Source: Terriglobales bacterium
GTDB lineage: Bacteria > Acidobacteriota > Terriglobia > Terriglobales > Acidobacteriaceae
DNA: 64,000 nucleotides
Assembly (NCBI GenBank): GCA_025936825.1
Contig: JAICSO010000021.1
Coordinates: 1-64,000, forward strand
Reading direction: 5' to 3'
The notes beneath the pieces were generated by a model. The model searched no databases and was not told the DNA's origin. It saw nothing but the letters and a program-made list of their open reading frames with translations. Below, piece by piece: positions 1 to 64,000 of the stretch (positions within the stretch are counted from its first letter, which is position 1; every line of letters starts with the position of its first letter). The position numbers and the translations under genes were made by a program.

Positions 1-425
1 AGTTCTTTATCTCGGGAGATGCCGGTGCCCGTTACTTCGATCCATGTGGAGACACGCGTACCGCCTCCTGGGGACGGATCAAGCGAGACCCATTGCTCCA
101 TGGTGTATCCGCGGACGTGGCTGATCCAGGAGATGTGGTGCGGCGGCATGCAAACAGTGAGAGCGCGATCGACAATTGCGTTTACCGGTTCCCGGATTTC
201 CAGGTGCAATCTGCTCCCCACAGTCCAGGGAGCGCCGACCCAGCGAATATCGCGATATAACGGGCAAAATTTCGGCCACGAATCAACGGCAGAAAAGATC
301 CTCCAGGCCAGCTCAGGATCGGCTTTTGTGAATACCACATATTCGACTCGAACAAATTGTCCAAGTAAGTCAGAAGACAAGTTCGGCACGAGGCCGCGAC
401 GGGGAGGCCTCAGTTCATAATTCAT
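1..425 (-). CDS. SRPBCC-family (polyketide cyclase/START-like) protein, 3' end beyond window
   Basis: The frame opens at an ATG (423-425) and stays open to the window edge, giving about 141 residues with the C-terminus missing. The start is supported by an AGGTGG ribosome binding site about nine bases upstream. The translation has the pattern of small ligand-binding SRPBCC proteins: an early strand, then 'DPELAWRIFSAVDSWPKF', 'VGAPWTVGSRLHLEI' and 'WISHVRGYTMEQWVSLDP'. Members bind hydrophobic ligands or act as cyclases or aromatase-like proteins; the substrate cannot be told from sequence. It is transcribed away from the adjacent TetR gene, a common regulator-target arrangement. The family call comes from recognition only, and the function is open. 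Confidence 0.7.
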   Translation of the reverse strand, partial: MNYELRPPRRGLVPNLSSDLLGQFVRVEYVVFTKADPELAWRIFSAVDSWPKFCPLYRDIRWVGAPWTVGSRLHLEIREPVNAIVDRALTVCMPPHHISWISHVRGYTMEQWVSLDPSPGGGTRVSTWIEVTGTGISRDKE

Positions 426-597
426 GGAACGCACTACCACCTCATTATGAATTTCGATAGGACAGCAAAGCGGAGGGAACTCCAACTGCAGTCCAGCAAG
501 GGCCCAGATGCAAGCCCAATAGCGGTCGATAGGGAATTTCCGAGAAGGCCTCGAAGATTCCAAGGGGGAGGCTTGCAAGGATTTTATACAATATAAC

Positions 598-628
598 GTT
601 GACACTATCAACATAATATTCATATTCT
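598..628. promoter_or_regulatory. Putative operator/promoter between SRPBCC and tetR
   Basis: GTTGA (598-602) and TCAAC (608-612) form a 5-bp inverted repeat with a 5-base centre. It overlaps a TTGACA -35-like hexamer (599-604), with TATTCT 18 bases downstream as a weak -10 for the TetR gene. TetR dimers bind such inverted repeats, often in their own divergent promoter. The operator role is inferred. Confidence 0.4.
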
Positions 629-651
629 TTTAATGATCTTCCGAGAGGTAT

Positions 652-1206
652 ATGGCGCGGCATAGCGATCCGGAACTCGAGGGCCGCATCTTGCGGGCAG
701 CGCGGAAGTTGTGGCACCAGGGTGGCGAGACCGCGCTCAGCATGCGGGCTGTTGCCAAGGCGGCGGGTACCAATACGCCAGCGGTCTATCGCAGGTTTCG
801 CAGTCGCGAAGACATACTGCGTGCACTCGTCGGGGACTATCAGCGCCAACTCATTGCCCAGATTGCCCCGTGCAAATCGGCGCAGGAAATCGCCGAACGC
901 ATCTTGAAGTTCGCCCTGAGGCAACCGCGCGAATACGAGCTCATTACGTCCGGGTTGCTGGCGCGAATGACCTCTGATCGCCCTGCGGTGGATTTTGCGG
1001 CGTACCGGGCTGCCGAGTTGCTGGGAGGTTCTCCCAAAGATCACGCAACCCTGACCATCGCGGTGTGGGCGCTCGTCCACGGCATGGCACTCCTGCAGAT
1101 TTCCGGCAGCATGCGCGAAGAAGACCACCCTCGTGCCCTTGTGGCCTTCAAACAGGCGATCAATTTACTCATTGAGAATGAAGACCAGCTGCGGCGCGCA
1201 AACTGA
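652..1206 (+). CDS. TetR/AcrR-family transcriptional regulator
   Basis: This is a 184-residue protein of usual TetR length. Residues 10-55 form the N-terminal three-helix DNA-binding domain, with the helix-turn-helix around 'LSMRAVAKAAGTNTPAVYRR' followed by 'FRSREDILRAL'. The rest is the variable helical ligand-binding and dimerisation domain. A GAGAGG ribosome binding site lies just before the ATG. It diverges from an SRPBCC gene with an inverted repeat between them, so it probably represses itself and that neighbour in response to a small hydrophobic ligand. The ligand cannot be inferred. The family assignment is firm and the target assignment is an inference. Confidence 0.85.
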   Translation: MARHSDPELEGRILRAARKLWHQGGETALSMRAVAKAAGTNTPAVYRRFRSREDILRALVGDYQRQLIAQIAPCKSAQEIAERILKFALRQPREYELITSGLLARMTSDRPAVDFAAYRAAELLGGSPKDHATLTIAVWALVHGMALLQISGSMREEDHPRALVAFKQAINLLIENEDQLRRAN

Positions 1207-1242
1207 GCTGTCCATCATGCAAGTGTGCTGGAAGGGTTACGT

Positions 1243-3435
1243 TCAGGCGCGCTGTGTTCCGCCCAATTTCTGCATTTCGCTAACAATTCTCGCCGTCCAG
1301 TCATTCACTTCATCCTCACGCAAGGTGCGGTCGTGCGACTGGAATTTCGCGCGCAGCAGAATTGAGTAGCTGCCGGCCAGCACCGATCCGCCACGGAAGA
1401 TTTCAACTGGACCGAAACTGCGCAACTCAGTAATGACAAGTCCCTGCACCGCTTTCTCGATCTGATCGAATGTAACTTTGTCCGGAAATAAGAATGAGAA
1501 ATCCCGTTCGACTCCAGGATATTTCGGTAATGGCTCGTAGCGAATAAGACGCAGGGAATGCTTATAAAGCTCCTCGGCATTGATCTCCGCGACGTAGACG
1601 TCCTGGCGCAGCTTTCGCCTGGTCACGACTTGCGGATGCAGCAGACCGAACTGCGCCAGCGGTGCGCCATTCACCAGTACTCGCGCAGACCGGCCGGGCT
1701 CATAGTACTCGGACGACTTGTCGTCGTACTGAAGTGTGTTGTGCTCGAAGGCGTCGAGCACTCTTTCGACGTCACCCTTGATCGAGCGGAACAGATCCAA
1801 CCCGGCCTCGCCTTTGCTCTTGTCGAGCACACCGCCTTGTGGCATGTCACGATTCAGAGCGGACGCCGTTGCCGCGAAACAGATCCGTGCATGTTCGGCG
1901 GTACCGAAGCCGCTGCCCTCGTAAATATCTCCCATCTCGAACAGGCGGACGTAATCCGTCCCACGATTGAGGTTGAAAGCTACCATCTCAAGCATCCCCG
2001 GCAGCAGCGATCCGCGCATGAGTGACGCTTCCTCACTCAGGGGGTTCGCGAGTTCCACGACCGGGGTCGACGAAAACGTCTCCGCATCTTCATTCGAGAC
2101 GAAGCTGAGTGAAACTGCCTCGTTATAGCCGAGCGCCAGCAACGTGGAGCGAGCCTTCGCAGCTTTCGCGGTTTCGGGGTTCTCAACGACTCCGCCCGAG
2201 AAAGATGGCAAGGTGTTCGCGAAGTTGTTGTAGCCGTGCAAGCGGGCGACCTCTTCAATCAGATCGATTTCCCGCTCGATATCGAGCCGCCAGCTTGGAA
2301 TCTGAACCGAGAATTCCGGTTGAGCGCCGGGCTCGGGGACGAGTTCGAAGCCAAGTCGCTTCAGGATCGCGAGGATTTGGTGGGTTTCCAGCTTCGACCC
2401 GAGCATGCGATGCACTTGGGAGATGCGCAAAACGACCGGCGCCTGGTCGATTTCGCGCGCGACCGCATCAATTTGGCTGCCTTCGAGTTCTCCGCCTCCA
2501 GACTCCATGATTCGTTGCGACACCAGCGCGCACGCCAGAGAAGTCGCGCCATAATCGGCACCGCGCTCAAAGCGATGGGAAGCGTCCGTATGCAGGCCGT
2601 GACGCTTGGCTGTTTTGCGGACTGCGACAGGATCGAACCATGCCGACTCGATGAGGATGTTCTTCGTCTTGTCCGTAATCATCGTGTCGAAGCCGCCCAT
2701 CACTCCCGCGAGAGCCACGGGTCGGTTCGCGTCGGCGATGATCAGGTCTTCGGACGAGAGCTTGCGGTCAACTCCATCGAGAGTTTTGAGCGTCTCGCCA
2801 TCACGTGCGCGGCGAACAACGATCTTGCCGCCCTGCAGAAGATCGAGATCGAAGGCGTGCGTGGGGTGGCCCATTTCCCACAGTGTGTAGTTGGAGGCGT
2901 CCGCTGCGTTGTTGATGGCGCGCTGATCAACGAGTGCGAGTCGCGAAGCAAGGTGCTCGGGCGAGTTGGCGATCTTCACCCCACGTACAATCTGTGCGGT
3001 GTAACGAGCGCAACCGTCCTTGTCGTCGATGACGATTGCAAATCCGCTGCCCGCACTTGAAGTGCTTCGGGAGGGCGCGGCTCCAGCCGTGCCGGATCGC
3101 GACCCAGAGTGGCTACCGGCTTCAGCCGCGGGATTTTGGGTGGAGCTGCGCTTCAGCGCAGCATTTCCCGACTCGCTTTCGCGAGGGGCTTTAGCCCCTG
3201 AGGTCTCAATTGGCTTCAGCGCGATTCCGTAAAACGCCGCCGCCTCGCGTGCGACGCCGTAATGGTTCATGGCATCAGGACGGTTTGTCCCGATCTCCAT
3301 CTCGAAGACCGTGTTCGCACCCTCGCCGGAAATTCCTTCTACAGCAATACCAATGCTGGTCAAATCTTCCGCAAGACGGCCATTGTCGACGGGAACGTCA
3401 ACGAACTCGCGAATCCATTGTGCAGAGAGTTTCAT
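1243..3435 (-). CDS. pheT: Phenylalanine--tRNA ligase beta subunit with repeat-derived insertion
   Basis: The beta subunit of the alpha2-beta2 class II enzyme that charges tRNA-Phe. The 730 residues run from a short N-terminal domain lacking the EMAP-like tRNA-binding insertion of the E. coli form ('MKLSAQWIREFVDVPV'), through the B3/4 region ('NYTLWEMGHPTHAFDLDLL', about 182-200, editing-type domain), the B5 domain and a catalytic-like core, to a C-terminal FDX-ACB domain of about 95 residues ('YEPLPKYPGVERDFSFLFPD') that contacts the tRNA anticodon. Residues about 79-129, rich in Ser, Gly and Ala, lie in a normally variable linker before 'CARYTAQIVRGVKI' and are encoded by an intergenic-type repeat (separate entry). 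It is the last gene of infC-rpmI-rplT-pheST, 72 bases after pheS. The identity is certain. Confidence 0.97.
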   Translation of the reverse strand: MKLSAQWIREFVDVPVDNGRLAEDLTSIGIAVEGISGEGANTVFEMEIGTNRPDAMNHYGVAREAAAFYGIALKPIETSGAKAPRESESGNAALKRSSTQNPAAEAGSHSGSRSGTAGAAPSRSTSSAGSGFAIVIDDKDGCARYTAQIVRGVKIANSPEHLASRLALVDQRAINNAADASNYTLWEMGHPTHAFDLDLLQGGKIVVRRARDGETLKTLDGVDRKLSSEDLIIADANRPVALAGVMGGFDTMITDKTKNILIESAWFDPVAVRKTAKRHGLHTDASHRFERGADYGATSLACALVSQRIMESGGGELEGSQIDAVAREIDQAPVVLRISQVHRMLGSKLETHQILAILKRLGFELVPEPGAQPEFSVQIPSWRLDIEREIDLIEEVARLHGYNNFANTLPSFSGGVVENPETAKAAKARSTLLALGYNEAVSLSFVSNEDAETFSSTPVVELANPLSEEASLMRGSLLPGMLEMVAFNLNRGTDYVRLFEMGDIYEGSGFGTAEHARICFAATASALNRDMPQGGVLDKSKGEAGLDLFRSIKGDVERVLDAFEHNTLQYDDKSSEYYEPGRSARVLVNGAPLAQFGLLHPQVVTRRKLRQDVYVAEINAEELYKHSLRLIRYEPLPKYPGVERDFSFLFPDKVTFDQIEKAVQGLVITELRSFGPVEIFRGGSVLAGSYSILLRAKFQSHDRTLREDEVNDWTARIVSEMQKLGGTQRA
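3062..3204. repeat. Composite palindromic element inside pheT
   Basis: The start (GTGCTTCGGGAGGGC, then the hairpin arm GCCGTGCC) and the end (GGGGCTTTAGCCCCTGAGGT, 3185-3204) match the start and end of the intergenic element at 11861-11929 in the same order. The middle holds further hairpins, such as GCTGCGC-TTCA-GCGCAGC (3145-3162). The first hairpin (3074-3093) is GGCGCGGC-TCCA-GCCGTGCC. The element is read in frame as about 48 pheT residues without a stop. Confidence 0.8.
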
Positions 3436-3507
3436 TGTTAGCCATCAGCCATCAGCCATCAGCCGTCAGCCATAACCTGATGGCTGACGGCTGAGAGCTG
3501 ACGGCTT
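3436..3507. repeat. CATCAGC-type inverted repeat between pheS and pheT
   Basis: A tandem run of CATCAGC/CGTCAGC units is followed by its reverse complement (TGATGGCTGACGGCTGAGAG), so the pheS-pheT spacer can fold into a long hairpin. Similar units occur at 36362-36390. Confidence 0.8.
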
Positions 3508-4617
3508 TCATCCAAACTGCTCCAAGAACCTCACATCACCCTGGAAGAAGAGTTGCAAATCGTCCAGGCCGTACTTCAACATCGCAATGCGATCGATGCC
3601 CATGCCGAACGCGAATCCTGAAACCTTCTCCGGGTCATAGCCGTTGTGCTTCACAAACTCGAACACGTTGGGATCCACCATGCCGCAGCCGAGAATTTCG
3701 ATCCATCCAGTCTGCTTGCACGGGCGGCAAGGATCGGAGCCGCGCTTTCCACTTCCGCCGCAGATGAAGCACGAAACGTACATCTCGGCGCTTGGCTCTG
3801 TGAACGGGAAGAATGATGGGCGAAACGCAGTCTTCGCGCTTGACCCGAATAGCGCCTTCATCGCGTGGTCCAGCGTACCTTTCAGGTCGCCAAAGGTGAT
3901 GTTGGTGTCCACAGCCAGACCTTCGACCTGATGAAACATCGGGGAATGGCTCGCATCTGGCGGATCGTTGCGATGCACCTTGCCCGGAATCACAATGCGG
4001 ACCGGCGGTCTCATCTTCTCCATGGTGCGAATCTGCACCGGAGAAGTGTGTGTGCGAAGGAGCAACTGCTCGCGCCGCGGCTTGGTTTCCTGGTTGGCGA
4101 GGAACAGCGTGTCTTGCGTGTCCCGCGCTGGGTGATTCGGCGGGAAGTTCAGCGCTTCGAAGTTGTAGTAGTCGGTCTCGATCACCGGACCTTCGGCAAC
4201 GGAATAGCCGAGGTTCTTAAACACCCCAACTATCTCGTTCATGGTGCGGATGATCGGGTGCTCCGCGCCGATCGGACGGCGAATGCCGGGAAGGGAAATA
4301 TCGAGGGAAGTGTCCGCACTAGCCGCGGGCTTTTTCTCGAGCGCAGCTTCGACCTTTTGCTCGACCTCGGCCTTGAGTTTGTTTACGCGTTGGCCGACAT
4401 CGCGCTTAGCGTCTTTGGGCGCGGCTTTGAGCCAGAGTTCGTTGATCTGAGTGAGAATGCCGTCTTTGCGCGCCAGCCAACGGTCACGGAAGGCCTTGCG
4501 CGCGTCAGCGTTCCCAGGTTGCGCGGATTCCTCCTCCAACGCAGATAAGAGTTCGGCGACCGCGCCGTCCAGCGCTGCCGGCGAAAAATCCTTCAGTTTG
4601 GGAACGGTGTAGGCCAC
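3508..4617 (-). CDS. pheS: Phenylalanine--tRNA ligase alpha subunit
   Basis: The catalytic subunit of PheRS, which activates phenylalanine and transfers it to tRNA-Phe. The 369 residues comprise an N-terminal coiled-coil arm (about 1-100) and a class II core. Seen are 'GPVIETDYYNFEALNFP' (about 143-159), motif 2 'FHQVEGLAVD' (about 228-237) and motif 3 'GFAFGMGIDRIAMLKYGL' near the C-terminus. A 'CFICGGSGKRGSDPCRPC' segment in the core has a CxxC...CxxC layout that could bind zinc, a variation found in some bacteria. It lies downstream of rplT after a 308-base repeat-filled spacer and upstream of pheT. The identity is certain. Confidence 0.97.
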   Translation of the reverse strand: MAYTVPKLKDFSPAALDGAVAELLSALEEESAQPGNADARKAFRDRWLARKDGILTQINELWLKAAPKDAKRDVGQRVNKLKAEVEQKVEAALEKKPAASADTSLDISLPGIRRPIGAEHPIIRTMNEIVGVFKNLGYSVAEGPVIETDYYNFEALNFPPNHPARDTQDTLFLANQETKPRREQLLLRTHTSPVQIRTMEKMRPPVRIVIPGKVHRNDPPDASHSPMFHQVEGLAVDTNITFGDLKGTLDHAMKALFGSSAKTAFRPSFFPFTEPSAEMYVSCFICGGSGKRGSDPCRPCKQTGWIEILGCGMVDPNVFEFVKHNGYDPEKVSGFAFGMGIDRIAMLKYGLDDLQLFFQGDVRFLEQFG

Positions 4618-4925
4618 GTGTTAACAGCCGCTTCAGCAGCGGCATTTACTTAGCCCAGCACGTCAGTGCTGGGTAAGCTAGTCCCCGCGACCGAGTCCCG
4701 TCAGGGACGGCACTCGCCGCTGCCGATAATTCAAAAACCGGGACAGTCAGCACCACAGCAGGCTCCTCGATTCGCGGAATCATTCGCAAGGCGAATGATT
4801 CTGCTCCAACTCGGAACGACAAAGTATAAAGGATTCGTATCGGCACGCCTGAAGGCGTGCCCTGATACAAACCCTTAGCAGAAATTCCGCTGCGGGAAAT
4901 AACGGCGTTTTATTGAAGGCTGGTC
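4618..4925. repeat. Palindrome-rich spacer between rplT and pheS
   Basis: No credible gene. It holds CCCAGCAC-GTCA-GTGCTGGG (4654-4673) and GGCACGCC-TGAA-GGCGTGCC (4842-4861), both perfect 8-bp stems with 4-base loops. It also has GTCCC-GTCA-GGGAC near 4697 and a 10-bp stem AATCATTCGC/GCGAATGATT. The GAGTCCCG..AGGGACGGCAC string recurs, diverged, near 28650 and 42400. A 74-codon minus frame (4646-4870) through these palindromes is discounted. Confidence 0.8.
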
Positions 4926-5291
4926 TTACGCTGCCCCGCTGAGAGACGCCTTCGCCTGCTCGGCGAGGCTCTTAAAGGCGGCAGCATCGTTCACAGCCAG
5001 ATCCGACAGAATCTTGCGGTCGAGTTCCACGCCCGCCTTCTTCAGACCATTGATGAACTGGCTGTAACTCATACCATTCAGCTTGGCTGCGGCGCCGATG
5101 CGCACGATCCACAACGAGCGGAAGTGACGCTTTTTCTGCCGGCGTCCGGAGAAGGCGAACTTCAGGCCGCGATCCACGGCTTCCTTCGCCGATCGGTAGA
5201 GTTTTGATTTTGTGAGGTAATATCCGCTGGCGCGCTCTAATAGCTTTTTGCGTTTGGCGCGGCGTTTGGTCCCGCGTTTTACACGAGGCAT
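4926..5291 (-). CDS. rplT: Large ribosomal subunit protein bL20
   Basis: A 121-residue basic protein, normal bL20 length. It begins '[19 protein letters not shown]' and contains '[20 protein letters not shown]' and '[20 protein letters not shown]', the typical bL20 core that binds 23S rRNA early in 50S assembly. In other bacteria L20 also represses its own operon at a leader site; no such site was recognised here. It sits between a hypothetical membrane-anchored gene and pheS. The identity is certain. Confidence 0.98.
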
Positions 5292-5342
5292 GTGTTTCTC
5301 CTTTTGCGTTCAATTTAGCGGCTGGAGGCAGGATGTGCCTCT

Positions 5343-5759
5343 TCACTCGCTGTGGCTGACATTCTGAATGTCAACCTTGTGTTTCTCTCGGAATTGCCTG
5401 TCGGCTTCTTCCCAAGATTTCTTAAAGATATCGGATCCGAATGTCGCTTCTATCGCAACTGCGCTAACGGCATCGTAGGCATCGACGTATGCTCTCGTAT
5501 ACGGCCCAACGGTACAGAATGCTACTTGCCGATATTCGATGCCGTATCGCTCTTGCAGCAGTTTCCTATATTCACGCACGCCCGCCGGGGGAAGCCCATA
5601 GCCCAACACTTTGTAATCTCCATGCGCGAGATCAGAATGAGCGGCCCACCTTCCCCTAAGAGGTGCAGATTCCAGCCAACTCACCGCCGCAAGAAGCGGT
5701 AGCACAACAATCGCAACGAGTATCAGAAGAACATTCCTGCGGTTGAAGAACTTCCTCAT
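5343..5759 (-). CDS. Hypothetical membrane-anchored protein between rpmI and rplT
   Basis: 138 residues not recognised as a known family. Residues about 9-27 form a hydrophobic segment ('VLLILVAIVVLPLLAAVSWL') after a short basic start 'MRKFFNRRN', so the protein is probably anchored in the inner membrane or exported. The remainder is soluble and mixed, ending 'KHKVDIQNVSHSE'. It starts four bases after the rpmI stop and ends 51 bases before rplT, so it is surely co-transcribed with the ribosomal genes. rpmI and rplT are usually adjacent, so this is an insertion into a conserved pair. No role is proposed. Confidence 0.7.
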   Translation of the reverse strand: MRKFFNRRNVLLILVAIVVLPLLAAVSWLESAPLRGRWAAHSDLAHGDYKVLGYGLPPAGVREYRKLLQERYGIEYRQVAFCTVGPYTRAYVDAYDAVSAVAIEATFGSDIFKKSWEEADRQFREKHKVDIQNVSHSE

Positions 5760-5763
5760 ACGG

Positions 5764-5958
5764 CTAGTACGGAATCATTCTCTTAACTTTGGGTGTATCG
5801 GCGTCGCTGACCAGCGTTCCGCCACCCAACTGACGCTTCCGCTTCTTGTCCTTCGAGGTCAGGATGTGGCGCAAGTACGCCTTGTGGCGCTTCACCTTTC
5901 CTGTCCCAGTCTTCTTGAAGCGCTTGGCCGCGCCTTTGTGTGTTTTTAGCTTTGGCAT
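5764..5958 (-). CDS. rpmI: Large ribosomal subunit protein bL35
   Basis: A 64-residue basic protein of normal bL35 length. '[20 protein letters not shown]' is the family signature and '[18 protein letters not shown]' follows. It is a component of the 50S subunit. It lies in the conserved infC-rpmI-rplT order, although separate hypothetical genes lie on both sides here. The identity is certain. Confidence 0.98.
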
Positions 5959-6014
5959 ACTGATATCCAGTTTAACATGCAGCTCTGATTTGCCTTGATC
6001 CGCTCTTCCCCTTG

Positions 6015-6446
6015 CTACGGCTTGACCACCTGCGGTTTTCCGTTCTTATTCGTGAGCGTTATGGAGGTTTCGCCACCTTGCGCGCTTAGGACCAAATAGG
6101 CCGGATCAGTACCTCCGCTGAGATCCAATCCCGAACCTTCTTCGGTGGTCGCCATCTTCACGGAAGGACGGCCGTCGGGGCGAATCAGCCTCAGCACTAC
6201 TGCTTCTGGGAATTTCTTTGTGCCATGCTCCGTGAGTGAACCGTCAGTCCTTCGCGCGGGACCTTCTGGAATGACCTGAATGGAAGCGCGTACCCTCCCT
6301 TGCGTGTCAATGATTTCGAGTTTCTGGCCCCGCAAAACGGGTGCGACGCCGTCGGCTCGGACTGAGCGGGCTTCCCGCAAAATCACGAACCCAACCAACA
6401 CAACGTTGATCGCGGTCAGGACCCAAATCGTGCGATTCGCTTTCAT
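6015..6446 (-). CDS. Hypothetical protein with N-terminal signal/anchor between infC and rpmI
   Basis: 143 residues starting '[20 protein letters not shown]', a basic start and a hydrophobic stretch that reads as a signal peptide or membrane anchor. The rest is strand-rich with repeated phrases ('[18 protein letters not shown]', 'GSGLDLSGG', '[15 protein letters not shown]'), suggesting a small beta-structured extracytoplasmic domain. The reading frame continues upstream to 6953, but that part is only the shadow of infC; the ATG at 6446 was chosen because the signal sequence starts there. It lies in the translation operon on the same strand. No family was recognised. Confidence 0.7.
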
Positions 6447-6565
6447 GACAGTTCCTCCGTGCACAGTTGGGCGGCTGAGACCAACGAGTGTAACCTTGCA
6501 GGCCTCAACGGCTGATCGTGACGAACGGAACTGAGATGTTGGGGAAGTCCAGCGTCGCTGCCGCC

Positions 6566-7123
6566 CTACGCTTGCTTTGCCGCCGGAGCTACCAGTTTCT
6601 CGCCCGGTTTCTTCGCATTTGGCGCGAGGATCGCGTGCAGCGTGTTGCCTTCCTGCCGCGGTCGGAACTCGACGATGGCATGATCGCCAAGATCTTTGAT
6701 CAGCCGCTCCAGAATTCCTCGGCCCAAGCCGGTGCGCGTCATTTCGCGTCCGCGGAAGAAGATGGTCGCCTTGACCTTGTCGCCTTCGTCCAGAAAACGC
6801 AGCACGTGGTTCTTCTTGGTCTCGTAGTCGTGATCGTCCACATTGATGCGGAACTTCACTTCCTTGACCGTGATGGTCTTCTGGTGCTTCTTGGCCTCGC
6901 GCTCCTTCTTTTCCTGCTGGTACAGGAATTTCCCGTAATCCATGATGCGGCAAACCGGAGGCTGCGCGGTGGGGGAAATCTCTACCAGGTCGAGGTTGCG
7001 TTCACGGGCCATCTTGAGCGCTTCGAACGGTGGCAGGATGCCGATCTGTTGACCTTCATCATCAATCACGCGGATTTCGCGTGCTCGGATGCGCTCGTTT
7101 GTGCGAATAAATCTCTTATCGAT
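6566..7123 (-). CDS. infC: Translation initiation factor IF-3, probable ATC start
   Basis: IF-3 binds the 30S subunit and controls start-codon choice and subunit dissociation. Both domains are seen: an N-domain with 'RFIRTNERIRAREIRVIDD' and 'GKFLYQQEKKEREAKKHQK', and a C-domain with 'VKEVKFRINVDDHDYETKKNHVLRFL' and 'RGREMTRTGLGRG'. The conserved N-terminus lies upstream of the first usual start (GTG at 7069). In frame there is ATC at 7121-7123, preceded six bases earlier by a strong GGGAGG; no ATG, GTG or TTG fits this spacing. The 185-residue form is therefore taken. E. coli infC starts with the rare AUU, used for autoregulation, so an ATC start fits the family. It heads the operon. Confidence 0.93.
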   Translation of the reverse strand: MDKRFIRTNERIRAREIRVIDDEGQQIGILPPFEALKMARERNLDLVEISPTAQPPVCRIMDYGKFLYQQEKKEREAKKHQKTITVKEVKFRINVDDHDYETKKNHVLRFLDEGDKVKATIFFRGREMTRTGLGRGILERLIKDLGDHAIVEFRPRQEGNTLHAILAPNAKKPGEKLVAPAAKQA

Positions 7124-7165
7124 GCAAAACCTCCCGTTACACGTTCAAACGGTCTGAGATAGAAA

Positions 7166-7174
7166 AGTATAGCA
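7166..7174 (-). promoter_or_regulatory. Extended -10 promoter for infC operon
   Basis: On the minus strand TGCTATACT (7174-7166) matches an extended -10 (TGnTATAAT-like) about 43 bases before the infC start. No clear -35 is seen, as is allowed for extended -10 promoters. Predicted by eye. Confidence 0.45.
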
Positions 7175-7345
7175 TGGAGCACTCAGCATTTAGCAGTCAG
7201 CATTCAGCCCATTATTGTTTCTCTTTGCGAACTTTGCGCCCTTGCGGTTAAGGGGTTTGACAGATTTCTAACCGCAAAGTTCGCCAAGAAGATGTGTTTT
7301 CGGCTGAATGCTGAGTGCTGAATGCTGAGTGCTGAATGCTGATGA
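7175..7345. repeat. Long inverted-repeat spacer upstream of infC
   Basis: GCACTCAGCATTTAGCAGTC-type units (from about 7177) face their complement (GGCTGAATGCTGAGTGCTGA, 7302 onward). Nested inside is a second pair, CTTTGCGAACTTTGCG...TTGCGGTTA against TAACCGCAAAGTTCG. The same CAGCATTCAGC unit recurs between hisH and hisF. No gene. Confidence 0.8.
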
Positions 7346-7355
7346 CGGCTGCATC

Positions 7356-9998
7356 TCACTTCTCCTCCGGTACGATATTCGACTCCGGCCAGTGCGACGG
7401 CTGCGCATTGACATTCGTTGCGATGGAAACCGGCCCATCCACCGGCTTCACATCTACGTTGTAACCATCGACCTCGATGAGTGGGTCGTCTCCTTTAAAA
7501 TCTTTCGTTGCGGCCTCAATCGTTACCGTAGTGCTTTCGCCCGGAATCAGTGACAAATAATTATCGGAATAGAACACCGGCAGAACGCGCTTCCCGCTCT
7601 TCTTCTGATGCAACTGCAAATGCGACATGAGTGCAATGTGGCTGGTGTTGTTTGCCAGCGTGACGGTCAGCAAAGTGTTATCGCCTTCGGTATGCGCGTC
7701 GGCTTTCGCGTCCAGAGTCACGGGCGGTAAGTCTTGCAACCCGCCGAACTGATCCTGCGCCACTTGCTGCCAATAGAAATTCGTCGACAATAGCGTGCCG
7801 CCGGCATCGCGCAGGTTCAGCTTGATGAAAAACAGCGCCGTATCGTACGCGTTGGGCGCCTGCGCGACCTTTTGAGTTGTTTCGCCGGGGACTTCAGCGA
7901 TCGAGTAGACCCGCTGGAAGTCCGGCTGTCCGTCAAAGCGATACATCATCACTTCGAGTTTCAGATCTTTCAGCGCTTCGGGGCGGTTGTTCACGACTTC
8001 GATCCCACGCAGCGCTTCATTCAATTGCACGTGAACTGGCTCAGAAGCCTTTTTCGCGGCATACAGCGCGGCATTCGGCTCGAGATCATAGTGATACAGC
8101 TGCCAAACAAAACTTGGCTGCGCGGGATTGCTCATCCATGTGATTACGCCGCTGGTCGTCTTGAACATCTCCGAGTTGCGGCCCTCGTACATGGCGCGAA
8201 ACGCTTCGTAGGTCGCAAGCTGGCCTTTGCGAACAAAGTCGGCGAGATTGCGAATATGGCCATAACGATGCGCGAGTTCGCCGGGGAACTCATCGCCGCG
8301 CTGCGCTCCGTGCGCCATGTCGTGCTGCGCCCAATCATCGTTGATGGTTTCCCAATCCTTCTGCGGCATCATTCCCTGGATGGATTCGAGCGTCGGAACT
8401 GATACGGAGCCAGTCTCCGTCTTAAAGCTTTCGCTGATCGCGTAGAAGAACCGTGGCGACCGCCAGTAATAAGGACCGCCGGACGAGACTCCTCGTCCTT
8501 CCGCGGAATTCGATTGATACAGCCGCGATGGATCAAGCTTGGCCATAAGCGGCTTCAAATCGTCTTCCAACTCTTTCGGCGGATAGCCCTCATTGCGGGC
8601 GCACCACACCGCAATCGATGGATGGTTGCGGTAGCGAACTACTTTGTCGGTAACATTTGCGAGATACGTAGGGATATCTGTCACGTTCGGCCCGTCGGCG
8701 GGATTGGGCTGAAAAAACTCATCCCACAACAGGATTCCATATTTATCTGCCATGTCGTAGAAGTCGGGACTGGTGCTCTGGCCGACCCAGTTGCGAATGA
8801 TGTTGAGGTTCGCCAGCGCGTGCATGTGAAACTGCGCATCGAGGCGCTCGCGAGTGATCCGCTTCATGCCTTCGTCGAGGCCCCAGTTGCCGCCGCGCGC
8901 CATCACCTTTACGCCGTTCACCGCTAAGGTCAGATCTTCGGAAGCCGGTACGTGATATTCGATTTTGCGAATGCCGAACTGACGCGACTCCGTCGACGAC
9001 TCCTTCCCGCCAATATCGAAGCGCATAGTCAACGTGTACAGGTTTTGCGGACCGTAGCCATTCGGCCACCAGAGCTTCGGGTTCTCGAAGTGCAGTTCAG
9101 GCGTGGAGTTCTTGTCGAAGGTGACGTCCTGCTTGCTGTTGGGGGCGACGGTGATTGTCTTGCTGAAGGTCACCGGTTGCTCATGCTCGTTCTGCCACTC
9201 GATGGCTCCCGTAAGCGTACCGCTAACAGGCTGCGTCGACTTATTTTCCAGCGTGGTTGAAATGTGCAAGTCGGCTGTCTTAAAAGGCGGACTCAGATCC
9301 GATGTCACGAACGGATCTTTCACAATGACCGGACCCGTGGTATCAAGTGTCACAGGAAGCCAAATGCCGGTGTCGCGGTCGCGAACCGCGGGTAGCCAGT
9401 CCCACCCGATGGTGCAAAGAAAAGTTGGACCATCGATCGCGGTGTCACCGCCATTCTTGCCAATACCGTTGGCGACGGTATGCTCAATGGGAACTCCGGG
9501 GTGCGGCTGAGGTTTCACCAGCACGGCGAGCACCGCGCTTTTTCCGGGCTTTACGTCCTCAGAAATATCGAAATCTCCGCGGATGAACGCGCCTTTCATC
9601 GTCCCTGCTTCGTGCCCATTCACCCAAATCTCCGCGCTGTAATTGATTCCGGCAAAATGCAGCCAGACGTGACGGCCTTTGAATTCTTTAGGAACCACGA
9701 AGCTGGTCCGATACCACCAGTCGGTTTTATTCAGGCTCTCGGGAATCTGCCGCATGTTTTCCCCGTAGAGCGGCTCGGGATAAACCTTGTTGTTAACGAG
9801 TGTCGTCAGGACTGTACCGGGCACCGCTGCCGCGTACCACGATTCCGGCTTGAACTTCGATGTGGAAACCACTGAACCGATCTCTTTCACTTTGCTCGCG
9901 TCCTGCATTTGCCAGTTTCCAATTCCTCGTTCAGAGCTTTGGCCGAACACGGGGAGGGAGATCAGAAGTGCGATAAGGAGCAGCAGACGAGTTCTCAT
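7356..9998 (-). CDS. Secreted GH2 exo-beta-glycosidase (exo-glucosaminidase/mannosidase-like)
   Basis: An 880-residue glycoside hydrolase family 2 enzyme. The ATG at 9998 follows an AAGGTGAGG ribosome binding site and gives a clear signal peptide 'MRTRLLLLIALLISLPVFGQ'; an upstream in-frame start at 10109 is rejected. Order: sugar-binding jelly-roll domain (about 90-220, 'WWYRTSFVVPKEFKGRHVWLHFAG'), Ig-like domain, TIM barrel, C-terminal beta domains. The acid/base Glu is in 'WCARNEGYPP' (E470) and the likely nucleophile in 'FKTETGS' (E528). Overall it resembles CsxA-type exo-beta-D-glucosaminidases and beta-mannosidases, so the substrate is chitosan oligomers or mannosides; the exact specificity is uncertain. 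It is probably periplasmic or extracellular. Confidence 0.85.
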   Translation of the reverse strand: MRTRLLLLIALLISLPVFGQSSERGIGNWQMQDASKVKEIGSVVSTSKFKPESWYAAAVPGTVLTTLVNNKVYPEPLYGENMRQIPESLNKTDWWYRTSFVVPKEFKGRHVWLHFAGINYSAEIWVNGHEAGTMKGAFIRGDFDISEDVKPGKSAVLAVLVKPQPHPGVPIEHTVANGIGKNGGDTAIDGPTFLCTIGWDWLPAVRDRDTGIWLPVTLDTTGPVIVKDPFVTSDLSPPFKTADLHISTTLENKSTQPVSGTLTGAIEWQNEHEQPVTFSKTITVAPNSKQDVTFDKNSTPELHFENPKLWWPNGYGPQNLYTLTMRFDIGGKESSTESRQFGIRKIEYHVPASEDLTLAVNGVKVMARGGNWGLDEGMKRITRERLDAQFHMHALANLNIIRNWVGQSTSPDFYDMADKYGILLWDEFFQPNPADGPNVTDIPTYLANVTDKVVRYRNHPSIAVWCARNEGYPPKELEDDLKPLMAKLDPSRLYQSNSAEGRGVSSGGPYYWRSPRFFYAISESFKTETGSVSVPTLESIQGMMPQKDWETINDDWAQHDMAHGAQRGDEFPGELAHRYGHIRNLADFVRKGQLATYEAFRAMYEGRNSEMFKTTSGVITWMSNPAQPSFVWQLYHYDLEPNAALYAAKKASEPVHVQLNEALRGIEVVNNRPEALKDLKLEVMMYRFDGQPDFQRVYSIAEVPGETTQKVAQAPNAYDTALFFIKLNLRDAGGTLLSTNFYWQQVAQDQFGGLQDLPPVTLDAKADAHTEGDNTLLTVTLANNTSHIALMSHLQLHQKKSGKRVLPVFYSDNYLSLIPGESTTVTIEAATKDFKGDDPLIEVDGYNVDVKPVDGPVSIATNVNAQPSHWPESNIVPEEK

Positions 9999-10232
9999 GA
10001 ACCTCACCTTGTATATAAGAAATATGTAGGAGTTCAGCATCGAGCAGGCGTGTGCGATTGTCGCGCACAAGTATAAGGCAAAGTTTTGCCGCAGTAGGCT
10101 CAGCTTCAATGCACCAACAGAGCTTCTTCTTCCTCATGGATTTGGGCGGGTGGTTTACGCCCGCAGCCATTGTTTGCTCTCTCGCGTGTTCCTTGATCGG
10201 ATTACGTAACAGGAAGATCAATGGAATGATAA

Positions 10233-11723
10233 TCAAAAGACCACCCCCATGATCCAGAATGCTTCCACGAACGACAGCATGGCTGCGTGACGCTGCACCA
10301 GGCCGTAGACAGCTGCAAGGGCTTTTCGTGCCGCGGTGTATTTGTCCACCCCTGCGGTGTGAAACCAAGCCTGCATCCCCGCGAGCATTTGCTGCACTCG
10401 CAGGTTGCCGGGCTGGACGTTCTCTATCAGGTGACTCTGATGGAACTGGGTGCGGCGCGTAAGAAACGTGGTCATGATGGCGATGCCGAAACTGCCGCCG
10501 ATATTGCGCATCAAGTTGAAGATGCTGGTGGCGTTTCCCATGCCTTCTTTCGAAATCCGCGCCATACTCGATGCCATCAGGGGGATGAACAAGAAACTCA
10601 GCCCTATGCCTTGCAGCACCTGCGGCCAGATGATGTCGTTCATGCCTGCATTCAGGTTCAAATGAGAAAGTTGAAACATGGTGATCGAACCGACCGCGAG
10701 TCCGAAGATCAGCAATTTTCTTGGGTCGATCTTGCTGGTGAGATATCCAGCGAGTGGTGTAGTCAGCAGTGCACCGATCCCGCGCGGCGAGAGTGCCAAC
10801 CCCGCTTGATACGCCGGATAGTTCAGCAGCGTCTGAACGTAGATTGGCAGCAGCACCAAGCTCGCGTACAGCACAAAGCCGAGCAGGCTTATCACGAACA
10901 CACCTGTGCTGAACGAGCGCTCTTTCAGTGCTCGCAAGTCGACGACAGGATGCGCCGTCTTCAACTCCCTCCACACGAAGGCGACCAGGCCAATCACGCA
11001 GGTCGTGGCGAAGAAGCGAATGGAATTCGACGAGAACCAATCCTTCCGCTGGCCGGTGTCGAGGACAACTTGCAAGGTTCCGATGCCGAGCGCGAGAAAC
11101 CCAATCCCCCACAGGTCAATCCTGCTGCCTCGCTTGCGCTGGATGTAGGGCGGATCAAAAACGAAGGCGTTCATCATGAGCATCGAGATCACGCCGACAG
11201 GCAAATTGAGGTAGAAAATCCAGCGCCAGGTGTAATTGTCGGTGATCCATCCACCGAGAGTCGGGCCAAGGATTGGCGCGAGCAAAATGCCGATTCCGAA
11301 CGCGGCCATGGCATGGCCATGCTTCTCCTTGGGAAAGGTTTCCAGCAAAATCGCCTGCGCCAGGGGCTGCAGCCCACCACCGGTCAACCCCTGGAGCACA
11401 CGGAAGACGATCAGCATCGGCAAGCTTGTGGCGAACCCGCATGCGAGGGAGGTCACGGTGAAGCCGGCGACACAGGTCAATAGCAGGCGCTTGCGTCCCA
11501 TGTATCGGGCCAGCCAGCCCGACATCGGCAGAATGACGGCGTTCGCGACCAGGTATGACGTGACGACCCACGTGCCTTCCTCGACAGTGGAGGCGAGGTT
11601 GCCCGAGATGTGAGGGATGGAGACGTTGACGACAGTTGTGTCGAGAATCTCCATGAACGTCGCGAACATCACGGAGAAGGCGACAATCCACGGATTGACA
11701 TGCCGATGCTGGTCCACGGCCAT
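10233..11723 (-). CDS. DHA2-family (EmrB/QacA-type) MFS efflux transporter, C-terminus frameshifted
   Basis: A proton-driven drug exporter of the 14-helix DHA2 group. Seen are 'FMEILDTTVVNVSIPHI' in TM1, 'GWLARYMGRKRLLL' (the loop 2-3 MFS motif) and 'RVLQGLTGGGLQPLAQAIL' (motif C region). The frame ends abruptly at 'FWIMGVVF'. The next frame continues with 'LLIIIPLIFLLRNPIKEHA', the expected end of the last helix. The break is at a run of four T (plus-strand A 10235-10238) where five would keep the frame. A one-base deletion, sequencing error or slippage are all possible; without it the protein would read on toward the GH2 gene. No HlyD-like partner is adjacent. Confidence 0.88.
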   Translation of the reverse strand: MAVDQHRHVNPWIVAFSVMFATFMEILDTTVVNVSIPHISGNLASTVEEGTWVVTSYLVANAVILPMSGWLARYMGRKRLLLTCVAGFTVTSLACGFATSLPMLIVFRVLQGLTGGGLQPLAQAILLETFPKEKHGHAMAAFGIGILLAPILGPTLGGWITDNYTWRWIFYLNLPVGVISMLMMNAFVFDPPYIQRKRGSRIDLWGIGFLALGIGTLQVVLDTGQRKDWFSSNSIRFFATTCVIGLVAFVWRELKTAHPVVDLRALKERSFSTGVFVISLLGFVLYASLVLLPIYVQTLLNYPAYQAGLALSPRGIGALLTTPLAGYLTSKIDPRKLLIFGLAVGSITMFQLSHLNLNAGMNDIIWPQVLQGIGLSFLFIPLMASSMARISKEGMGNATSIFNLMRNIGGSFGIAIMTTFLTRRTQFHQSHLIENVQPGNLRVQQMLAGMQAWFHTAGVDKYTAARKALAAVYGLVQRHAAMLSFVEAFWIMGVVF

Positions 11724-11860
11724 TCCCGCTAAAGGGATCTCTGTTTATTCTTTCGTGTACTTTGAGTGGATAGCTGTGCGCCTTGTCACAATCAGATGTG
11801 ACGTTCAGTACCGCGCAGCCGCGTAGCGGAGGGGGTGGACTACAAGACATCTTTGGATAG

Positions 11861-11929
11861 GTGCTCGGGAGGGCATGGCTTCAGCCGTGCCGCCTGAGCC
11901 GCAAGAAATGGGGCTTTAGCCCCTGAGGT
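11861..11929. repeat. Composite palindromic element, intergenic copy
   Basis: It starts GTGCTCGGGAGGGC and forms GGCATGGC-TTCA-GCCGTGCC (11872-11891; one arm position G-T). It ends in GGGGCTTTAGCCCCTGAGGT (11910-11929). The same start and end modules occur in the same order inside pheT. Confidence 0.85.
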
Positions 11930-12198
11930 AGCCCGTCGTTAGCACTTAGGGAGATCAAAGACGCGTGCGAGTTTCCGGAGGATTCTGTGCAGTAGCTTCC
12001 TTTTGCCCTTTCAGAGGCTCCCGCCGTGTTCCACTTTTCCCCGGGCTTGTGCCCCGGGCTTTATTCTTGCGCCGCTTTGCGGCTGCATTAACTGCACAAG
12101 CTCTGCGTTTGTTGTGACGCCATCAGTCATGACGCAGACTCCGAAGGACGACCGAGTTTCGGATTACCGTTGCCGTCCTCACGAGCTAGAACTACCGT
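11930..12198. other. Intergenic region with hairpins downstream of the symporter gene
   Basis: No gene seen. It contains a CCCGGGCTTGTGCCCCGGGC hairpin near 12043-12062 followed by a GCCGC/GCGGC stem. These may act as terminators for the symporter gene ending at 12199, but no strong T-run was found. Confidence 0.5.
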
Positions 12199-14094
12199 CT
12201 AGTGTGCGGCGGAGGTCAGCCCTTTCTCGATGCCGGCCACGCTCGCCTCGTTGATGTGCTCCAGGTCCTTCAAGTGGTCGTACCAGGTGTACTTCAAAAT
12301 GATGGACGTGACCGCTACGATCGCGAGCGCATAAGCTGCATAACTCAGGTGCCAGGTCACGATGTAAATAGGCAGCGCAACTAGTGTCACTTGCCAGATC
12401 ATTCCGACTGCGATGTTGAACATGTCGCGCCAGAAGTCCGTGTTGCGGCGGAACGAGGGATCCTCGGCCTGCACCTTCCTGAGGACCGGCCCCCAGAATC
12501 CCCACGGGCGCACCCTGCGATAGAAGTCCTTCAGAATTTCTTCCTCTTCCGGCTTGGTAAGTAATGTCCCCAGGAGGGAAGCAATCAACGAGAACAAAAA
12601 CACCAGTCCAAATCCGAGTGAGACTTCAAGGTTCGCCGAGTGCTGGTTTGACCATGCCTGCAGAGGCGGAATTTTGGTGAGAGCCAACGGCACAGTCAAT
12701 GACGACGCCATGCCGACCACCATTCCCCAGAAGTAGCCGTGCCCATTGAAGCGCCACCAATACCACTTCAAAACGTTAGAAGCGGTGTAGCCGCCCCAGA
12801 GCGACGTCACGATCCAGATGACCACGTCGTTGACAGTGCCGATGTACCAGCCGATCAGCACTCCGAGCAGCACCACCATGAACGAACTGAGATAGCTCAG
12901 GCGCACATAGGTTTTCGGATTGGCATTGGGATTGATGTAGCGCTTGTAAATGTCATTGACGAAATATGGAGGCGCCGCGTTTACGGTTGCTGCGAAATTG
13001 GACATGTAAGCGGCGAGCAGTCCGGCGATCAGGAATCCGAGCAGGCCAGTCGGAACGAAGCGTCCGAGCGCTTCGGGAAGGATGCTCTCAAAGTCGATGT
13101 GAGTGCCCATCCCGCGGATTGTGTCGCTGAAGAACACCAGCGCCAGGACGGTGAGGCCGGTGATCAGGAAATACCGCGGGAAGGTCAGCACGACGTTTAC
13201 CCATCCGCTCATCATTGAAGCTTCGCGCGGATTTTTGCAGGAGAGCACGCGCTGCATGTCGTAGTTGGGGGCGGGTCCGGCTGCGCTGATCAGGATTCCT
13301 TTGAAGAGCAACATCATCACGAAGAAGCCGAACAGCCCGTAATGGTCTTGTGCGATCTTGGCGTTGGCTGATGGAACCAGTGCCGACCAGTCCATGTTCA
13401 AATGCCAACCGAAAAAGACGTTGTCCCATCCCGCGGGAATGAAGCGATGGAGCGTGCCCGGCGCGACCTTCATCATGGCAATAATGCCGACCGCAAACGA
13501 AGCCACCGACAGAATGCAGAACTGCATGACCTCCGTGACCACCACGCTGAACATGCCGCCCTTAATGACGTAAAACGTTGTGATCGCAATCAGGATCAAC
13601 GCGTATTCGTTTGCGCTCAGGTGCCACGGCAAGAAGGTGGCTGCGAATTTTCCGATGCCTTTGAAACCGTAAGTGAAGAACCCGATGATGCTGAAAAATG
13701 CGTAGATAACGACAATGATGTGGGCCAGTTTCGCGCCGCGGTCCTTGCCGAAACGGGTTTGAATCCACTCGGCGCCGGTCATCACGTTTGATCGCCTGAG
13801 CCAACTCGAAAGGTAAACCATCAGGAAGACTTGATTGAATGTCGGCCACAGCCATGGGATCCAGACGCTCTTCAATCCATAGACGAACATCCAGTACACC
13901 AGCAGCATGGTCCCGCTGATGTCGAACATGCCCGACGCGTTTGAGACGCCGAGCACATACCACGGCATGACGTTGCCGCCCAGGAAGTATGCCTTGATGT
14001 CTTTCGAGGCGCGATGCGAGACCCAGTAGCCCACCAGAACTGAGGTGACGAGATAAGCGACGACGATGGCGATATCGATGCCGTGTAGGTTCAA
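12199..14094 (-). CDS. Sodium:solute symporter (SSS family), probable sugar transporter
   Basis: 631 residues with about 14 hydrophobic helices, the length and layout of SSS-family sodium/sugar symporters (LeuT fold). The N-terminus 'IDIAIVVAYLVTSVLVGYWV', the motif 'MPWYVLGVSNASGMFDISG' and 'FLIAGLLAAYMSNFAATVNAAPPYFVNDIYKRY' are typical. Hydrophilic 'PEEEEILKDFYRRVRPWGFW' links the core to extra C-terminal helices. It lies 172 bases after the GH9 cellulase on the same strand, with a 20-nt palindrome between them, and near cellobiose phosphorylase. Uptake of cellobiose or another cellulose-derived sugar is a reasonable inference; the substrate is not proven. Confidence 0.85.
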   Translation of the reverse strand: MNLHGIDIAIVVAYLVTSVLVGYWVSHRASKDIKAYFLGGNVMPWYVLGVSNASGMFDISGTMLLVYWMFVYGLKSVWIPWLWPTFNQVFLMVYLSSWLRRSNVMTGAEWIQTRFGKDRGAKLAHIIVVIYAFFSIIGFFTYGFKGIGKFAATFLPWHLSANEYALILIAITTFYVIKGGMFSVVVTEVMQFCILSVASFAVGIIAMMKVAPGTLHRFIPAGWDNVFFGWHLNMDWSALVPSANAKIAQDHYGLFGFFVMMLLFKGILISAAGPAPNYDMQRVLSCKNPREASMMSGWVNVVLTFPRYFLITGLTVLALVFFSDTIRGMGTHIDFESILPEALGRFVPTGLLGFLIAGLLAAYMSNFAATVNAAPPYFVNDIYKRYINPNANPKTYVRLSYLSSFMVVLLGVLIGWYIGTVNDVVIWIVTSLWGGYTASNVLKWYWWRFNGHGYFWGMVVGMASSLTVPLALTKIPPLQAWSNQHSANLEVSLGFGLVFLFSLIASLLGTLLTKPEEEEILKDFYRRVRPWGFWGPVLRKVQAEDPSFRRNTDFWRDMFNIAVGMIWQVTLVALPIYIVTWHLSYAAYALAIVAVTSIILKYTWYDHLKDLEHINEASVAGIEKGLTSAAH

Positions 14095-14225
14095 ATGACA
14101 CCTCAGAAAGAACGCGAAGGTTTAATTTCAGGCGCTGCCCATGGGCGCCAAAACTAACGTCATTCGTGCTGGGCCGTGCCAACTATACAACGACTCTTAC
14201 GAGAACTCAGCCAAAAACCGTGTGG

Positions 14226-14245
14226 GGCGGGCGCCCTCGCCCGCC
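14226..14245. repeat. 20-nt palindrome, intergenic copy identical to the one in hisD
   Basis: GGCGGGCGCCCTCGCCCGCC: 8-bp perfect arms around a CCCT loop. An identical 20-mer lies inside hisD at 46650-46669. Here it sits between the GH9 and symporter genes. Confidence 0.9.
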
Positions 14246-14266
14246 AATTCAAAGCGCCGCTCACAG

Positions 14267-16099
14267 TTATTGCAAACTCCCCGCCAGCAAAAACACCAGC
14301 GCCGCCTGCCAATTGATCGCGATCTCGTTGCTCGCGTACGAGCCCTGATCATCCGCGTACACCTTCGCAGGAGGCAGACCCTTCGGCAGCGCAGTCAATA
14401 TCGCATCCTGACGTCCGGCGTTCGGGCCGCCCGAGAGGAGTCCCGGCCATGGCTCCTCGTTTTTATCCGCTCCGCTCGGCCGGTGATGCGGATGTCTGAA
14501 CGGGTGCTCTCCCAATTGCGTTACCCACGAGAGCGAGAAAGTATTCCGCCCGAGCAGGTAATGCAGGTTGTCTTCGGCGGCATTAACGAACGCCGGATCA
14601 GGAGAGAATGCATTCGCGACCAGTAATTGCAGGCCATACGACGCGGCGACTCCATTCGATCCCCACACGTAGTCCTTCGCGACGAGGCTGACACGGTATG
14701 GATCAGACTCGGTGCGTTGGGCAATGCGCTTCGCGGCGGCGATGCTGCTCTCGCGGATCTCTTTCACGATCGCTGGATCAGCCCCAGATGCTAGCGGATC
14801 AGATGGTCTGGTTTTTCCGGTTTCGCCTTCGGATAGAGCGTAGCTCCACAGACCCATCGCTGCGACCTCTCGCCAGCCTTCTGCGGGAACCGAGTCGATC
14901 TTGGGAAGGAATTCCCGATAGTTTTCCAGGAAGAAGTTTCTATATGGCGCGTTGTTGGATGCAATCAATATTCCGTCACTGGTGCGCCATAGTTCCGCCG
15001 CCGCCCAGAGGCGCTCGTCTTTGCAATTATCGTCTCCGTACTCCCCCGTGCTGATACCGGGTGGGTTCTTAAATAAGACGTTAGAGTTCTTCTCCGTCCA
15101 TTGCCATGCTTTACGTGCCGCTTCGAGATTCCGAGAGGCGAACTTCCAGTCGTACGGCTTGTACACTCGTGCCGCGATTGCCGCCACCGCCGCGAGATCG
15201 GCCGTCGCGCATGTGCTCTTGTACGGGGCCGAGCCGGTTCCAACAATCTTGCTGAGTAGCTTGTCGTCCTGCGGCATGATGAACTCGGAGAACTTCGTGC
15301 TGGTCTGTTTCTGCCAGACTCCACCATCGTCATCTTGCATCTTGAGCATCCACTCAAGATTCCAGCGAGCTTCATTGAGGATGTCCGGCGTGCCATTGCC
15401 ACTCTCTGGAATGTGCAGCTTGATGTCCTTCAGCTTTGAGCCATACAGTTCCCAGGCCCACAGCAGGGAGCCGGTTGAGATGCCGGAGTTCACGACATAC
15501 CTGCCGTAATCGCCCGCGTCATGCCAGCCGCCAATGTTATCGCGCTCGCCTGATTTCCCCGACGACGGATGAAACTCGCCTTTCAGATGACATGCTGGAT
15601 GTTTGTACCCCGGAAAATCAGGACCAAGATCCACCGCGGTTCCACATCGCTGTCCGTAAAAGCCAAGCATCGCCAGTTGGTACGCTCGCGCATAAACGTT
15701 CGGATTAACGTCAAAATTCCAACTGCGGCCTACGCCAGGAACGTCGATGTAATAACGTCCCAATTCGCGCAGCCCTGAAAAATCCGCAGCTTGAACGTCA
15801 TCTCCGGTATTGGAGTCGTGCGCTGCAGAACTCAACTTCCCCTGAAACGCCACGCCGTTATCGCTCGTTCGTTTGATCGAAAAACTCTGTGGTGATGAAC
15901 CCGGTGCGGTGATGAATGCAATCTTTGGAGCACCCGGTGAGTAACCGACCTGATCGACCTTGATGTTGATGGTTGCAGTCTGGGAAACCGCAAGCTGTCT
16001 TATACCAACCGAAAAAAGAAAAATTAGGAATGCAAAACTCAAGACATGCCTGGTATGAAATGCTTGGCTCAGCCTCATCGCCCCTGATCTCCTCGTCAA
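14267..16099 (-). CDS. Secreted GH9 cellulase (endoglucanase) with N-terminal Ig-like domain
   Basis: A 610-residue glycoside hydrolase family 9 protein. A hydrophobic signal ('LSFAFLIFLFSVGIRQLAVS') precedes a CelD_N-type Ig-like domain (about 43-130, 'IKVDQVGYSPGAPKIAFI') and an (alpha/alpha)6 barrel. Catalytic motifs are present: 'GGWHDAGDYGRYV' with the Asp pair D194/D197, 'FRHPHHRPSG' near the active site, and 'YASNEIAINWQAALVF' with the acid Glu (about E592). It hydrolyses beta-1,4-glucan outside the cytoplasm. A later start (16078) is also possible. It is divergent from cellobiose phosphorylase and upstream of a symporter, which supports a cellulose-use module. Confidence 0.92.
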   Translation of the reverse strand: MTRRSGAMRLSQAFHTRHVLSFAFLIFLFSVGIRQLAVSQTATINIKVDQVGYSPGAPKIAFITAPGSSPQSFSIKRTSDNGVAFQGKLSSAAHDSNTGDDVQAADFSGLRELGRYYIDVPGVGRSWNFDVNPNVYARAYQLAMLGFYGQRCGTAVDLGPDFPGYKHPACHLKGEFHPSSGKSGERDNIGGWHDAGDYGRYVVNSGISTGSLLWAWELYGSKLKDIKLHIPESGNGTPDILNEARWNLEWMLKMQDDDGGVWQKQTSTKFSEFIMPQDDKLLSKIVGTGSAPYKSTCATADLAAVAAIAARVYKPYDWKFASRNLEAARKAWQWTEKNSNVLFKNPPGISTGEYGDDNCKDERLWAAAELWRTSDGILIASNNAPYRNFFLENYREFLPKIDSVPAEGWREVAAMGLWSYALSEGETGKTRPSDPLASGADPAIVKEIRESSIAAAKRIAQRTESDPYRVSLVAKDYVWGSNGVAASYGLQLLVANAFSPDPAFVNAAEDNLHYLLGRNTFSLSWVTQLGEHPFRHPHHRPSGADKNEEPWPGLLSGGPNAGRQDAILTALPKGLPPAKVYADDQGSYASNEIAINWQAALVFLLAGSLQ

Positions 16100-16177
16100 A
16101 AAGACCTCGAGTGTGACTGAGAATCACGCGTTAATTGCGGTGATCCCATGCACCCGCCGCGACACTTACGAAAGTAC

Positions 16178-16208
16178 TTGCGTTCGATTCTGTACTGCAC
16201 TGTATAAT
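16178..16208 (+). promoter_or_regulatory. Probable promoter of the cellobiose phosphorylase gene
   Basis: A perfect TATAAT (16203-16208) with TTGCGT (16178-16183) 19 bases upstream. The spacing is long, so the -35 is weak evidence. The transcript would start about 95 bases before the GH94 gene. Confidence 0.45.
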
Positions 16209-16244
16209 CTTCCGTTCGCTTCATACAAGCATAAAATGCCCTAG

Positions 16245-16256
16245 AAAATCGTTTTA
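16245..16256. promoter_or_regulatory. Candidate LacI-family operator upstream of cellobiose phosphorylase
   Basis: AAAATCGTTTTA contains AATCGTTT, fitting the AAnCGnTT core of LacI/GalR operators. The symmetry around the central CG extends to several outer positions. It lies just after the predicted transcription start and between two divergent cellulose genes; a LacI regulator is encoded at 19930. Inferred by eye. Confidence 0.4.
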
Positions 16257-16311
16257 CAATGCATGCGCATGGCTTGCAGGGGCGTCCATCTCTGTCCGCT
16301 GGGAGCACGGA

Positions 16312-18792
16312 ATGAAGTTCGGATACTTCGACGATCAGAAGCGCGAGTACGTCATCACACAGCCTGACACGCCGCTGCCGTGGATCAACTATCTTGGCTG
16401 CGAAGCGTATTTCGGAATCATTTCCAACACGGCGGGTGGCTACTCGTTTTATCGCGACGCGCGCCTCCGACGGCTCACGCGCTATCGCTACAACAATGCT
16501 CCCTTCGATCTCGGTGGCCGCTACATCTATGTTCGTGATACCGACGCAAAGGAATTCTGGTCTCCTTCATGGCAGCCCACGCGTCACCAGCTTGAAAAGT
16601 ACGAGTGCAGTCACGGGATGGGATATAGCATCATCGGTTCGGAATACAAAGGGATTGAGGCTCGGACGCGGTATTTTGTTCCGCTCGGCGAGAACCTGGA
16701 AATCTGGCAGGTGACTCTCACCAATCACCGACACCACGCAAGCTCGCTTTCGATTTTTGGCGGGGTGGAGTTCTGTCTTTGGGATGCGCAGGACGACTCC
16801 ACCAACTTCCAGCGCAATTTCAGTATCGGCCAGGTGGAAGTCGAAGATGACGTGATTTATCACAAGACTGAATACCGCGAACGCCGTGACCACTTCGCGT
16901 ATTTCACTTCATCGGCGAAGCCGGCTGGCTTCGATACGCAACGCGACAAATTCCTCGGCCCGTATCGCGGTTGGGACAACCCTGCCGCCGTCGAGCGTGG
17001 AGAATCGGGAAACTCGATCGCCTATGGATGGGCCCCGATTGCGTATCAACACATCAAGCTGAACCTGAAAGCTGGTGAATCGCAGCAGATTGTGTTCATC
17101 CTCGGATATCAGGAGAACGCGAACGACCAGAAATTCGATCCGCCCAACTCGCAGACGATCAACAAGAAAGGCGCGAAGGCGACAATCGCGAAATACCTGA
17201 GCCCCGCGAATGCTGATGCTGCTTTTGAAAATCTGCGCCAGTATTGGGACAGCCTGCTCAACATCGTCCAGGTTGATACGCCAGATGAGCACACCAACCG
17301 GATGGTGAACATCTGGAACGCGTACCAGTGCATGGCGACTTTCAATATGTCGCGCTCGGCATCGTTTTACGAGTCAGGAATCGGGCGCGGCCTGGGCTTC
17401 CGCGACTCCAATCAGGACCTGCTCGGCTTCGTGCACATGGTCCCGTCGCGTGCGCGGGAACGCATACTCGACCTTGCCGCCACGCAGTTGCCGAGTGGCG
17501 GCGCCTATCATCAGTACCAGCCGCTCACCAAGCGCGGCAATAACGACGTTGGCAGCAACTTCAACGACGATCCCCACTGGCTCATCCTCGGTGTCGCGGC
17601 ATATTTAAAGGAGACCGGCGACTGGAGCATCCTGGGCGAGCCTGTGCCTTACGACAACCAGCCCGGTTCGGAAACGCCGCTTTATGAGCACCTGCAGCGC
17701 AGCTTTCAGTACACGCTCGATCGACTCGGCCCCCACGGCCTGCCGCTGATTGGGCGTGCCGACTGGAATGATTGCTTGAACCTGAACTGCTTCTCCGATA
17801 CGCCAGGGCAATCCTTTCAGACGACCACCAACAAAGAAGGCAAAGTTGCCGAGTCGATTTTCATTGCGGGTTTGTTCTGTCTCGCAGGTCGAGAACTTGC
17901 GGACATTACGGTTCAAAAAGCCTGCCCGAGCCACGGCGGGTCAGGGAAGTGCGCCGAAGCGGAGACCGAAGCGAAGAAATATCTTGCCGAAGTCGCCAAG
18001 ATGGAAGACACGATCCGCAAACACGGATGGGACGGCGAGTGGTTTCTGCGCGCCTATGACGATTTCGGAAACAAGGTTGGATCTAAAGAATGTGAGGAAG
18101 GGAAGATCTTCATCGAGACGCAAGGGTTCTGCACGCTCGCGGGTGTCGGTCTGAACGATGGCATGGCCGCGAAGGCGCTGCAAGCAACAAAGAAGCATCT
18201 AGCGACCAAGCACGGAATCGTTCTGCAACAGCCCGCGTATTCGAAGTACTACCTGCACCTCGGCGAAATCTCCTCTTACCCGCCGGGATACAAAGAGAAC
18301 GCCGGCATTTTCTGCCATAACAATCCCTGGGTGATCATCGGCGAGACCCGCGTCGGCAATGGCGATCAGGCGTTTGACTACTATTCGCGCATTAATCCTT
18401 CGGCTCGCGAGGAGATCAGTGACCTCCATCGCTGCGAGCCTTACGTTTACGCGCAGATGATCGCTGGAAAGGATGCTCCCACTCACGGCGAAGCCAAAAA
18501 CTCGTGGCTGACCGGAACCGCGGCGTGGAACTACTTCGCGATTACGCAATGGATTCTAGGTATTCGGACTTCCTACGAGGGGCTGCAGATCGCGCCGGTT
18601 GTTCCCAAGAACTGGAAGGGCTTTAAGGCCAAGCGAAAATTCCGCGGAGTTACCTACAACATCCAGGTCGAGCGCACGGGGGCGGGGAATGCAGTGGCAT
18701 TGACCGTCGACGGCAAATCTGTGAAGGGTGATGTCGTGCCGCTTCCGACAGATGGTCGCAAGCAAGTAGCGGTCAAAGCGGTCCTGACTTAA
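16312..18792 (+). CDS. Cellobiose phosphorylase (GH94)
   Basis: 826 residues, the length of cytosolic cellobiose phosphorylases, which convert cellobiose and phosphate to glucose 1-phosphate and glucose. The N-terminus 'MKFGYFDDQKREYVITQPDTPLPWINYLG' and 'YWDSLLNIVQVDTPDEHTNRMVNIWNAYQC' are characteristic, and the catalytic region 'LIGRADWNDCLNLN' carries the general acid Asp in the DWND motif (D484-D487). No signal peptide is seen, so it acts in the cytoplasm after sugar uptake. A GGGAG ribosome binding site precedes the ATG. It is divergent from the GH9 cellulase and followed by a 20-nt palindrome, an aldo/keto reductase and a LacI regulator. The identity is strong; a related beta-glucan phosphorylase specificity is the alternative. 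Confidence 0.93.
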   Translation: MKFGYFDDQKREYVITQPDTPLPWINYLGCEAYFGIISNTAGGYSFYRDARLRRLTRYRYNNAPFDLGGRYIYVRDTDAKEFWSPSWQPTRHQLEKYECSHGMGYSIIGSEYKGIEARTRYFVPLGENLEIWQVTLTNHRHHASSLSIFGGVEFCLWDAQDDSTNFQRNFSIGQVEVEDDVIYHKTEYRERRDHFAYFTSSAKPAGFDTQRDKFLGPYRGWDNPAAVERGESGNSIAYGWAPIAYQHIKLNLKAGESQQIVFILGYQENANDQKFDPPNSQTINKKGAKATIAKYLSPANADAAFENLRQYWDSLLNIVQVDTPDEHTNRMVNIWNAYQCMATFNMSRSASFYESGIGRGLGFRDSNQDLLGFVHMVPSRARERILDLAATQLPSGGAYHQYQPLTKRGNNDVGSNFNDDPHWLILGVAAYLKETGDWSILGEPVPYDNQPGSETPLYEHLQRSFQYTLDRLGPHGLPLIGRADWNDCLNLNCFSDTPGQSFQTTTNKEGKVAESIFIAGLFCLAGRELADITVQKACPSHGGSGKCAEAETEAKKYLAEVAKMEDTIRKHGWDGEWFLRAYDDFGNKVGSKECEEGKIFIETQGFCTLAGVGLNDGMAAKALQATKKHLATKHGIVLQQPAYSKYYLHLGEISSYPPGYKENAGIFCHNNPWVIIGETRVGNGDQAFDYYSRINPSAREEISDLHRCEPYVYAQMIAGKDAPTHGEAKNSWLTGTAAWNYFAITQWILGIRTSYEGLQIAPVVPKNWKGFKAKRKFRGVTYNIQVERTGAGNAVALTVDGKSVKGDVVPLPTDGRKQVAVKAVLT

Positions 18793-18802
18793 ATTATGGG
18801 GG

Positions 18803-18822
18803 GACGGCCGCCCTCGGCCGTC
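18803..18822. repeat. 20-nt palindrome after the GH94 gene
   Basis: GACGGCCG-CCCT-CGGCCGTC: perfect 8-bp arms with the same CCCT loop as 14226-14245 but different, still complementary, arm bases. It lies ten bases after the stop and may act as a 3' hairpin. Confidence 0.85.
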
Positions 18823-18853
18823 CTCTTCTTCGTGTCAAAATGTAGTTCCGATC

Positions 18854-19846
18854 ATGTCCTATATTCCTGATCCGAACCGTTACTCGTCGATGCAATATCG
18901 CCGCTGCGGTAAGAGCGGCATCGATCTTCCTGCGATATCCCTCGGCCTCTGGCACAATTTCGGCGGCGTGGATGTTTTCGAGAACAGCCGAGCGATGTTG
19001 CGCCGCGCCTTTGATCTCGGCATCACGCATTTCGATCTCGCAAACAACTACGGTCCGCCGCCGGGATCAGCGGAAGAGAACTTCGGGCGCATTTTGAAGA
19101 CTGACTTCGCCGCGCATCGCGACGAACTCATCATCAGCAGCAAAGCCGGTTACACCATGTGGGATGGCCCATACGGGGACTGGGGGTCGCGCAAATATCT
19201 GATCGCCAGCCTCGATCAAAGCCTGAGGCGCATGGGACTCGAGTACGTCGACATCTTCTACTCGCACCGCCCAGATCCAAAGACGCCGGTGGAAGAAACT
19301 ATGTCCGCACTGGACCATGCGGTGCGATCAGGCAAAGCGCTCTACGCAGGGATTTCTAACTATAGCGCGGAGCAAACTACGCGCGCCGCTGCCATCCTGA
19401 GGCAACTTGGTACTCCATGCCTGATCCATCAGCCAAAGTATTCGATGTTCGAGCGCACTCCGGAAAAAACCGGCCTGTTCGATGTCCTCGGCAAAGAAAG
19501 AATCGGCTGCATTGCGTTCACGCCACTTGCGCAGGGATTGCTGACCAATCGCTACCTGCAAGGCATTCCGGGTGATTCGCGCGCTTCAAAGTCTCACGGT
19601 TTTCTAAAGCCAAAAGACATTGATGACCGCCGTCTTGCCCAGGTTCGAGCTCTGGGTGACATCGCGCAGAAGCGGGGCCAGTCTCTCGCGCAGATGGCGC
19701 TCGCGTGGGTGCTGCGTCAGCCGTGTATGACAAGCGCGTTGATCGGCGCCAGCCGTGTAGAGCAAATCGAGCAAAACGCGGCCGCGCTCGCCAACTTAAA
19801 TTTCGCGAGCGAAGAACTGAAACAGATCGAAGCGATTTTGGCTTAA
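18854..19846 (+). CDS. Aldo/keto reductase, YghZ-like (L-glyceraldehyde 3-phosphate reductase type)
   Basis: 330 residues, an NADPH-dependent (beta/alpha)8 reductase. The catalytic tetrad is visible: Asp and Tyr in 'FDLANNYGPPPGSAEENFGR', Lys in 'ELIISSKAGYTMWDGPYG' and His in 'DIFYSHRPDPKTPVEETM'. Those phrases and the 'GPYGDWGSRKYL' insertion are typical of the YghZ / beta-subunit-like subgroup, which reduces L-glyceraldehyde 3-phosphate or methylglyoxal. It lies 61 bases after cellobiose phosphorylase and just before the lacI-type gene, so it may be part of the sugar operon or detoxify sugar aldehydes. Family certain, substrate tentative. Confidence 0.85.
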   Translation: MSYIPDPNRYSSMQYRRCGKSGIDLPAISLGLWHNFGGVDVFENSRAMLRRAFDLGITHFDLANNYGPPPGSAEENFGRILKTDFAAHRDELIISSKAGYTMWDGPYGDWGSRKYLIASLDQSLRRMGLEYVDIFYSHRPDPKTPVEETMSALDHAVRSGKALYAGISNYSAEQTTRAAAILRQLGTPCLIHQPKYSMFERTPEKTGLFDVLGKERIGCIAFTPLAQGLLTNRYLQGIPGDSRASKSHGFLKPKDIDDRRLAQVRALGDIAQKRGQSLAQMALAWVLRQPCMTSALIGASRVEQIEQNAAALANLNFASEELKQIEAILA

Positions 19847-19929
19847 CTGTTTCGTGTCGTACACTGCGCTCCTCCCGCACGACTTTCGTCTCGAAACCCG
19901 TCGTTTGCCGTGTATATACTGATCTGCCT

Positions 19930-20961
19930 ATGCCTGTCCGGATGAAGGATATTGCTCGCGACCTCGGAGTGTCAGTCGTCACTGTCTCCAAGGTCCTGCG
20001 CAATCATTCCGATATCTCGGAAGAGACCCGAGAGCGGGTGCTGGCGCGCATCAAGGAAGTCGACTACCGCCCCAATATCGCAGCAAGAAGCCTCGTTACA
20101 GGCCGCACCTATTTGGTCGGACTGGTCGTGCCCAGCTTGCTGCACCCGTTCTTCGCCGAAATTGCGAAGTCTATTTCAGAGACTCTCCGGCAACGTGGGT
20201 ATTACCTGATCATTTCCTCCTCGGAAGAAGACCCCGAACTCGAAGAGCAGGAGATCAATCATCTCCTGGAGCGCCGTCTTGACACGCTGATCATCGCATC
20301 CTGCCGTTCGTCTCTTGACCTCTTTCAGCGTATTGAGCGGGAAGACACGCCTTACATTTTGATCGATCGCAGCTTTGAAGGGCTGGCCGCCAATTTTGTA
20401 GGCGTAGACGATGAGGCTGTGGGCGTGCTTGCGACTCAGCACCTCATCGATATTGGCTGCAGACGAATTGCCCACATTCGTGGACCGGAAACCAGTCCTG
20501 GCATGCAGCGCCTGCGTGGCTACCGGCACACGCTTGAGCGCAACGGCATGAAAATCTTGCCGGAGTACATCATCGCCGAACGAAAAGGAGATGTGGACAC
20601 GCGTCAGCGTGGCGCCGAGGCCATGCGCAAATTGCTCCAATGCGATCCGCGGCCGGATGCCGTGTTCTGTTTCAATGACCCGCTGGCAATTGGCGCGATG
20701 CACTGCATTCTGGACGAGGGACTCCGGATCCCCGAAGACATTGCCCTGATCGGTTGTGGGAACCTCAACTATGATGACACCTTGCGGGTTCCGCTCTCTA
20801 GCGTCGATCAGTGCAGCCGCCAAATCGGCGAAGAGACCGCGCGTGTCGCGCTGGGCATCCTGAGCTCAAAAAGACCCCCCGCTGTCGAAAACATCATTCT
20901 GAAACCGCAGTTGGTGCTCCGCGCATCCACTCAACGGGCAGGAAAGCCGGCCATCAGATAG
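19930..20961 (+). CDS. LacI-family transcriptional regulator
   Basis: 343 residues with the LacI layout: N-terminal helix-turn-helix 'MKDIARDLGVSVVTVSKVLR' and hinge helix 'YRPNIAARSLVTGRTYLVGLVVP' (about 1-65), then a periplasmic-binding-protein-like effector domain with 'DAVFCFNDPLAIGAMHCILD' and 'PEDIALIGCGNLNYDDTLRVPLSSVDQ'. An upstream in-frame start at 19705 overlaps the aldo/keto reductase and lacks homology, so the ATG at 19930 is used. It closes the cellulose/cellobiose gene group and probably represses it, perhaps at the AAnCGnTT site upstream of the GH94 gene. The effector sugar is unknown. Confidence 0.9.
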   Translation: MPVRMKDIARDLGVSVVTVSKVLRNHSDISEETRERVLARIKEVDYRPNIAARSLVTGRTYLVGLVVPSLLHPFFAEIAKSISETLRQRGYYLIISSSEEDPELEEQEINHLLERRLDTLIIASCRSSLDLFQRIEREDTPYILIDRSFEGLAANFVGVDDEAVGVLATQHLIDIGCRRIAHIRGPETSPGMQRLRGYRHTLERNGMKILPEYIIAERKGDVDTRQRGAEAMRKLLQCDPRPDAVFCFNDPLAIGAMHCILDEGLRIPEDIALIGCGNLNYDDTLRVPLSSVDQCSRQIGEETARVALGILSSKRPPAVENIILKPQLVLRASTQRAGKPAIR

Positions 20962-21082
20962 CGGTTCCTGCGCCCTTTCCGCATCCCTAATTCCCGCGCA
21001 ACTAATTCCTTCTACCTGGGTTGAAGTGAGTACGTGGAGCTGTGCTCGGGGGCCCACGCCGATTCCCGACTTGAGGTCTTTT

Positions 21083-21694
21083 ATGAAACTATTGCGGGTA
21101 CTTCTGCCAATGCTGCTTTCTCTTCCCGTCGCTCTTGCCCAAACGCAACCTGCCCCGTTGCAGCAGAATTGGTATCCGCAGGCGATCGAAGCTTTCGGGC
21201 AGAACGCCACCTCGCGCACCGAGTTCAGCTTCGATCATTCCATGTTGGTGATGGCGGCAAAGTCCGACCAGGAGGACGAAAGCCTGCGCCGCGTGATCGC
21301 AGGGATCGACGGCATTTCAGTCCATCGATTCAAGTTTCAGGGACCAGGGATGTTCGACCCGCGCGTTTTGGGCGACGTGCGCCATGAGTACAACATGGCA
21401 GGATGGCAGCACATCGGAAACGCCCACGACAAGTACGGCTACCCGCAAGGCGCCGACGTCTGGATCCACCTCGAGCACAACACCATTCGAAATATCGCGG
21501 TCCTCTTTACCAGCGCCAACCAGGTCAACTTCTTTTCCGTGTCAGGTTCCATCAGTCCAATTGATCTATTGCACTTGTCGGGTCATTTGGGCATTCCCAA
21601 GATTCAAGGCGGAGTGATCGTTGCCGGCCCGGGAAACGCGCCCGTCCCTCCTATGCACGAAAGGTCAGATCAAGAGGCATCGCCCGTGCAGTAG
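21083..21694 (+). CDS. Secreted DUF4252-like protein
   Basis: 203 residues with signal peptide 'MKLLRVLLPMLLSLPVALAQ'. The ATG at 21083 follows a TGAGGT ribosome binding site; the longer frame from 21026 is rejected. The mature part contains 'DESLRRVIAGIDGISVHRFKF' and, near the end, 'VSGSISPIDLLHLSGHLGIPKI'. This layout matches DUF4252, in which a short acidic helix pair is followed by a strand domain ending in an 'IDL..L....GIP' phrase. Molecular function is unknown for the family. It stands alone, about 120 bases after lacI. Confidence 0.65.
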   Translation: MKLLRVLLPMLLSLPVALAQTQPAPLQQNWYPQAIEAFGQNATSRTEFSFDHSMLVMAAKSDQEDESLRRVIAGIDGISVHRFKFQGPGMFDPRVLGDVRHEYNMAGWQHIGNAHDKYGYPQGADVWIHLEHNTIRNIAVLFTSANQVNFFSVSGSISPIDLLHLSGHLGIPKIQGGVIVAGPGNAPVPPMHERSDQEASPVQ

Positions 21695-22126
21695 GCCAGG
21701 CTGGTCCTCAGTGCCAAAGCCGCCGCTGAGGTTTGCGCCGCGTTCTTCGTGACCTGGCCGCGGAGCCATTGAACGACGCGGTGGAGCTCCCTTTAGCCTG
21801 CCCCAAGGTGCGGTTTGGGTTCGGCAACTCCTCGATCATAGAAGTTGCTCTCACGGGGAGGAGAAGCGGACTCCCGCATTTCGTGCCAGCATTTACGAAT
21901 GGCCTCGGAACGGTGGATATACAGCGATCCGCATTTTCATAGCCACGATCCCAAATAATGGAATCAGAATCGAAACGATTTAGTACATATTTGTCTAAAC
22001 CCTTGCAAACAGGCGCTGACCGGCGTTTTTCAGAGTTGGCTTCTGAGTTGCTGTTGAATAAGCAGAAACCCTGGGTCTTGCTGAGGGCGATTCTGCTCAA
22101 TAGACCTGAAAACTCATGACAATGTT
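21695..22126. other. Gene-free region upstream of the Oar-type receptor
   Basis: About 430 bases with no convincing gene. Short open frames on both strands (such as 21708-22100 minus) have low-complexity, Arg/Ser-rich translations and no ribosome binding site. It may hold the receptor promoter; nothing clear was seen. Confidence 0.5.
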
Positions 22127-22144
22127 GTGGAGGTTACTGCACTG

Positions 22145-25100
22145 ATGATCCGGATGAGACTTGCTCTTCTAACTTTATTCGTGGCTCTTTTTTCGTTGAT
22201 CGCGTCTGCCCAGATGGGTTCTTTCCAGGGCACTGTGACCGACAAGTCTGGCGCCGTAGTACAAGATGCAGAAGTGACGGCTCGCAACCTTGGGACGAAT
22301 CAGGCGCGCTCGGCGAAAACATCTGCCAGCGGTACTTTCTCGATTCCCAGCTTGCCGCCAGGAAGCTATCAGCTAGTGATCAACAAAGAGGGATTCAGAA
22401 CTTTCAAGGTAGAGCAAACCGCCTTGACGGTCGATCAGGTTTCCACGGTAAATGCACAACTGGAGCCGGGCGCCGCGTCTGAGGAAGTTCAGGTGCGTGG
22501 TGATGAACTCCCACCCGTCGATCTGGAGACCGCGCAGGTCAGCAACGTCGTCAACTCGCAACAGATGGAAAACCTGCCGCTCATTGTGCGGGATCCCTAC
22601 AGCCTGGTTCTTCTCTCGCCCGGTACATCGCAGACCAACACCAGCCTAGGTGGGTTTACTGTCAATGGTTCACGCGAGCGGAACAACAACTTTATGCTCG
22701 ACGGAGTCGATAACAATGACACTTCGGTTCCAGGAATCGCGGGAGGAGTTCTGAGCGCAAACCCGGATTCCACTCGTGAATTCCGGGTCATCACCAATAA
22801 TTTCAATGCTGAATATGGTCGCAATACTGGCGCCATTATCGATGTTGTGACTAAGAGCGGCACCAACGATTTCCACGGAGGCGCCTACTGGTTTGGCCGG
22901 TGGAATAGTTTCGGTGGGGCCAGGGATTGGTTTAATCCTCGCGTCGACACTGCCGGAAACGTAAATCCAATGAACCCGTACGTTCGCAACCAGTTCGGGT
23001 ACAGCGTCGGCGGTCCCATCATCAAGAACAAGACATTTTTCTTTTTCAATGAAGAATTCCAGCGCTTCCGCACTGCGCTTACAAACAGCTCAACTGTTCC
23101 GACCCCGCAATTCAAGACTGGTGTCTTCAACTACACGGACGGTGGCGTAACCACGCCTGTCGACATCACCCAAAACGGTGCCAATAACGGCACGCCTACG
23201 ATCTTGCAGCAGTTCAACCCTGCGTTTCCACCACTGCCGCCGGCGCCCGCCGATGCCACCATGCAAACCCTGTTGGCGCTGTATCCCAATCCGACCTTCA
23301 GTAATGGCGATGGCATTACTGGGACACTGCTTTTTCCAACCAGTTCTCGCCAGGACAGCTATCAGACGGTCGCGAAAATCGATCACCAGTTCAACAATCG
23401 GGAAGACATCAGCTTGCGCTATGGCTACGATCATTCGTTCGATCCCGATCCATTCCACGACGACATCTTGCCCGGCGGAGTTGGCAGCACCAGTTCGAAG
23501 AGTATCAATCAGAGCTTGTCGGCTCATCTGTCTTCAACTCTGAGCAACAGTCTTCTGAACAGTTTCAACTTCGGCTGGAACAAAATCTACGCGAATTTCA
23601 ACTGCAACGGGTTGAGCGTACTGAATAGCGTCGTTCCCGTCGATCAGTTTGGCAACGGCTGGGACGTCAATATGGATCCTTTCACCAGCTTCGGTTGTTT
23701 GTCTCTGGTTTCCGCCGGACAGTGGAGGAAGACAGGTACAACCAGTTACTCTGACGCGCTCACATGGGTCAAGGGTAGCCACACCACCAAGTTTGGCTTT
23801 GATTTTCGCGACATTGGTGAGCAAGGGCCCAATGCCTTCTTTTCTCGGCGTCAAGTGACCGTTACCCCTTTATTGACTTTCGGTGTCTCGGTTGTACAAG
23901 GCGTGCCGAATGATTCTGTCGCACTTGAGGACGCGGCCGCTGCCTATTACGGCCTCGTGTCGAGCGATTTCGCTGGCGAATTCTTTGACAAGTCTGGGAA
24001 TCGCCTTGGGACGGACAATAAGCACTTCCGCCAGCATGAGTACGATTGGTTCGCCCAGGACCAATGGAAAGTGAACCGGAACTTTACGCTTACGCTGGGA
24101 CTTCGCTATCAATTGGACGGCGTACCGTATGAAGAGAATGGCAACATGTCCAATCTCTTGATCCCGCCGAACTCGCCGGCTCCATTGACTATGAGCATCG
24201 TAGGCCCCGGTACGGGAAAGCAGCTTTATAACAGCGACTACTCGAATTTCGAGCCGAGAGTTGGTTTCGCTTGGGACCCGTTTGGAACCGGGCGGACGTC
24301 GATCCGCGGTGCATTTGGCATTTTCCACGATCGAGTGTTCGGGAATCTTTTTGGCAATGCTCGGGGAAACCCGCCATTTGAACAGGATTACAGTGCGTTT
24401 CCTCTCGACACGATTAATGGTTTCTATGGGGGCGGAATCAATGGGCCCTTCGTTCTCCCATCGGTACCTACTACGACTCCTAGCCCTGTAATTCCAAACT
24501 ACGACCCAAACCAGGGCGTTGGGGCGCTCGCTCCGGTTCTGTTTGATACCCACTTCCGCAACGCGGCCAGCAACAACTGGAACTTTGGCATCCAACATGA
24601 ACTTCCAGGGATGAACGTGCTGGAAATTTCTTACGTGGGATCGGAGGGGCACCACATTTATCGCGAAGTGGACGGCAATCCTCCTGATCCCGCAAAGGTT
24701 CAGGCCTTGGTGGCGTATTGCAGCGACCCCACGAACGCGTTTGGTTGCGATCCGGGCACCGTGACCAAGAACAACCTCTACATCGGATCTGAGCTAGGTG
24801 CCTTGCCATTTGACGCGGTTTCCTCCAACGCATTGCTTCAGCCGTTCTACCAGCGTTCGATTGGAAACTCGATTTACAACTCACTCCAAGCGAAGGTCAC
24901 CCATCGGATGAGCCACGGGCTGCAGGCGCAACTGTCCTACACCTGGGCCCACAGCATTGATGACTCCAATGATCCGTTAGTGCCCGCAGAAGGGAACCGC
25001 GGATTTCCTCGCAACTCGTTGAAGTTGTCTGAAGAACGCGGGAATTCGGACAACGATATCCGCCACGTAGCCGTGATTAACTACATCTGGGATGTTCCTT

Positions 25101-25654
25101 TCGGCAAGGGCACAGCGGTTCTCAGCAACGGCGTTGTTGGTAAGATCTTCGAAGGGTGGCAGTTCTCGGGTATTACTACGATCCAGACAGGCCATCCTTT
25201 TGACATCTTCTCCTCAACGGACATGGAAAGGACCGGCCTGAGTGGTCGCGCCGACCTTGTCTCAGGCCAGAATCCATATGGTGCGGGCTCGAATACTCCG
25301 GCAAGCGCCAACGGCAACAAGGTTTGGGTTAGCAATCCCGCGGCGTTTTCTGATCGCACAGACCAGTTTGGTGGGCCTCTATACGTTGGTCCGGGAACAA
25401 CCGGCAGGAACCAGTTCTACGGGCCTGGTTTCGTGGATTTTGATCTGGCATGGCAAAAGAACACGGCCATCACTGAGCGGGTTGGCGCTCAATTGCGAGT
25501 CGAGTGCTACAACCTGTTCAACCACCCGCACTTCATTAATCCGGACAATCTCATCGAGTCCCCCACCTTCGGCTTGATTCGTGGGACCGCAGGCCGTCCT
25601 GATGGCACGACTTCAGCGCGACAGATGCAGGTTGCGCTCAAGATAAACTTTTAA
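22145..25654 (+). CDS. Oar-type TonB-dependent outer membrane receptor with carboxypeptidase-regulatory domain
   Basis: 1,169 residues. Signal peptide 'MRLALLTLFVALFSLIASAQ' is followed by a carboxypeptidase-regulatory-like beta domain (about 25-105, 'GSFQGTVTDKSGAVVQDAEV') and a plug-like segment ('NFMLDGVDNNDTSVPGIAGG', 'EYGRNTGAIIDVVTKSGTND'). A large beta-barrel comes next, with 'FEPRVGFAWDPFGTGRTSIR' and an aromatic C-terminus 'ARQMQVALKINF'. The ATG at 22145 lies 11 bases after GGAGG; GTG 22127 is less likely. Proteins of this type, very numerous in Acidobacteriota, import polymers or siderophores with TonB energy. The cargo is unknown; the sugar genes upstream suggest a glycan but prove nothing. 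A clear terminator follows. Confidence 0.92.
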   Translation: MIRMRLALLTLFVALFSLIASAQMGSFQGTVTDKSGAVVQDAEVTARNLGTNQARSAKTSASGTFSIPSLPPGSYQLVINKEGFRTFKVEQTALTVDQVSTVNAQLEPGAASEEVQVRGDELPPVDLETAQVSNVVNSQQMENLPLIVRDPYSLVLLSPGTSQTNTSLGGFTVNGSRERNNNFMLDGVDNNDTSVPGIAGGVLSANPDSTREFRVITNNFNAEYGRNTGAIIDVVTKSGTNDFHGGAYWFGRWNSFGGARDWFNPRVDTAGNVNPMNPYVRNQFGYSVGGPIIKNKTFFFFNEEFQRFRTALTNSSTVPTPQFKTGVFNYTDGGVTTPVDITQNGANNGTPTILQQFNPAFPPLPPAPADATMQTLLALYPNPTFSNGDGITGTLLFPTSSRQDSYQTVAKIDHQFNNREDISLRYGYDHSFDPDPFHDDILPGGVGSTSSKSINQSLSAHLSSTLSNSLLNSFNFGWNKIYANFNCNGLSVLNSVVPVDQFGNGWDVNMDPFTSFGCLSLVSAGQWRKTGTTSYSDALTWVKGSHTTKFGFDFRDIGEQGPNAFFSRRQVTVTPLLTFGVSVVQGVPNDSVALEDAAAAYYGLVSSDFAGEFFDKSGNRLGTDNKHFRQHEYDWFAQDQWKVNRNFTLTLGLRYQLDGVPYEENGNMSNLLIPPNSPAPLTMSIVGPGTGKQLYNSDYSNFEPRVGFAWDPFGTGRTSIRGAFGIFHDRVFGNLFGNARGNPPFEQDYSAFPLDTINGFYGGGINGPFVLPSVPTTTPSPVIPNYDPNQGVGALAPVLFDTHFRNAASNNWNFGIQHELPGMNVLEISYVGSEGHHIYREVDGNPPDPAKVQALVAYCSDPTNAFGCDPGTVTKNNLYIGSELGALPFDAVSSNALLQPFYQRSIGNSIYNSLQAKVTHRMSHGLQAQLSYTWAHSIDDSNDPLVPAEGNRGFPRNSLKLSEERGNSDNDIRHVAVINYIWDVPFGKGTAVLSNGVVGKIFEGWQFSGITTIQTGHPFDIFSSTDMERTGLSGRADLVSGQNPYGAGSNTPASANGNKVWVSNPAAFSDRTDQFGGPLYVGPGTTGRNQFYGPGFVDFDLAWQKNTAITERVGAQLRVECYNLFNHPHFINPDNLIESPTFGLIRGTAGRPDGTTSARQMQVALKINF

Positions 25655-25671
25655 GTTTCTGATTACCTAGC

Positions 25672-25700
25672 ACCCGTGAGCCTCAAGCTCACGGGTTTTT
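25672..25700 (+). terminator. Rho-independent terminator of the Oar-type receptor gene
   Basis: CCCGTGAGC (25673-25681), loop CTCAA, GCTCACGGG (25687-25695), then TTTTT: a perfect 9-bp stem 18 bases after the stop codon. Confidence 0.92.
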
Positions 25701-25716
25701 GTTTTGCGCTCAGTAC

Positions 25717-26439
25717 TTATCTCACAAACATCGGATAGTGGCTGGCCACGGCCATGAAGAACAATAGAGGTATAGTCAGCCATGCGCTGATGCGCGACAC
25801 CAGAAACGCCATACGCTGCATGCGCGCAGCTTTCTCGGGCATTGGCATGCCGTTCTCGGCATTTGCCACGGTCCAGGCGATCAGCCGTTTCTGAATGCGC
25901 CAGACGATGCCCCAGACATTCAGCATCAGCACCCAACCGATCCCTCCGCCGATTCCGATTGCCAGCAGGTTGTTGCTTTCCCATCCATGATTGTTAATCC
26001 GGAGAAATAGCCAAGACGCAACTACGACGACAATCGCAACCAGCACGGCCAGCACGGGACCCTTGTTTAGGATTCCTTTTCCCGGAATGAGCAGAACATA
26101 AAGAACAGCCCACGTCGCTGTCCAGATGCCGAAGAAACTGCCCATAGCCACACCAGAGGTGGCATTTGCACCGGCCGCGTCGCCGTGGACGACCTGGCCC
26201 CAATACGCCAAGCCGACGATCACCGTCACAAACGCCGACCAGCGGAACCACCACAGGGCCTTCAGCATGAGCTTGGGGTAGACCTTCACCCGCGCCGCCA
26301 ACTCGATCTCTTTCGATACCGGCGTGCTCACCAGGTTGAAAAAGTAGAGCAGGCCAATCCAGGTAATGCCGGCGAGAAAATGAATCAAACGCAGAGCGAT
26401 AAGGAAGTTGTTATGGAAGTCTGTGGGGAAAGAAAACAT
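25717..26439 (-). CDS. PuuD/urate-oxidase N-terminal-like integral membrane protein
   Basis: 240 residues with about six or seven hydrophobic helices. 'ALRLIHFLAGITWIGLLYFFN' near the start, 'YPKLMLKALWWFRWSAFVTVIVGLAYW' and 'NVWGIVWRIQKRLI' match the membrane domain found at the N-terminus of PuuD-type urate hydroxylases (Urate_ox_N family). The cytochrome c domain of full-length PuuD is absent, so this is the membrane part alone, as in many bacteria. Histidines in the helices may bind haem. No purine genes are nearby, so urate oxidation is not supported here. It faces the receptor gene across the terminator. Confidence 0.6.
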   Translation of the reverse strand: MFSFPTDFHNNFLIALRLIHFLAGITWIGLLYFFNLVSTPVSKEIELAARVKVYPKLMLKALWWFRWSAFVTVIVGLAYWGQVVHGDAAGANATSGVAMGSFFGIWTATWAVLYVLLIPGKGILNKGPVLAVLVAIVVVVASWLFLRINNHGWESNNLLAIGIGGGIGWVLMLNVWGIVWRIQKRLIAWTVANAENGMPMPEKAARMQRMAFLVSRISAWLTIPLLFFMAVASHYPMFVR

Positions 26440-26593
26440 ACGTCCTCCGTACTGGCGATGAGAGTACAGGAAGACGACAGTTGGTGACTAGTGGCGATCG
26501 GCTCGTTTCGCCCCAAAATACATCAACAAACGAACCCAATCGTCGGAGAAATACGACAGATCGTATGTCTATCAGCGCGCTCTAAGTGCTTCT

Positions 26594-26613
26594 GCGCCCC
26601 AGATGTGGGGCGT
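26594..26613. repeat. 20-nt palindrome downstream of rplS
   Basis: GCGCCCCA-GATG-TGGGGCGT: seven Watson-Crick pairs plus an outer G-T, with a 4-base loop. It is the same design as the other 20-nt hairpins, 35 bases beyond the rplS stop. Confidence 0.75.
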
Positions 26614-26648
26614 CCGCTATTCAAAAACGTACAACCGACAGCGACGTT

Positions 26649-27023
26649 CTAGCTGCTCGCGGCAGTGCTCGCCTGCTCGCGCTCCACATCCTTCAGCCGG
26701 GCGGCTTTTCCGCGCAGGTTGCGCAGATAGTACAGCTTCGCGCGGCGGACCTTCGACGAGCGCACAACATCGACCTTATCGACGACCTTCGAGTTCTCCG
26801 GAAAGATGCGCTCAACGCCCTGCCCAAAGCTGATCTTCCGCACAGTGAAGCTGGCCTGTGGCCCGCGGTTCCGCGCAATTACAACGCCTTCGAACGCCTG
26901 CAAGCGCTCTTTGTCGCCTTCTTTAATCTTTACTTGCACGCGGATTGTGTCGCCGGGGGCAAATTCGGGCAAATCGGTGCGCTTCTGCTTGGCCAAAAGT
27001 TTTTCGATAATCAGGTTCGACAT
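26649..27023 (-). CDS. rplS: Large ribosomal subunit protein bL19
   Basis: 124 residues, normal bL19 length. '[34 protein letters not shown]' and '[20 protein letters not shown]' followed by '[18 protein letters not shown]' are the family core. The protein sits at the 30S-50S interface. It is the last gene of rpsP-khpA-rimM-trmD-rplS, separated from trmD by 90 bases that hold an inverted repeat. The identity is certain. Confidence 0.98.
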
Positions 27024-27068
27024 GGTGTGCCTGCTTCCTCGTTAATGATATCTCTGCCACTCAGCTGT

Positions 27069-27115
27069 GAGCAGCGAGCGATGAACTGTGAGCAATCCCT
27101 GCTTGCTCGCTGCTC
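27069..27115. repeat. Inverted repeat at the trmD 3' end
   Basis: GAGCAGCGAGC (27069-27079) pairs perfectly with GCTCGCTGCTC (27105-27115). The right arm covers part of the trmD stop codon, so the repeat overlaps the gene end. Confidence 0.75.
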
Positions 27116-27989
27116 ATTGCTCGGCGCTCGCCGCTATTTCCGCCAGCAAATCTCTATCTTCTTCGCTCAAGCGCGCCTGATCAAGCAGATCAGGACGGTT
27201 CCTCAATGTCTTCTCCAGCGCTGAGCGTCTCCGCCAGCGCCGAATCTCCTCATGGTTCCCATTCACTAGCACTTCGGGAACCTTCATCCCGCGAAATTCC
27301 GCGGGCCGCGTGTAGTGCGGATAGTCCAGCAATCCGCCCGACCCACACGTCGAATCGGGTGTGGAGGGACGAAGCCTGCCCTGAGCGACCGATCCCTGCG
27401 AGGGAGCCGAATGGGCGTCCTCGACCTTCGAATCGCTCCCATTAATCTCCTGCCCCGCGAAGAACGACTCCTGCCTTGTCGACGCTTCGTTCCCCACAGC
27501 TCCCGGGATTAACCGAACCACCGTGTCAGCAATTACCGCCGCTCCCAGTTCGCCGCCGCTCAGCACGTAATCGCCAATCGAAATCTCGCGATCTGCCAGG
27601 TGCGTTCCGACTCGCTCGTCAACGCCTTCGTACCTCCCGCAAATCAGAACCAATCGGTCCAGTTCGGCCAACTCCGCCGCCAGTGCCTGATCGAAGCGTA
27701 GACCCTGCGCCGAAAGCAAAACTACCGACTGCCTTGCCGCCGCGCGTTCCTCACGTGGCGCCACTTTCAACGACTCCACACATTCAAAGAGCGGTTCCGG
27801 CTTAAGCACCATGCCTTCGCCGCCGCCAAAGGGGCGGTCATCCACTGTGCGATGGCGATCGCGAGTATGAACCCGCAGATCGCGAACTTCAATCTTCACC
27901 AACCCCGCTTCGCGCGCTCGACGAATGATGCCGTAATCCAGCGGCCCGCGGAAAAAATCAGGGAAGATCGTAATGAAATCTATCTGCAA
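27114..27989 (-). CDS. trmD: tRNA (guanine-N1-)-methyltransferase with repeat-derived linker insertion
   Basis: TrmD methylates G37 of tRNAs with S-adenosylmethionine and prevents frameshifting. The SPOUT domain is intact: 'MQIDFITIFPDFFRGPLDYG', 'DDRPFGGGEGMVLKPEPLF', 'LICGRYEGVDERV' and the trefoil-knot phrase 'EISIGDYVLSGGELGA'. The C-terminal domain 'GLLDYPHYTRPAEFRGMKVPEVLVNGNH' is normal. Between them, residues about 178-217 (27339-27458) replace a short linker with about 40 residues rich in Ser, Gly, Pro and Asp, encoded by a palindromic dispersed element. The start codon is TTG at 27989, since no ATG fits the conserved N-terminus, and the ribosome binding site is weak. 291 residues against a usual 240-250. 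Confidence 0.95.
   Translation of the reverse strand: MQIDFITIFPDFFRGPLDYGIIRRAREAGLVKIEVRDLRVHTRDRHRTVDDRPFGGGEGMVLKPEPLFECVESLKVAPREERAAARQSVVLLSAQGLRFDQALAAELAELDRLVLICGRYEGVDERVGTHLADREISIGDYVLSGGELGAAVIADTVVRLIPGAVGNEASTRQESFFAGQEINGSDSKVEDAHSAPSQGSVAQGRLRPSTPDSTCGSGGLLDYPHYTRPAEFRGMKVPEVLVNGNHEEIRRWRRRSALEKTLRNRPDLLDQARLSEEDRDLLAEIAASAEQ
27339..27458. repeat. Dispersed element inserted in frame in trmD
   Basis: The segment holds CCACAC/GTGTGG and TCCCT-GCG-AGGGA stems. GCCTGCCCTGAGCGACCG (27374-27391) is identical to 30628-30645, within an element nested in a RAYT-associated REP hairpin. It is read as about 40 trmD residues. Confidence 0.75.
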
Positions 27990-28076
27990 AAAGCGAAAAC
28001 CTTTTCACCGCAGAGATCGCCGAGTACGCCGAGAAAAAAGCTCTTTTGTTCTCTGCGATCTCGGCATTCTCGGCGG
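27990..28076. repeat. CGCAGAGATCGCCGAG-type inverted repeat between rimM and trmD
   Basis: ACCGCAGAGATCGCCGAGTA faces CTCTGCGATCTCGGC...CGGCGGTTA, giving an imperfect hairpin of about 27 bp. Related copies lie at 28870-28900 and 29258-29285. It occupies nearly the entire spacer, just upstream of the TTG start of trmD. Confidence 0.8.
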
Positions 28077-28646
28077 TTAAATGCTTTTGCTTTGCCGCTG
28101 TTTTTCCTCTTCCGTCAGCGGCGCGTTCACGTCCAGCAGGCCGTCGGGCAAGTTCATCTCGATGCGCTTGCCTCCGAGATCTACCCGCACCAGGAACTCT
28201 TGTGCGAACGGAATTTCCAGTTCGCTCTTTGCCGATCCGACCACCAGCAGCGGCGCTTCGCCCGCGCCGAACCGGACATCGCGGATCACGCCAACTTCTT
28301 TGCCGTGATCCGTTAGCGTGCAACCCACCAGATCGCTAACGTATGCCGCGCCTTCTTCCAGCTGCGCACGCTCGCTGCTTGGGACTTGTAGTTCAGATCC
28401 GATCAGCGGTTCGGCCTCGGAAATCGAATCTACGCCGGCAAACTTCAGAACCAAAAATTCCTTGTGCGGCCAGGCGCTTTCGATCTTCAATTCGCAGCGA
28501 TTGCCATCTTCCGCCAACGCCAGCAAGCGCAATCCCTGATGCAAGCGGTCCGGAACATCGCTGTGTAACTCGACCGCAACTTCGCCGTGCCGTCCTTGCG
28601 TTTTGACGATTCGAGCCAAAGTGATGAACTCGGAAGGGCCATTCAT
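28077..28646 (-). CDS. rimM: Ribosome maturation factor RimM
   Basis: 189 residues; 16S rRNA processing factor that binds uS19 and helps mature the 30S head. The N-terminal RimM barrel 'ITLARIVKTQGRHGEVAVELHSD' and the C-terminal PRC-barrel-like domain 'YVSDLVGCTLTDHGKEVGVIRDV' to 'EIPFAQEFLVRVDLGGKRIEMNLPDGLLD' are both present. The frame extends upstream to 28730 through a dispersed repeat; the ATG at 28646 ('MNGPSEFITLARI') is chosen because homology begins there. It lies between khpA and trmD in the usual operon order. Confidence 0.95.
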   Translation of the reverse strand: MNGPSEFITLARIVKTQGRHGEVAVELHSDVPDRLHQGLRLLALAEDGNRCELKIESAWPHKEFLVLKFAGVDSISEAEPLIGSELQVPSSERAQLEEGAAYVSDLVGCTLTDHGKEVGVIRDVRFGAGEAPLLVVGSAKSELEIPFAQEFLVRVDLGGKRIEMNLPDGLLDVNAPLTEEEKQRQSKSI

Positions 28647-28959
28647 GCTTGTGCCGTCCCTCCGGGACTCATCGTCATCTTGACCGCCTACCCAGGACTG
28701 CCGTCCCTTCGGCAAGCTCAGGGCAAGCATGGGCTAAGCTGTGCCGCTCCTCGGAGCTAGCCACTACCAAGTGGCTACTGCCAAGTGGCTACTACGAGCT
28801 GACTACTTCAAACCCGCTACTGCAAATCGTCTACTGCAAATCCGCCCGACCGATGATCGTTTTTGAACTTCTCTGCGTACTCGGCGATCTCTGCGGTTGA
28901 ACGCTCTTGCTTTTGATCCGCGTTGATCCGCGTTCATCCGCGGAAAAAGAAGTTCGTAG
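28647..28959. repeat. Repeat-filled spacer between khpA and rimM
   Basis: No gene. It holds GTGCCGTCCC-TCCG-GGACTC near 28652 (kin to 4697), CCCTTCGGCAAGCTCAGGGC near 28706 (the same dispersed type as in trmD), tandem GCTACTGCCAAGTG units, a CTCTGCGTACTCGGCGATCT copy and ATCCGCGTTGATCCGCGTTC units. Confidence 0.75.
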
Positions 28960-29211
28960 TTATTCCAGAATCTCCAGTTCGTAGCGCTTCTCGGCCTTGG
29001 TGCCCGCTGCATGCAGCAGGTTACGCATCGCTCGCGCGATTTTCCCACCCTTGCCGATCACTCGTCCCATATCGTCTTCGGCGACTTCGAGCTCGATCAC
29101 AATTTCGCCGTCTTCGTCGAATTCATCGACAAACACCTTGTCCTGCGCGTTCACCAGCGCCTTGGCCAAGTGCTCAATAAGCGCCTTTGGATTAGCAGTC
29201 GGTTCAGTCAA
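28960..29211 (-). CDS. khpA: KH-domain RNA-binding protein KhpA
   Basis: 83 residues with a KH domain: 'PKALIEHLAKALVNAQDKVFV', then the GxxG-type loop in 'DDMGRVIGKGGKIARAMRNLLHAAGTK'. KhpA binds RNA, with KhpB in many bacteria, and affects cell envelope and division gene output. The reading frame extends upstream to 29328 through a repeat; a TTG (29209-29211, 'LTEPTANPKALIEHL') five bases after GGAAG gives the normal family length and is preferred. Between rpsP and rimM, its usual place. The exact start is uncertain. Confidence 0.9.
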   Translation of the reverse strand: MTEPTANPKALIEHLAKALVNAQDKVFVDEFDEDGEIVIELEVAEDDMGRVIGKGGKIARAMRNLLHAAGTKAEKRYELEILE

Positions 29212-29223
29212 AACGAACTTCCT

Positions 29224-29400
29224 TTCCACGGATTCACGGGATCTGAAAAAGCCTGGAACCGCAGAGATCGCCGAGTACGCCGAGGAATTCAAAAACTTCT
29301 TTTTCCACGGATTAACGCGGACAAACACGGATTGCTGAATTTCTTCAGACCTGCGTAAATCCGTGCAAATCCGTGTTGATCCGCGGCGAACCGAAGTTCA
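29224..29400. repeat. CACGGATT / CGCAGAGATCGCCGAG repeat block between rpsP and khpA
   Basis: Units such as TCCACGGATTCACGGGATCT, CCGCAGAGATCGCCGAGTAC, TTCCACGGATTAACGCGGAC and AATCCGTGCAAATCCGTGTT alternate with their complements and can fold extensively. No gene. Confidence 0.75.
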
Positions 29401-29411
29401 CGCGAGCGAAC

Positions 29412-29660
29412 CTACGACGCGACCGGGGCAGCGGCCGCAGGCATCGCGAGGATCTTTCCCACGCGTTCCGAAACCTGCGCGCCCTTCGACCGCCAATAAT
29501 CAATGCGGTCGCGCTTGAGCTCGACGCTCGCCGGATTGGTCCGCGGATTATAGGTCCCGACAATCTCCACCGGGCGGCCATTGCGCGCCCGCGCCTTTTC
29601 GATCACCACCACACGGTAATGCGGTTGTTTACGCGCACCTACGCGCGACAGACGAATCAT
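29412..29660 (-). CDS. rpsP: Small ribosomal subunit protein bS16
   Basis: 82 residues, the usual bS16 size, starting 'MIRLSRVGARKQPHYRVVV' and continuing 'RPVEIVGTYNPRTNP' and 'RIDYWRSKGAQVSERVGKIL'. It is a 30S assembly protein. The longer frame to 29825 has no homology; the ATG at 29660 is clear. First gene of rpsP-khpA-rimM-trmD-rplS with a strong promoter at 29797-29825. The identity is certain. Confidence 0.97.
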   Translation of the reverse strand: MIRLSRVGARKQPHYRVVVIEKARARNGRPVEIVGTYNPRTNPASVELKRDRIDYWRSKGAQVSERVGKILAMPAAAAPVAS

Positions 29661-29727
29661 CAACACTGAACTGGTTTCCTTTCCAACGTGCTGTGTTTTC
29701 TTGGTCCTTCCGAAAGGAGGCCGTGGG

Positions 29728-29741
29728 TCAGCCATGGCTGA
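29728..29741. repeat. 14-bp perfect palindrome in the rpsP leader
   Basis: TCAGCCATGGCTGA lies in the transcribed leader between promoter and rpsP, beside a CCTTTCGGAAGG hairpin. A role in leader folding is possible but unproven. Confidence 0.6.
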
Positions 29742-29796
29742 CGTCCCGAGCTGCCACAGGGGCAGGCACGGACCGGCGGGAACAAGACAAGTAATT

Positions 29797-29825
29797 ATTA
29801 TCCTAGAGGTTAGCTGGATTGGCAA
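29797..29825 (-). promoter_or_regulatory. Sigma-70 promoter of the rpsP operon
   Basis: On the minus strand TTGCCA (29825-29820), a 17-base spacer and GATAAT (29802-29797). It gives a leader of about 130 bases before rpsP. Near-consensus hexamers with ideal spacing. Confidence 0.7.
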
Positions 29826-29907
29826 GAGGTGGCGCGCACATGAGAGACGCCCGAGAATTCAGGGATTCCGCGCGGGCTATGTGAAAGGGGCCAGAGAATC
29901 TCTTCCG

Positions 29908-29956
29908 AGGGGTGCCCCATGTCTCGCGGTTTTCGAGACATGGGTACCACAGACCT
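29908..29956 (-). repeat. REP element, left copy flanking the RAYT gene
   Basis: 49 bases that are the exact reverse complement of 30808-30856. The core hairpin is CCCATGTCTCG (29916-29926), loop CGGTTTT, CGAGACATGGG (29934-29944), with asymmetric flanks, as in REP sequences mobilised by RAYTs. Confidence 0.9.
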
Positions 29957-30027
29957 GTGTACGACGGGGCAAAAGATAATGTTCACCCATCACAGACTGC
30001 TCTGAACGGACCGTCTAGCATCTTTCC

Positions 30028-30588
30028 ATGTCTTTGGGACTGGAGCGGTTTTATGGCAGCGGCGACTTGCACTTCATCACCGAAAGTTGTTATCACCGTT
30101 TACCGCTTCTCGGTTCGCCGTGTCGTCGAGACCTGTTTCTCGAAGTTTTCGAACAAGTGCGCCAGCGATATCAGTTAGTCGTTGTGGCCTACGTCGTCAT
30201 GCCCGAGCATTTTCACCTTCTGATCAGCGAACCAGGGCGAGGTAATCCTTCCATTGTGATTCAAGCGCTGAAGCTCGGGATCGCGCGTCGTGTCATCGCA
30301 GCGGAGAAAAGGTGTGAGCGGCGATACGAAGGCCAAAACTTGTTACGGCAGGAGGCGCCCTGTTCACGCATGTGGGAGGCGCGCTTTTACGACTACAACG
30401 TTTGGACCCAACCCAAGCGCGTGGAGAAGATTCGTTACATACATCGCAATCCGGTTCGGCGAGGCTTGGTGGAGAATCCGGAACAGTGGCGATGGAGCAG
30501 CTTCAGAGCTTACGCCTACGAAGAATCGGGTCCGGTGCGGGTGAATGACTGGAGCGTGCTGAAGCTGAAAGTCCGTTTAGCTTCGTGA
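30028..30588 (+). mobile_element. REP-associated tyrosine transposase (RAYT, IS200/IS605-like Y1 family)
   Basis: 186 residues. 'YVVMPEHFHLLISEPG' carries the HUH-type histidine pair (H61, H63) after a hydrophobic strand. The C-terminal part has 'FYDYNVW' and 'RYIHRNPVRRGLVENPEQWRWSSFRAY', the RAYT hallmark, whose Tyr (Y137 in YIHRNPV) is the likely nucleophile. RAYTs cut single-stranded REP hairpins and are thought to spread them. The gene is flanked by perfect 49-nt inverted REP copies (29908-29956, 30808-30856) and a third, interrupted copy (30610-30690). A diverged copy of its own 3' end follows. All motifs are intact, so it may be active. Confidence 0.9.
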
Positions 30589-30609
30589 GTGTCTGGTTCT
30601 TGAGTGTCG

Positions 30610-30690
30610 AGGTCTGTGGTACCCATTGCCTGCCCTGAGCGACCGGAGGGAGTCGAAGGGTCTCGAAAACCGCGAGACATAGGGCACCCC
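30610..30690 (+). repeat. REP element, right copy 1, interrupted by a 34-nt element
   Basis: It matches the other REP copies at both ends (AGGTCTGTGGTACCCAT and TCTCGAAAACCGCGAGACAT). Between the two halves of the left hairpin arm, 34 bases (30627-30660) beginning TGCCTGCCCTGAGCGACCGG replace a single G. The nested element shares 18 nt with the trmD insert. Confidence 0.85.
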
Positions 30691-30727
30691 TTTCAGAAAT
30701 AGCTGGTGGCAGACTTGGGCCAAACGT

Positions 30728-30807
30728 CCTACGGAGAAGGGGGTCCAGTGCGGGTGAATGACTGGAGCGTGCTCAAGCTGAACGTCCGGGTAGCTTCATG
30801 AGCGTCT
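30728..30807 (+). pseudogene. Remnant of a second RAYT 3' end
   Basis: About 80 bases repeat, with roughly ten to twelve differences, the last codons and 3' flank of the RAYT gene (from about 30516). The shared core GTGCGGGTGAATGACTGGAG continues through TAGCTTC. It is followed directly by REP copy 2, so a second RAYT-REP unit was once present or the unit partly duplicated. Confidence 0.8.
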
Positions 30808-30856
30808 AGGTCTGTGGTACCCATGTCTCGAAAACCGCGAGACATGGGGCACCCCT
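30808..30856 (+). repeat. REP element, right copy 2 (intact)
   Basis: Hairpin CCCATGTCTCG (30820-30830), loop AAAACCG, CGAGACATGGG (30838-30848). Exact inverted copy of 29908-29956 over 49 bases. Confidence 0.9.
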
Positions 30857-30948
30857 TTCAGAAATTAATCAGGCAGACGCGGTCACCCGCCCCTGCTGCG
30901 AAGTTGGTATTCTCGTGAAGCTGCACCTCTGTGCGAGCATTAGCACCC

Positions 30949-31838
30949 ATGGAACTCTTCCTCATCGACGGCACGTATGAGCTGTTCCGGCATTACTATG
31001 CGCTGCCGTCGGCACGGGACAAGCAGGGGAGGGAAGTGGCGGCGGTGCGGGGCGTCCTCGCGTCGGTGCTGGGGATGATCAAGGGGGGGCCACGCACGTT
31101 GCGGTGGCCACCGACCATGTCATCGAGTCATTTCGCAACCAGTTGTGGCCGGAATACAAGACCAGCGAGGGTGTCGAGCCTGACCTGCTGGCACAATTTC
31201 CGCTGCTGGAAGAAGTGCTTTCGGCGGCCGGCATTGTGGTTTGGCCGATGGTCGAGTTCGAGGCCGATGACGCGCTGGCGGCTGCAGCAGCGGCTGCAGC
31301 AAAAGACACTCGGGTGGAGCGCGTCGTCATCTGCACGCCCGACAAAGATCTCGCGCAATCGGTGACCGGGACGCGCGTGGTGCAACTCAATCGGCGCACG
31401 CGCGTGACCCTGGACGAGCGGGGCATCATCCAGAAATTCGGCGTGCCGCCATCCTCCATTCCGGACTACCTCGCGCTGGTAGGCGATTCGGCGGATGGTT
31501 ATCCCGGACTGAAAGGCTGGGGCGCGAAATCGTCGGCAGCTGTCCTCGCCAAGTTTGGACACTTGGAAACGATCCCCAGAGATTGTCGCGAATGGCACGT
31601 GAACGTCGCCGGGGCGAGCTCGCTTGCTGCCACGCTTTGTCGCGATTGGGAACATGCGCTGCTGTTTCGGACTCTGGCGACGCTGCGGACGGACATCCCG
31701 CTCTTCGACGATGTGGATCGGTTGCGCTGGAATGGTCCTAAGCCGGAATTCGAGGCGATTGCGGCGGAATTGGATGGTGCGAAGACGGAGAAGCGCAACA
31801 GCCGTAGGCCCGCCTCCCGTAAGAGTGTGGGGACGTAA
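30949..31838 (+). pseudogene. 5'-3' exonuclease (Pol I N-terminal-like), frameshifted
   Basis: The protein would be about 296 residues, resembling the 5' nuclease domain of DNA polymerase I. Frame 1 gives 'MELFLIDGTYELFRHYYALPS' up to 'GVLASVLGMIKGG'. Frame 2 continues 'VAVATDHVIESFRNQLWPEY', 'VEFEADDALAAAAA', 'VVICTPDKDLAQSV' and 'PDYLALVGDSADGYPGLKGWG', with the metal-binding acidic residues in place. The break is at a run of seven G (31083-31089); eight would join the frames. Either the gene is inactivated, the run varies in length, or the base was lost in sequencing. The stop is followed by repeats. Confidence 0.82.
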
Positions 31839-31885
31839 TGCGGTGCTTCAGGGTCTTAAGCCCCGTGTCTTCATGGTGCTCGTTC

Positions 31886-32070
31886 GGCACGACTGATGTC
31901 GTGCCCTCCCGGCCCTCGTTCCTCATCGCGACGTCCGGTACGAGTGAACTCGTGGCGTCCCGATAGTTCTCCCTCACATGTCGGACAAGAATGTCCGACC
32001 TACACAAGCAGCGATCATGGCGGGCAAGAGTGCCCGCCCACACGAACGACGTCGGACAAGAATGTCCCAC
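31886..32070. repeat. Cluster of five short palindromes
   Basis: GGCACGAC-TGAT-GTCGTGCC (31886-31905), ACGAGT-GA-ACTCGT (31940-31953), GTCGGACA-AGAA-TGTCCGAC (31980-31999), GGCGGGCA-AGAG-TGCCCGCC (32019-32038) and GTCGGACA-AGAA-TGTCCCAC (32051-32070, one mismatch). The AGAA/AGAG loops are shared while arms change together. It fills the space between two convergent genes. Confidence 0.88.
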
Positions 32071-32078
32071 CGACGCGT

Positions 32079-32681
32079 CTACTGCACGGTGTGGGCCCGC
32101 ACCTTGCTCTGGAATATCTCGCTTACGAGGCCGTACATGTCGTTCCTTGGCACGGGCATACCTACCACTGTGCCTTTGATCGCCATCGACGTCTCGACTG
32201 TGTCGGTGACGTCCTTCTCAAGTTGGACCGTGCCGTTGGGCTGAGGCGTGCGGGCAGTGTAGTTGCTCGTGCTCTTCTGCTGCCAGTCCGGCATGGTTGT
32301 CACCGCCACCTGGATGGAGAAATCCGTTATGTCGTTATAGGTGAGCGTGAAGCTAAGGCCCGCGAGAGCCCTTACATCCGCAATGTTCAGGGTGAAACTG
32401 TTCCGCGTTGCCTTCACTGCGGACCAGGGAATAGGGCCTGTCGCGTATACGGCCGCGCCAGTAACATAGTCCACCGCAAGGACGTACAAAGTCGGCGTTG
32501 AACTGTTGCCGGGAGCAGTAGGGATTTGCAGAGTCAGGAAAACGTGCCCGGTAAAGTCGGCAGCGGAGTAACTGAAGCCGGTGGAGTTTGTCTGGAAGAC
32601 GCCGTGGGTGCGCTGGGCAACGGCGGAAGTGAACATGCTGGCGAGCAGAAGAGTTGTAGTGATGAAGATAAACGGTTTCAT
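32079..32681 (-). CDS. Secreted hypothetical protein
   Basis: 200 residues with a signal peptide 'MKPFIFITTTLLLASMFTSAVAQ'. The ATG at 32681 has an AGGAGG ribosome binding site six bases upstream, so this start is firm and the frame's extension to 32711 is not used. The mature part is strand-rich, Thr/Ser-rich and without cysteines ('GFSYSAADFTGHVFLTLQIP', 'SFTLNIADVRALAGLSFTL'), suggesting an exported beta-sandwich. No family was recognised and no partner is adjacent. It ends nine bases from the palindrome cluster. Confidence 0.75.
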   Translation of the reverse strand: MKPFIFITTTLLLASMFTSAVAQRTHGVFQTNSTGFSYSAADFTGHVFLTLQIPTAPGNSSTPTLYVLAVDYVTGAAVYATGPIPWSAVKATRNSFTLNIADVRALAGLSFTLTYNDITDFSIQVAVTTMPDWQQKSTSNYTARTPQPNGTVQLEKDVTDTVETSMAIKGTVVGMPVPRNDMYGLVSEIFQSKVRAHTVQ

Positions 32682-32962
32682 CGCAACCTCCTGAAGTTTT
32701 GCGGTGCGCAAAAGGGAACCGGGGCGGAGCGTCTGCGAGAGGTAGGGTTGCGAGCCTCAGACTGCTCCAGCGAGGGAGGTTAGTAAATCGAGTGCAGTTC
32801 AGCCGTGAACCGCGTCACAGGATGGCGTGACAAGTGTCACCGGGTCAGTTAGCTGGCTCCGCCTTCGCGCGTCCAAAAGCACTGCTGGAAACCTGAGTTT
32901 GTGGATTCCGCACAAGGCATTCCGCTGCTATGGTCGGGCAAGTTTGGACTAGACTTCTGACT

Positions 32963-33352
32963 ATGAAAAAGACGTCTCGTGCTCGAGTCTCAAGCGCAGC
33001 CCGCAGCAAGGGGAACACGGTTGATGAATACTTTGCTGGCGTTCCAGAGCCTGCGCGCAACATGCTGGAGAAGTTGCGGTCTGTGATTCGTTCTGTAGTG
33101 TCGAAGGATGCGATCGAAGTCATTAGTTACCGCATTCCGGCATTCCGCCAGAAAAAGATCATAGTGTGGTATGCCGCCTTTTCCGGCCATTGCAGCTTGT
33201 TCCCGACGGCGGCCGTCATCGACAAATTCAAAGATGACTTGAAGGATTACACGATCTCGAAAGGAACGATCCAGTTCCCGCTCGATAAGCCGCTGCCCAG
33301 CGCGCTCGTCAAGCGCATTGTAAAAGCGCGACTCGCGGAATTAAAGGAGTAG
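32963..33352 (+). CDS. DUF1801 (YdhG/YdeI-like) protein
   Basis: 129 residues. After a basic, probably disordered start ('MKKTSRARVSSAARSKG') comes 'TVDEYFAGVPEPARNMLEKLRSVIRSV', then 'EVISYRIPAFRQKKIIVWYAAFSGHCSLFP' and 'GTIQFPLDKPLPSALVKRIVKARL'. This is the DUF1801 fold, shared with YdhG/YdeI and distantly with frataxin-like folds; the biochemical role is unknown. The ATG at 32963 is used because homology starts soon after it. It is a single gene. Confidence 0.85.
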   Translation: MKKTSRARVSSAARSKGNTVDEYFAGVPEPARNMLEKLRSVIRSVVSKDAIEVISYRIPAFRQKKIIVWYAAFSGHCSLFPTAAVIDKFKDDLKDYTISKGTIQFPLDKPLPSALVKRIVKARLAELKE

Positions 33353-33426
33353 ACCCTGCGGAAACAGTTCATTGCCACAATGGACGAGGCGTTTGGTCTG
33401 CAAGCACGTCGTGCGATTTTGCGCAT

Positions 33427-33933
33427 CTACGCATGCGCCGCCAGCGCTTGATCTTCTGCAAGTCTTTGCTGGATATGCTTGCCAATTTCTTCGATTCTCC
33501 GAAGTTGATCGGCAGCTTGCGCAGGCAACGTCGGATCCTGTAAGCCGATCCCGCAGGACAAGAACAATTCCGTCAGGTCATCCTTTAACTCCGATTTCAA
33601 ATTCATGCAGGCGTGCTGACGCGCCAGTTCCATCTCGCGTTTATGCTGACGCAGTGACATCCGCACGGTCCGCACCACGCGCTCTATCGAGCTGATTGCG
33701 AAATTGACAGTAATCGGGACAGAACTGCCGATGTGCTGCAACACTAAATCAGCTGCAGCCGGCGATGCCTCGCAAAGCCAGTGATCCAATACCACTGCTG
33801 AAAAGGTATTGCTTTTCAGTTCCTCGCAGGCAGCATCCAGGTTCGAAACATTCTTTACTGGTTGGTCGAATTCTCGTTGTAATGCCTGCGCACATTCCTG
33901 ACTTCGCTCAGATGGCCATATGAGTAGGATCAT
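33427..33933 (-). CDS. Hypothetical receiver-like protein near an NtrC-type regulator
   Basis: 168 residues. 'MILLIWPSERSQECAQALQREF' and 'NTFSAVVLDHWLCEASPAAADL' follow the strand-helix rhythm of a response-regulator receiver domain, with Asp in 'VVLDHW' at the phospho-acceptor place. The acidic pair normally found after strand 1 is missing (WPSE instead), so it may be a degenerate receiver. The C-terminal third is helical. It lies downstream of the sigma-54 regulator on the same strand, 105 bases away. The receiver reading is tentative; function unknown. Confidence 0.6.
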   Translation of the reverse strand: MILLIWPSERSQECAQALQREFDQPVKNVSNLDAACEELKSNTFSAVVLDHWLCEASPAAADLVLQHIGSSVPITVNFAISSIERVVRTVRMSLRQHKREMELARQHACMNLKSELKDDLTELFLSCGIGLQDPTLPAQAADQLRRIEEIGKHIQQRLAEDQALAAHA

Positions 33934-34038
33934 GCGATATATATCGCACGTTGGCGCCCAAACATTAGGGTTGAAAGTAAAGGCCTTGGACAGCGAGGGA
34001 ACGAGGTTTGCGTCTGAATCGGGAATAGCCGTCCCAAA

Positions 34039-35457
34039 TTAGAACTCTGCTCCGTACTCCTTCAGCTTGCGGTACAACGTGGTTTTTCCGATTCCGAGCA
34101 GTTTCGCCGCCATCAGCTTGTCACCGTTCAGGCTCGCTATAGCGTTCTCGATGGCCTGCTTTTCAAGCTCATATAACGGAACAATTCTCTTTTCCGTGGC
34201 GAGATTGCTCGTGAACTTTTCCGGAGCCCCTGTAATTGTGGTGGGGAGGTCCAATCTTTCAATGAGACGGCCAGAGTTCAAGGCGCAGCAGCGTTGCAGG
34301 CAATTCTCCAACTCCCGAACGTTTCCTGGCCAGTCATACGCCATAAGACTCTTCATGGCATCGTCGCTAAGTTCGTAGCGGCACCTATTCTCTTGCGATA
34401 AGCGCTCCAAAACAGATGTTGCGAGTAACGGGATATCCTGCCTGCGCTCGCGTAATGGCGGAATGCGAACGCTCAGCACGTTGAGGCGAAAATACAAATC
34501 CCGGCGAAAGGCTCCCTCTACCACGGCTTTCTGAAGGTCGCGGTTGGTGGCGGCGAGAATTCGCACATTAATGGGCACGCTTTTGGTGCTTCCAACCGGC
34601 CGAATCTCCTTTTCCTGTAGTGCGCGTAACATCTTCGCCTGCAAATCCACTGGGAGTTCGCCAACTTCGTCGAGGAATACCGTTCCGCCCTCGGCGATTG
34701 CGAGTAGCCCCTCCTTGGCCTGGGCCGCGCCGGTAAAAGCGCCTTTCACATGACCGAAGAGTTCGCTCTCGATCAGGGTCGGAACCAGAGAACCGCAGTC
34801 GACCGGAATAAACGGCTTGTCCCGAAATGGACCCGAGAAGTGAATGGCCCGCGCCACCATTTCTTTCCCGGTGCCGCTCTCGCCAAGGATGAGCACCGGA
34901 TGCATGCTATGGGCTGCCTTAGCGATGATCCGGTACAGCTTGTCCATCTCCGGGGCACGCCCGATGATGTTGCCAAAGCCTTGTTTCGATTTCAGCTTTT
35001 CGCGGAGTAGCCGATTCTCTGCCTTCAATCGCAGGTGCGCGGCCGCACGCTCCAGTGCGACGGTTAATTCCTCATGTGTGAAAGGCTTGCTTAGATAGTC
35101 GAATGCACCAGCTTTCATTGCCTCGACTGCGACATCGACACTGCTGTTCGACGTGACTACTACTACCTCCACGTCGTGTCGTGCTCCCTTAATCTGGCGC
35201 AGCGCCTGCACGCCGGTTAAACCGTGCAACTTGAAATCGAGGAGCACGAGGTCCGTATCCTGGCTGTCCAACATTCGCAATGCCTGTTCGGGGGACTCGG
35301 CCGAAGTTCCGCGATATCCGAGTGATGATGCCACTTCTCGACACATTTCTCGCAGGGCGCGATCTTCTCCGACAATCAGCAAGTTCAAAAGCGCAGCCGA
35401 AGCGAGCGGCTGAGGGACAATCGGAGAGGCAGCAATCGCAGCAGTCATACTATCCAC
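34039..35457 (-). CDS. Sigma-54-dependent response regulator, NtrC family
   Basis: 472 residues in three parts. The receiver domain (about 24-140) has the phospho-acceptor in 'DLVLLDFKLHGLTG' (D74) and Lys in 'YLSKPF'. The AAA+ domain has Walker A 'GESGTGKE' (192-199), the sigma-54 contact loop 'GAFTGA' (239-244) and Walker B 'GGTVFLDEVGEL' (about 258-268). The C-terminal Fis-type helix-turn-helix is 'KLMAAKLLGIGKTTLYRKLKEYG'. It activates sigma-54 promoters when phosphorylated by a partner kinase, which is not encoded nearby. Its target genes are unknown. Family certain. Confidence 0.95.
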   Translation of the reverse strand: MDSMTAAIAASPIVPQPLASAALLNLLIVGEDRALREMCREVASSLGYRGTSAESPEQALRMLDSQDTDLVLLDFKLHGLTGVQALRQIKGARHDVEVVVVTSNSSVDVAVEAMKAGAFDYLSKPFTHEELTVALERAAAHLRLKAENRLLREKLKSKQGFGNIIGRAPEMDKLYRIIAKAAHSMHPVLILGESGTGKEMVARAIHFSGPFRDKPFIPVDCGSLVPTLIESELFGHVKGAFTGAAQAKEGLLAIAEGGTVFLDEVGELPVDLQAKMLRALQEKEIRPVGSTKSVPINVRILAATNRDLQKAVVEGAFRRDLYFRLNVLSVRIPPLRERRQDIPLLATSVLERLSQENRCRYELSDDAMKSLMAYDWPGNVRELENCLQRCCALNSGRLIERLDLPTTITGAPEKFTSNLATEKRIVPLYELEKQAIENAIASLNGDKLMAAKLLGIGKTTLYRKLKEYGAEF

Positions 35458-35635
35458 CTCGACATTCCCGCTGTGGAACGTTAGTTAGGAGTGCTTGATC
35501 GGGACAGAGTAGTTCCAACGCCGGAATGCACTCCCCATCTGGGAATTCTAGGCACAAATGGTTTCCCTGTTTAGGACTCTCGACCACGATGACTGTGATC
35601 CTTGACCATACTAGCTGTGACCGATGAACAATACG
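35458..35635. other. Spacer between the NtrC-type regulator and the redoxin gene
   Basis: 178 bases with no gene. A GGCAC string near 35551 was checked as a sigma-54 promoter, but no TTGC at the right spacing follows. Confidence 0.5.
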
Positions 35636-36364
35636 TTAAGAGAAAAGCTGTGACAATTTCGTAAGAATGTCGGCGGGCTCAGGGCGCTCCATGTAGTCAG
35701 GATTGACCGAGGAGTAAAGAACTTTTGGGACCCGCTGGTCACCTCTCTGAGAGTCTTCCGCGAGAATGTACGTCCCTGGAATAGGCAATTCCCAACTTTC
35801 GTCGCCATTGATGAAGGGGAGATTTGTGAATGCGCGACGATACACTTCCTGCTGATAGTCCGGCACGCGATGCACCAATTCGAACTCTCGTGCGACCTGA
35901 TTGCCTGCGTCACTCAGAAGAGGGAATTGCAGTTTGTGCTGGTCCGCCATCAGGAACGACTGATGGACAGTTTGCGGCGAGATGGCGACGAAAGAAACCC
36001 CGAGCTTTTCTAGTTCGGGAACGATGGCATTCATGGCTTCCATCTGGCCGACACAGAACGGACACCAGCGTCCACGAATGATGCAGATGATCAGCGGTCC
36101 ATGCGCCAGCAGTTCCGCCGAGCGCACCAGCTTTCCGTTTTGGTCCGGAAGTTCGAACTCCGGCGCGGGGTCGCCTGCCTTCAGCGCCTTCTCAGTAGCT
36201 CCCGCTTGCTTCAGTTCCTCGACAACTTTTGCGTGGATCGCCTGGATTTCGGCAGGAACGTAGCGGGCGATGAGTTCGCGTCGCTCAGCGAAGATTTCGT
36301 ACAGCCGTCGCGAGCCTGTGTCCGGAGCCGATTCTTGGAGGGAACGCCATTTCATAAGAGCCAT
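35636..36364 (-). CDS. Peroxiredoxin-like (AhpC/TSA family) protein
   Basis: 242 residues. A helical N-terminal part (about 1-60) precedes a thioredoxin-fold domain: 'GDPAPEFELPDQNGKLVRSAELL', then 'IICIIRGRWCPFCVGQMEAM' with two cysteines in a CxxC arrangement (C101, C104), and 'LGVSFVAISPQ'. In AhpC/TSA proteins the first Cys reduces peroxides; the CPFC motif here suggests a thiol oxidoreductase or atypical peroxiredoxin. The N-terminal extension is typical of the 'redoxin domain' group. No signal peptide is seen. Downstream of ferredoxin on the same strand, separated by a terminator-like hairpin. Confidence 0.82.
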   Translation of the reverse strand: MALMKWRSLQESAPDTGSRRLYEIFAERRELIARYVPAEIQAIHAKVVEELKQAGATEKALKAGDPAPEFELPDQNGKLVRSAELLAHGPLIICIIRGRWCPFCVGQMEAMNAIVPELEKLGVSFVAISPQTVHQSFLMADQHKLQFPLLSDAGNQVAREFELVHRVPDYQQEVYRRAFTNLPFINGDESWELPIPGTYILAEDSQRGDQRVPKVLYSSVNPDYMERPEPADILTKLSQLFS

Positions 36365-36390
36365 CAGCCATCAGCCCTCAGCCATCAGGA
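36362..36390. repeat. CATCAGCC tandem units at the redoxin gene start
   Basis: Three units of CATCAGCC/CCTCAGCC, the same as the left half of the pheS-pheT spacer repeat. Nearby, GCCTGAAGCCTGACGCCTGA units run from about 36474. Confidence 0.7.
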
Positions 36391-36427
36391 GCACCGGAAT
36401 TCCGAAGGAACCGAAGACACCGCTAAT

Positions 36428-36460
36428 AAAACAAGGCGCATGCTCAAGCACGCGCCTTAA
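36428..36460 (-). terminator. Terminator-like hairpin after the ferredoxin gene
   Basis: AAGGCGCATGC-TCAA-GCACGCGCCTT forms an almost perfect stem. On the minus strand it is followed by TTGTTTTATT, suiting termination after ferredoxin; a short T-run also follows on the plus strand. Confidence 0.6.
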
Positions 36461-36496
36461 GTTTTTGCCTAGAGCCTGAAGCCTGACGCCTGAAAC

Positions 36497-36757
36497 CTAT
36501 CTTCCAAAATACTTCGCGTTCTTCTCGGCGTAATCCTTCCACTTTTCCGGCAGATCATCGAGCGCGAAGATGGCCGACACCGGGCAGACCGGAACGCAGG
36601 CGCCGCAATCGATGCACTCTACGGGATCGATGTAGAGCATCTGTTCGTCGGCGTGCTTCGCGTCGTCTTTCTTGGGATGAATGCAATCGACTGGGCATGC
36701 GTCCACACAAGCGGTGTCCTTGGTGCCGATGCACGGCTCTGCTATGACATAGGCCAT
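36497..36757 (-). CDS. Ferredoxin with two iron-sulfur clusters (FdxA-like)
   Basis: 86 residues starting 'MAYVIAEPCIGTKDTACVDACP'. One cluster is bound by C9...C17-x3-C21-x3-C25 ('CVDACPVDC') and the second by 'CIDCGACVPVCPVSAIF', typical of 7Fe/8Fe bacterial ferredoxins in low-potential electron transfer. The acidic stretch 'KKDDAKHADEQMLYIDP' links them. The frame extends upstream to 37039 without homology; the ATG at 36757 is chosen. The partner enzyme is not evident from neighbours. Confidence 0.93.
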   Translation of the reverse strand: MAYVIAEPCIGTKDTACVDACPVDCIHPKKDDAKHADEQMLYIDPVECIDCGACVPVCPVSAIFALDDLPEKWKDYAEKNAKYFGR

Positions 36758-36833
36758 GAGTGCTATTTCTCCTGGTAGTGCGTATGTAAACGGAAACAAT
36801 AATTCTAACAAGAATCGAAGGCAAGTGGCACGG

Positions 36834-37691
36834 CTAGAAGCTGGTATTGGCGAAGTGCGCCGGAAAAAGCGGTTCACTCGCTTTCGGCGCGGCATCCTTA
36901 TTGTCCTTGCCTTGCCCCCAAGTCCAGTACAGTCCGACGTAAGCATATGTCTCCGTCTGACCTGCAATGGAGTGGCCGTAGGCGAAGAGGAACTGCTGGC
37001 CCGGGTGATGCTTGAAGTGGTAGTAACCACCAACATCAATCATCGTAGAGGCCTTGCTTTGCGCTGACGCACTGCCTTCGGCGCCGTGAGCGAAGACCTC
37101 GGCTCCCAACTCGAGTCTTTCGCTGAGCTCCTTCTTTACCAGCCATCCCGTGTACGGAAAATTACGGAATCCCGTTTGAGAATTGAATGTGTAGCCTCCG
37201 CCGCCATCGAAAGTCCACTTGCCGACGTTTTTTTGAAGCCACAGCGGGACCTTGTACCAGACCTTTCCCACGCCCAACCCTTTGTCCGAGTTTCCAGTAG
37301 GCAGTTCGAACATGGTGAAGGTGCCGATCTGCGGGACGTGTTTGCTTTCCTTGATGAAGGCGATCTTCGCGCCTACTTCCATGTCGGTCAGGCCAAATTC
37401 CGTCGGTCCGGTTCCGCCGGGCAGATAGGCTGGATTGTTCCGTGGCGCAACGACTCCCCATGGGAGTATCGCGTGCAACTGCACTCTGGGTATCGCACCC
37501 CAGTTGAACTCGAACGCCGGACCAACTGAGTCGATCTCGACTGGCGTCCCGTCTGCGGCTCCGAACACGTAAAACTCGTAGTGATGCAGGTCCACCGGCA
37601 CTGGATCATCGGTTTGGAACGGCGGTCCCTGGGCCCGCGCACCGCATACGGTCAGAGTTAAAGCCAAAAGAACTAAGAAACGGCGCATCAT
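36834..37691 (-). CDS. Outer-membrane porin/transporter-like protein
   Basis: 285 residues with signal peptide 'MMRRFLVLLALTLTVCGARA'. The mature part begins 'QGPPFQTDDPVPVDLHHYEFYVFG' and alternates strands ('VQLHAILPWGVV', 'GLTDMEVGAKIAFIKES', 'GKWTFDGGGGYTFNS', 'TETYAYVGLYWTWG'), consistent with a 12-strand barrel of the phenol-degradation MetA / transporter family seen in many acidobacterial genomes. The start could be 37691 or 37688 (two ATGs in tandem). The substrate is unknown. It precedes the ferredoxin gene on the same strand, 76 bases away. Confidence 0.6.
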   Translation of the reverse strand: MMRRFLVLLALTLTVCGARAQGPPFQTDDPVPVDLHHYEFYVFGAADGTPVEIDSVGPAFEFNWGAIPRVQLHAILPWGVVAPRNNPAYLPGGTGPTEFGLTDMEVGAKIAFIKESKHVPQIGTFTMFELPTGNSDKGLGVGKVWYKVPLWLQKNVGKWTFDGGGGYTFNSQTGFRNFPYTGWLVKKELSERLELGAEVFAHGAEGSASAQSKASTMIDVGGYYHFKHHPGQQFLFAYGHSIAGQTETYAYVGLYWTWGQGKDNKDAAPKASEPLFPAHFANTSF

Positions 37692-37972
37692 GCTGTAAAG
37701 ATTTACGTTCAGCGAACGGATTACGGGCAGCGCTCTCGAAAGGTTCACATCATTACTGTAACCGGAACTTCATTGCGCGGTCGTTCATCCAGTATTCGAC
37801 ATAGGTAACCATTACCCTCACTACGAGCAAGGTACATCGCGCCATTACGAAATAGTTGGGACGAAGGTGACCTGTTGCCCACAGAATCGATTCTGTTAAC
37901 TTCCCACTCAGCGCGGCTGGAGGAGCAGTGTGAAGCAAAAGCGCGCAATATTCATTGCTCTAGGGGGAATAC

Positions 37973-38450
37973 ATGCGTAAGTTTTCACTTTGCCTGGCGG
38001 CTTTATTGTTTTGCGCGGTTGCTGCGCAAGCCGCACCCAAGGCGGAAGTTTTCGGCGGGTATCAGTTCCAGGACTGAAGGTGGTGGGAATTGGAGCGGCT
38101 GGAATGCTGCTCTGACCGGCAATTTGGGGAGCACCTTTGGCGTGACTGCGGATTTCAGCCAGGTTTTCAACTACGGAGTTCACTACACGACCTATACATT
38201 TGGGCCTGAGATTCACGCGCATCTACCGATCGTAAAGCCTTTCGCTCACGTGTTGTTGGGCGGGGCAAAGGCATCTTTCTCGGGGGCTTCGACCAGCGGC
38301 TTTGCCATGTATTTCGGCGGCGGCATTGATGCCGGGCACGGCGCTCTCGCGTGGCGTGTCATCCAGTTCGACTGGCTGGATACTCGCTTCTCCGGAATGA
38401 ATTCCAGCAAGAATGTGCGCGCTTCAACAGGGTTGGTACTTCGCTTCTGA
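37973..38450 (+). pseudogene. Outer-membrane beta-barrel (OmpA-like) protein, frameshifted
   Basis: Frame 1 from the ATG at 37973 encodes a signal peptide 'MRKFSLCLAALLFCAVAAQA' and 'APKAEVFGGYQFQD', then stops at TGA 38075-38077. Frame 2 continues with 'TEGGGNWSGWNAALTGN', 'VHYTTYTFGPEIHAHLP' and 'ASTGLVLRF', the strands and aromatic C-terminus of a small outer-membrane barrel. Removing one base near 38070-38073 joins them into about 158 residues. The C-terminal half is fully preserved, so this is a recent mutation or a sequence error. A strong terminator follows. Confidence 0.75.
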
Positions 38451-38470
38451 ATGCAGTCCTCTGTCGGGAA

Positions 38471-38499
38471 AGCGCGATCCTTTTTGGATCGCGCTTTTT
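38471..38499. terminator. Bidirectional terminator
   Basis: AGCGCGATCC (38471-38480), loop TTTTT, GGATCGCGCT (38486-38495), then TTTT on the plus strand; the minus strand carries TTTCCC after the stem. It separates the convergent OmpA-like gene and cfa. Confidence 0.9.
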
Positions 38500-38503
38500 G
38501 TGC

Positions 38504-39793
38504 TCAGCTGTACCAATTCTCTCTCGTTAACGGCAAGCCGCTCCCGCCATTGAACGGCTTTATCAGCAATGTCTGATACAGATCCAGCTTTCCCGTGCGG
38601 AAATAATGTGCCGATCCTGCCAGGTAAAGTCGCCATATCCTGTATTTGATGTCGCCAACGAGTTCTTTTGCGCGTGCCTCACTCGCTTCCAAGCGTCTCA
38701 GCCATTGCACCAGCGTGAGGAAATAATGCTCGCGCAAATTCTCCACGTCGCGCACTTCAAACCCGCTTTGCTCCGCGGCATTGAGTGTGGTTGCGATAGG
38801 CACCAGTTCGCCGTCGGGAAAGATATAGACATCAGTAAAGGTCGGCTGGGTTGGCTTCGGCCGGTGGCCTGCGCGGCCGATGCCGTGGTTCAGAAACACG
38901 CCGCCAGGCTTCAATCGACCGAAGGCCGCGCTGAAATATTCGGGAAGCTGGCTCTCACCGACGTGCTCGATCATCCCGATACTCACAACCTTGTCAAATG
39001 TCCCGAGTTGCTCCGTGTCGCGATAATCCAGAAGCCGGGCTTCGCAAAGAGACGACAGGCCCGCCTCTGCGATTCGTTGTTGGGCCATGGCCAGTTGCTG
39101 CTGACTTAGCGTGATTCCAATCGCATGCACACCATAGTGGCGCGCGGCATGCAGAATGAGACCGCCCCAACCGCAACCGATGTCCAGTAAACGGTCTCCG
39201 GCCTTCAGGCGGAGTTTACGGCAAGCGTAGTCGAGTTTCTGCTCCTGCGCCTGGTCGATAGATTCGTTCGCAGATTTGAAATACGCGCAGGAATACACCA
39301 TGCGGCGATCGAGCCAAAGCTGGTAAAACTCATTGGAAACGTCGTAATGAAAACTAACGGCGTGCTGGTCGCGTGATTTCGAATGGCGATGCCCGCGTAG
39401 CTGCGCTCGGAACCGATTGGCTTTGGCAGACGACGGCAAGCCTATCGCTAGCGCACTCAGGCGCATTTTCTCTGCAACGCTGAATTCCCGACGCATCAGG
39501 TAATCGGCAACCGGGAAGACAGCAAGCAAATCGCCGCTGACGTCGAAATCACCGTAGATATAGGACTCGGCGAGAGCCAATTGTCGGTCGGAACGGTAGA
39601 ACGCGTGAAGTACTTTCGGATTGTGAATATGCCAGGTGAAGCGGCAGAACTTGGAAGGCTCGGCATCCCAGCGGGTGCCGTCCCAGAGCTCGATGGCGAA
39701 GTCGCGCGCAGGGAGACCGCGCAACAATTCCTGCAGAATGGCTGTTGCCTTTTCGGCGGCCTTGTCGTGGCGAATGGACTGACGTTCCGCCAT
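38504..39793 (-). CDS. cfa: Cyclopropane-fatty-acyl-phospholipid synthase
   Basis: 429 residues; transfers a methylene group from S-adenosylmethionine to double bonds in membrane phospholipid acyl chains. The N-terminal region 'SDRQLALAESYIYGDFDVSGDL' precedes the methyltransferase domain: 'QHAVSFHYDVSNEFYQLWLD', SAM motif 'RLLDIGCGWGGLILHAA', 'GITLSQQQLAMA', 'IGMIEHVGESQLPEYFSAAF' and 'FPDGELVPI'. ATG at 39793 has AAGGA five bases upstream and is preferred over 39805 or 39847, which overlap or abut the GH15 gene. Cfa usually works in stationary phase or acid stress. It follows the GH15 gene closely on the same strand. Confidence 0.92.
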   Translation of the reverse strand: MAERQSIRHDKAAEKATAILQELLRGLPARDFAIELWDGTRWDAEPSKFCRFTWHIHNPKVLHAFYRSDRQLALAESYIYGDFDVSGDLLAVFPVADYLMRREFSVAEKMRLSALAIGLPSSAKANRFRAQLRGHRHSKSRDQHAVSFHYDVSNEFYQLWLDRRMVYSCAYFKSANESIDQAQEQKLDYACRKLRLKAGDRLLDIGCGWGGLILHAARHYGVHAIGITLSQQQLAMAQQRIAEAGLSSLCEARLLDYRDTEQLGTFDKVVSIGMIEHVGESQLPEYFSAAFGRLKPGGVFLNHGIGRAGHRPKPTQPTFTDVYIFPDGELVPIATTLNAAEQSGFEVRDVENLREHYFLTLVQWLRRLEASEARAKELVGDIKYRIWRLYLAGSAHYFRTGKLDLYQTLLIKPFNGGSGLPLTRENWYS

Positions 39794-39812
39794 TACATCC
39801 TTCATTATGCGC

Positions 39813-42221
39813 TTATGCAGAGCTGATGGTGACCGTGAAGTCTGCACCTTCCCAGTGGCGATTCTCGAGCCAGTAGAAGGTAAATACGACGGCGCGGCCC
39901 GCTTTCAGGTTGCTCGTTGGAAGATCCGCAATATGAATTCCCACGCCGGTGCTGCTGGTATTCGTATCATGCGTGGTGCGCCATTCCTCGTCACTCCAGT
40001 GCACCAGCGCTGGTGAGAGCAAGGCGATTCGCAGAGTTTTCCCAGCTGGAATGGTCCGGCACTTGTTGTTGTATCGCCACTCGTGAAATTCAGCTTGCCG
40101 CTTCCCGGCCTGATATCGCTTCACGGTTTGCGGCGGCTGGTCAAAAATTTTGCCATCCTTTAACGATCGCACCAGCTTGATGTATTCGGAGTGCGCCCAC
40201 ACCAGCGGACATGCCGATCCGGACGGCTTGCCGAGAAACAATTCGCGATCCGCGATGTCAGCCGAGTCCCACACTTGTTCCGGAATCAATCGGCTGTAAT
40301 TCGTTGAATGTTCGACTGAGCGCAGCAGTTCCTGCGCGCCAGCCAGATTTCCTGCTGCAAGCTCGTAGTGTGCGCGCTCGCCTGCAAGTAGTGGCCAGGG
40401 ACGTCCGATGCCCGTTCCGTCGAATGGACCGCCGTCCGCGTGCTCGCCATAGCCGTCGTCGTTGTAGCGGTACCAGCACGCACCCTGTGGCAAGCGGACT
40501 TTCAACACCGCATCAATCACTTTGATGGTGTTGAGAATCTTGGGATCGTCCGGAGCGCGCAATCCAAATCTGACCAAAGCCAAAGCGTCTGGACTGACGA
40601 TGTGCGAAGCTTGCTCCCATCCCTGGCCGGGTGGACGGTTCTTGATGGGAACGAATCCGTCGGTGGGCGACGCCGCGCAATCGCCGACAGGAGGCGCAAT
40701 CCGCACGTAATATCCCTCGACTCCGATCTGCCGCGACAGATCGCCATTGGTCGAATAGGTCCAATCTTCGATGTGCTCGTTCCAGGTATCCGCAAGGTCG
40801 CGTAGATACGAAGCGCTGCTGCTTTGGCCGACCGCGTCTGCCACATCTGCCGTGGCAAGAAGTCCGGCGACTTCAACGGCCAATGTGAATGGCGAGTAAC
40901 CCGCGTCTTCCTCCCAGCGGTCCTGCTGTGTTACAGGCCCATTGCACGCAATGAAGGCTGCCGCGCGCTGCACCATCGGCCACCAATGTTTCAGATCACC
41001 GAGTGCTTTCGGAGCCTCGCGGCGCAGCAGATCAATTAGCAGGATGGGGAATGCGGCTTCATCCATTTGCAAGCCACCCCAATACGAGCGCCCATCCAGC
41101 CACATGTTCTGCGGCCAGCGGCCGTCAGCCTCCTGTGTGGATTGCAGATATCGCAGCACCCGCATGGCGTCGCTCACCGCGCCTGCCGCAACAAAACCGC
41201 CAGCGGTTTCGACAAGATCGCGCGGCCAGACCAGGTGATATCCACCAAGATCTTCATCGCCCTTGTTGAATCCCCAGGGAATGGAGAGGCTGGCGATCAC
41301 GCCGCCTGCAAAATCCTTGGATTCGTGCACCCGCAGAATCGTCGTACTGGCGCGATAGAGATCGTGATCCACCTGGCGATCGAGTGGGGCGAGAGTTTTC
41401 TGCCATCCTGACCATTGCGATGCGAAATCGCGCTTCATCGCCGCGTAGTCATCCAGTAACGAACAACGCACTAATTGCGCCGCTTCCGCCCAGATTCCGC
41501 CGAACCCGAGTGTCAGGACAAACTCGCCGGCGCAAGCGTTGAGGTCGATTTCGCCGCTGAGCGCCACGTTGCCGTTTTCTGCACGCTGATATTGCTGCGT
41601 GAGCTGAAAATTTCGCGACAGGTCCTGCCAGCCATCCGAGTATCCGGTGAAGCCGACTGACATTCCGCACCACGAAGTTGACGAGCCTAAAGCCAACGCG
41701 TATCCCGCGGGATTTTCCGCGAGCAGCATTGGAATGCCTTTGTAGTCGCCGATCCAACCAGTGTTGTTAGTCCCATTGCTTCCCAAATGCGGCGCGAGCA
41801 ACGCGTACAAGCGATAGTCCGCCAGCAGGCCGGTGAGCGGCACGAATCGAATCTTCTGCACGATCACATTGCGATATGGGTCCGCGAAGGCTTCCTTTTC
41901 GATGCGATACCGATTGCCGAGATCAGTGTTCACCAGCCGATATCCCGGCACGCCGTGTTCGAAGGGCTCAATCTCAAAGCGGCAATGGCGCTTTTCTTCA
42001 GAAAAGAAATTCGAACCGCTGGTGACGATCAGCCCGAAATCGCGAGTGCACGGCATATCCACGCGCGGATAGTAGATTTCATTCAGGATGCCGTGGCTGA
42101 GCGTGAACCAGACTTTGCTGGTGCGGTTGAGCGCAGTGCCCACGCCGCTTTTGGCGCTTGATGTCCAGCGCGGAGGAATTCCCGGCCATCCGGGAGCAAA
42201 TGTAGGATCACCCACGATCAA
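39813..42221 (-). CDS. GH15 glucoamylase/glucodextranase-like protein
   Basis: 802 residues. An N-terminal beta-sandwich domain (about 1-270, 'WFTLSHGILNEIYYPRVDMP', a glucodextranase-N type domain) precedes an (alpha/alpha)6 GH15 barrel with 'GGYHLVWPRDLVETAGGF', 'QQDRWEEDAGYSPFTLA' (catalytic acid Glu) and 'IPEQVWD' (catalytic base Glu). A C-terminal strand domain ends the protein. It releases glucose from alpha-glucans (starch, glycogen, dextran or trehalose-like substrates). No signal peptide is obvious, so it may act in the cytoplasm. It lies 19 bases upstream of cfa. Confidence 0.9.
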   Translation of the reverse strand: MIVGDPTFAPGWPGIPPRWTSSAKSGVGTALNRTSKVWFTLSHGILNEIYYPRVDMPCTRDFGLIVTSGSNFFSEEKRHCRFEIEPFEHGVPGYRLVNTDLGNRYRIEKEAFADPYRNVIVQKIRFVPLTGLLADYRLYALLAPHLGSNGTNNTGWIGDYKGIPMLLAENPAGYALALGSSTSWCGMSVGFTGYSDGWQDLSRNFQLTQQYQRAENGNVALSGEIDLNACAGEFVLTLGFGGIWAEAAQLVRCSLLDDYAAMKRDFASQWSGWQKTLAPLDRQVDHDLYRASTTILRVHESKDFAGGVIASLSIPWGFNKGDEDLGGYHLVWPRDLVETAGGFVAAGAVSDAMRVLRYLQSTQEADGRWPQNMWLDGRSYWGGLQMDEAAFPILLIDLLRREAPKALGDLKHWWPMVQRAAAFIACNGPVTQQDRWEEDAGYSPFTLAVEVAGLLATADVADAVGQSSSASYLRDLADTWNEHIEDWTYSTNGDLSRQIGVEGYYVRIAPPVGDCAASPTDGFVPIKNRPPGQGWEQASHIVSPDALALVRFGLRAPDDPKILNTIKVIDAVLKVRLPQGACWYRYNDDGYGEHADGGPFDGTGIGRPWPLLAGERAHYELAAGNLAGAQELLRSVEHSTNYSRLIPEQVWDSADIADRELFLGKPSGSACPLVWAHSEYIKLVRSLKDGKIFDQPPQTVKRYQAGKRQAEFHEWRYNNKCRTIPAGKTLRIALLSPALVHWSDEEWRTTHDTNTSSTGVGIHIADLPTSNLKAGRAVVFTFYWLENRHWEGADFTVTISSA

Positions 42222-42423
42222 TCCTGCTCTGTGTGTTGAAATGATTTACTTCGAAACAGGAATACTATCAGGAAGGCAACGGGCCTGAAGTAGCTGCGAA
42301 ACCAACCGCCTCATTCAAGCGCCGCCCACTAAACCTCGCCGCGCGCGCGGCACATAAATAGCCCAGGGCGTAAGCCCTGGGTAGGCTTAGCAGTGAGACA
42401 GAGTCCGGCAGGGATGGCACGGA
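42222..42423. repeat. Palindrome-bearing spacer between hisA and the GH15 gene
   Basis: CCCAGGGC-GTAA-GCCCTGGG (42362-42381) is a perfect 8-bp stem with a 4-base loop. GAGTCCGGCAGGGATGGCAC nearby is a diverged member of the GAGTCCCG..AGGGACGGCAC group (4697, 28650). No gene seen. Confidence 0.85.
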
Positions 42424-43116
42424 CTACTGGACAGAACTCCTCTCGAGCGAGAGGCGCCCGAGATATAACGCCATCCCGACTACCGCATCCACGCGCATTT
42501 TGTGTAGCGCGTCGATTTCTTCATGTGTTGTGATCCCGCCGGCGGCAATGAGTTGCCTGCTGGCAGCCGCACGCAGTTGGCGAACTGGATCGAGCGGCAG
42601 ACCTGCCATTAATCCCTCGGTGTCGATGTGGGTGTAAAGAAATGCTCCGCAATATTGATCCAGAGCTTTGATTACCTGAAGCGGCGTGATCTGGGTAAGT
42701 TCTTTCCATCCGCGGATGGCGATCTTGCCGCCGCGCGCATCAATGGCAAATACCAGCTTGTCTGGTCCAAATTCTTTTGCGAGTTCCTGAGCGAATGAAA
42801 CATCGATTGCGCCGTTCTGGATCAGGGTTGACCCGACGATCACTCGCTTTGCACCGAGGTCCAGTGCCGCACGTGCCGCGTCAATCGATCGGATTCCTCC
42901 GCCGACTTGGCAGGGAAGCTTGGTTACGAAGAATCGGATCAGTTCAGAATTTGCCGCTCTGCCCATCGCCGCATCAAGATCGATTAACTGCACGAGAGGG
43001 AAGCTCGCGAATTTCGCAACCCACTCGTCAAAGTTGTCGAATTCGAGCGCCTTCTTTTTACCCTGAATCAGTTGGACGACTTTGCCGCCCATCAAATCAA
43101 TGGAGGGAATCAACAT
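42424..43116 (-). CDS. hisA: ProFAR isomerase (1-(5-phosphoribosyl)-5-[...] imidazole-4-carboxamide isomerase)
   Basis: 230 residues, a (beta/alpha)8 barrel that isomerises ProFAR to PRFAR, fourth step of histidine synthesis. 'MLIPSIDLMGGKVVQLIQGKK' carries the base Asp (D7) and 'LVFAIDARGGKIAIRGW' the acid Asp, with phosphate loops 'VGGGIRSIDAARAAL' and 'IAAGGITTHEEI'. It begins directly after the hisF stop (TAA then ATG with no gap), so translation is coupled. Last gene of the operon. Confidence 0.96.
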   Translation of the reverse strand: MLIPSIDLMGGKVVQLIQGKKKALEFDNFDEWVAKFASFPLVQLIDLDAAMGRAANSELIRFFVTKLPCQVGGGIRSIDAARAALDLGAKRVIVGSTLIQNGAIDVSFAQELAKEFGPDKLVFAIDARGGKIAIRGWKELTQITPLQVIKALDQYCGAFLYTHIDTEGLMAGLPLDPVRQLRAAASRQLIAAGGITTHEEIDALHKMRVDAVVGMALYLGRLSLERSSVQ

Positions 43117-43878
43117 TTATGAGAGCAACCTCACCGGAACACCCGCAGCATAGAGGCGTAATTTGAGTTCCGAAATTGAGCTTAATCCAAAATGAAAGAT
43201 TGAAGCGGCCAAGGCTGCGTCCGCTTCCCCAGCGCGGAACACCTCCACAAAGTGCTCCGAGCCCCCCGCACCACCCGAGGCGATTACCGGAATATTCACC
43301 GCCTGCGACACAGCACGCGTGAGTTCGCAGTCGAAGCCCTTGCCGGTGCCGTCACGGTCCATCGAAGTGAGGAGGATTTCACCGGCCCCCCGATCCTCGG
43401 CGTCTCGCGCCCACTGCACGGCATCGCGTCCCGTCGGAGTGCGCCCCCCGGCAACGAACGCCTGAAAACCTGTCTCGCCGTGCTTCGCGTCGATCGCAAC
43501 GATGACCGCCTGTGATCCAAAGCGCTGTGCGATGCAGGTGATTAGCGAAGGATCGGCAATCGCCGCCGAGTTGATGCTGATCTTGTCCGCGCCAGCATCG
43601 AAAATCGCGGCTGCGTCTTCCAGTTTGCGGACTCCGCCGCCAACCGTGAACGGCACAAACAGTTCTTTCGCCGTTCGCCGCACCGTGTCTATCAGGGTAT
43701 TTCGCTTCTGGTGCGTGGCCGTTATATCGAGCAGGACGACCTCATCGGCGCCGGCTTCGCTGTGCGCCTTCGCCAACTCCGCTGGATCGCCGGCATCGCG
43801 GAGGTTGAGGAACTTCGTCCCCTTCACAACGCGCCCCGCGTCGACATCCAAGCAAGCGATGATTCGTTTGGTCAGCAT
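43117..43878 (-). CDS. hisF: Imidazole glycerol phosphate synthase cyclase subunit
   Basis: 253 residues. HisF uses ammonia from HisH to convert PRFAR to imidazole glycerol phosphate and AICAR. '[20 protein letters not shown]' holds the catalytic Asp (D11) and '[14 protein letters not shown]' the second (about D130). '[21 protein letters not shown]' and '[19 protein letters not shown]' bind phosphates. ATG 43878 begins the homologous protein; the frame to 43899 reads into a repeat. It is preceded by a repeat-filled spacer after hisH and followed directly by hisA. Confidence 0.96.
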
Positions 43879-43991
43879 GGAGCAATCAGCATTCAGCAAT
43901 CAGCATTCAGTCAATTCGGACCGCGAGTAAGCACGTCGCAGCAGCCCAGCTTTGACTGAGCGCTGAATGCTGAGTGCTGAATGCTTACTCA
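43879..43991. repeat. CAGCATTCAGC inverted repeat between hisH and hisF
   Basis: GCAATCAGCATTCAGCAATC faces GCTGAATGCTGAGTGCTGAA across about 60 bases, giving a hairpin; the same units occur upstream of infC. It separates two subunits of one enzyme in an otherwise tightly packed operon. Confidence 0.8.
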
Positions 43992-44585
43992 TCACAACTC
44001 ACAAAAATTCTGCAAAATCTTCAGTCCCACACTGCCCGATTTCTCCGGATGAAACTGTACGCCGAACAAATTGTCCTGTTCCACCGCCGCGGAAAACCCG
44101 CCGCCGTACTCGCATTCCGCCGCCGTTGCAGCCAGCAGCGGCACGCGGTAGGAATGCGTGAAATACACGTAAGAGCCATTCGCTACTCCGTTCAACAACC
44201 GCGAAGCCCCTTTTCGGATCTCCAGGCTATTCCATCCCACATGCGGCGACTTCACCCCAGAAGGGAAGCGGCTGCATTCACCCGGCCAGAGTCCGAGGCC
44301 GTGAACATCGGGGGCTTCTTCGCTGGAGGCCAGCATCCACTGCATGCCAACGCAAATGCCGAGGAACGGTATGCCATGCTCGATCCCGCTGAGCACAGCA
44401 TCGCGCAGACCTGCATCGTCGAGCGTTGTTGTTGCTTGAAAATGCCCAACTCCGGGAAGAACGATCTTGTCAGCCTTGGCAACTTGCGCCGCGTCTGCCG
44501 TGACCACGGTCTCGGCGCCTACATGATCGAATGCCTTCTTCACCGAGGTGAGATTGCCTGCCTTGTAATCGATGATCGCGATCAC
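43992..44585 (-). CDS. hisH: Imidazole glycerol phosphate synthase glutaminase subunit
   Basis: 197 residues, a class I glutamine amidotransferase that supplies ammonia to HisF. The nucleophile Cys is in 'IPFLGICVGMQWMLASSEE' and the His-Glu pair in 'FGVQFHPEKSG'. 'MIAIIDYKAGNLTSVKKAFDHVG' starts the protein. The start codon is GTG at 44583-44585, overlapping the hisB stop by one base (TAGTG), so translation is coupled. The identity is certain. Confidence 0.96.
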   Translation of the reverse strand: MIAIIDYKAGNLTSVKKAFDHVGAETVVTADAAQVAKADKIVLPGVGHFQATTTLDDAGLRDAVLSGIEHGIPFLGICVGMQWMLASSEEAPDVHGLGLWPGECSRFPSGVKSPHVGWNSLEIRKGASRLLNGVANGSYVYFTHSYRVPLLAATAAECEYGGGFSAAVEQDNLFGVQFHPEKSGSVGLKILQNFCEL

Positions 44586-45172
44586 TACAACAACCCCTTT
44601 GTGCTCGGAAGCAGGCTCTTCATCTGCTTGTCCTGCCAGCAGGCTGCGCGCAATGCACGTGCAAAAGCCTTGAACAATGCCTCAATCTTGTGATGGTTGG
44701 ATCGGCCGTAAAGAGTCTTTATGTGAACATTTGCATTTGCCCCGCGAGCGAAGCCTTCGAAGAAGTCGTCGACCAACTCCGATTGCAAATCTCCAACGAC
44801 GCGCACGCGCACTTTTGTTTCCACGACTGACGCGGCGCGTCCAGAAAAATCCACGGCGGCAACGCCTAGCGTCTCATCCATCGGCATCATGAAATAGCCA
44901 GCGCGCAGAATGCCTTTCTTATCGCCCAGAGCTTTGGCGAATGCCTGACCAAGGGCGATGCCAACGTCTTCAACCGTGTGATGCTGGTCGACATCGAGGT
45001 CCCCGGTGGCTTTGAGTTCCAGGTCGAAGCCGCCGTGATGCGCCAGTAATTCCAGCATGTGATCGAAGAAGCGGATGCCGGTGGAGATCTTGTACCGGCC
45101 CTTACCCTCAATCGTGAGCCGCAGCTTGATGCTGGTCTCTTTGGTCGTGCGGTCGAGCGCCGCTTTTCTCAT
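44585..45172 (-). CDS. hisB: Imidazoleglycerol-phosphate dehydratase
   Basis: 195 residues, a monofunctional dehydratase that removes water from IGP to form imidazole acetol phosphate. Metal-binding signatures '[17 protein letters not shown]' and '[17 protein letters not shown]' occur, with the second-half repeat '[19 protein letters not shown]'. No phosphatase domain is fused, unlike E. coli HisB. Its ATG overlaps the hisC stop by four bases (ATGA). Confidence 0.96.
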
Positions 45173-46245
45173 CTCGCCACCTGTTGTCTAAGTCCAAGTT
45201 CGGAGAACACTTCTCGGAGCGCAGATAGCATGCGCTGATTATGCTCGCGAATTCCCACTGTGATGCGTACACAATCTTTGCAGCCGTAGTCACTCGAGCG
45301 GTCGCGAACCAGGATGCCTCGGTCTCGCATCCGCTGAATAAATGGCTTGCAGTTTTCTCCGAAATACATCAGGACAAAGTTCGCCCGGCTGGGCCAGTAC
45401 TTGACACTCCACCCTGCCAGTTCCGATTCCAACTCGCGCCGTCCTTGCAGGCACTGGGCGACATAGTTGCTCACGTAGTGCTCGTCGGCTAGAGCCTCGG
45501 GCAAACACGCGAGAGCCACCGAGTTCAGGTTATATGGCGAACTCGCGCGACGAAGCATCTTCATGTGCTCGACGTTTCCCATCAGCACGCCGATCCGCAG
45601 CCCGGCCATGCCATAGACCTTCGAGAACGTACGCGACACAAACAAGTTCGGAATGTCGCGCCACCTCGGTGCGGTGGTCTCGCCCGCAAAGTGGAAATAG
45701 GCCTCGTCGATCAGCACAGCCGCATGGGGCGCGGCTTCGGCGATACGTACGAGGTCAGCAATTGGAACAAATGTGCCCGTCGGATTGTTGGGGTTTGCTA
45801 CCGCGATGAAGCGCGTGCGAGACGTGATTGCTGCAATAACGGCATCAGTGGGGAACTCGAAATTCTCTGCAGCGGGAATTGCAATTACGTTTGCCGCGGT
45901 TTGCGCTGCATAGATCTCGAACATCGCGAATGTGGGCACAACGATGATCGCCTCGTCGCCGGGTTCCAGGTATGTTTCGCACACCAAGTGGATCGCTTCA
46001 TCAGTGCCGTTGGTGAGCAGCACCTCATCCTTTGAGATGCCGAGATGTTCCGCGACCGCGAGTTCACCGGTATCGCGCACGGGATAGCGCGCGAGATTCT
46101 CGCCATCAATCTGGCGCAACCGTTGCAGGACTTTCGGCGAACACCCCGCCGTGTTCTCGTTAAAGTCGAGACGCAAGCCCTCCCGGTTCCCCAGCGGGGG
46201 ATGGTATTCCTTCAGAGTCCGCACTGATTCTCGGGCCTTAAGCAC
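45169..46245 (-). CDS. hisC: Histidinol-phosphate aminotransferase
   Basis: 358 residues, a PLP fold-type I aminotransferase. '[16 protein letters not shown]' opens the substrate region. '[13 protein letters not shown]' binds the cofactor ring and the Schiff-base Lys is in '[20 protein letters not shown]'. '[13 protein letters not shown]' is typical of HisC. The start is a GTG at 46243-46245 overlapping the hisD end by eight bases. It converts imidazole acetol phosphate to histidinol phosphate. Confidence 0.95.
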
Positions 46246-47497
46246 GAGCGCACCTCACGCGAATGGAATCGGCATGCGCCTTCAAACCCTCAGTCTCAGC
46301 CAGAGTGACAATGGATTTTGCGATTCGGGTCAAGCCTTGCGAAGACAAATCCTGCACGGTAATTAACTTCACGAAGTCCATCACGCTCAGACCACCACGG
46401 AAGCGCGCCGCGCCCGCCGTGGGCAGCACGTGATTCGGGCCCGACGCATAATCTCCCGCCGCTTGCGCGGAGTAATTGCCGACAAAAACAGATCCCGCGT
46501 TCTGAACCAGCGGCAAAGCGTCTTTCCCAACCGTGATGTGTTCCGGCGCGATCCGGTTAGCCCATTCGAATGCCTGTGCTTTCGAAGCCGCAATCAGAAT
46601 CGCTCCGCGTGAAGCAATCGCTTGTGCCGCGATCGCGTTGCTTTGGAGCGGCGGGCGCCCTCGCCCGCCATTCTCGACTTCATGCGAGACCTTATCCGCC
46701 AATTGCTTCGAGGTTGTCACAAATGTCACCAGCGTCTCGGGATCGTGTTCCGCTTGCGCCAGCAGATCAGCCGCAATGAATGCGGGGTCGCCATTGTCGC
46801 TGATGATCATGCCCTCGGTGGGACCGGCTAGCATGTCTATGGCGCAATCGAACGAGACGAGTTTCTTCGCAGCGGTCACGTACAGGTTTCCCGGTCCGAC
46901 AATCTTGTCCACCCGAGGAATGGTTTGTGTTCCGTAAGCTAGTGCCGCAATCGCCTGCGCGCCACCGACCCGGTAAAACTCCGTCACGCCTAGCATGCCA
47001 GCCGCAGCCAGCACTTCACGACTAGGTCTCGGGGAAACCACGCGGATGTTCTTCACGCCCGCGACCTGCGCCGGGATGACGGTCATCAGCAGCGTTGAAA
47101 CCAGAGGGAAGCGTCCGCCAGGAACGTAGGATCCTGCGGAGTCAAGCGCGCGAACCAATTGTCCAAGCATGGCTCCGTTTGCCGATCGCCGCCACTCCTT
47201 CGGCTTTTGCCACTCGCAGAAGCGACGAATATTTTTTTCGGCCACCTGCAGCGCTGCGCGCAGTTCCTTGGGCGCGGCCTTCCACGTCGACCGCATCTCG
47301 GATTCATCAACCCGCAGACCCAGATTTGCTCCCAGCCCATCGAATTTACGCGCGTACTTTGATAATGCGCCGTCACCATTGCGCCGGACGTCTTCCACGA
47401 TCTTCCGCACTGCCGGTTCGATCTCGTCTAGCCGCGAGCCACGGTGCTCGATGGAGCGTACGTAAGCTTCTGCGGCTTTACCTTGCAGAATCCGCAT
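46238..47497 (-). CDS. hisD: Histidinol dehydrogenase with a palindrome-encoded insertion
   Basis: 419 residues; oxidises histidinol to histidine with NAD and zinc. 'SYVPGGRFPLVSTLLMTVIPAQVAGV', 'VGPGNLYVTAAKKLV', 'DMLAGPTEGMIISD', 'LLAQAEHDPETLVTFVTTS', 'ANRIAPEHI' and 'AGDYASGPNHVLPTAGAAR' are the conserved blocks. Between 'HEVEN' and 'QSNAIAAQAI' the residues GGRGRPPL are encoded by a 20-nt palindrome (46650-46669) that is identical to an intergenic copy; normal HisD has no Gly-Arg-Pro stretch here. ATG 47497 overlaps the hisG stop by one base (TAATG); the frame to 47575 is not homologous. Confidence 0.96.
   Translation of the reverse strand: MRILQGKAAEAYVRSIEHRGSRLDEIEPAVRKIVEDVRRNGDGALSKYARKFDGLGANLGLRVDESEMRSTWKAAPKELRAALQVAEKNIRRFCEWQKPKEWRRSANGAMLGQLVRALDSAGSYVPGGRFPLVSTLLMTVIPAQVAGVKNIRVVSPRPSREVLAAAGMLGVTEFYRVGGAQAIAALAYGTQTIPRVDKIVGPGNLYVTAAKKLVSFDCAIDMLAGPTEGMIISDNGDPAFIAADLLAQAEHDPETLVTFVTTSKQLADKVSHEVENGGRGRPPLQSNAIAAQAIASRGAILIAASKAQAFEWANRIAPEHITVGKDALPLVQNAGSVFVGNYSAQAAGDYASGPNHVLPTAGAARFRGGLSVMDFVKLITVQDLSSQGLTRIAKSIVTLAETEGLKAHADSIRVRCARA
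46650..46669. repeat. 20-nt palindrome inside hisD
   Basis: GGCGGGCGCCCTCGCCCGCC, identical to 14226-14245. It is read on the minus strand as Gly-Gly-Arg-Gly-Arg-Pro-Pro within hisD. Confidence 0.92.
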
Positions 47498-48366
47498 TAC
47501 ATGACCACCTTGTTCAGCGGATATTCGACAATGCCTTGTGCGTTCGCTTCCTTCAGTCGAGGGATGACCTGCCACGCCAGCGATTCCTCAATGACTGTGT
47601 TCACCGCGAGCCACTCCGGATCGCTCAACTGGGAAATCGTTGGACGCTTCAAGGCAGGCAGCACACCCAGCACTCGCTCCAGATCTTCTTTGCGGACGTT
47701 GAGCATGAGGCCAACGCGATCTTTCGCTTCCATGGCGCCCTTCAGCATCAGGGCAAGATTCTCGATCTTGCGCCGTTTTTCGGCATCTTTCCATGAATTC
47801 TTGTTCGCGATGATCTGCGTATTGCTTTCCAGCACTGTGTCCATAATTCGCAAATGATTCGCGCGGAGCGAACTACCGGTCTCCGTGACTTCTACAATGG
47901 CGTCGGCCAGCATTGGCGGCTTCACTTCGGTGGCGCCCCAGGAGAACTCCACTTTGACATCAACTCCGCGGCTCGCGAAGTAGTTCTTGGTTACGTTCAC
48001 CAGTTCAGTAGCGATGATCTTTCCGCCGAGGTCTTCAGCTTGTTCATACGACGAACTCTCGGGAACAGCCAGCACCCATCGCACTTTACCGCGGCTCTGC
48101 TTCGCATAGATCAGATCGCTAACTGTGACAACTTCGAGTCCGCTCTCAATGACCCAGTCCAGCCCTGTGAGCCCGGCATCAAGCGCTCCGTGTTCGACAT
48201 AGCGCGCCATCTCTTGCGCCCGAATCAGCATGCACTCAATTTCGGGATCGCCGGTCGAGGCGAAGTACGATCGCGAATTGGTGTGAATCGGCAGGCCGGC
48301 CTGCGCGAATAACTGCAGCGTCGCCTCTTGCAGGCTGCCCTTGGGAATGCCGAGACGAATCTTCAT
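47497..48366 (-). CDS. hisG: ATP phosphoribosyltransferase, long form
   Basis: 289 residues, the long homohexameric form with a C-terminal ACT-like histidine-binding domain. '[20 protein letters not shown]', '[26 protein letters not shown]' and the PRPP loop '[19 protein letters not shown]' are seen, and the regulatory domain runs from about residue 205 ('[19 protein letters not shown]'). It catalyses the first, feedback-inhibited step. ATG 48366 overlaps the hisI stop by four bases; the longer frame to 48447 lies in hisI and is rejected. Confidence 0.96.
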
Positions 48367-48719
48367 CGTGCCTGCTCCTGGGCGACGGATTGAGAATTCG
48401 CAATCGGCAGCTCCTTCGTGAAGCACGATCTTGTTCCCTCGTGGCACACCACGCCTTCACCTTCGACTTCCACCTTGATCAGCAGGGAATCGAAGTCGCA
48501 GTCGGTCGCAGCGGAAACCACTTTGAGCCGATTGCCTGAAGTCTCGCCCTTGGTCCAAAGCTTGTTGCGGGTGCGGCTGTAAAACGTCACGTAGCCACCA
48601 GAAGCGGTTTTATCCCATGCTTCTTTATTCATGAAGCCCAGCATCAGGATGTCGCCGTTCGCGGCATCCTGCACGATCGCGGGCACCAAGCCCTGCATTT
48701 TGTCGAAGTCAATGTTCAT
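48363..48719 (-). CDS. hisI: Phosphoribosyl-AMP cyclohydrolase
   Basis: 118 residues, HisI domain only; opens the ring of phosphoribosyl-AMP. Signatures are '[22 protein letters not shown]', '[28 protein letters not shown]' with zinc/magnesium ligands. The HisE pyrophosphatase domain found fused in some bacteria is missing and no hisE is seen in the operon. ATG 48719 has GAGG six to ten bases upstream. First structural gene after the attenuator. Confidence 0.95.
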
Positions 48720-48739
48720 TCCAATCCTCGAAATCATTC

Positions 48740-48837
48740 ACCACGAAGGACACGAAGTCACACGAAGGCAGTCAAAACGGTTTCAAGAAGCGTTCTTCTC
48801 TTGTTATTCCTTCGTGTACCTTTGTGACCTTCGTGGT
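48740..48837. repeat. CACGAAGG inverted repeat between the his attenuator and hisI
   Basis: 29 bases (48740-48768, ACCACGAAGGACACGAAGTC...) face a nearly complementary 29 bases (48809-48837), with about four mismatches. It is a long hairpin in the his leader transcript, between attenuator and hisI. Confidence 0.8.
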
Positions 48838-48845
48838 TAATCACA

Positions 48846-48881
48846 AACAAAAAGCCCGCAGAGCTTGCGCTCTAGCGGGCT
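48846..48881 (-). terminator. his operon attenuator terminator
   Basis: On the minus strand AGCCCGC-T-AGAGC-GCAA-GCTCT-GCGGGCT forms a 12-bp stem with one bulge and is followed by TTTTTGTTTG. It lies 30 bases after the leader peptide stop and about 126 bases before hisI, as expected for transcription attenuation. Confidence 0.9.
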
Positions 48882-48910
48882 TGAACTTGGTGTCGATTGC
48901 TAACCGAGTC

Positions 48911-48970
48911 TCACACACCCGCCGTCGCGGTATGCGCGTGATGGTGGTGGTGATGGTGCAAAGTCAGCAT
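48911..48970 (-). CDS. hisL: his operon leader peptide
   Basis: A 19-residue peptide, MLTLHHHHHHHAHTATAGV, with seven consecutive His codons and an eighth two codons later. It is followed by a rho-independent terminator and then the his operon, the textbook layout of a histidine attenuator: ribosomes stalled for lack of charged tRNA-His would stop the terminator from forming. Coordinates come from direct translation; it is too short for most gene finders. No ribosome binding site precedes the ATG and an in-frame TGA lies two codons upstream. Together with the promoter position this suggests leaderless translation. The His run is unambiguous; regulation is inferred from layout. Confidence 0.93.
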   Translation of the reverse strand: MLTLHHHHHHHAHTATAGV

Positions 48971-48978
48971 GAATTTTC

Positions 48979-49007
48979 AAAGTAAGGCACGGCGGGCAGC
49001 GAGTCAA
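48979..49007 (-). promoter_or_regulatory. Candidate his operon promoter
   Basis: Minus strand TTGACT (49007-49002), a 17-base spacer and TACTTT (48984-48979). The -35 is good and the -10 poor. Transcription would start within a few bases of the hisL ATG. Confidence 0.45.
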
Positions 49008-49080
49008 TTCCGAAAATTCGATGCAGCGAATCGGGATTGCCGATGGGAGCCAACTCCGCGATGCCCGATGAGGAAGATGG

Positions 49081-49131
49081 CCTCTGTGTCTTCCTTTGTG
49101 CACGGAGTTTCACAAAGGAACGCCACAGAGG
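49081..49131. repeat. CACAGAGG hairpin upstream of the his operon
   Basis: CCTCTGTG..TTCCTTTGTG pairs with CACAAAGGAA...CACAGAGG: 8- and 10-bp stems around a 10-base loop. The same words occur in the 33-bp hairpin at 54164-54320. It lies just after the small zinc-ribbon gene and may end its transcript. Confidence 0.8.
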
Positions 49132-49138
49132 AAGATAA

Positions 49139-49321
49139 TTACAGCTTCTCGTAAAAATCGCAGGCCGAGCACGAGATGAAGATTCCGCCCGGGATATTGC
49201 GCTCGCGGTCTTTCACGCGCTTCACGATGCGGGTCGGTTTGCCGCACTTGGGGCAATCGGTGCTCTTGGTCGTGTCCATGACTTTCTTGCGGTCGGCTGT
49301 CTTAGCGATCTTTGCTGGCAT
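49139..49321 (-). CDS. Small zinc-ribbon protein
   Basis: 60 residues: basic start 'MPAKIAKTADRKKVMDTTKS', then 'DCPKCGKPTRIVKRVKDRER' and 'GGIFISCSACDFYEKL'. Two CxxC pairs (CPKC and CSAC) about 26 residues apart form a classic zinc ribbon. Such short ribbons often bind nucleic acid or ribosomes, but the role here is unknown. A strong spacing of conserved features and a sensible length support a real gene. Lies upstream of the his promoter on the same strand. Confidence 0.75.
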   Translation of the reverse strand: MPAKIAKTADRKKVMDTTKSTDCPKCGKPTRIVKRVKDRERNIPGGIFISCSACDFYEKL

Positions 49322-49530
49322 GGTTCTCCTTCAATTTTGCGGCACAATTCCGGCATCTTCGTCCTCAATCTGAATTGAAAGGTAGTGGCCGGGCCGAGGA
49401 TTAGTGGGATTGAATCATTGAATCATCGGATCATTGAATCCATTGCAGACGCTTCTGCGTAATCACTCAATAATTCAGTCTCTACACATTGTAGCAGGGC
49501 AGGCTGGAAGGATAGGGCTGGTGAGCAACC
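49322..49530. other. Spacer between pyrF and the zinc-ribbon gene
   Basis: No gene. It holds repeated GAATCATTGAATCATCGGATC units (about 49410-49450), a simple tandem with a 7- to 8-base unit. Confidence 0.6.
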
Positions 49531-50244
49531 CTATCTCGCAGTCGCTTGTGCCTGGTCGATCTCGCGAATGATCTTCTCAGCTTCCTGCGCTGGATTGAGG
49601 GCCCCGGTGATCGGCCGCCCTACCACCAGGTGCGTTGAACCTGCCGCAATTGCCTCTGTCGGAGTGACCACCCGCGCTTGATCACCATGCGCCGCTCCTG
49701 CGGGACGCACTCCCGGTGTGACCACGAGGAATTCGTTGCCCAACCGCTCTCGCATCGCTCTCACTTCCCGAGCCGAACTTACGACGCCGTGACATCCAGC
49801 TCTCAGCGCGAGGCCGGCCAGATAGACAACCTGTTCTCCCAGATTTCCGTGCATGATTTCGTTCAAATCGTCCTGGTCCATGCTGGTGAGCACGGTGACG
49901 GCAACGATTTTCATCGCAGGATTGCTCTCACGCGCTGCCTCGGCCGCGGCGCGCAGCATTTTGCTTCCGCCTGAACCGTGCACGGTCAGCAGACTTACGC
50001 CAAGCTTGCCGGCTTCGCGCACTGCTGCAGCAACCGTATTTGGAATATCGTGGTACTTCAGATCGAGAAACACGCACCGTCCCGAGGCTACGAGTTCGCG
50101 GACGATCGAAGGCCCCTCAGCCGTATACAGCTGCATTCCCACTTTGTAGAAGCTGACCGCATCACCGAGGGAGGAAACAATTTTCTGAGCTTGCGCCGTG
50201 GAGGAAACGTCCAGCGCGACGATGAGTTGCTCACGGGGGGGCAC
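49531..50244 (-). CDS. pyrF: Orotidine 5'-phosphate decarboxylase
   Basis: 237 residues, the barrel that makes UMP in pyrimidine synthesis. 'LIVALDVSSTAQAQKIV' and the catalytic 'CVFLDLKYHDIPNTVAAAV' (Asp-x-Lys-x-x-Asp) mark the active site, and 'FLVVTPGVRP' and 'HLVVGRPITGA' bind the phosphate. Usual length for the bacterial group I enzyme. It stands alone, with no other pyr gene in the window. Confidence 0.96.
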   Translation of the reverse strand: MPPREQLIVALDVSSTAQAQKIVSSLGDAVSFYKVGMQLYTAEGPSIVRELVASGRCVFLDLKYHDIPNTVAAAVREAGKLGVSLLTVHGSGGSKMLRAAAEAARESNPAMKIVAVTVLTSMDQDDLNEIMHGNLGEQVVYLAGLALRAGCHGVVSSAREVRAMRERLGNEFLVVTPGVRPAGAAHGDQARVVTPTEAIAAGSTHLVVGRPITGALNPAQEAEKIIREIDQAQATAR

Positions 50245-50291
50245 GAATTCAGTTTAGCGTAGCCATCCCGTCTCACGCATGACTAATGTGG

Positions 50292-50311
50292 GTCGGACAT
50301 TCTTGTCCGAT
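50292..50311. repeat. 20-nt palindrome upstream of pyrF
   Basis: GTCGGACA-TTCT-TGTCCGAT: 7 of 8 arm positions pair. It is the reverse orientation of the AGAA-loop type at 31980. Confidence 0.85.
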
Positions 50312-50381
50312 AAGAAACAGATTTTGGCACGAGGGTCCGCAGCGGAGAACCAATTGTTCGCGAGATTGCGGCTGACTACCG

Positions 50382-50401
50382 CTCGGACAGGAATGTCCGA
50401 G
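50382..50401. repeat. 20-nt palindrome between pyrF and the RlpA-like gene
   Basis: CTCGGACA-GGAA-TGTCCGAG: perfect 8-bp arms. Same type as 31980 with one compensated outer pair (C-G for G-C). Confidence 0.85.
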
Positions 50402-50409
50402 GCACGAAG

Positions 50410-50916
50410 CTACTGCACCATCCTGGGCCGCTGCAGCAGCGCCATCATCAGCGGCGCTTTTTGGGCAGGCACGATATCGAGGCGCACGCGCTGTATCCCG
50501 GCCGCATGGAATCGCAGCACCTTTGCCGCGCTGTATGACACGTCGATGATTCGACCATCTACCACTGGTCCGCGGTCATTGATGCGCACGACCACCGCGC
50601 GCCGGTTGCGCAGATTGGTCACCTTGACGTAGGTTCCCAGCGGCAGAGTCGGATGCGCCGCTGTCAAATCGTACATGTTGTAGGGCTCGCCGCTGGCGGT
50701 GGGCTTACCTTCGAAGTCTTGTCCGTACCACGACGCCGTTCCAATTTGGTACGGTTTGGCGGAAACTCGCGCTTTGGTCGCGCTGAGTTTCGCTGCTTCG
50801 ATTACGCTTTGTGGAACTGCCGCATACTTGGTCGACCCTGAGCTGGTTGGCCGCTGAGCCGCTCCCAAGCTGACGAGACATGCAATCGTCAAGCTCTGAG
50901 CTATTCGTGTTCGCAT
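50410..50916 (-). CDS. RlpA-like septal ring lytic transglycosylase (double-psi beta-barrel)
   Basis: 168 residues with a signal peptide ('MRTRIAQSLTIACLVSLGAA'). The DPBB domain is clear: 'IGTASWYGQDFEGKPTASGEPYNMYDLTAAHPTLPLGTYVKVTNLRNRRAVVVRIND', then 'RGPVVDGRIIDVSYSAAKVL'. RlpA cleaves or binds glycan strands lacking stem peptides at division sites. The SPOR domain of longer RlpA proteins is missing, so septal targeting is uncertain. No lipobox Cys is evident. Confidence 0.88.
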   Translation of the reverse strand: MRTRIAQSLTIACLVSLGAAQRPTSSGSTKYAAVPQSVIEAAKLSATKARVSAKPYQIGTASWYGQDFEGKPTASGEPYNMYDLTAAHPTLPLGTYVKVTNLRNRRAVVVRINDRGPVVDGRIIDVSYSAAKVLRFHAAGIQRVRLDIVPAQKAPLMMALLQRPRMVQ

Positions 50917-51386
50917 CAGATACCCTCCAAGTTCAAGTCGTCCTCCTCAATACGAAATGCGCGCAGACTGGGTCATGCTACGAACCGGCAGACGGCCTGT
51001 CAATCCGGAAACTTACGCAGAAGTACCTCTGATTGGTTGTACTTAGCTAACGTAACCTGAGCACCCTCGCTGCACGCGCGACGTATGTCGCTGGATCTAA
51101 AGCGCAATTCTAATAACTATTCCGTCAATAACCGGCAAAATCCAGGTCAAGGTAAGTTTTTCGTAATTGTTTTTTCAGCGACTTACGGCGGACTGCAACA
51201 TATGGCCTTTGTTATCAATCGCTTCCTGCTGTTCCGGCGCACAAAAGGCCTGATAAAAACGCCGCCTTGTGCGCTTAGTGCTGAAGCTGTGGGTGCAGGT
51301 TTTTGTGGCACGAGAGTTCATGTTCAAGAGGACATCTGTACTTAAAATTTCTCGCGCAAAAACATTTGGTCAATTACATTCGCTCT
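50917..51386. other. Gene-free region between the RlpA-like gene and thiD
   Basis: About 470 bases without a recognised gene; short frames (for example 51085-51345) have no homology-like features. A conserved thiamine riboswitch core was looked for before thiD and not found. Confidence 0.5.
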
Positions 51387-52226
51387 ATGCCGCAAACTCC
51401 ACCCGTAGTCTTGACGATTGCGGGGTTTGACCCGTCGTCGGGGGCGGGTGCTACCGCCGACATCAAGACGATCGCTGCTCACGGATGCTATGGAGTTGCC
51501 GCGCTTACTGCGTTGACAGTGCAGTCGACCTCAGGTGTAAGACGCACGCAGTTGATTGATGTTGCGCTGCTTCGCGAAACTCTGGAAGAACTCAATCAGG
51601 ACTCAAAAATTTCCGCGGTCCACATCGGAATGCTTGGAACGGCAGCCATCGCGATTGCCGTTGCCGATTTTTTGCTATCTGCCCAATCGCCGTGCGTCGT
51701 TGTCGACACCATAATCCGCTCGTCTTCCGGCGCCACGCTCCTCGACAACGCCGGTGTGACGGTTTTGGCGGATCAGCTTCTTCCCTTGGCCACTGTCGTA
51801 ACCCCGAATGCACAAGAAGCTGCGGTTCTGACTGGGGCTCCCGTGGATTCGGTCGAAGAAATGAAGCAGGCCGCACAGCAACTGAAAGAGATGGGAGCTA
51901 AAGCAGTTGTGGTCACCGGCGGCCATCTTAGTCCAACTGTGGACGTACTGCTGTCGGCGAATAGCGACCTTCAGACATTTAAGTCGGAAAAACTGGATAC
52001 CAATTACACCCACGGAACCGGTTGTGCATTTTCGACTTCCATTGCATGCAATCTAGCGCAGGGGCGCTCGTTGCCGGAATCGGTACTCCTCGCGAAGTCA
52101 TTTCTGACTGCAGCGATTGCCAACGGATACCCAGTCGGAAAAGGTGTAAACCCGGTCAATCACATGTACCGGATGAGAAACCACCCCGGCGGTTTCGCGA
52201 AGAGAATGTCGAGCGGGAAGGACTAA
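51387..52226 (+). CDS. thiD: Hydroxymethylpyrimidine/phosphomethylpyrimidine kinase
   Basis: 279 residues, a ribokinase-fold enzyme that phosphorylates HMP and HMP-P for thiamine synthesis. 'LTIAGFDPSSGAGATADIKTIAAHGCYGVAALTALTVQ', 'VTPNAQEAAVLTG' and 'KLDTNYTHGTGCAFSTSIACNLAQG' (catalytic and ATP-binding) are diagnostic. ATG 51387 is chosen; the frame from 51303 has an unrelated start. No other thi gene is near. Its stop overlaps the convergent zinc-ribbon membrane gene by four bases. Confidence 0.94.
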   Translation: MPQTPPVVLTIAGFDPSSGAGATADIKTIAAHGCYGVAALTALTVQSTSGVRRTQLIDVALLRETLEELNQDSKISAVHIGMLGTAAIAIAVADFLLSAQSPCVVVDTIIRSSSGATLLDNAGVTVLADQLLPLATVVTPNAQEAAVLTGAPVDSVEEMKQAAQQLKEMGAKAVVVTGGHLSPTVDVLLSANSDLQTFKSEKLDTNYTHGTGCAFSTSIACNLAQGRSLPESVLLAKSFLTAAIANGYPVGKGVNPVNHMYRMRNHPGGFAKRMSSGKD

Positions 52227-52663
52227 TCTTCGGCTTTGCGGGTTTTGAGCAGGATGCCCGCAAGGAACGCCGCACAGGCGGCCATCAGCCACTGAATCCG
52301 CCAGAGTTGGACGGCTTCAAAGTCGGTATTGTCATGAACACTCATCAAGCCCATCGAGAGCGCAACAATCAGGAAGGCGACTCCCAACAGGAACGCGCAC
52401 ATTGACGTAAGCGGCAAACCGAACCATTTCTGGACGCTGCTGAATTCCAGAACGCGCAGGAACCGGAAGTGTGATGTCCAACTATCGCTCGGTGTAGCAG
52501 AGGCCCGGTGGCGTCCCAGCCCGCAGATGTGGCAGAACGCCGCTCCTACCATGAACTCCGTGCCGCAGCGACGGCAGGCTTCGGCCATGACTGGTTCCGC
52601 GGATTGTTTGGCAAGGGGAGGGCGCCAAAATTCTTGTTGCGCGTCGCGAACCAGATCACTCAT
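52223..52663 (-). CDS. Zinc-ribbon integral membrane protein
   Basis: 146 residues. A cytoplasmic N-terminal part carries 'EACRRCGTEFMVGAAFCHICGLG' (CxxC...CxxC zinc ribbon, about residues 29-50), followed by two hydrophobic helices ('MCAFLLGVAFLIVALSMGLM' and 'IQWLMAACAAFLAGILL'). The ATG at 52663 ('MSDLVRDAQQEF') is preferred over 52696. No family is recognised beyond the ribbon; a sensor or assembly role is speculative. Overlaps the thiD end by four bases in convergent orientation. Confidence 0.7.
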   Translation of the reverse strand: MSDLVRDAQQEFWRPPLAKQSAEPVMAEACRRCGTEFMVGAAFCHICGLGRHRASATPSDSWTSHFRFLRVLEFSSVQKWFGLPLTSMCAFLLGVAFLIVALSMGLMSVHDNTDFEAVQLWRIQWLMAACAAFLAGILLKTRKAED

Positions 52664-52874
52664 GGGAATAGCCCGATCTTCTCTTTGGCAAGCCAATCGC
52701 CAAAGAACGCCGCAATGAAGCCTTGCTTTTTGTTTAACTTACAGAGTGGAAATCGCTTTGGAGGGCTGTGCCACAAGCAAGAATTACTTTGCACCGTGCA
52801 AAGTTGCCCAACTGGCGCGGCTTCCACAGGTATTAACCAGCTCTGGTCGGGTACACTGCTTCGAGAGACTCGTC

Positions 52875-54071
52875 TTGCCCAGGAAACTCTCGATTTATCC
52901 CTGCGTTTTGGCAGCACTGTCGCTTTCGTTCGCCTTCGGACAGTCGAAACTGACGTTCCGCCCTGCAGACGCGCTCAATCCCGCCGCCTTCCAGCATTTC
53001 TACGACATGTATTACGAGAAGGCCATTCAGGAATTCACCCAGGTTTCGCAGCGCCATCCCGACGATCCGGACGCCGTCAACCATCTGCTGACTGCAGTGC
53101 TGTTTCGGGAACTCGACCGGATCGGAGCGCTAAACGCCGGCGATTACTCTAATGACAACTTCATCAATTCGAAGCATCGCCCAGCGGATCCTAAGACCTG
53201 CGATCAGATCAAGCAGTTAGTCAGCAAGGCTGAGGCGATGGAAGAGAAGCGCCTGCAGGCCAATTCTAAAGACGTTGCGGCGCTCTATTCCCGTGGTGTT
53301 ACGCGCGCCCAGTTTGCGACTTACACCGCACTGATCGAGCACGCCTGGTTCTCGGCTTTACGGAACGCAGTTGGAGCGCGGCGCGACCACGAAAAAGTGC
53401 TCGAACTGAATCCCAAGAACGTGGACGCCAAGCTGATTGTCGGAGCGCACAACTATGTCATCGGAAGCCTGCCCTGGGGGATCAAGGCAGCAACCAGTGT
53501 GGTTGGTCTCGGCGGAAATAAGGAGAAAGGTCTCCAGTACCTGCACGAAGCCGCCGAAGGCAATTCCGAAACCAGCATCGACGCAAAAGTGGTTCTTGTG
53601 GTCTTTCTGCGTCGCGAAGGCCGCCTCGACGAGTCGCTGCAGATCCTGCGCACACTTGTGCCACAGTATCCGCACAACGTTCTGTTTGCAATCGAAGAAG
53701 GCAACCTGCTTCGCGCCAAAAAACAGGACCGGGATGCGGAAGCCGTGTATCGCCGCGTGTGGGAGGATGGCCGCGCGGGAAGATACTCAGGCTTGCATTA
53801 TGAACTCGCTGCCAGCGCGCTAGGGGATCTGCTGCGCAGCGAGAAGAACTACGAGGGAGCAGCGGCAGCCTACGATCTGGTCTCGCAAGTTCAGAAGCCC
53901 GAAGGTGAAATTGCACAGAAAGCCGCGGTTGGTGCGGGAGAGATGTATGACCTGCTGCACAAACGGGATGTTGCCGTGAAGCGCTATGAGGCGGCGGTCG
54001 CGGTGGACGGCAACTCAGAGCTCGCGCAGACTGCGAAGAAGAGAATCAAAGATCCTTACACTGGAGGGTAG
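52875..54071 (+). CDS. Secreted tetratricopeptide-repeat protein
   Basis: About 398 residues. With a TTG start at 52875 the protein begins 'MPRKLSIYPCVLAALSLSFAFGQS', a signal peptide; the frame also opens at GTG 52746, giving a Cys-rich 43-residue lead without signal features. The mature part is helical with TPR-like units ('FYDMYYEKAIQEFTQVSQRHPDDPDAVN', 'DHEKVLELNPKNVDAKLIVG', 'DESLQILRTLVPQYPHNVLF', 'YEGAAAAYDLVSQVQ'). It likely scaffolds protein contacts in the periplasm. The start is uncertain. Confidence 0.75.
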   Translation: MPRKLSIYPCVLAALSLSFAFGQSKLTFRPADALNPAAFQHFYDMYYEKAIQEFTQVSQRHPDDPDAVNHLLTAVLFRELDRIGALNAGDYSNDNFINSKHRPADPKTCDQIKQLVSKAEAMEEKRLQANSKDVAALYSRGVTRAQFATYTALIEHAWFSALRNAVGARRDHEKVLELNPKNVDAKLIVGAHNYVIGSLPWGIKAATSVVGLGGNKEKGLQYLHEAAEGNSETSIDAKVVLVVFLRREGRLDESLQILRTLVPQYPHNVLFAIEEGNLLRAKKQDRDAEAVYRRVWEDGRAGRYSGLHYELAASALGDLLRSEKNYEGAAAAYDLVSQVQKPEGEIAQKAAVGAGEMYDLLHKRDVAVKRYEAAVAVDGNSELAQTAKKRIKDPYTGG

Positions 54072-54163
54072 TCGTTTGCTTTGAGAGACGGGCGTCCTCG
54101 GTTGTTTGGCACGATGAGGTTTTCCTAGGCAGGCGAGCCGGCTGAGCGTGTGGAAAACGTCGA

Positions 54164-54320
54164 AAACCTTCACCACAGAGGGCACAGAGTTACACAGAGG
54201 AACACCACAGAGGGGAGCGGGAATAAGTTGGATTGCTGTCCAAGATCAATGACTCTCTCGTTTCCAGAATTCCTCTGTGTCTTCCTTTGTGTAACTCTGT
54301 GCCCTCTGTGGTGAAGGTTT
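54164..54320. repeat. 33-bp perfect inverted repeat next to the GH92 gene
   Basis: 54164-54196 (starting AAACCTTCACCACAGAGGGC) is the exact reverse complement of 54288-54320. The space between holds further CACAGAGG words. It lies six bases from the GH92 stop codon and could terminate or stabilise transcripts from either side. Confidence 0.9.
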
Positions 54321-54325
54321 CGCCT

Positions 54326-56593
54326 CTACTGTTCTGCTACGTCGAATGACGGAGGAAACTCGGATTTCTTTGTCGCCCAGGTGTGATCGGGTTCCATTTG
54401 CATCTCGAAGTCAATTGTGTTCTTTGGCGCCGACAATTCCGACAGCTTCAGCCAACTGCTTGCGTGCGGTACTCCGTTTACGCGGACGCCGTGCACATAA
54501 ATGCCATCGCCTTTGCGCGTGATCTCCAGCGTCTTCTCTTTGCCCAGATGCATGGTCACTCGCGGGAACATCGGCGTTCCAATGGTGAATCCCGCTACGC
54601 CGGGAATCTCCGTATAAATTCCGATTGCATTCCACACATAAACGCCTGATGTCGCGCCGAGGTCGTCATTCCCGGGCAACCCATCCGGTTTGGTCGTGAA
54701 CGTTTCCTTGCGGATGCGGTCAATTACTTCCTGCGTCTTCCAGGGACTCCCAGTCCACAGATATGCATACGGTGCACAGAAATCGGGTTCATTGGTTACG
54801 GTGAAATTCGGCAAACCCCAGCCACTGAGTTTCTCGAAAAATCTGTCCAGCTTGGCTTCGGTCTTTTCCGGACCACCCATGGCACGCACGAGACCGCCGT
54901 AGTTGAACGGCAACATGAACGTGTACTGCGCCGTCGAGCCTTCTTCGAACCCGTACTGGTTGGATTTGTCCATGTCGGTGCGGTGGGGCTCGAGTTTTTC
55001 TGGATTGAAGCCTTCGATGAAGTTGCCATCTTCGGTGCGTGGCCGGATCCAACCGATGTCTTTGTCAAACACATTCCGCCAATTTTGCGCAGACTTCAGC
55101 AGTTTTGCCGCAGCGGCCTTGTCTCCCATCGCTAGCGCGAATCGCGAAACCGCAAAGTCGGCGCTGTTGTACTCGAGGGAAAAAGAAGTTGCGCTCTGGA
55201 ACTTCTCGGTGACCGGAATGTATCCCTTCGAGAGATAATCCGCGAGGCCGGGCCGCTCTCCCCAATTGTGCAGGCCCTTTCCCGGAACCGTCGCGCCCTT
55301 CAGCATGTACTTCAGCGCTGTCTTGGTATCGAAATCCCTAGACCCGAACGCGTAGGCTTCGGAGACCAAAATTGCCGACGAGTCGCCTCCCATGATGTAG
55401 CTGTTGTCGTTGGCAGGCGCCCAGCGCGGCAGCCAACCACTCTGCTCGGCGTCATGCACCAGCGATTGCATCATCTCGCTGGTCTGCTCCGGATAGAGCA
55501 GCGCCTGGAACTGGATCGTGTTGCGATAAATATCCCAGTCGGAAAAGTTCGCGAACTGCTTCTTGCCAGGCGGAAGCCGCCGCACCTTCCAGTCAAAGCC
55601 GGTGTATTCGCCGTTCTCATCGCTGAAAATGTTCGGCGAGAGCAGCATGTGATACACGCCGGTGTAGAAGATCGTGCGCTGTTCCGGCGTTCCACCCTCC
55701 GCTTGAATCTTGTCGAGCGCTTTTGTCCATTTGGCTTTTGCAGCCGCGTGCACCGCGTCGAAGTCCCAGCCGGGGATTTCTTTCGCGAGATTCTCCTCGG
55801 CGTTGGCGGTGCTGACGAAGGAAATGCCTACCTTCATCAGAACAGGATCGTCGCCCTCGCCAAAGGAGACATATGCCCCAGCTTTATGCCCGGTCGCCGA
55901 TGTCGCGCCAGGAGCGACTTTGTCGGTCCATGTTCCCGACGAAGCGAATGGCTTCTGGAACTTGTAGACAAAGTAAAGGACATAGTGTGTGGGCGATCCG
56001 CAGAAGCCGCCGCTGTGCACCGTGCCAACCAAAGTGTCTTTCCCGCGAATCTCGATTGTGCTCTCGTCTTTTTCACGATGGGGTGCATCGATCGTCGCGC
56101 TGCCGGCGGCGTTGACAACCAACGTTCTGGGATTTCCGGTAAGGAATTCGAACCGCGCGATTCCGGCACGTTCGGCAACTGTCAACTCGATTTTGGTTCC
56201 ATCGTCCAGCGGTACTTCGTAGTAGCCGGGATGCGCTTCCTCTTTGTCATGATTGAATCCGGCGGTGAACTTGCTGGGATCGTCCGATTCGCCGATCTGT
56301 TTGCTCCACGGCAAAACTGGCACATCTCCATACAAAGGACAGCCTGCCCCACTGATATGCGTTAGGCTGAAGCCGCGAATTGTCTTATCGCCGTAGTGAT
56401 ACCACCCGTCCTGACGCGTATGCGGACCCCACTGAAGCATTCCGAAGGGAAGAGTTGCGCCCGGGAACGTGTTGCCGTCTGCCGCGGTGCCGATGAAGGG
56501 ATCTACTGAGTCGTAAGCCGAGGTGCTCGACTGCGAAGATGCCGAAACCGCTACTAAAATCACGAAGAAACAGGAAATGAAGACCTTGCGCAT
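54326..56593 (-). CDS. Secreted GH92 alpha-mannosidase
   Basis: 755 residues with signal peptide 'MRKVFISCFFVILVAVSASS'. The start at 56593 has GAGGTGG six bases upstream. A beta-sandwich N-domain opens with 'YDSVDPFIGTAADGNTFPGATLPFGMLQWGPHT', followed by an (alpha/alpha)6 barrel with 'NFSDWDIYRNTIQFQALLYPEQ', 'NSYIMGGDSSAILVSEAYAFG' and the family-typical 'PGNDDLGATSGVYVWNAIGIY', where the Glu/Asp residues and calcium site lie. GH92 enzymes are calcium-dependent exo-mannosidases acting on mannans or N-glycans. Usual length. Monocistronic and divergent from the PspC gene. Confidence 0.93.
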   Translation of the reverse strand: MRKVFISCFFVILVAVSASSQSSTSAYDSVDPFIGTAADGNTFPGATLPFGMLQWGPHTRQDGWYHYGDKTIRGFSLTHISGAGCPLYGDVPVLPWSKQIGESDDPSKFTAGFNHDKEEAHPGYYEVPLDDGTKIELTVAERAGIARFEFLTGNPRTLVVNAAGSATIDAPHREKDESTIEIRGKDTLVGTVHSGGFCGSPTHYVLYFVYKFQKPFASSGTWTDKVAPGATSATGHKAGAYVSFGEGDDPVLMKVGISFVSTANAEENLAKEIPGWDFDAVHAAAKAKWTKALDKIQAEGGTPEQRTIFYTGVYHMLLSPNIFSDENGEYTGFDWKVRRLPPGKKQFANFSDWDIYRNTIQFQALLYPEQTSEMMQSLVHDAEQSGWLPRWAPANDNSYIMGGDSSAILVSEAYAFGSRDFDTKTALKYMLKGATVPGKGLHNWGERPGLADYLSKGYIPVTEKFQSATSFSLEYNSADFAVSRFALAMGDKAAAAKLLKSAQNWRNVFDKDIGWIRPRTEDGNFIEGFNPEKLEPHRTDMDKSNQYGFEEGSTAQYTFMLPFNYGGLVRAMGGPEKTEAKLDRFFEKLSGWGLPNFTVTNEPDFCAPYAYLWTGSPWKTQEVIDRIRKETFTTKPDGLPGNDDLGATSGVYVWNAIGIYTEIPGVAGFTIGTPMFPRVTMHLGKEKTLEITRKGDGIYVHGVRVNGVPHASSWLKLSELSAPKNTIDFEMQMEPDHTWATKKSEFPPSFDVAEQ

Positions 56594-56673
56594 GACGCCA
56601 CCTCGACCGGAAAGTATAGTCCGAGCGGAACTTTTCCTGTGCAAGCGGCGTATCCTATGACAGGAGGCGGCCT

Positions 56674-56991
56674 ATGTACTGCAACTACTGCGGAAAATCC
56701 ATTCAGGACGATGCCAACGTCTGCGCGTATTGCGGAACCCGTGTCGGCTCGGTTATTGCGCGCAAGCGCCTGGTCCGCCCACGAGAAGGTCGCAAGATCG
56801 CTGGCGTCTGCCTGGGAATCGCTGAGTACTTTGATATCGATGCAACGCTTGTGCGTCTTATCTGGCTAGTGCTGATTTTCGGTGCAGGCACCGGATTGCT
56901 GGCGTACATCATTGGCTGGATCGTGATGCCGGAGGAACCGTATCTGCTCCCAGCGCAAGTGCACGCTGGGCAGCAGGTCACGAACCCATAG
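56674..56991 (+). CDS. PspC-domain protein with N-terminal zinc ribbon
   Basis: 105 residues. 'MYCNYCGKSIQDDANVCAYCGTRVG' (C3, C6, C17, C20) is a zinc ribbon. 'REGRKIAGVCLGIAEYFDIDATLVRLIWLVLIF' and 'LLAYIIGWIVMPEEPYLL' form the PspC domain with two membrane helices, linked to envelope stress in other bacteria. AGGAGG lies six bases before the ATG. It is followed 19 bases later by an alpha/beta hydrolase gene, probably in the same transcript. Confidence 0.9.
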   Translation: MYCNYCGKSIQDDANVCAYCGTRVGSVIARKRLVRPREGRKIAGVCLGIAEYFDIDATLVRLIWLVLIFGAGTGLLAYIIGWIVMPEEPYLLPAQVHAGQQVTNP

Positions 56992-57010
56992 CTTTGCCTA
57001 TAATCTCCGC

Positions 57011-57811
57011 ATGGAACGCATCTCCAGCGGTGACGCCGAAATCTGTTTTGACATCGCAGGCAGTGGCCCAGCTGTAGTCTTGCTGCACCCCTTTCCGGTT
57101 TGTCGCGAATTCTGGCTTCCCATCGCTGAATTTCTGTCGACTTGCTATCGGCTGATCATGCCCGACCTGCGTGGTCACGGCGACTCCGGCCTTGGCGATG
57201 GCCCGGCTACCATGGCGAAGCATGCTGGCGACCTCGCACGCGTTATGACCGCCGCCGGAGTTGATCGTGCGCCAATTGTAGGCGTCTCGATCGGCGGTTA
57301 CGTAATTTTCGAGTTCTGGCGTCAATTCCGCGAGCGTGTCTCAGCCCTCGCGCTCTGCAACACCAAAGCTGGACCCGATTCTGCGGAAGCTCGTGCTGGG
57401 CGGCTGCAGGCCGCGGAAGATGTCCTGCAAAAAGGAACTGAAGTTTTCTTTGAAGGGATGCTTCCGAAGGTGCTGGCAGAGAGTACTCGCCGCTCGCGTC
57501 CCGACCTCGTTGAGGGTGCACTCCGCATGATGCGCAAGATGTCGGCCGAGGACGTGGCCGACGTACAGCGAGGCATGGCTGAGCGTCCGGATTCCATTCC
57601 AACCGCACAAACCATCAGTGTTCCTACGCTAATCATCACTGGTGATGAAGACACCGCAACTGGTGTTCTCGAAGCTGAAGTGATGAAACAGAACATCCGC
57701 GGGAGTGAGATGAAGGTTGTAGCAAAGGCAGGTCACTATTCGCCATGGGAGCAACCGCAAGAGGTGGGTCGTCTTCTCCGGCAATTTCTGGACAGCCTGC
57801 ACCGGAACTGA
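57011..57811 (+). CDS. Alpha/beta hydrolase
   Basis: 266 residues. 'GPAVVLLHPFPVCREFWLP' forms the oxyanion-hole strand, 'APIVGVSIGGYVIFEF' the nucleophile elbow (Ser in GVSIGG), 'LIITGDEDTATG' the Asp and 'VVAKAGHYSPWEQPQEV' the catalytic His. Members include esterases, lactonases and haloalkane-type hydrolases; the substrate is not deducible. Downstream of the PspC gene on the same strand. Confidence 0.88.
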   Translation: MERISSGDAEICFDIAGSGPAVVLLHPFPVCREFWLPIAEFLSTCYRLIMPDLRGHGDSGLGDGPATMAKHAGDLARVMTAAGVDRAPIVGVSIGGYVIFEFWRQFRERVSALALCNTKAGPDSAEARAGRLQAAEDVLQKGTEVFFEGMLPKVLAESTRRSRPDLVEGALRMMRKMSAEDVADVQRGMAERPDSIPTAQTISVPTLIITGDEDTATGVLEAEVMKQNIRGSEMKVVAKAGHYSPWEQPQEVGRLLRQFLDSLHRN

Positions 57812-57841
57812 ACGCAGAACACTTCCACTACAGAGTCGATG

Positions 57842-57920
57842 TGGGAGGGCACGGCTTTCAGACGTGCCGATGCACATATTTCCGATGTTACCGTGCGGCT
57901 GTAAGCCGCGCTCTTTCAAA
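57842..57920. repeat. Degenerate palindromic element
   Basis: GGGAGGGCACGGCTTTCAGA, with GACGTGCC as partner arm, and GCGGC-TGTAA-GCCGC near 57895 resemble the GGGAGGGC..GCCGTGCC element of 3062 and 11861. Confidence 0.65.
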
Positions 57921-57931
57921 GCTCGTGTCTG

Positions 57932-58720
57932 ATGTTCGACCAACATGCGATGTGCTACGGTACACACGTGCAAAGCTCAAGGAAGCATCCGATCGGCGCG
58001 GTAATTCTGGCTCTGATAATTGCCATTCTCATTCAGATCCCGTTTGCTTTCGTTTTCATATTGCCGAGCTTTTCTTTCGGGATTCCTCATATAGGACAGT
58101 TGTTTTTTGCGCCTGCTTTCGCGATCACTCGTCTTTTCTCGACAGCTGGGTCCCCCTCCATTCCAGGGACCATTGCCGTGCAGACGATTCTCACTTTCAT
58201 TCCGATCTTCTGGCTTGTCACATGGAAACGTCGCGCGGCGATAAACACAGTCGTGCGGGTTGTCGCGTTCACGGTATTTGTAATCGCCGCAACTGCAATT
58301 GCCATTCCCCTCGAGAAACGACACGAGGCGCGAGTTCAGGCAGCGCAAGTCAATGGGAAGAGTCCCGTGCTCTCTTCTGTCCAGCGCCTAAATGGTTCGC
58401 TTGCGTTCTTCAAGAAGCATTACGGTCGATATCCCGATTCACTTTCACAATTGGACTTTCCGCCCGACCAAGCTGAAATGGATGCAAAGCATGCCGGCTT
58501 GATTCAGTTTCCGCTTCCCATGCAGGATTTCTTTAACTTCACATATACGCGACAGGGGAGTGGCTACGACCTCCGGGTGGACGGCAAGCCCGGACAAGGT
58601 TGGGAACTGTACCACTACTGCACTGATGATTCCGGCACCATTCGCTTCGATACCAACCCGCAAAAATGCACGCAAGGGAAGCCCGTCTATTCAAAAGCCG
58701 CAGTGGCCACTGGCCACTGA
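57932..58720 (+). CDS. Hypothetical membrane protein with pseudopilin-like C-terminal part
   Basis: 262 residues. Four hydrophobic segments are seen in the first 130 residues ('PIGAVILALIIAILIQIPFAFVFILP', 'FFAPAFAITRLFS', 'GTIAVQTILTFIPIFWLVTW', 'VVRVVAFTVFVIAATAIAIP'). The C-terminal half ('LNGSLAFFKKHYGRYPDSLSQLDFP' to 'GWELYHYCTDDSGTIRF') resembles the soluble part of type II secretion pseudopilins, but the usual prepilin start is absent. The start may instead be 57950. Function unknown. Confidence 0.65.
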   Translation: MFDQHAMCYGTHVQSSRKHPIGAVILALIIAILIQIPFAFVFILPSFSFGIPHIGQLFFAPAFAITRLFSTAGSPSIPGTIAVQTILTFIPIFWLVTWKRRAAINTVVRVVAFTVFVIAATAIAIPLEKRHEARVQAAQVNGKSPVLSSVQRLNGSLAFFKKHYGRYPDSLSQLDFPPDQAEMDAKHAGLIQFPLPMQDFFNFTYTRQGSGYDLRVDGKPGQGWELYHYCTDDSGTIRFDTNPQKCTQGKPVYSKAAVATGH

Positions 58721-58733
58721 CCACCCAAAACAA

Positions 58734-58765
58734 ATCCCCCTCCCGGCATTTGCCGAGAGAGGGAT
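58734..58765 (-). terminator. Terminator-like hairpin after the cupin gene
   Basis: ATCCCCCTCCCGGC-ATTT-GCCGAGAGAGGGAT; imperfect 14-bp stem (two or three mismatches). On the minus strand it is followed by TTTGTTTTGGG. It separates convergent genes. Confidence 0.75.
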
Positions 58766-58790
58766 CCTTAGTTCGATGACGCGGTCCGCG

Positions 58791-59312
58791 CTACATCTTC
58801 ATGCCTTTCATATCACCCTTTGCGGGTGCCTTCTTCGCGGGAGTTTTGGCTTTCAAAGCGTCGTCCGGCGAAATTTCATTTCCGCTGGCGTCGACGTAGT
58901 GGATGTCGAAGGCGGCATCGATCGCAAGAAACAGCTTGCACGCCGTAACGCAGGTGAACTGATGAACGTGCTTCGAGGTCAGATGCAAATAGTCACCGGC
59001 GCGCACCGTCACCGGCGCACCATCTTTCATTTCGATTTTTGCCGAGCCGGAGACGAACATCAGATTTTCGTTCGAGGTGTGCCAATGCCACGGAATCGCG
59101 CATCCGGGAGTGGATTTGAGCTGAAGAACGGCTGCGCCCTTAGATGGATCACCGCTCACCACCGCACCTAAAGTGCACTTTGGGATCGCAGGGAAATTCA
59201 TAAACTTGTTGGTGGAGCTCTGAACGTACGCGGCTTTGTCCTGAGCCTGGGTTTGCGTGAGCGGAATGCCCACGAAGATAGACAAGAGTAGTGTGCAAAC
59301 AACAACGCGCAT
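58791..59312 (-). CDS. Secreted cupin-domain protein
   Basis: 173 residues with signal peptide 'MRVVVCTLLLSIFVGIPLTQTQAQ'; AGGAGG six bases before the ATG fixes the start. Cupin motif 1 is 'CAIPWHWHTSNENLMFVSG' (His-x-His...Glu) and motif 2 'RAGDYLHLTSKHVHQF', giving a metal site on a small beta-barrel. The C-terminus is Lys- and Met-rich ('AKTPAKKAPAKGDMKGMKM'), perhaps metal-binding. Function in the periplasm is unknown; sensor or dioxygenase-like roles exist in the family. Confidence 0.85.
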   Translation of the reverse strand: MRVVVCTLLLSIFVGIPLTQTQAQDKAAYVQSSTNKFMNFPAIPKCTLGAVVSGDPSKGAAVLQLKSTPGCAIPWHWHTSNENLMFVSGSAKIEMKDGAPVTVRAGDYLHLTSKHVHQFTCVTACKLFLAIDAAFDIHYVDASGNEISPDDALKAKTPAKKAPAKGDMKGMKM

Positions 59313-59357
59313 GTGCGCCCTCCTGAGAGTTGAAGTTGCGCACGGGAGTATAGCAGG

Positions 59358-59420
59358 AAAGTGGCTAATGGTTAGTGGCTAGAATTCTGAACTGACGAAC
59401 TAGTCACTAGCCACTTTTTC
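59358..59420. repeat. AGTGGCTA inverted repeat between ilvE and the cupin gene
   Basis: AAGTGGCTAATGGTTAGTGG faces CTAGTCACTAGCCACTTTTT, just before the ilvE stop. Similar CACTAGCCACTAGC units lie at 60620-60648 on the far side of ilvE. Confidence 0.75.
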
Positions 59421-60365
59421 CTAGACTCCCACCGGTTGCTTGGCCGCGACCGGCACCGGCGTCAGCCAGTTGAAGCGGTCGGGCTTCTGTCCCTGCACGA
59501 TGGCGAAGAATTCTCGTTGTAGGGCTCTGGTGACAGGCCCGACATTGCCCTTGCCGACCGTGATGCGATCTACGGACCGGATCGGGGTGACCTCGGCGGC
59601 AGTTCCCGTGAAAAAAGCCTCGTCTGCGATATACAGCATTTCGCGCGGAATGCCGGCCTCGAGCACGGGAATGCCCAGTTCGCGCGCCAGCTTAATGATG
59701 GAATCGCGCGTAATTCCCGGCAGGACCGAGTTGCCCAGCGGAGCGGTTTGCAGCACGCCATTGCGGACGACAAACACGTTCTCGCCTGAACCCTCGCTAA
59801 CGTATCCATTCATGTCGAGCGCGATGCCCTCAACGTATCCGTTGGCAGTCGCCTCCATGCGGATCAGTTGCGAGTTCATATAGTTCGCGCCGGCCTTGGC
59901 GAGCGCGGGAAGCGTATTGGGGGCAATGCGCGTCCATGACGAAACGCAAACATCCACGCCGGAATCGTCCTGGGTCAGATATTTTCCCCAGGGATAATTG
60001 ATGATGTAAGTCTCAACTGGACATTTTTGTGGCGACACGCCCGCATCACCGTAGCCGCGGAAAATAACTGGGCGTACGTAGCATGGCCATACGCCATTGG
60101 CTGCGACAAGTTCGACCATCGCGCGCATGAGTTGCTCGCGCGTGTAGCCGGCGTCCATCCGGTAAACCTTCGCTGAGTCGATCAGGCGCTGCATGTGGTC
60201 GTCGGCGCGAAAAATGGCCGGACTGCCGTTTGGGGCATAGCAGCGGATCCCCTCAAATACCGAGGAGCCGTAGTGGACCACATGCGACATCACGTGAATG
60301 GTCGCGTCTTCCCATCGAATCAGCTTGCCGTTGTGCCAGATCTTGTCGGTTTTTTCCAGGGCCAT
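59421..60365 (-). CDS. ilvE: Branched-chain amino acid aminotransferase
   Basis: 314 residues, PLP fold-type IV; last step of Leu, Ile and Val synthesis. Nearly all E. coli IlvE landmarks are seen: 'KIWHNGKLIRWEDATIHVMSH', the Schiff-base Lys in 'LAKAGANYMNSQLI', 'GIALDMNGYVSEGSGENVFVV', 'VLPGITRDSIIKLARELGIPV' and 'EAFFTGTAAEVTPIRSVD'. Usual length. It is not linked to other ilv genes here. Confidence 0.96.
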   Translation of the reverse strand: MALEKTDKIWHNGKLIRWEDATIHVMSHVVHYGSSVFEGIRCYAPNGSPAIFRADDHMQRLIDSAKVYRMDAGYTREQLMRAMVELVAANGVWPCYVRPVIFRGYGDAGVSPQKCPVETYIINYPWGKYLTQDDSGVDVCVSSWTRIAPNTLPALAKAGANYMNSQLIRMEATANGYVEGIALDMNGYVSEGSGENVFVVRNGVLQTAPLGNSVLPGITRDSIIKLARELGIPVLEAGIPREMLYIADEAFFTGTAAEVTPIRSVDRITVGKGNVGPVTRALQREFFAIVQGQKPDRFNWLTPVPVAAKQPVGV

Positions 60366-60643
60366 GGATGCTCCTATCGGCCCGTCGCATCTCCCAGTGG
60401 GGTCTTGGAAATCGAAACGGGACTGCTTTGATTATAGCGTGCGCGGGAAAAGACTCCGACAGGACGGTCGGTGGAGAATGTTCACACTATGAGATCAAAT
60501 GCCGGTTTAGCCTAGGCTTTGGGCGGAAGAATCAAACCGCAAAGATCGCAAAGTTCGCAAAGAAAACCAAACGATGCCAGGAAATTGACAATCAGTGGCT
60601 CTGCCGCCTAGCTTTTGCAACCACTAGCCACTAGCACTAGCCA
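60366..60643. other. Spacer upstream of ilvE
   Basis: No gene. It contains AACCGCAAAGATCGCAAAGT (about 60536), the same words as in the 7225-7285 repeat, and CACTAGCCACTAGCACTAGC near the next gene. Confidence 0.6.
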
Positions 60644-61210
60644 CTATCTCGGCCAGAGCCACCCAAACGTCCCCGCCGTGAGCAATCCGTAAATAAGTCC
60701 ATCAATGACGTGTTTGATGGTCACGCCCCAGGTCTGGCTTTTCCAGATCGAGTCCTGCAATTGGCTGAGACCGTACGCCATAAAGGAAGCGCAGCCGGCC
60801 ACGCGAAAAACTTCGAGATAGTTGGCTCCAACCGGGCGAGTGCGTCCGGTAAGATACGCGGCGAAGATGCTCACCACGATGCTGTACACAAACCACTGCA
60901 CCAAATTCTTGGCGAATCCGGGAGGTCCGCTCGGGCGAATGATGAGGAAGCCCACGGGGCCACGCTTGAACTTCTCGACCGTCGCGGGCGACTTCATTTC
61001 CTTCATGGTCGTATGAGGAAAGTGGTACATCGGTCCGGGCGTCACCCCAGCCGAACGGAGGACATCGGAAACTTTGTCTTCGTCAGGCAGTATGCGGTAG
61101 TCACTCTTGTGGATGGGGATGACCATGTGGAGAATTGAACTGGCCACGAAGACAATGACAGCGGACAGCAGGATCGGAAGCCACAACGCGGTGATGGGAA
61201 CGTATACCAT
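60644..61210 (-). CDS. Hypothetical integral membrane protein
   Basis: 188 residues. GGAGG five bases before the ATG at 61210 sets the start. A first helix 'LWLPILLSAVIVFVASSILHMVI' is followed by a soluble loop containing 'SDYRILPDEDKVSDVLRSAGVTPGPMYHFPH' and three further hydrophobic stretches ('LVQWFVYSIVVSIFAAYL', 'GCASFMAYGLSQLQ', 'GLIYGLLTAGTFGWLWP'). Family not recognised with confidence; similar proteins of unknown function seem common in acidobacteria. Downstream of queG on the same strand. Confidence 0.65.
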   Translation of the reverse strand: MVYVPITALWLPILLSAVIVFVASSILHMVIPIHKSDYRILPDEDKVSDVLRSAGVTPGPMYHFPHTTMKEMKSPATVEKFKRGPVGFLIIRPSGPPGFAKNLVQWFVYSIVVSIFAAYLTGRTRPVGANYLEVFRVAGCASFMAYGLSQLQDSIWKSQTWGVTIKHVIDGLIYGLLTAGTFGWLWPR

Positions 61211-61309
61211 CAATTCCTCCCTGAACGGTGATGGAGACTACCTCGCAATTTCCCGGAGCGAGATGAGTCGAAACAATGCGCCACAGCGTACGCGGGAAGA
61301 TGGTTCTCG

Positions 61310-62371
61310 TCAATTGTTCTTTAAACGCTTCATAGCCCATTGTGCGGCTTCGGCAACAGCGGGATCAGGGTCGTTCATTGCCCGCCGCGCGTTCGAAACC
61401 AGCGAGAGGTCCTCAGCATTCCCAATTGCAATCAGCGCATTCCGGCGCAGGCCGTTGCGTTTCGCGCGCTTCACGGGTGAGCCGCGGAACACTTCGCGGA
61501 ATTCCTCTTCCGAAATCTCGGCCAACCATGCCAGCGCCGGATTTACAAATCCTTCCTGCGGCTGAAACTCGGGCTTGTTGGTGGCCGGCGCCTTGCGATT
61601 CCAAGGGCAAACGTCCTGGCAAATATCGCAGCCAAACACCTGGTGTCCAATTCGCGCGCGCAGGTCTTCTGGAATGGGGCCACGCTTCTCGATTGTGAGA
61701 TAGGCGATGCACTTATTGGAGTCGAGCAGATGAGGACCAACAAAGGCGTTCGTCGGGCACGCATCAATGCAGCGGGTGCAGGTGCCGCAACGATCAGGAG
61801 CGGGAAGATCGGGTGTGAGCTCAAGCGAGGTGATGATCACGCCAAGGAAGAGCCACGAACCGATCTTCTGATTGATTAAGCAGGTATTCTTTCCCAACCA
61901 GCCGATGCCGGCGTACTTCGCATACACTCGCTCAACGATGGGACCTGTGTCCACATACGCCCGCGTTTCAATCTGCTCGGGCGCACACAGTTCCTTTATT
62001 TTCACTTCCACTTTCCGCAGCCGTCGCAGAACGGAATCGTGATAATCCTCGCGGCTCCAGGCATACCGAGAGATCCACCCGCGGGTAGGATTCTGCACCT
62101 GTGTCGAATACGGATGCGCCGTGTTGTAGTTGACCGCGCAAACTACTACGCTTCGTGCCCAAGGGAAAACTGATTTCAGCGACGCCCGCCGCAACTGCCC
62201 TGAATCGTTGCGCGATTCGAGATATTTCATTTCCCCGGCGTGACCTTCGGCGACCCACTGGGGAAATCGCGCCAGTTCAGGAAAATCCTGCACCGGCGCA
62301 ATGCCGCACAACTCGAAACCGGCCTGGCTGGCGGCAGATTTGATTACGTTGGGGAGGTCGCGGCGGTCCAC
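61310..62371 (-). CDS. queG: Epoxyqueuosine reductase
   Basis: About 353 residues; cobalamin-dependent reduction of epoxyqueuosine to queuosine in tRNA anticodons. The N-terminal reductase part has 'AGFELCGIAPVQDFPELARFP' and 'RAYVDTGPIVERVYAKYAGIGWLGKNTCLI', followed by two 4Fe-4S motifs 'CGTCTRCIDACPTNAF' and 'CDICQDVCPWN', and a HEAT-like C-terminus 'NDPDPAVAEAAQWAMKRL'. The open frame runs on to 63004 across the divergent hydrolase gene with no homology; GTG at 62371 ('VDRRDLPNVIKSAASQAGFEL') is the best start. The exact start remains uncertain. Confidence 0.93.
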   Translation of the reverse strand: MDRRDLPNVIKSAASQAGFELCGIAPVQDFPELARFPQWVAEGHAGEMKYLESRNDSGQLRRASLKSVFPWARSVVVCAVNYNTAHPYSTQVQNPTRGWISRYAWSREDYHDSVLRRLRKVEVKIKELCAPEQIETRAYVDTGPIVERVYAKYAGIGWLGKNTCLINQKIGSWLFLGVIITSLELTPDLPAPDRCGTCTRCIDACPTNAFVGPHLLDSNKCIAYLTIEKRGPIPEDLRARIGHQVFGCDICQDVCPWNRKAPATNKPEFQPQEGFVNPALAWLAEISEEEFREVFRGSPVKRAKRNGLRRNALIAIGNAEDLSLVSNARRAMNDPDPAVAEAAQWAMKRLKNN

Positions 62372-62491
62372 CGTCCCATTATCGCGTATCGTCGTGCGAA
62401 ATCTCGCGCTACTAGCCAACTCCTGCTGAGCTTCTCTGATATAACAACTCCCGTCGATGTGTGACTCCTTTGGAAAGGACTCCAAATCCCG

Positions 62492-63816
62492 ATGAAGAAT
62501 GGTCGACTCGTCCTCGTACTTGCGATCGCTGCTGTCTGCCCAACAATTGCGTTCCAGGTTTCTGCACAAACAGCGAGTCGCCGCACTGCCGTCGACGCAA
62601 CCACTGTCAGGCCGGAATCTGTCGGGTTCTCCAGTGAGCGCCTGGAAAACCTGCACAAGCTTATTCAGGACGAGATCGACCAGAAGCAGTTGGCGGGAGC
62701 GATCACCATTCTCGCGCGCCACGGCAAAATCGTGGACTATCGCGTTTACGGCGAGCGCGATATGGAGTCGCACACGCCCATGACGAAGGATACGATCTTC
62801 CGCGACTACTCGATGACCAAGCCAGTCACCGGCGTAGCGATGATGATCTTGTACGAGCAAGGGAAATGGCTGCCGAATGATCCCATCGCCAAGTACATTC
62901 CCGAGTTCAAGGACCTGAAGGTTTTCAATGGCGTTGACAAGGAGGGGAAACCCATCCTCGTCGCTCCTGACCATCCACCGACCATGCGCGAATTGATGTC
63001 GCACTCGGCGGGATTCTCCTACGGCAGCGGTAACACGGTTGTAGACGCGATGTACAAAGAGATCAAGCCGCTGCAGTCGGCCAACCTGCAGGAGATGATC
63101 GACAAGCTAGCTAAAATTCCGCTGAACTACCAACCGGGAAAAGGCTGGACGTACAGCCTTTCTATGGACGTAGAGGCGTACCTAGTTGAGAAGTTCTCCG
63201 GGCAGTCACTGCCCGACTTCATGCGTGACCACATCTTCAATCCCCTTGGGATGAAGGATGTCGGGTTTTTTGTTCCGCAAGAGAAGCAATCGCGATTCGC
63301 AACGACTATCGCATAGTGGACGGCAAGCTAGTCGTCGCTCCGATCAGTGCTCAGCTCGGACTGGACTACACCAAGCAGCCCACGATGCCATCCGGTGGTG
63401 GAGGATTGGTTTCGACCGCGGAGGACTATTACCGGCTCGCACAAATGCTCGGCAATGGCGGCGAGCTCGACGGCAAGCGAATTCTGGCGCCGTCGTCAGT
63501 GAAACTGATGGGATCGAACCATCTTCCGGCGGAAGTGATCAACGGAAACTTCGGCATCGGCATGCACCAGATGCGTCCCGGCTTCGGCTACGGTTATAAC
63601 GTTGCCGTTGTGTATGATCCGCCCGAGGCGAATGAACCTGTCGGGAAGGGAACGTTCTTCTGGGACGGCGCCGCCGGAACCTGGTTCTGGGTCGATCCCA
63701 CCAACGACATGGTCTTCGTCGGCATGATTCAGCGCATGACCGCACCCGACAATCATCCGCTCCTTTATCGCAGCCACGCTGCCGTGTACGGAGCTCTGAT
63801 CGATCCGAGCAAGTGA
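62492..63816 (+). pseudogene. Serine hydrolase (class C beta-lactamase-like), frameshifted
   Basis: Frame 1 (to 63316, 274 residues) has a signal peptide 'MKNGRLVLVLAIAAVCPTIAF' and the catalytic SxxK 'RDYSMTKPVTGVAMMILYEQG', then 'MRELMSHSAGFSYG' and 'KGWTYSLSMDVEAYLVEKFSG' (Tyr motif region). It ends 'EKQSRFATTIA'. Frame 2 continues directly with 'DYRIVDGKLVVAPISAQLGLDYT' through 'NFGIGMHQMRPGFGYGYNV' to 'KGTFFWDGAAGTWFWVDPTN' (His-x-Gly region replaced by WDGAAG). One missing base near 63301-63304 splits about 440 residues. Esterases and penicillin-binding-like hydrolases share this fold. Mutation or sequence error cannot be separated. Confidence 0.82.
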
Positions 63817-63832
63817 TTAACAACTAAATCAG

Positions 63833-63923
63833 CGATGTCATTCCAACCGGCGTCAGCCGGTGAGGAACCTTATCCCCCACGAACAGCAGGTTCCTCGTTG
63901 CATCTTTCCGGGGAATGACATCG
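63833..63923. repeat. GATGTCATTCC inverted repeat element
   Basis: CGATGTCATTCC (63833-63844) pairs exactly with GGAATGACATCG (63912-63923). Inside are ACCGGC-GTCA-GCCGGT and AGGAACC/GGTTCCT stems. It follows the serine hydrolase gene. Confidence 0.85.
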
Positions 63924-64000
63924 TTTCAGTATGCTCGGCGGAGCTATGCAGCGTCACTCGCCCGCTTTTCGTTGCTCTGTCGCTTCGCGCCCAGAGCCAA

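Follow-up and report, generated by a model that had tools for sequence, protein, structure and literature searches.

How does the gene of a tRNA synthetase come to carry, in its reading frame, a run of DNA hairpins of a kind also found between genes? This question is raised by pheT in the window, the whole stretch of 64,000 nucleotides analysed here, for which a sequence-only reading had proposed that an intergenic palindromic element is read in frame inside the gene. Our analysis indicates that the pheT insert is very probably a composite of REP-type elements. The basic unit, a pair of hairpins termed H1 and H2, would correspond to the ends of an element encoding a REP-associated tyrosine transposase (RAYT), wherein an older arrival of this unit was followed by later additions.

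The PheT linker is expanded by hairpin modules

The pheT reading frame of the source genome (G000) runs for 730 amino acids without a stop, as had been claimed, and the gene is intact. Its product scores above the cut-off of the TIGR00472 equivalog model (539.7 bits against 402.65), and Pfam recognizes the B3/4 (B3_4), B5, CLM and FDX-ACB domains. The linker preceding B3/4 comprises 54 residues, compared with 11 to 47 in the 29 other loci of a 30-locus comparison (drawn from 60 genomes with a pheT match), 21 of which have 11 to 18. The features of this region are as follows.

1243 to 3435, minus strand: pheT, the host gene, encoding the phenylalanine--tRNA ligase beta subunit (730 amino acids; TIGR00472 equivalog and Pfam domains)
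3046 to 3207, minus strand: expanded linker, PheT residues 77 to 130 (54 residues), largely hairpin modules (linker lengths in 30 loci; AlphaFold2)
3184 to 3203, minus strand: H1, a CCTCAG foot and hairpin GGGGCTAAAGCCCC; foot and hairpin recur in other copies
3145 to 3162, minus strand: H3, hairpin GCTGCGCTGAAGCGCAGC, with TCCACCCAAAAT (3144-3133) coming next on the pheT strand; a similar hairpin flanks a RAYT fragment of G003 (L073/L328)
3117 to 3128, minus strand: H4, hairpin CGGCTGAAGCCG (hairpin count against shuffles)
3068 to 3093, minus strand: H2, hairpin GGCACGGCTGGAGCCGCGCC (8 of 9 pairs) with a CTCCCG tail, a recurrent module
3053 to 3065, minus strand: small palindrome of the expanded linker, GCACTTGAAGTGC, downstream of H2 (hairpin count against shuffles)

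Five hairpins whose arms are 5 or longer lie in the 165 bases from 3046 to 3210 (3053-3065, 3078-3089, 3117-3128, 3145-3162 and 3184-3199), compared with a mean of 0.66 in shuffled sequences, and none of 1000 shuffles reached five; the remaining 2028 bases of pheT contain six. Raising the minimum arm length to 6 weakens the contrast, leaving two hairpins in the insert, a count that 19 of 1000 shuffles reach.

An AlphaFold2 model of PheT (28 sequences; mean pLDDT 85.1, pTM 0.55) assigns a pLDDT of at least 90 to 479 of the 730 residues. Residues 81 to 129 are predicted to be unstructured, with pLDDT below 50 and no secondary structure. A disordered linker of this kind would presumably be tolerated, and the insert may be translated in the cell with a near-neutral effect on the enzyme.

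Another repeat, of the CAGCCATCAGC type, lies at 3440-3509 between pheS and pheT, and the pheT linker of G013 (L047) contains an in-frame repeat resembling it.

The modules belong to a dispersed repeat family

As the sequence-only reading had noted, the two ends of the pheT insert match, in the same order, the modules of an intergenic element at 11861-11929. Copies elsewhere in the window are listed below.

11861 to 11929, minus strand: intergenic copy (L006) with H1 (11910-11923), a spacer, and H2 with its tail (11866-11891), the modules shared with pheT
4842 to 4868, plus strand: H2-type hairpin GGCACGCCTGAAGGCGTGCC carrying the tail CTGATAC, an arrangement shared by the 3' ends of two RAYT genes of relatives (L075, L063)
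31846 to 31911, plus strand: decayed H1-H2 copy, intergenic (L021)

The module CGGGAGGGC..GGCT.CAGCCGTGCC (plus strand) is present at both 3068-3093 and 11866-11891, compared with a mean of 0.00 in 100 shuffles, and GGGGCTTTAGCCCC is present at both 3185-3198 and 11910-11923, with 0.27 expected at up to 2 mismatches. A chance origin of the modules and hairpins was rejected on the basis of the shuffles. The earlier coordinates (3062 to 3204) were right as far as they go, the insert reaching past 3062 to about 3046. The insert is not, as had been supposed, a single copy like the intergenic element, because two further hairpins (3117-3128 and 3145-3162) separate H1 and H2 and make it longer. The remaining description stands: the palindromic element occurs between genes as well as in pheT, where the translated frame is kept, and the insert is not a conserved protein domain. 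An Rfam scan of the window returned no matches.

The element also recurs in the genome as predicted, with 22 H2 matches at up to 3 mismatches and none for a reversed control. A slightly different pattern gave 30 matches in G000 and 33 in G004, again with none for the reversed control. H2 was found in six of the eight genomes of the genus; G005 and G006 have no H2 match and no PF01797 hit either. A search covering 84,980 species, each represented by one genome, gave at least 118 stretches with the exact 22-base H2, and by our reading all listed titles name Acidobacteriota.

We examined 205 distinct H2 copies in fetched loci (32 from G000, 25 from G004 and 148 from named contigs), defined by at most 3 mismatches and at least 8 of 9 pairs, with each palindrome counted once. 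An H1 core lies within 95 nt upstream of 127 of them, at a distance of 20 to 24 nt in 120 of these pairs, compared with none in 193 control stretches located 300 to 395 nt upstream. CCTCAG immediately precedes H1 in 82 of the 127 pairs, even though this foot was not part of the search pattern. The unit therefore described by these copies is about 68 bp long and consists of the CCTCAG foot, H1 (GGGGCTAAAGCCCC type), a spacer of 20 to 24 nt whose length is fixed and whose sequence varies, H2 (GGCACGGCTGAAGCCGTGCC type) and a CT tail, most commonly CTTTCAA, CTGATAC or CTTCCCG. The two hairpins form a BIME-like inverted pair with the conserved ends outward (CCTCAG-H1 ... H2-CT tail). On the plus strand, GGAG had at first seemed to be the foot of both H2 and H3, an idea that was dropped, the ends conserved over many copies being CCTCAG and the CT tail. 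Neither the GT[AG]G foot known from REPs of the E. coli type nor a target site or excision intermediate was seen. When GGCACGGCTGAAGCCGTGCC is read in six frames, TGA closes one sense frame and the five others are open; copies landing in frame in a flexible linker could therefore be tolerated and translated.

One genome, G051, has 95 H2 matches (some palindromes perhaps counted twice), many of them in inverted pairs about 100 to 135 bp apart, and has no RAYT of the subfamily described below. These pairs may constitute a non-autonomous form of another kind.

RAYT genes of relatives have the unit at their ends

In relatives, the H1-H2 unit constitutes the ends of Y1 transposase genes, inverted upstream and direct downstream. 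The open reading frames of L075 and L063 extend through the downstream H1 and H2, which encode the C-terminal tail of the protein (..PPQGLKPSNSLLLIGTPEGVP and ..LPQGLKPRQILLPTGTSKDVP; the H1/H2 pair can encode ..PPQGLKP..GTPEGVP as such a tail), and the CTGATAC tail supplies the stop codon. All three proteins scanned (L075, L063 and L070) score above the cut-off of NF047646, the NCBIfam model for REP-associated tyrosine transposases.

A search with the L075 protein gave 34 matches in related Terriglobia, 30 of which were taken as loci of this RAYT subfamily. Of the 30 genes, 23 have hairpins with a CT..AG core on both sides at a distance of up to 400 nt, and 27 have them on at least one side, compared with 3 of 55 control segments; L319, L329 and L331 have such a hairpin on neither side. 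When the three genes seen beforehand are set aside (L075, L063 and L073, equivalent to L306, L307 and L328), hairpins are on both sides of 20 of 27. At other Y1 transposase loci of the genus, a set that leaves out L071 (a subfamily member) and L072 and uses reading frames on the match strand, the corresponding values are 1 of 24 on both sides and 3 of 24 on either side, with 4 of 43 for controls. The hairpin arms often agree across the two sides of one RAYT locus and differ between loci (GCAGGCC at L310, CAGGAGCC at L326), and H3 of pheT resembles the hairpins around the truncated RAYT gene of G003.

The two also co-vary in their distribution. Among 61 genomes, the RAYT subfamily is present in 24, H2 in 32 and both in 23, wherein H2 occurs in 23 of 24 RAYT-positive and 9 of 37 RAYT-negative genomes (Fisher p 2.7e-8, a value that ignores relatedness). 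Within the family, H2 occurs in 22 of 23 RAYT-positive and 8 of 14 RAYT-negative genomes (p 0.007, likewise ignoring relatedness). The one RAYT-positive genome that lacks H2 is G019. No subfamily RAYT was found in G000 at E <= 1e-20 despite its H2 copies, and therefore movement in this genome would be either past or the work of another enzyme. The other genomes with H2 and no subfamily RAYT are G007, G009, G012, G021, G025, G028, G029 and G051.

These observations point to H1 and H2 as the ends of a RAYT-encoding element. Cut-down copies lacking the gene lie between genes, presumably spread by RAYT acting on single-stranded hairpins. The hairpin repeat is probably mobile. It might instead have been moved by something other than this RAYT subfamily, as a MITE served by another transposase or through recombination or template switching between hairpins. 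The lack of a close RAYT in G000, the shuffled appearance of composite inserts such as H1-H3-H4-H2 and the presence in the genus of several further Y1 transposases that have their own hairpins would all suit such a mover. We nevertheless consider it unlikely, given that H1/H2-like hairpins with locus-specific arms flank the subfamily RAYT genes and that the presence of the two co-varies.

The window contains a Y1 transposase gene of its own at 30028-30588 (PF01797 hit), surrounded by GTCTCGCGGTTTTCGAGAC-type hairpins that look unrelated to H1 and H2. It was considered as the driver and rejected, as it lies among these other hairpins and its locus has no H1 or H2 match at the mismatch limits used. 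The genus as a whole is rich in Y1 transposases (L053-L082), several of which have their own hairpins at both ends (CCCAGCACGTAAGTGCTGGG, GGTCGGACATTCCTGTCCGACC), and the window, too, contains hairpins like those of other Y1 transposases, such as the ones near 4653 and 31980.

In-frame copies occur in loops of other proteins

Open reading frames over H2 were surveyed for 63 matches in 51 loci, some of them overlapping, that include all 30 matches of G000 and part of the 33 of G004; 10 reading frames were scanned. Five of the 30 G000 matches are in frame within pheT or Pfam-named genes, namely pheT, moaA, murC and dusB (twice), the other reading frames over matches being short or unscanned. The sampled G004 loci add in-frame copies in moaA, mnmG and the gene of an ABC protein that we take to be ModC-like. 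Among named Acidobacteriota, 20 of 21 long reading frames over an exact H2 were scanned (L297 was left out). In-frame elements with family domains on both sides or around them were found in MoaA, BirA, TilS (two copies), RarA/MgsA, HyuA and CarB, and possibly in AsmA. In four others a domain is found on just one side, and nine long reading frames have no Pfam match and may not be genes.

For MoaA, MurC and DusB, loop lengths were measured at 24 loci each, from 29, 31 and 29 genomes with matches, and the loop was located in 72 of 72. The MoaA loop has 92, 82, 25 and 25 residues in G000, G003, G002 and G004, 33 in G013 and 2 to 10 in the other 19. The MurC loop has 72 and 87 residues in G000 and G002, 44 to 58 in G001, G003, G004 and G007, and 26 to 37 in the other 18. 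The DusB loop has 103 residues in G000, 22 to 40 in six other loci, 11 in G014 and 5 to 6 in the other 16. H2 lies inside the loop at four MoaA loci, two MurC loci (a third match, L148, is poor) and one DusB locus; the other expansions contain hairpins of other families or none that are visible, as in DusB of G005 and G006, where no hairpin was seen. The MoaA loop of G003 contains two units in tandem. The loop of G001, the sister of G004 (SH-aLRT 98), is only 7 residues long, and this suggests that MoaA loops gained the element separately.

The reading frames used are not uniform. GTAEAVP and variants are read in PheT, MoaA, TilS, CarB and others, GTASAVP in RarA, and the opposite strand (HGFSRA type) in MurC and MnmG. 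Two further stretches of G004 MnmG (L113:927-2999), NDQRPTTND and CHLERSE, resemble additional repeat-derived inserts, and in the search table the murC matches of G006 (L144) and G005 (L147) each carry a flag for a single in-frame stop.

An element that encodes the tail of its RAYT, has mostly open frames and keeps a fixed geometry could therefore provide a standing supply of new protein loops. We tentatively raise the broader possibility that flexible loops of essential enzymes serve a REP/RAYT lineage of Acidobacteriota as a niche in which to land repeatedly. Those of MoaA, MurC and PheT may have been refilled by it in sister species, where other hairpin families may likewise have filled the loops of DusB, MurC and MoaA.

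The pheT insert was built in more than one step

Outside the genus, the PheT linker has 11 to 18 residues in 20 of 22 loci and 29 in G008 and G033, and none of the 22 loci has an H2 match. The sequence-only reading had expected close relatives to lack residues 79 to 129 exactly at the edges of the element. Shorter linkers free of H2 are indeed found outside the genus, but the relatives within it retain an older two-hairpin unit, common to most of the genus, and the exact edges were not observed. Nor was an exact empty site for pheT found at the nucleotide level: outside the genus the relatives have diverged too far, and within it most members share the older copy.

The eight members of the genus group as a single clade (SH-aLRT 99) in a quick tree from which the linker was left out. 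The pheT gene of G007 has the full unit in a 21-residue linker (ACCTCAG-CGGCTAAAGCC, 21 nt, GGCTCGGCTAAAGCCGAGCC-CTTTCAA), wherein the modules ACCTCAGCGGCTAAAGCC and GGCTCGGCTAAAGCCGAGCC-CTTTCAA are recognizable on either side of the 21 nt. The same unit is present in decayed form in G003, again in a linker of 21 residues. G002 has H1-H2 and additional residues, G004 has an extra H2-H3 between H1 and H2, and G000 has H3 and H4 in that interval. The linker of G001 looks decayed, and no unit was seen in those of G005 and G006. The differing linkers therefore point to an old insertion followed by at least two different enlargements. Thus, the pheT insert is not one recent copy, but an older H1-H2 unit common to most of the genus that was enlarged later in G000 and differently in G004. 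On this reconstruction, the unit would have entered pheT in an ancestor of most of the genus, after which G000 would have gained H3 and H4 within it and G004 would have gained H2-H3.

The same comparisons bear on whether the pheT hairpins owe their retention to a role at the DNA or mRNA level, such as translational control of PheRS or binding of nucleoid proteins, with the amino acids as a by-product. REPs have roles in DNA topology and nucleoid structure according to the available text of PMC12306157, and the stems of the coding copies are changed on both sides at two positions (5 cells among 15 matches). Yet the same 15 matches contain 11 broken stem cells (7 without the poor match L148), the copies in G003 and G001 look decayed, and the 22 pheT loci outside the genus do without H2. 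Arm variants such as GGCACGAC..GTCGTGCC occur genome-wide, and the double stem changes are therefore explained by separate arrivals. We regard such a function as improbable.

Growth by slippage of a GC-rich Ser/Gly/Ala linker that looks palindromic by accident would suit low-complexity residues at a variable position, including the 29-residue linkers of G008 and G033, but is highly improbable against ordered shared modules (0.00 expected), five hairpins reached in 0 of 1000 shuffles, 22 genomic matches against none, and identical modules in loops of other genes. An assembly or binning artefact, for which one might cite the mostly fragmented genomes of the relatives and the low completeness of some, is equally hard to credit when separate assemblies (G002, G003, G004 and G007) have related in-frame inserts at the same linker.

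Discussion

These Acidobacteriota seem to build new, probably floppy protein loops from selfish DNA. In-frame REPs are already known elsewhere, and the case of pheT brings protein-coding palindromes to a soil phylum that is large and mostly free-living, links them to a transposase lineage that can be identified, and involves repeated use of the same loops of housekeeping genes. The old question of how coding palindromes originate becomes testable in culturable bacteria. A caution also follows, in that linker lengths of acidobacterial proteins can be scars of mobile DNA. A full-text literature search, with most subscription papers outside its coverage, returned no report of coding REPs in Acidobacteriota.

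We know of no RAYT partner for Rickettsia palindromic elements (RPE). The sequence-only reading had envisaged a process similar to theirs, and its observation of a palindromic element read in frame holds. As with RPE, the host genes are unrelated, those of the H1/H2 element encoding PheT, MoaA, DusB, MurC, MnmG, the ModC-like protein, TilS, CarB, BirA, HyuA and RarA. This likeness to RPE is one of description, taken from the available portion of PMC3733652. Kinship with the Rickettsia elements is not supported as such, and a Rickettsia-type element was dropped as the class, because the anatomy and the partner genes agree with REP/RAYT systems. The sequence-only reading also called coding palindromes best known from Rickettsia; that same portion gives accounts of REPs within genes of several other species, tRNA synthetases included.

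Two other systems come from the same phylum. The TIRYT/TIRtron transposases of K. versatilis, T. saanensis, A. capsulatum and G. mallensis are likewise acidobacterial Y1 transposases with flanking inverted repeats, and those of K. versatilis ORF1552 form a repeated family; the likeness is by description, and the accessible part of the TIRYT account (PMC3733652) differs in reporting no coding insertions. Class 3 TnpA-Y1, from Acidobacteria and others, shares the phylum and the high-copy hairpins, about 600 in Solibacter, according to the available text of PMC6006769. Its motifs there are NHVH / W[TA] / YV..EQ, compared with DHFH or EHIH / WQ / YI..NP in L075 and L070.

The closest match is to REP/BIME sequences and their RAYT (TnpAREP) partners. 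As in those systems, there are many short, imperfect palindromes per genome, arranged in inverted pairs, which in relatives only are found on the flanks of a Y1 HuH transposase above the NF047646 cut-off. Members of this class are also known to insert in frame into genes (PMC3733652; PMC6006769, each as far as its available text goes); the latter describes REP insertions in tnpAREP genes that preserve the frame, makes an argument from flexible loops and mentions REP subclasses with atypical structures. The elements described here differ in having a CCTCAG foot rather than GT[AG]G, two distinct hairpins at a fixed distance of 20 to 24 nt, a RAYT tail encoded by the element itself, and the same loops reused in orthologous housekeeping genes.
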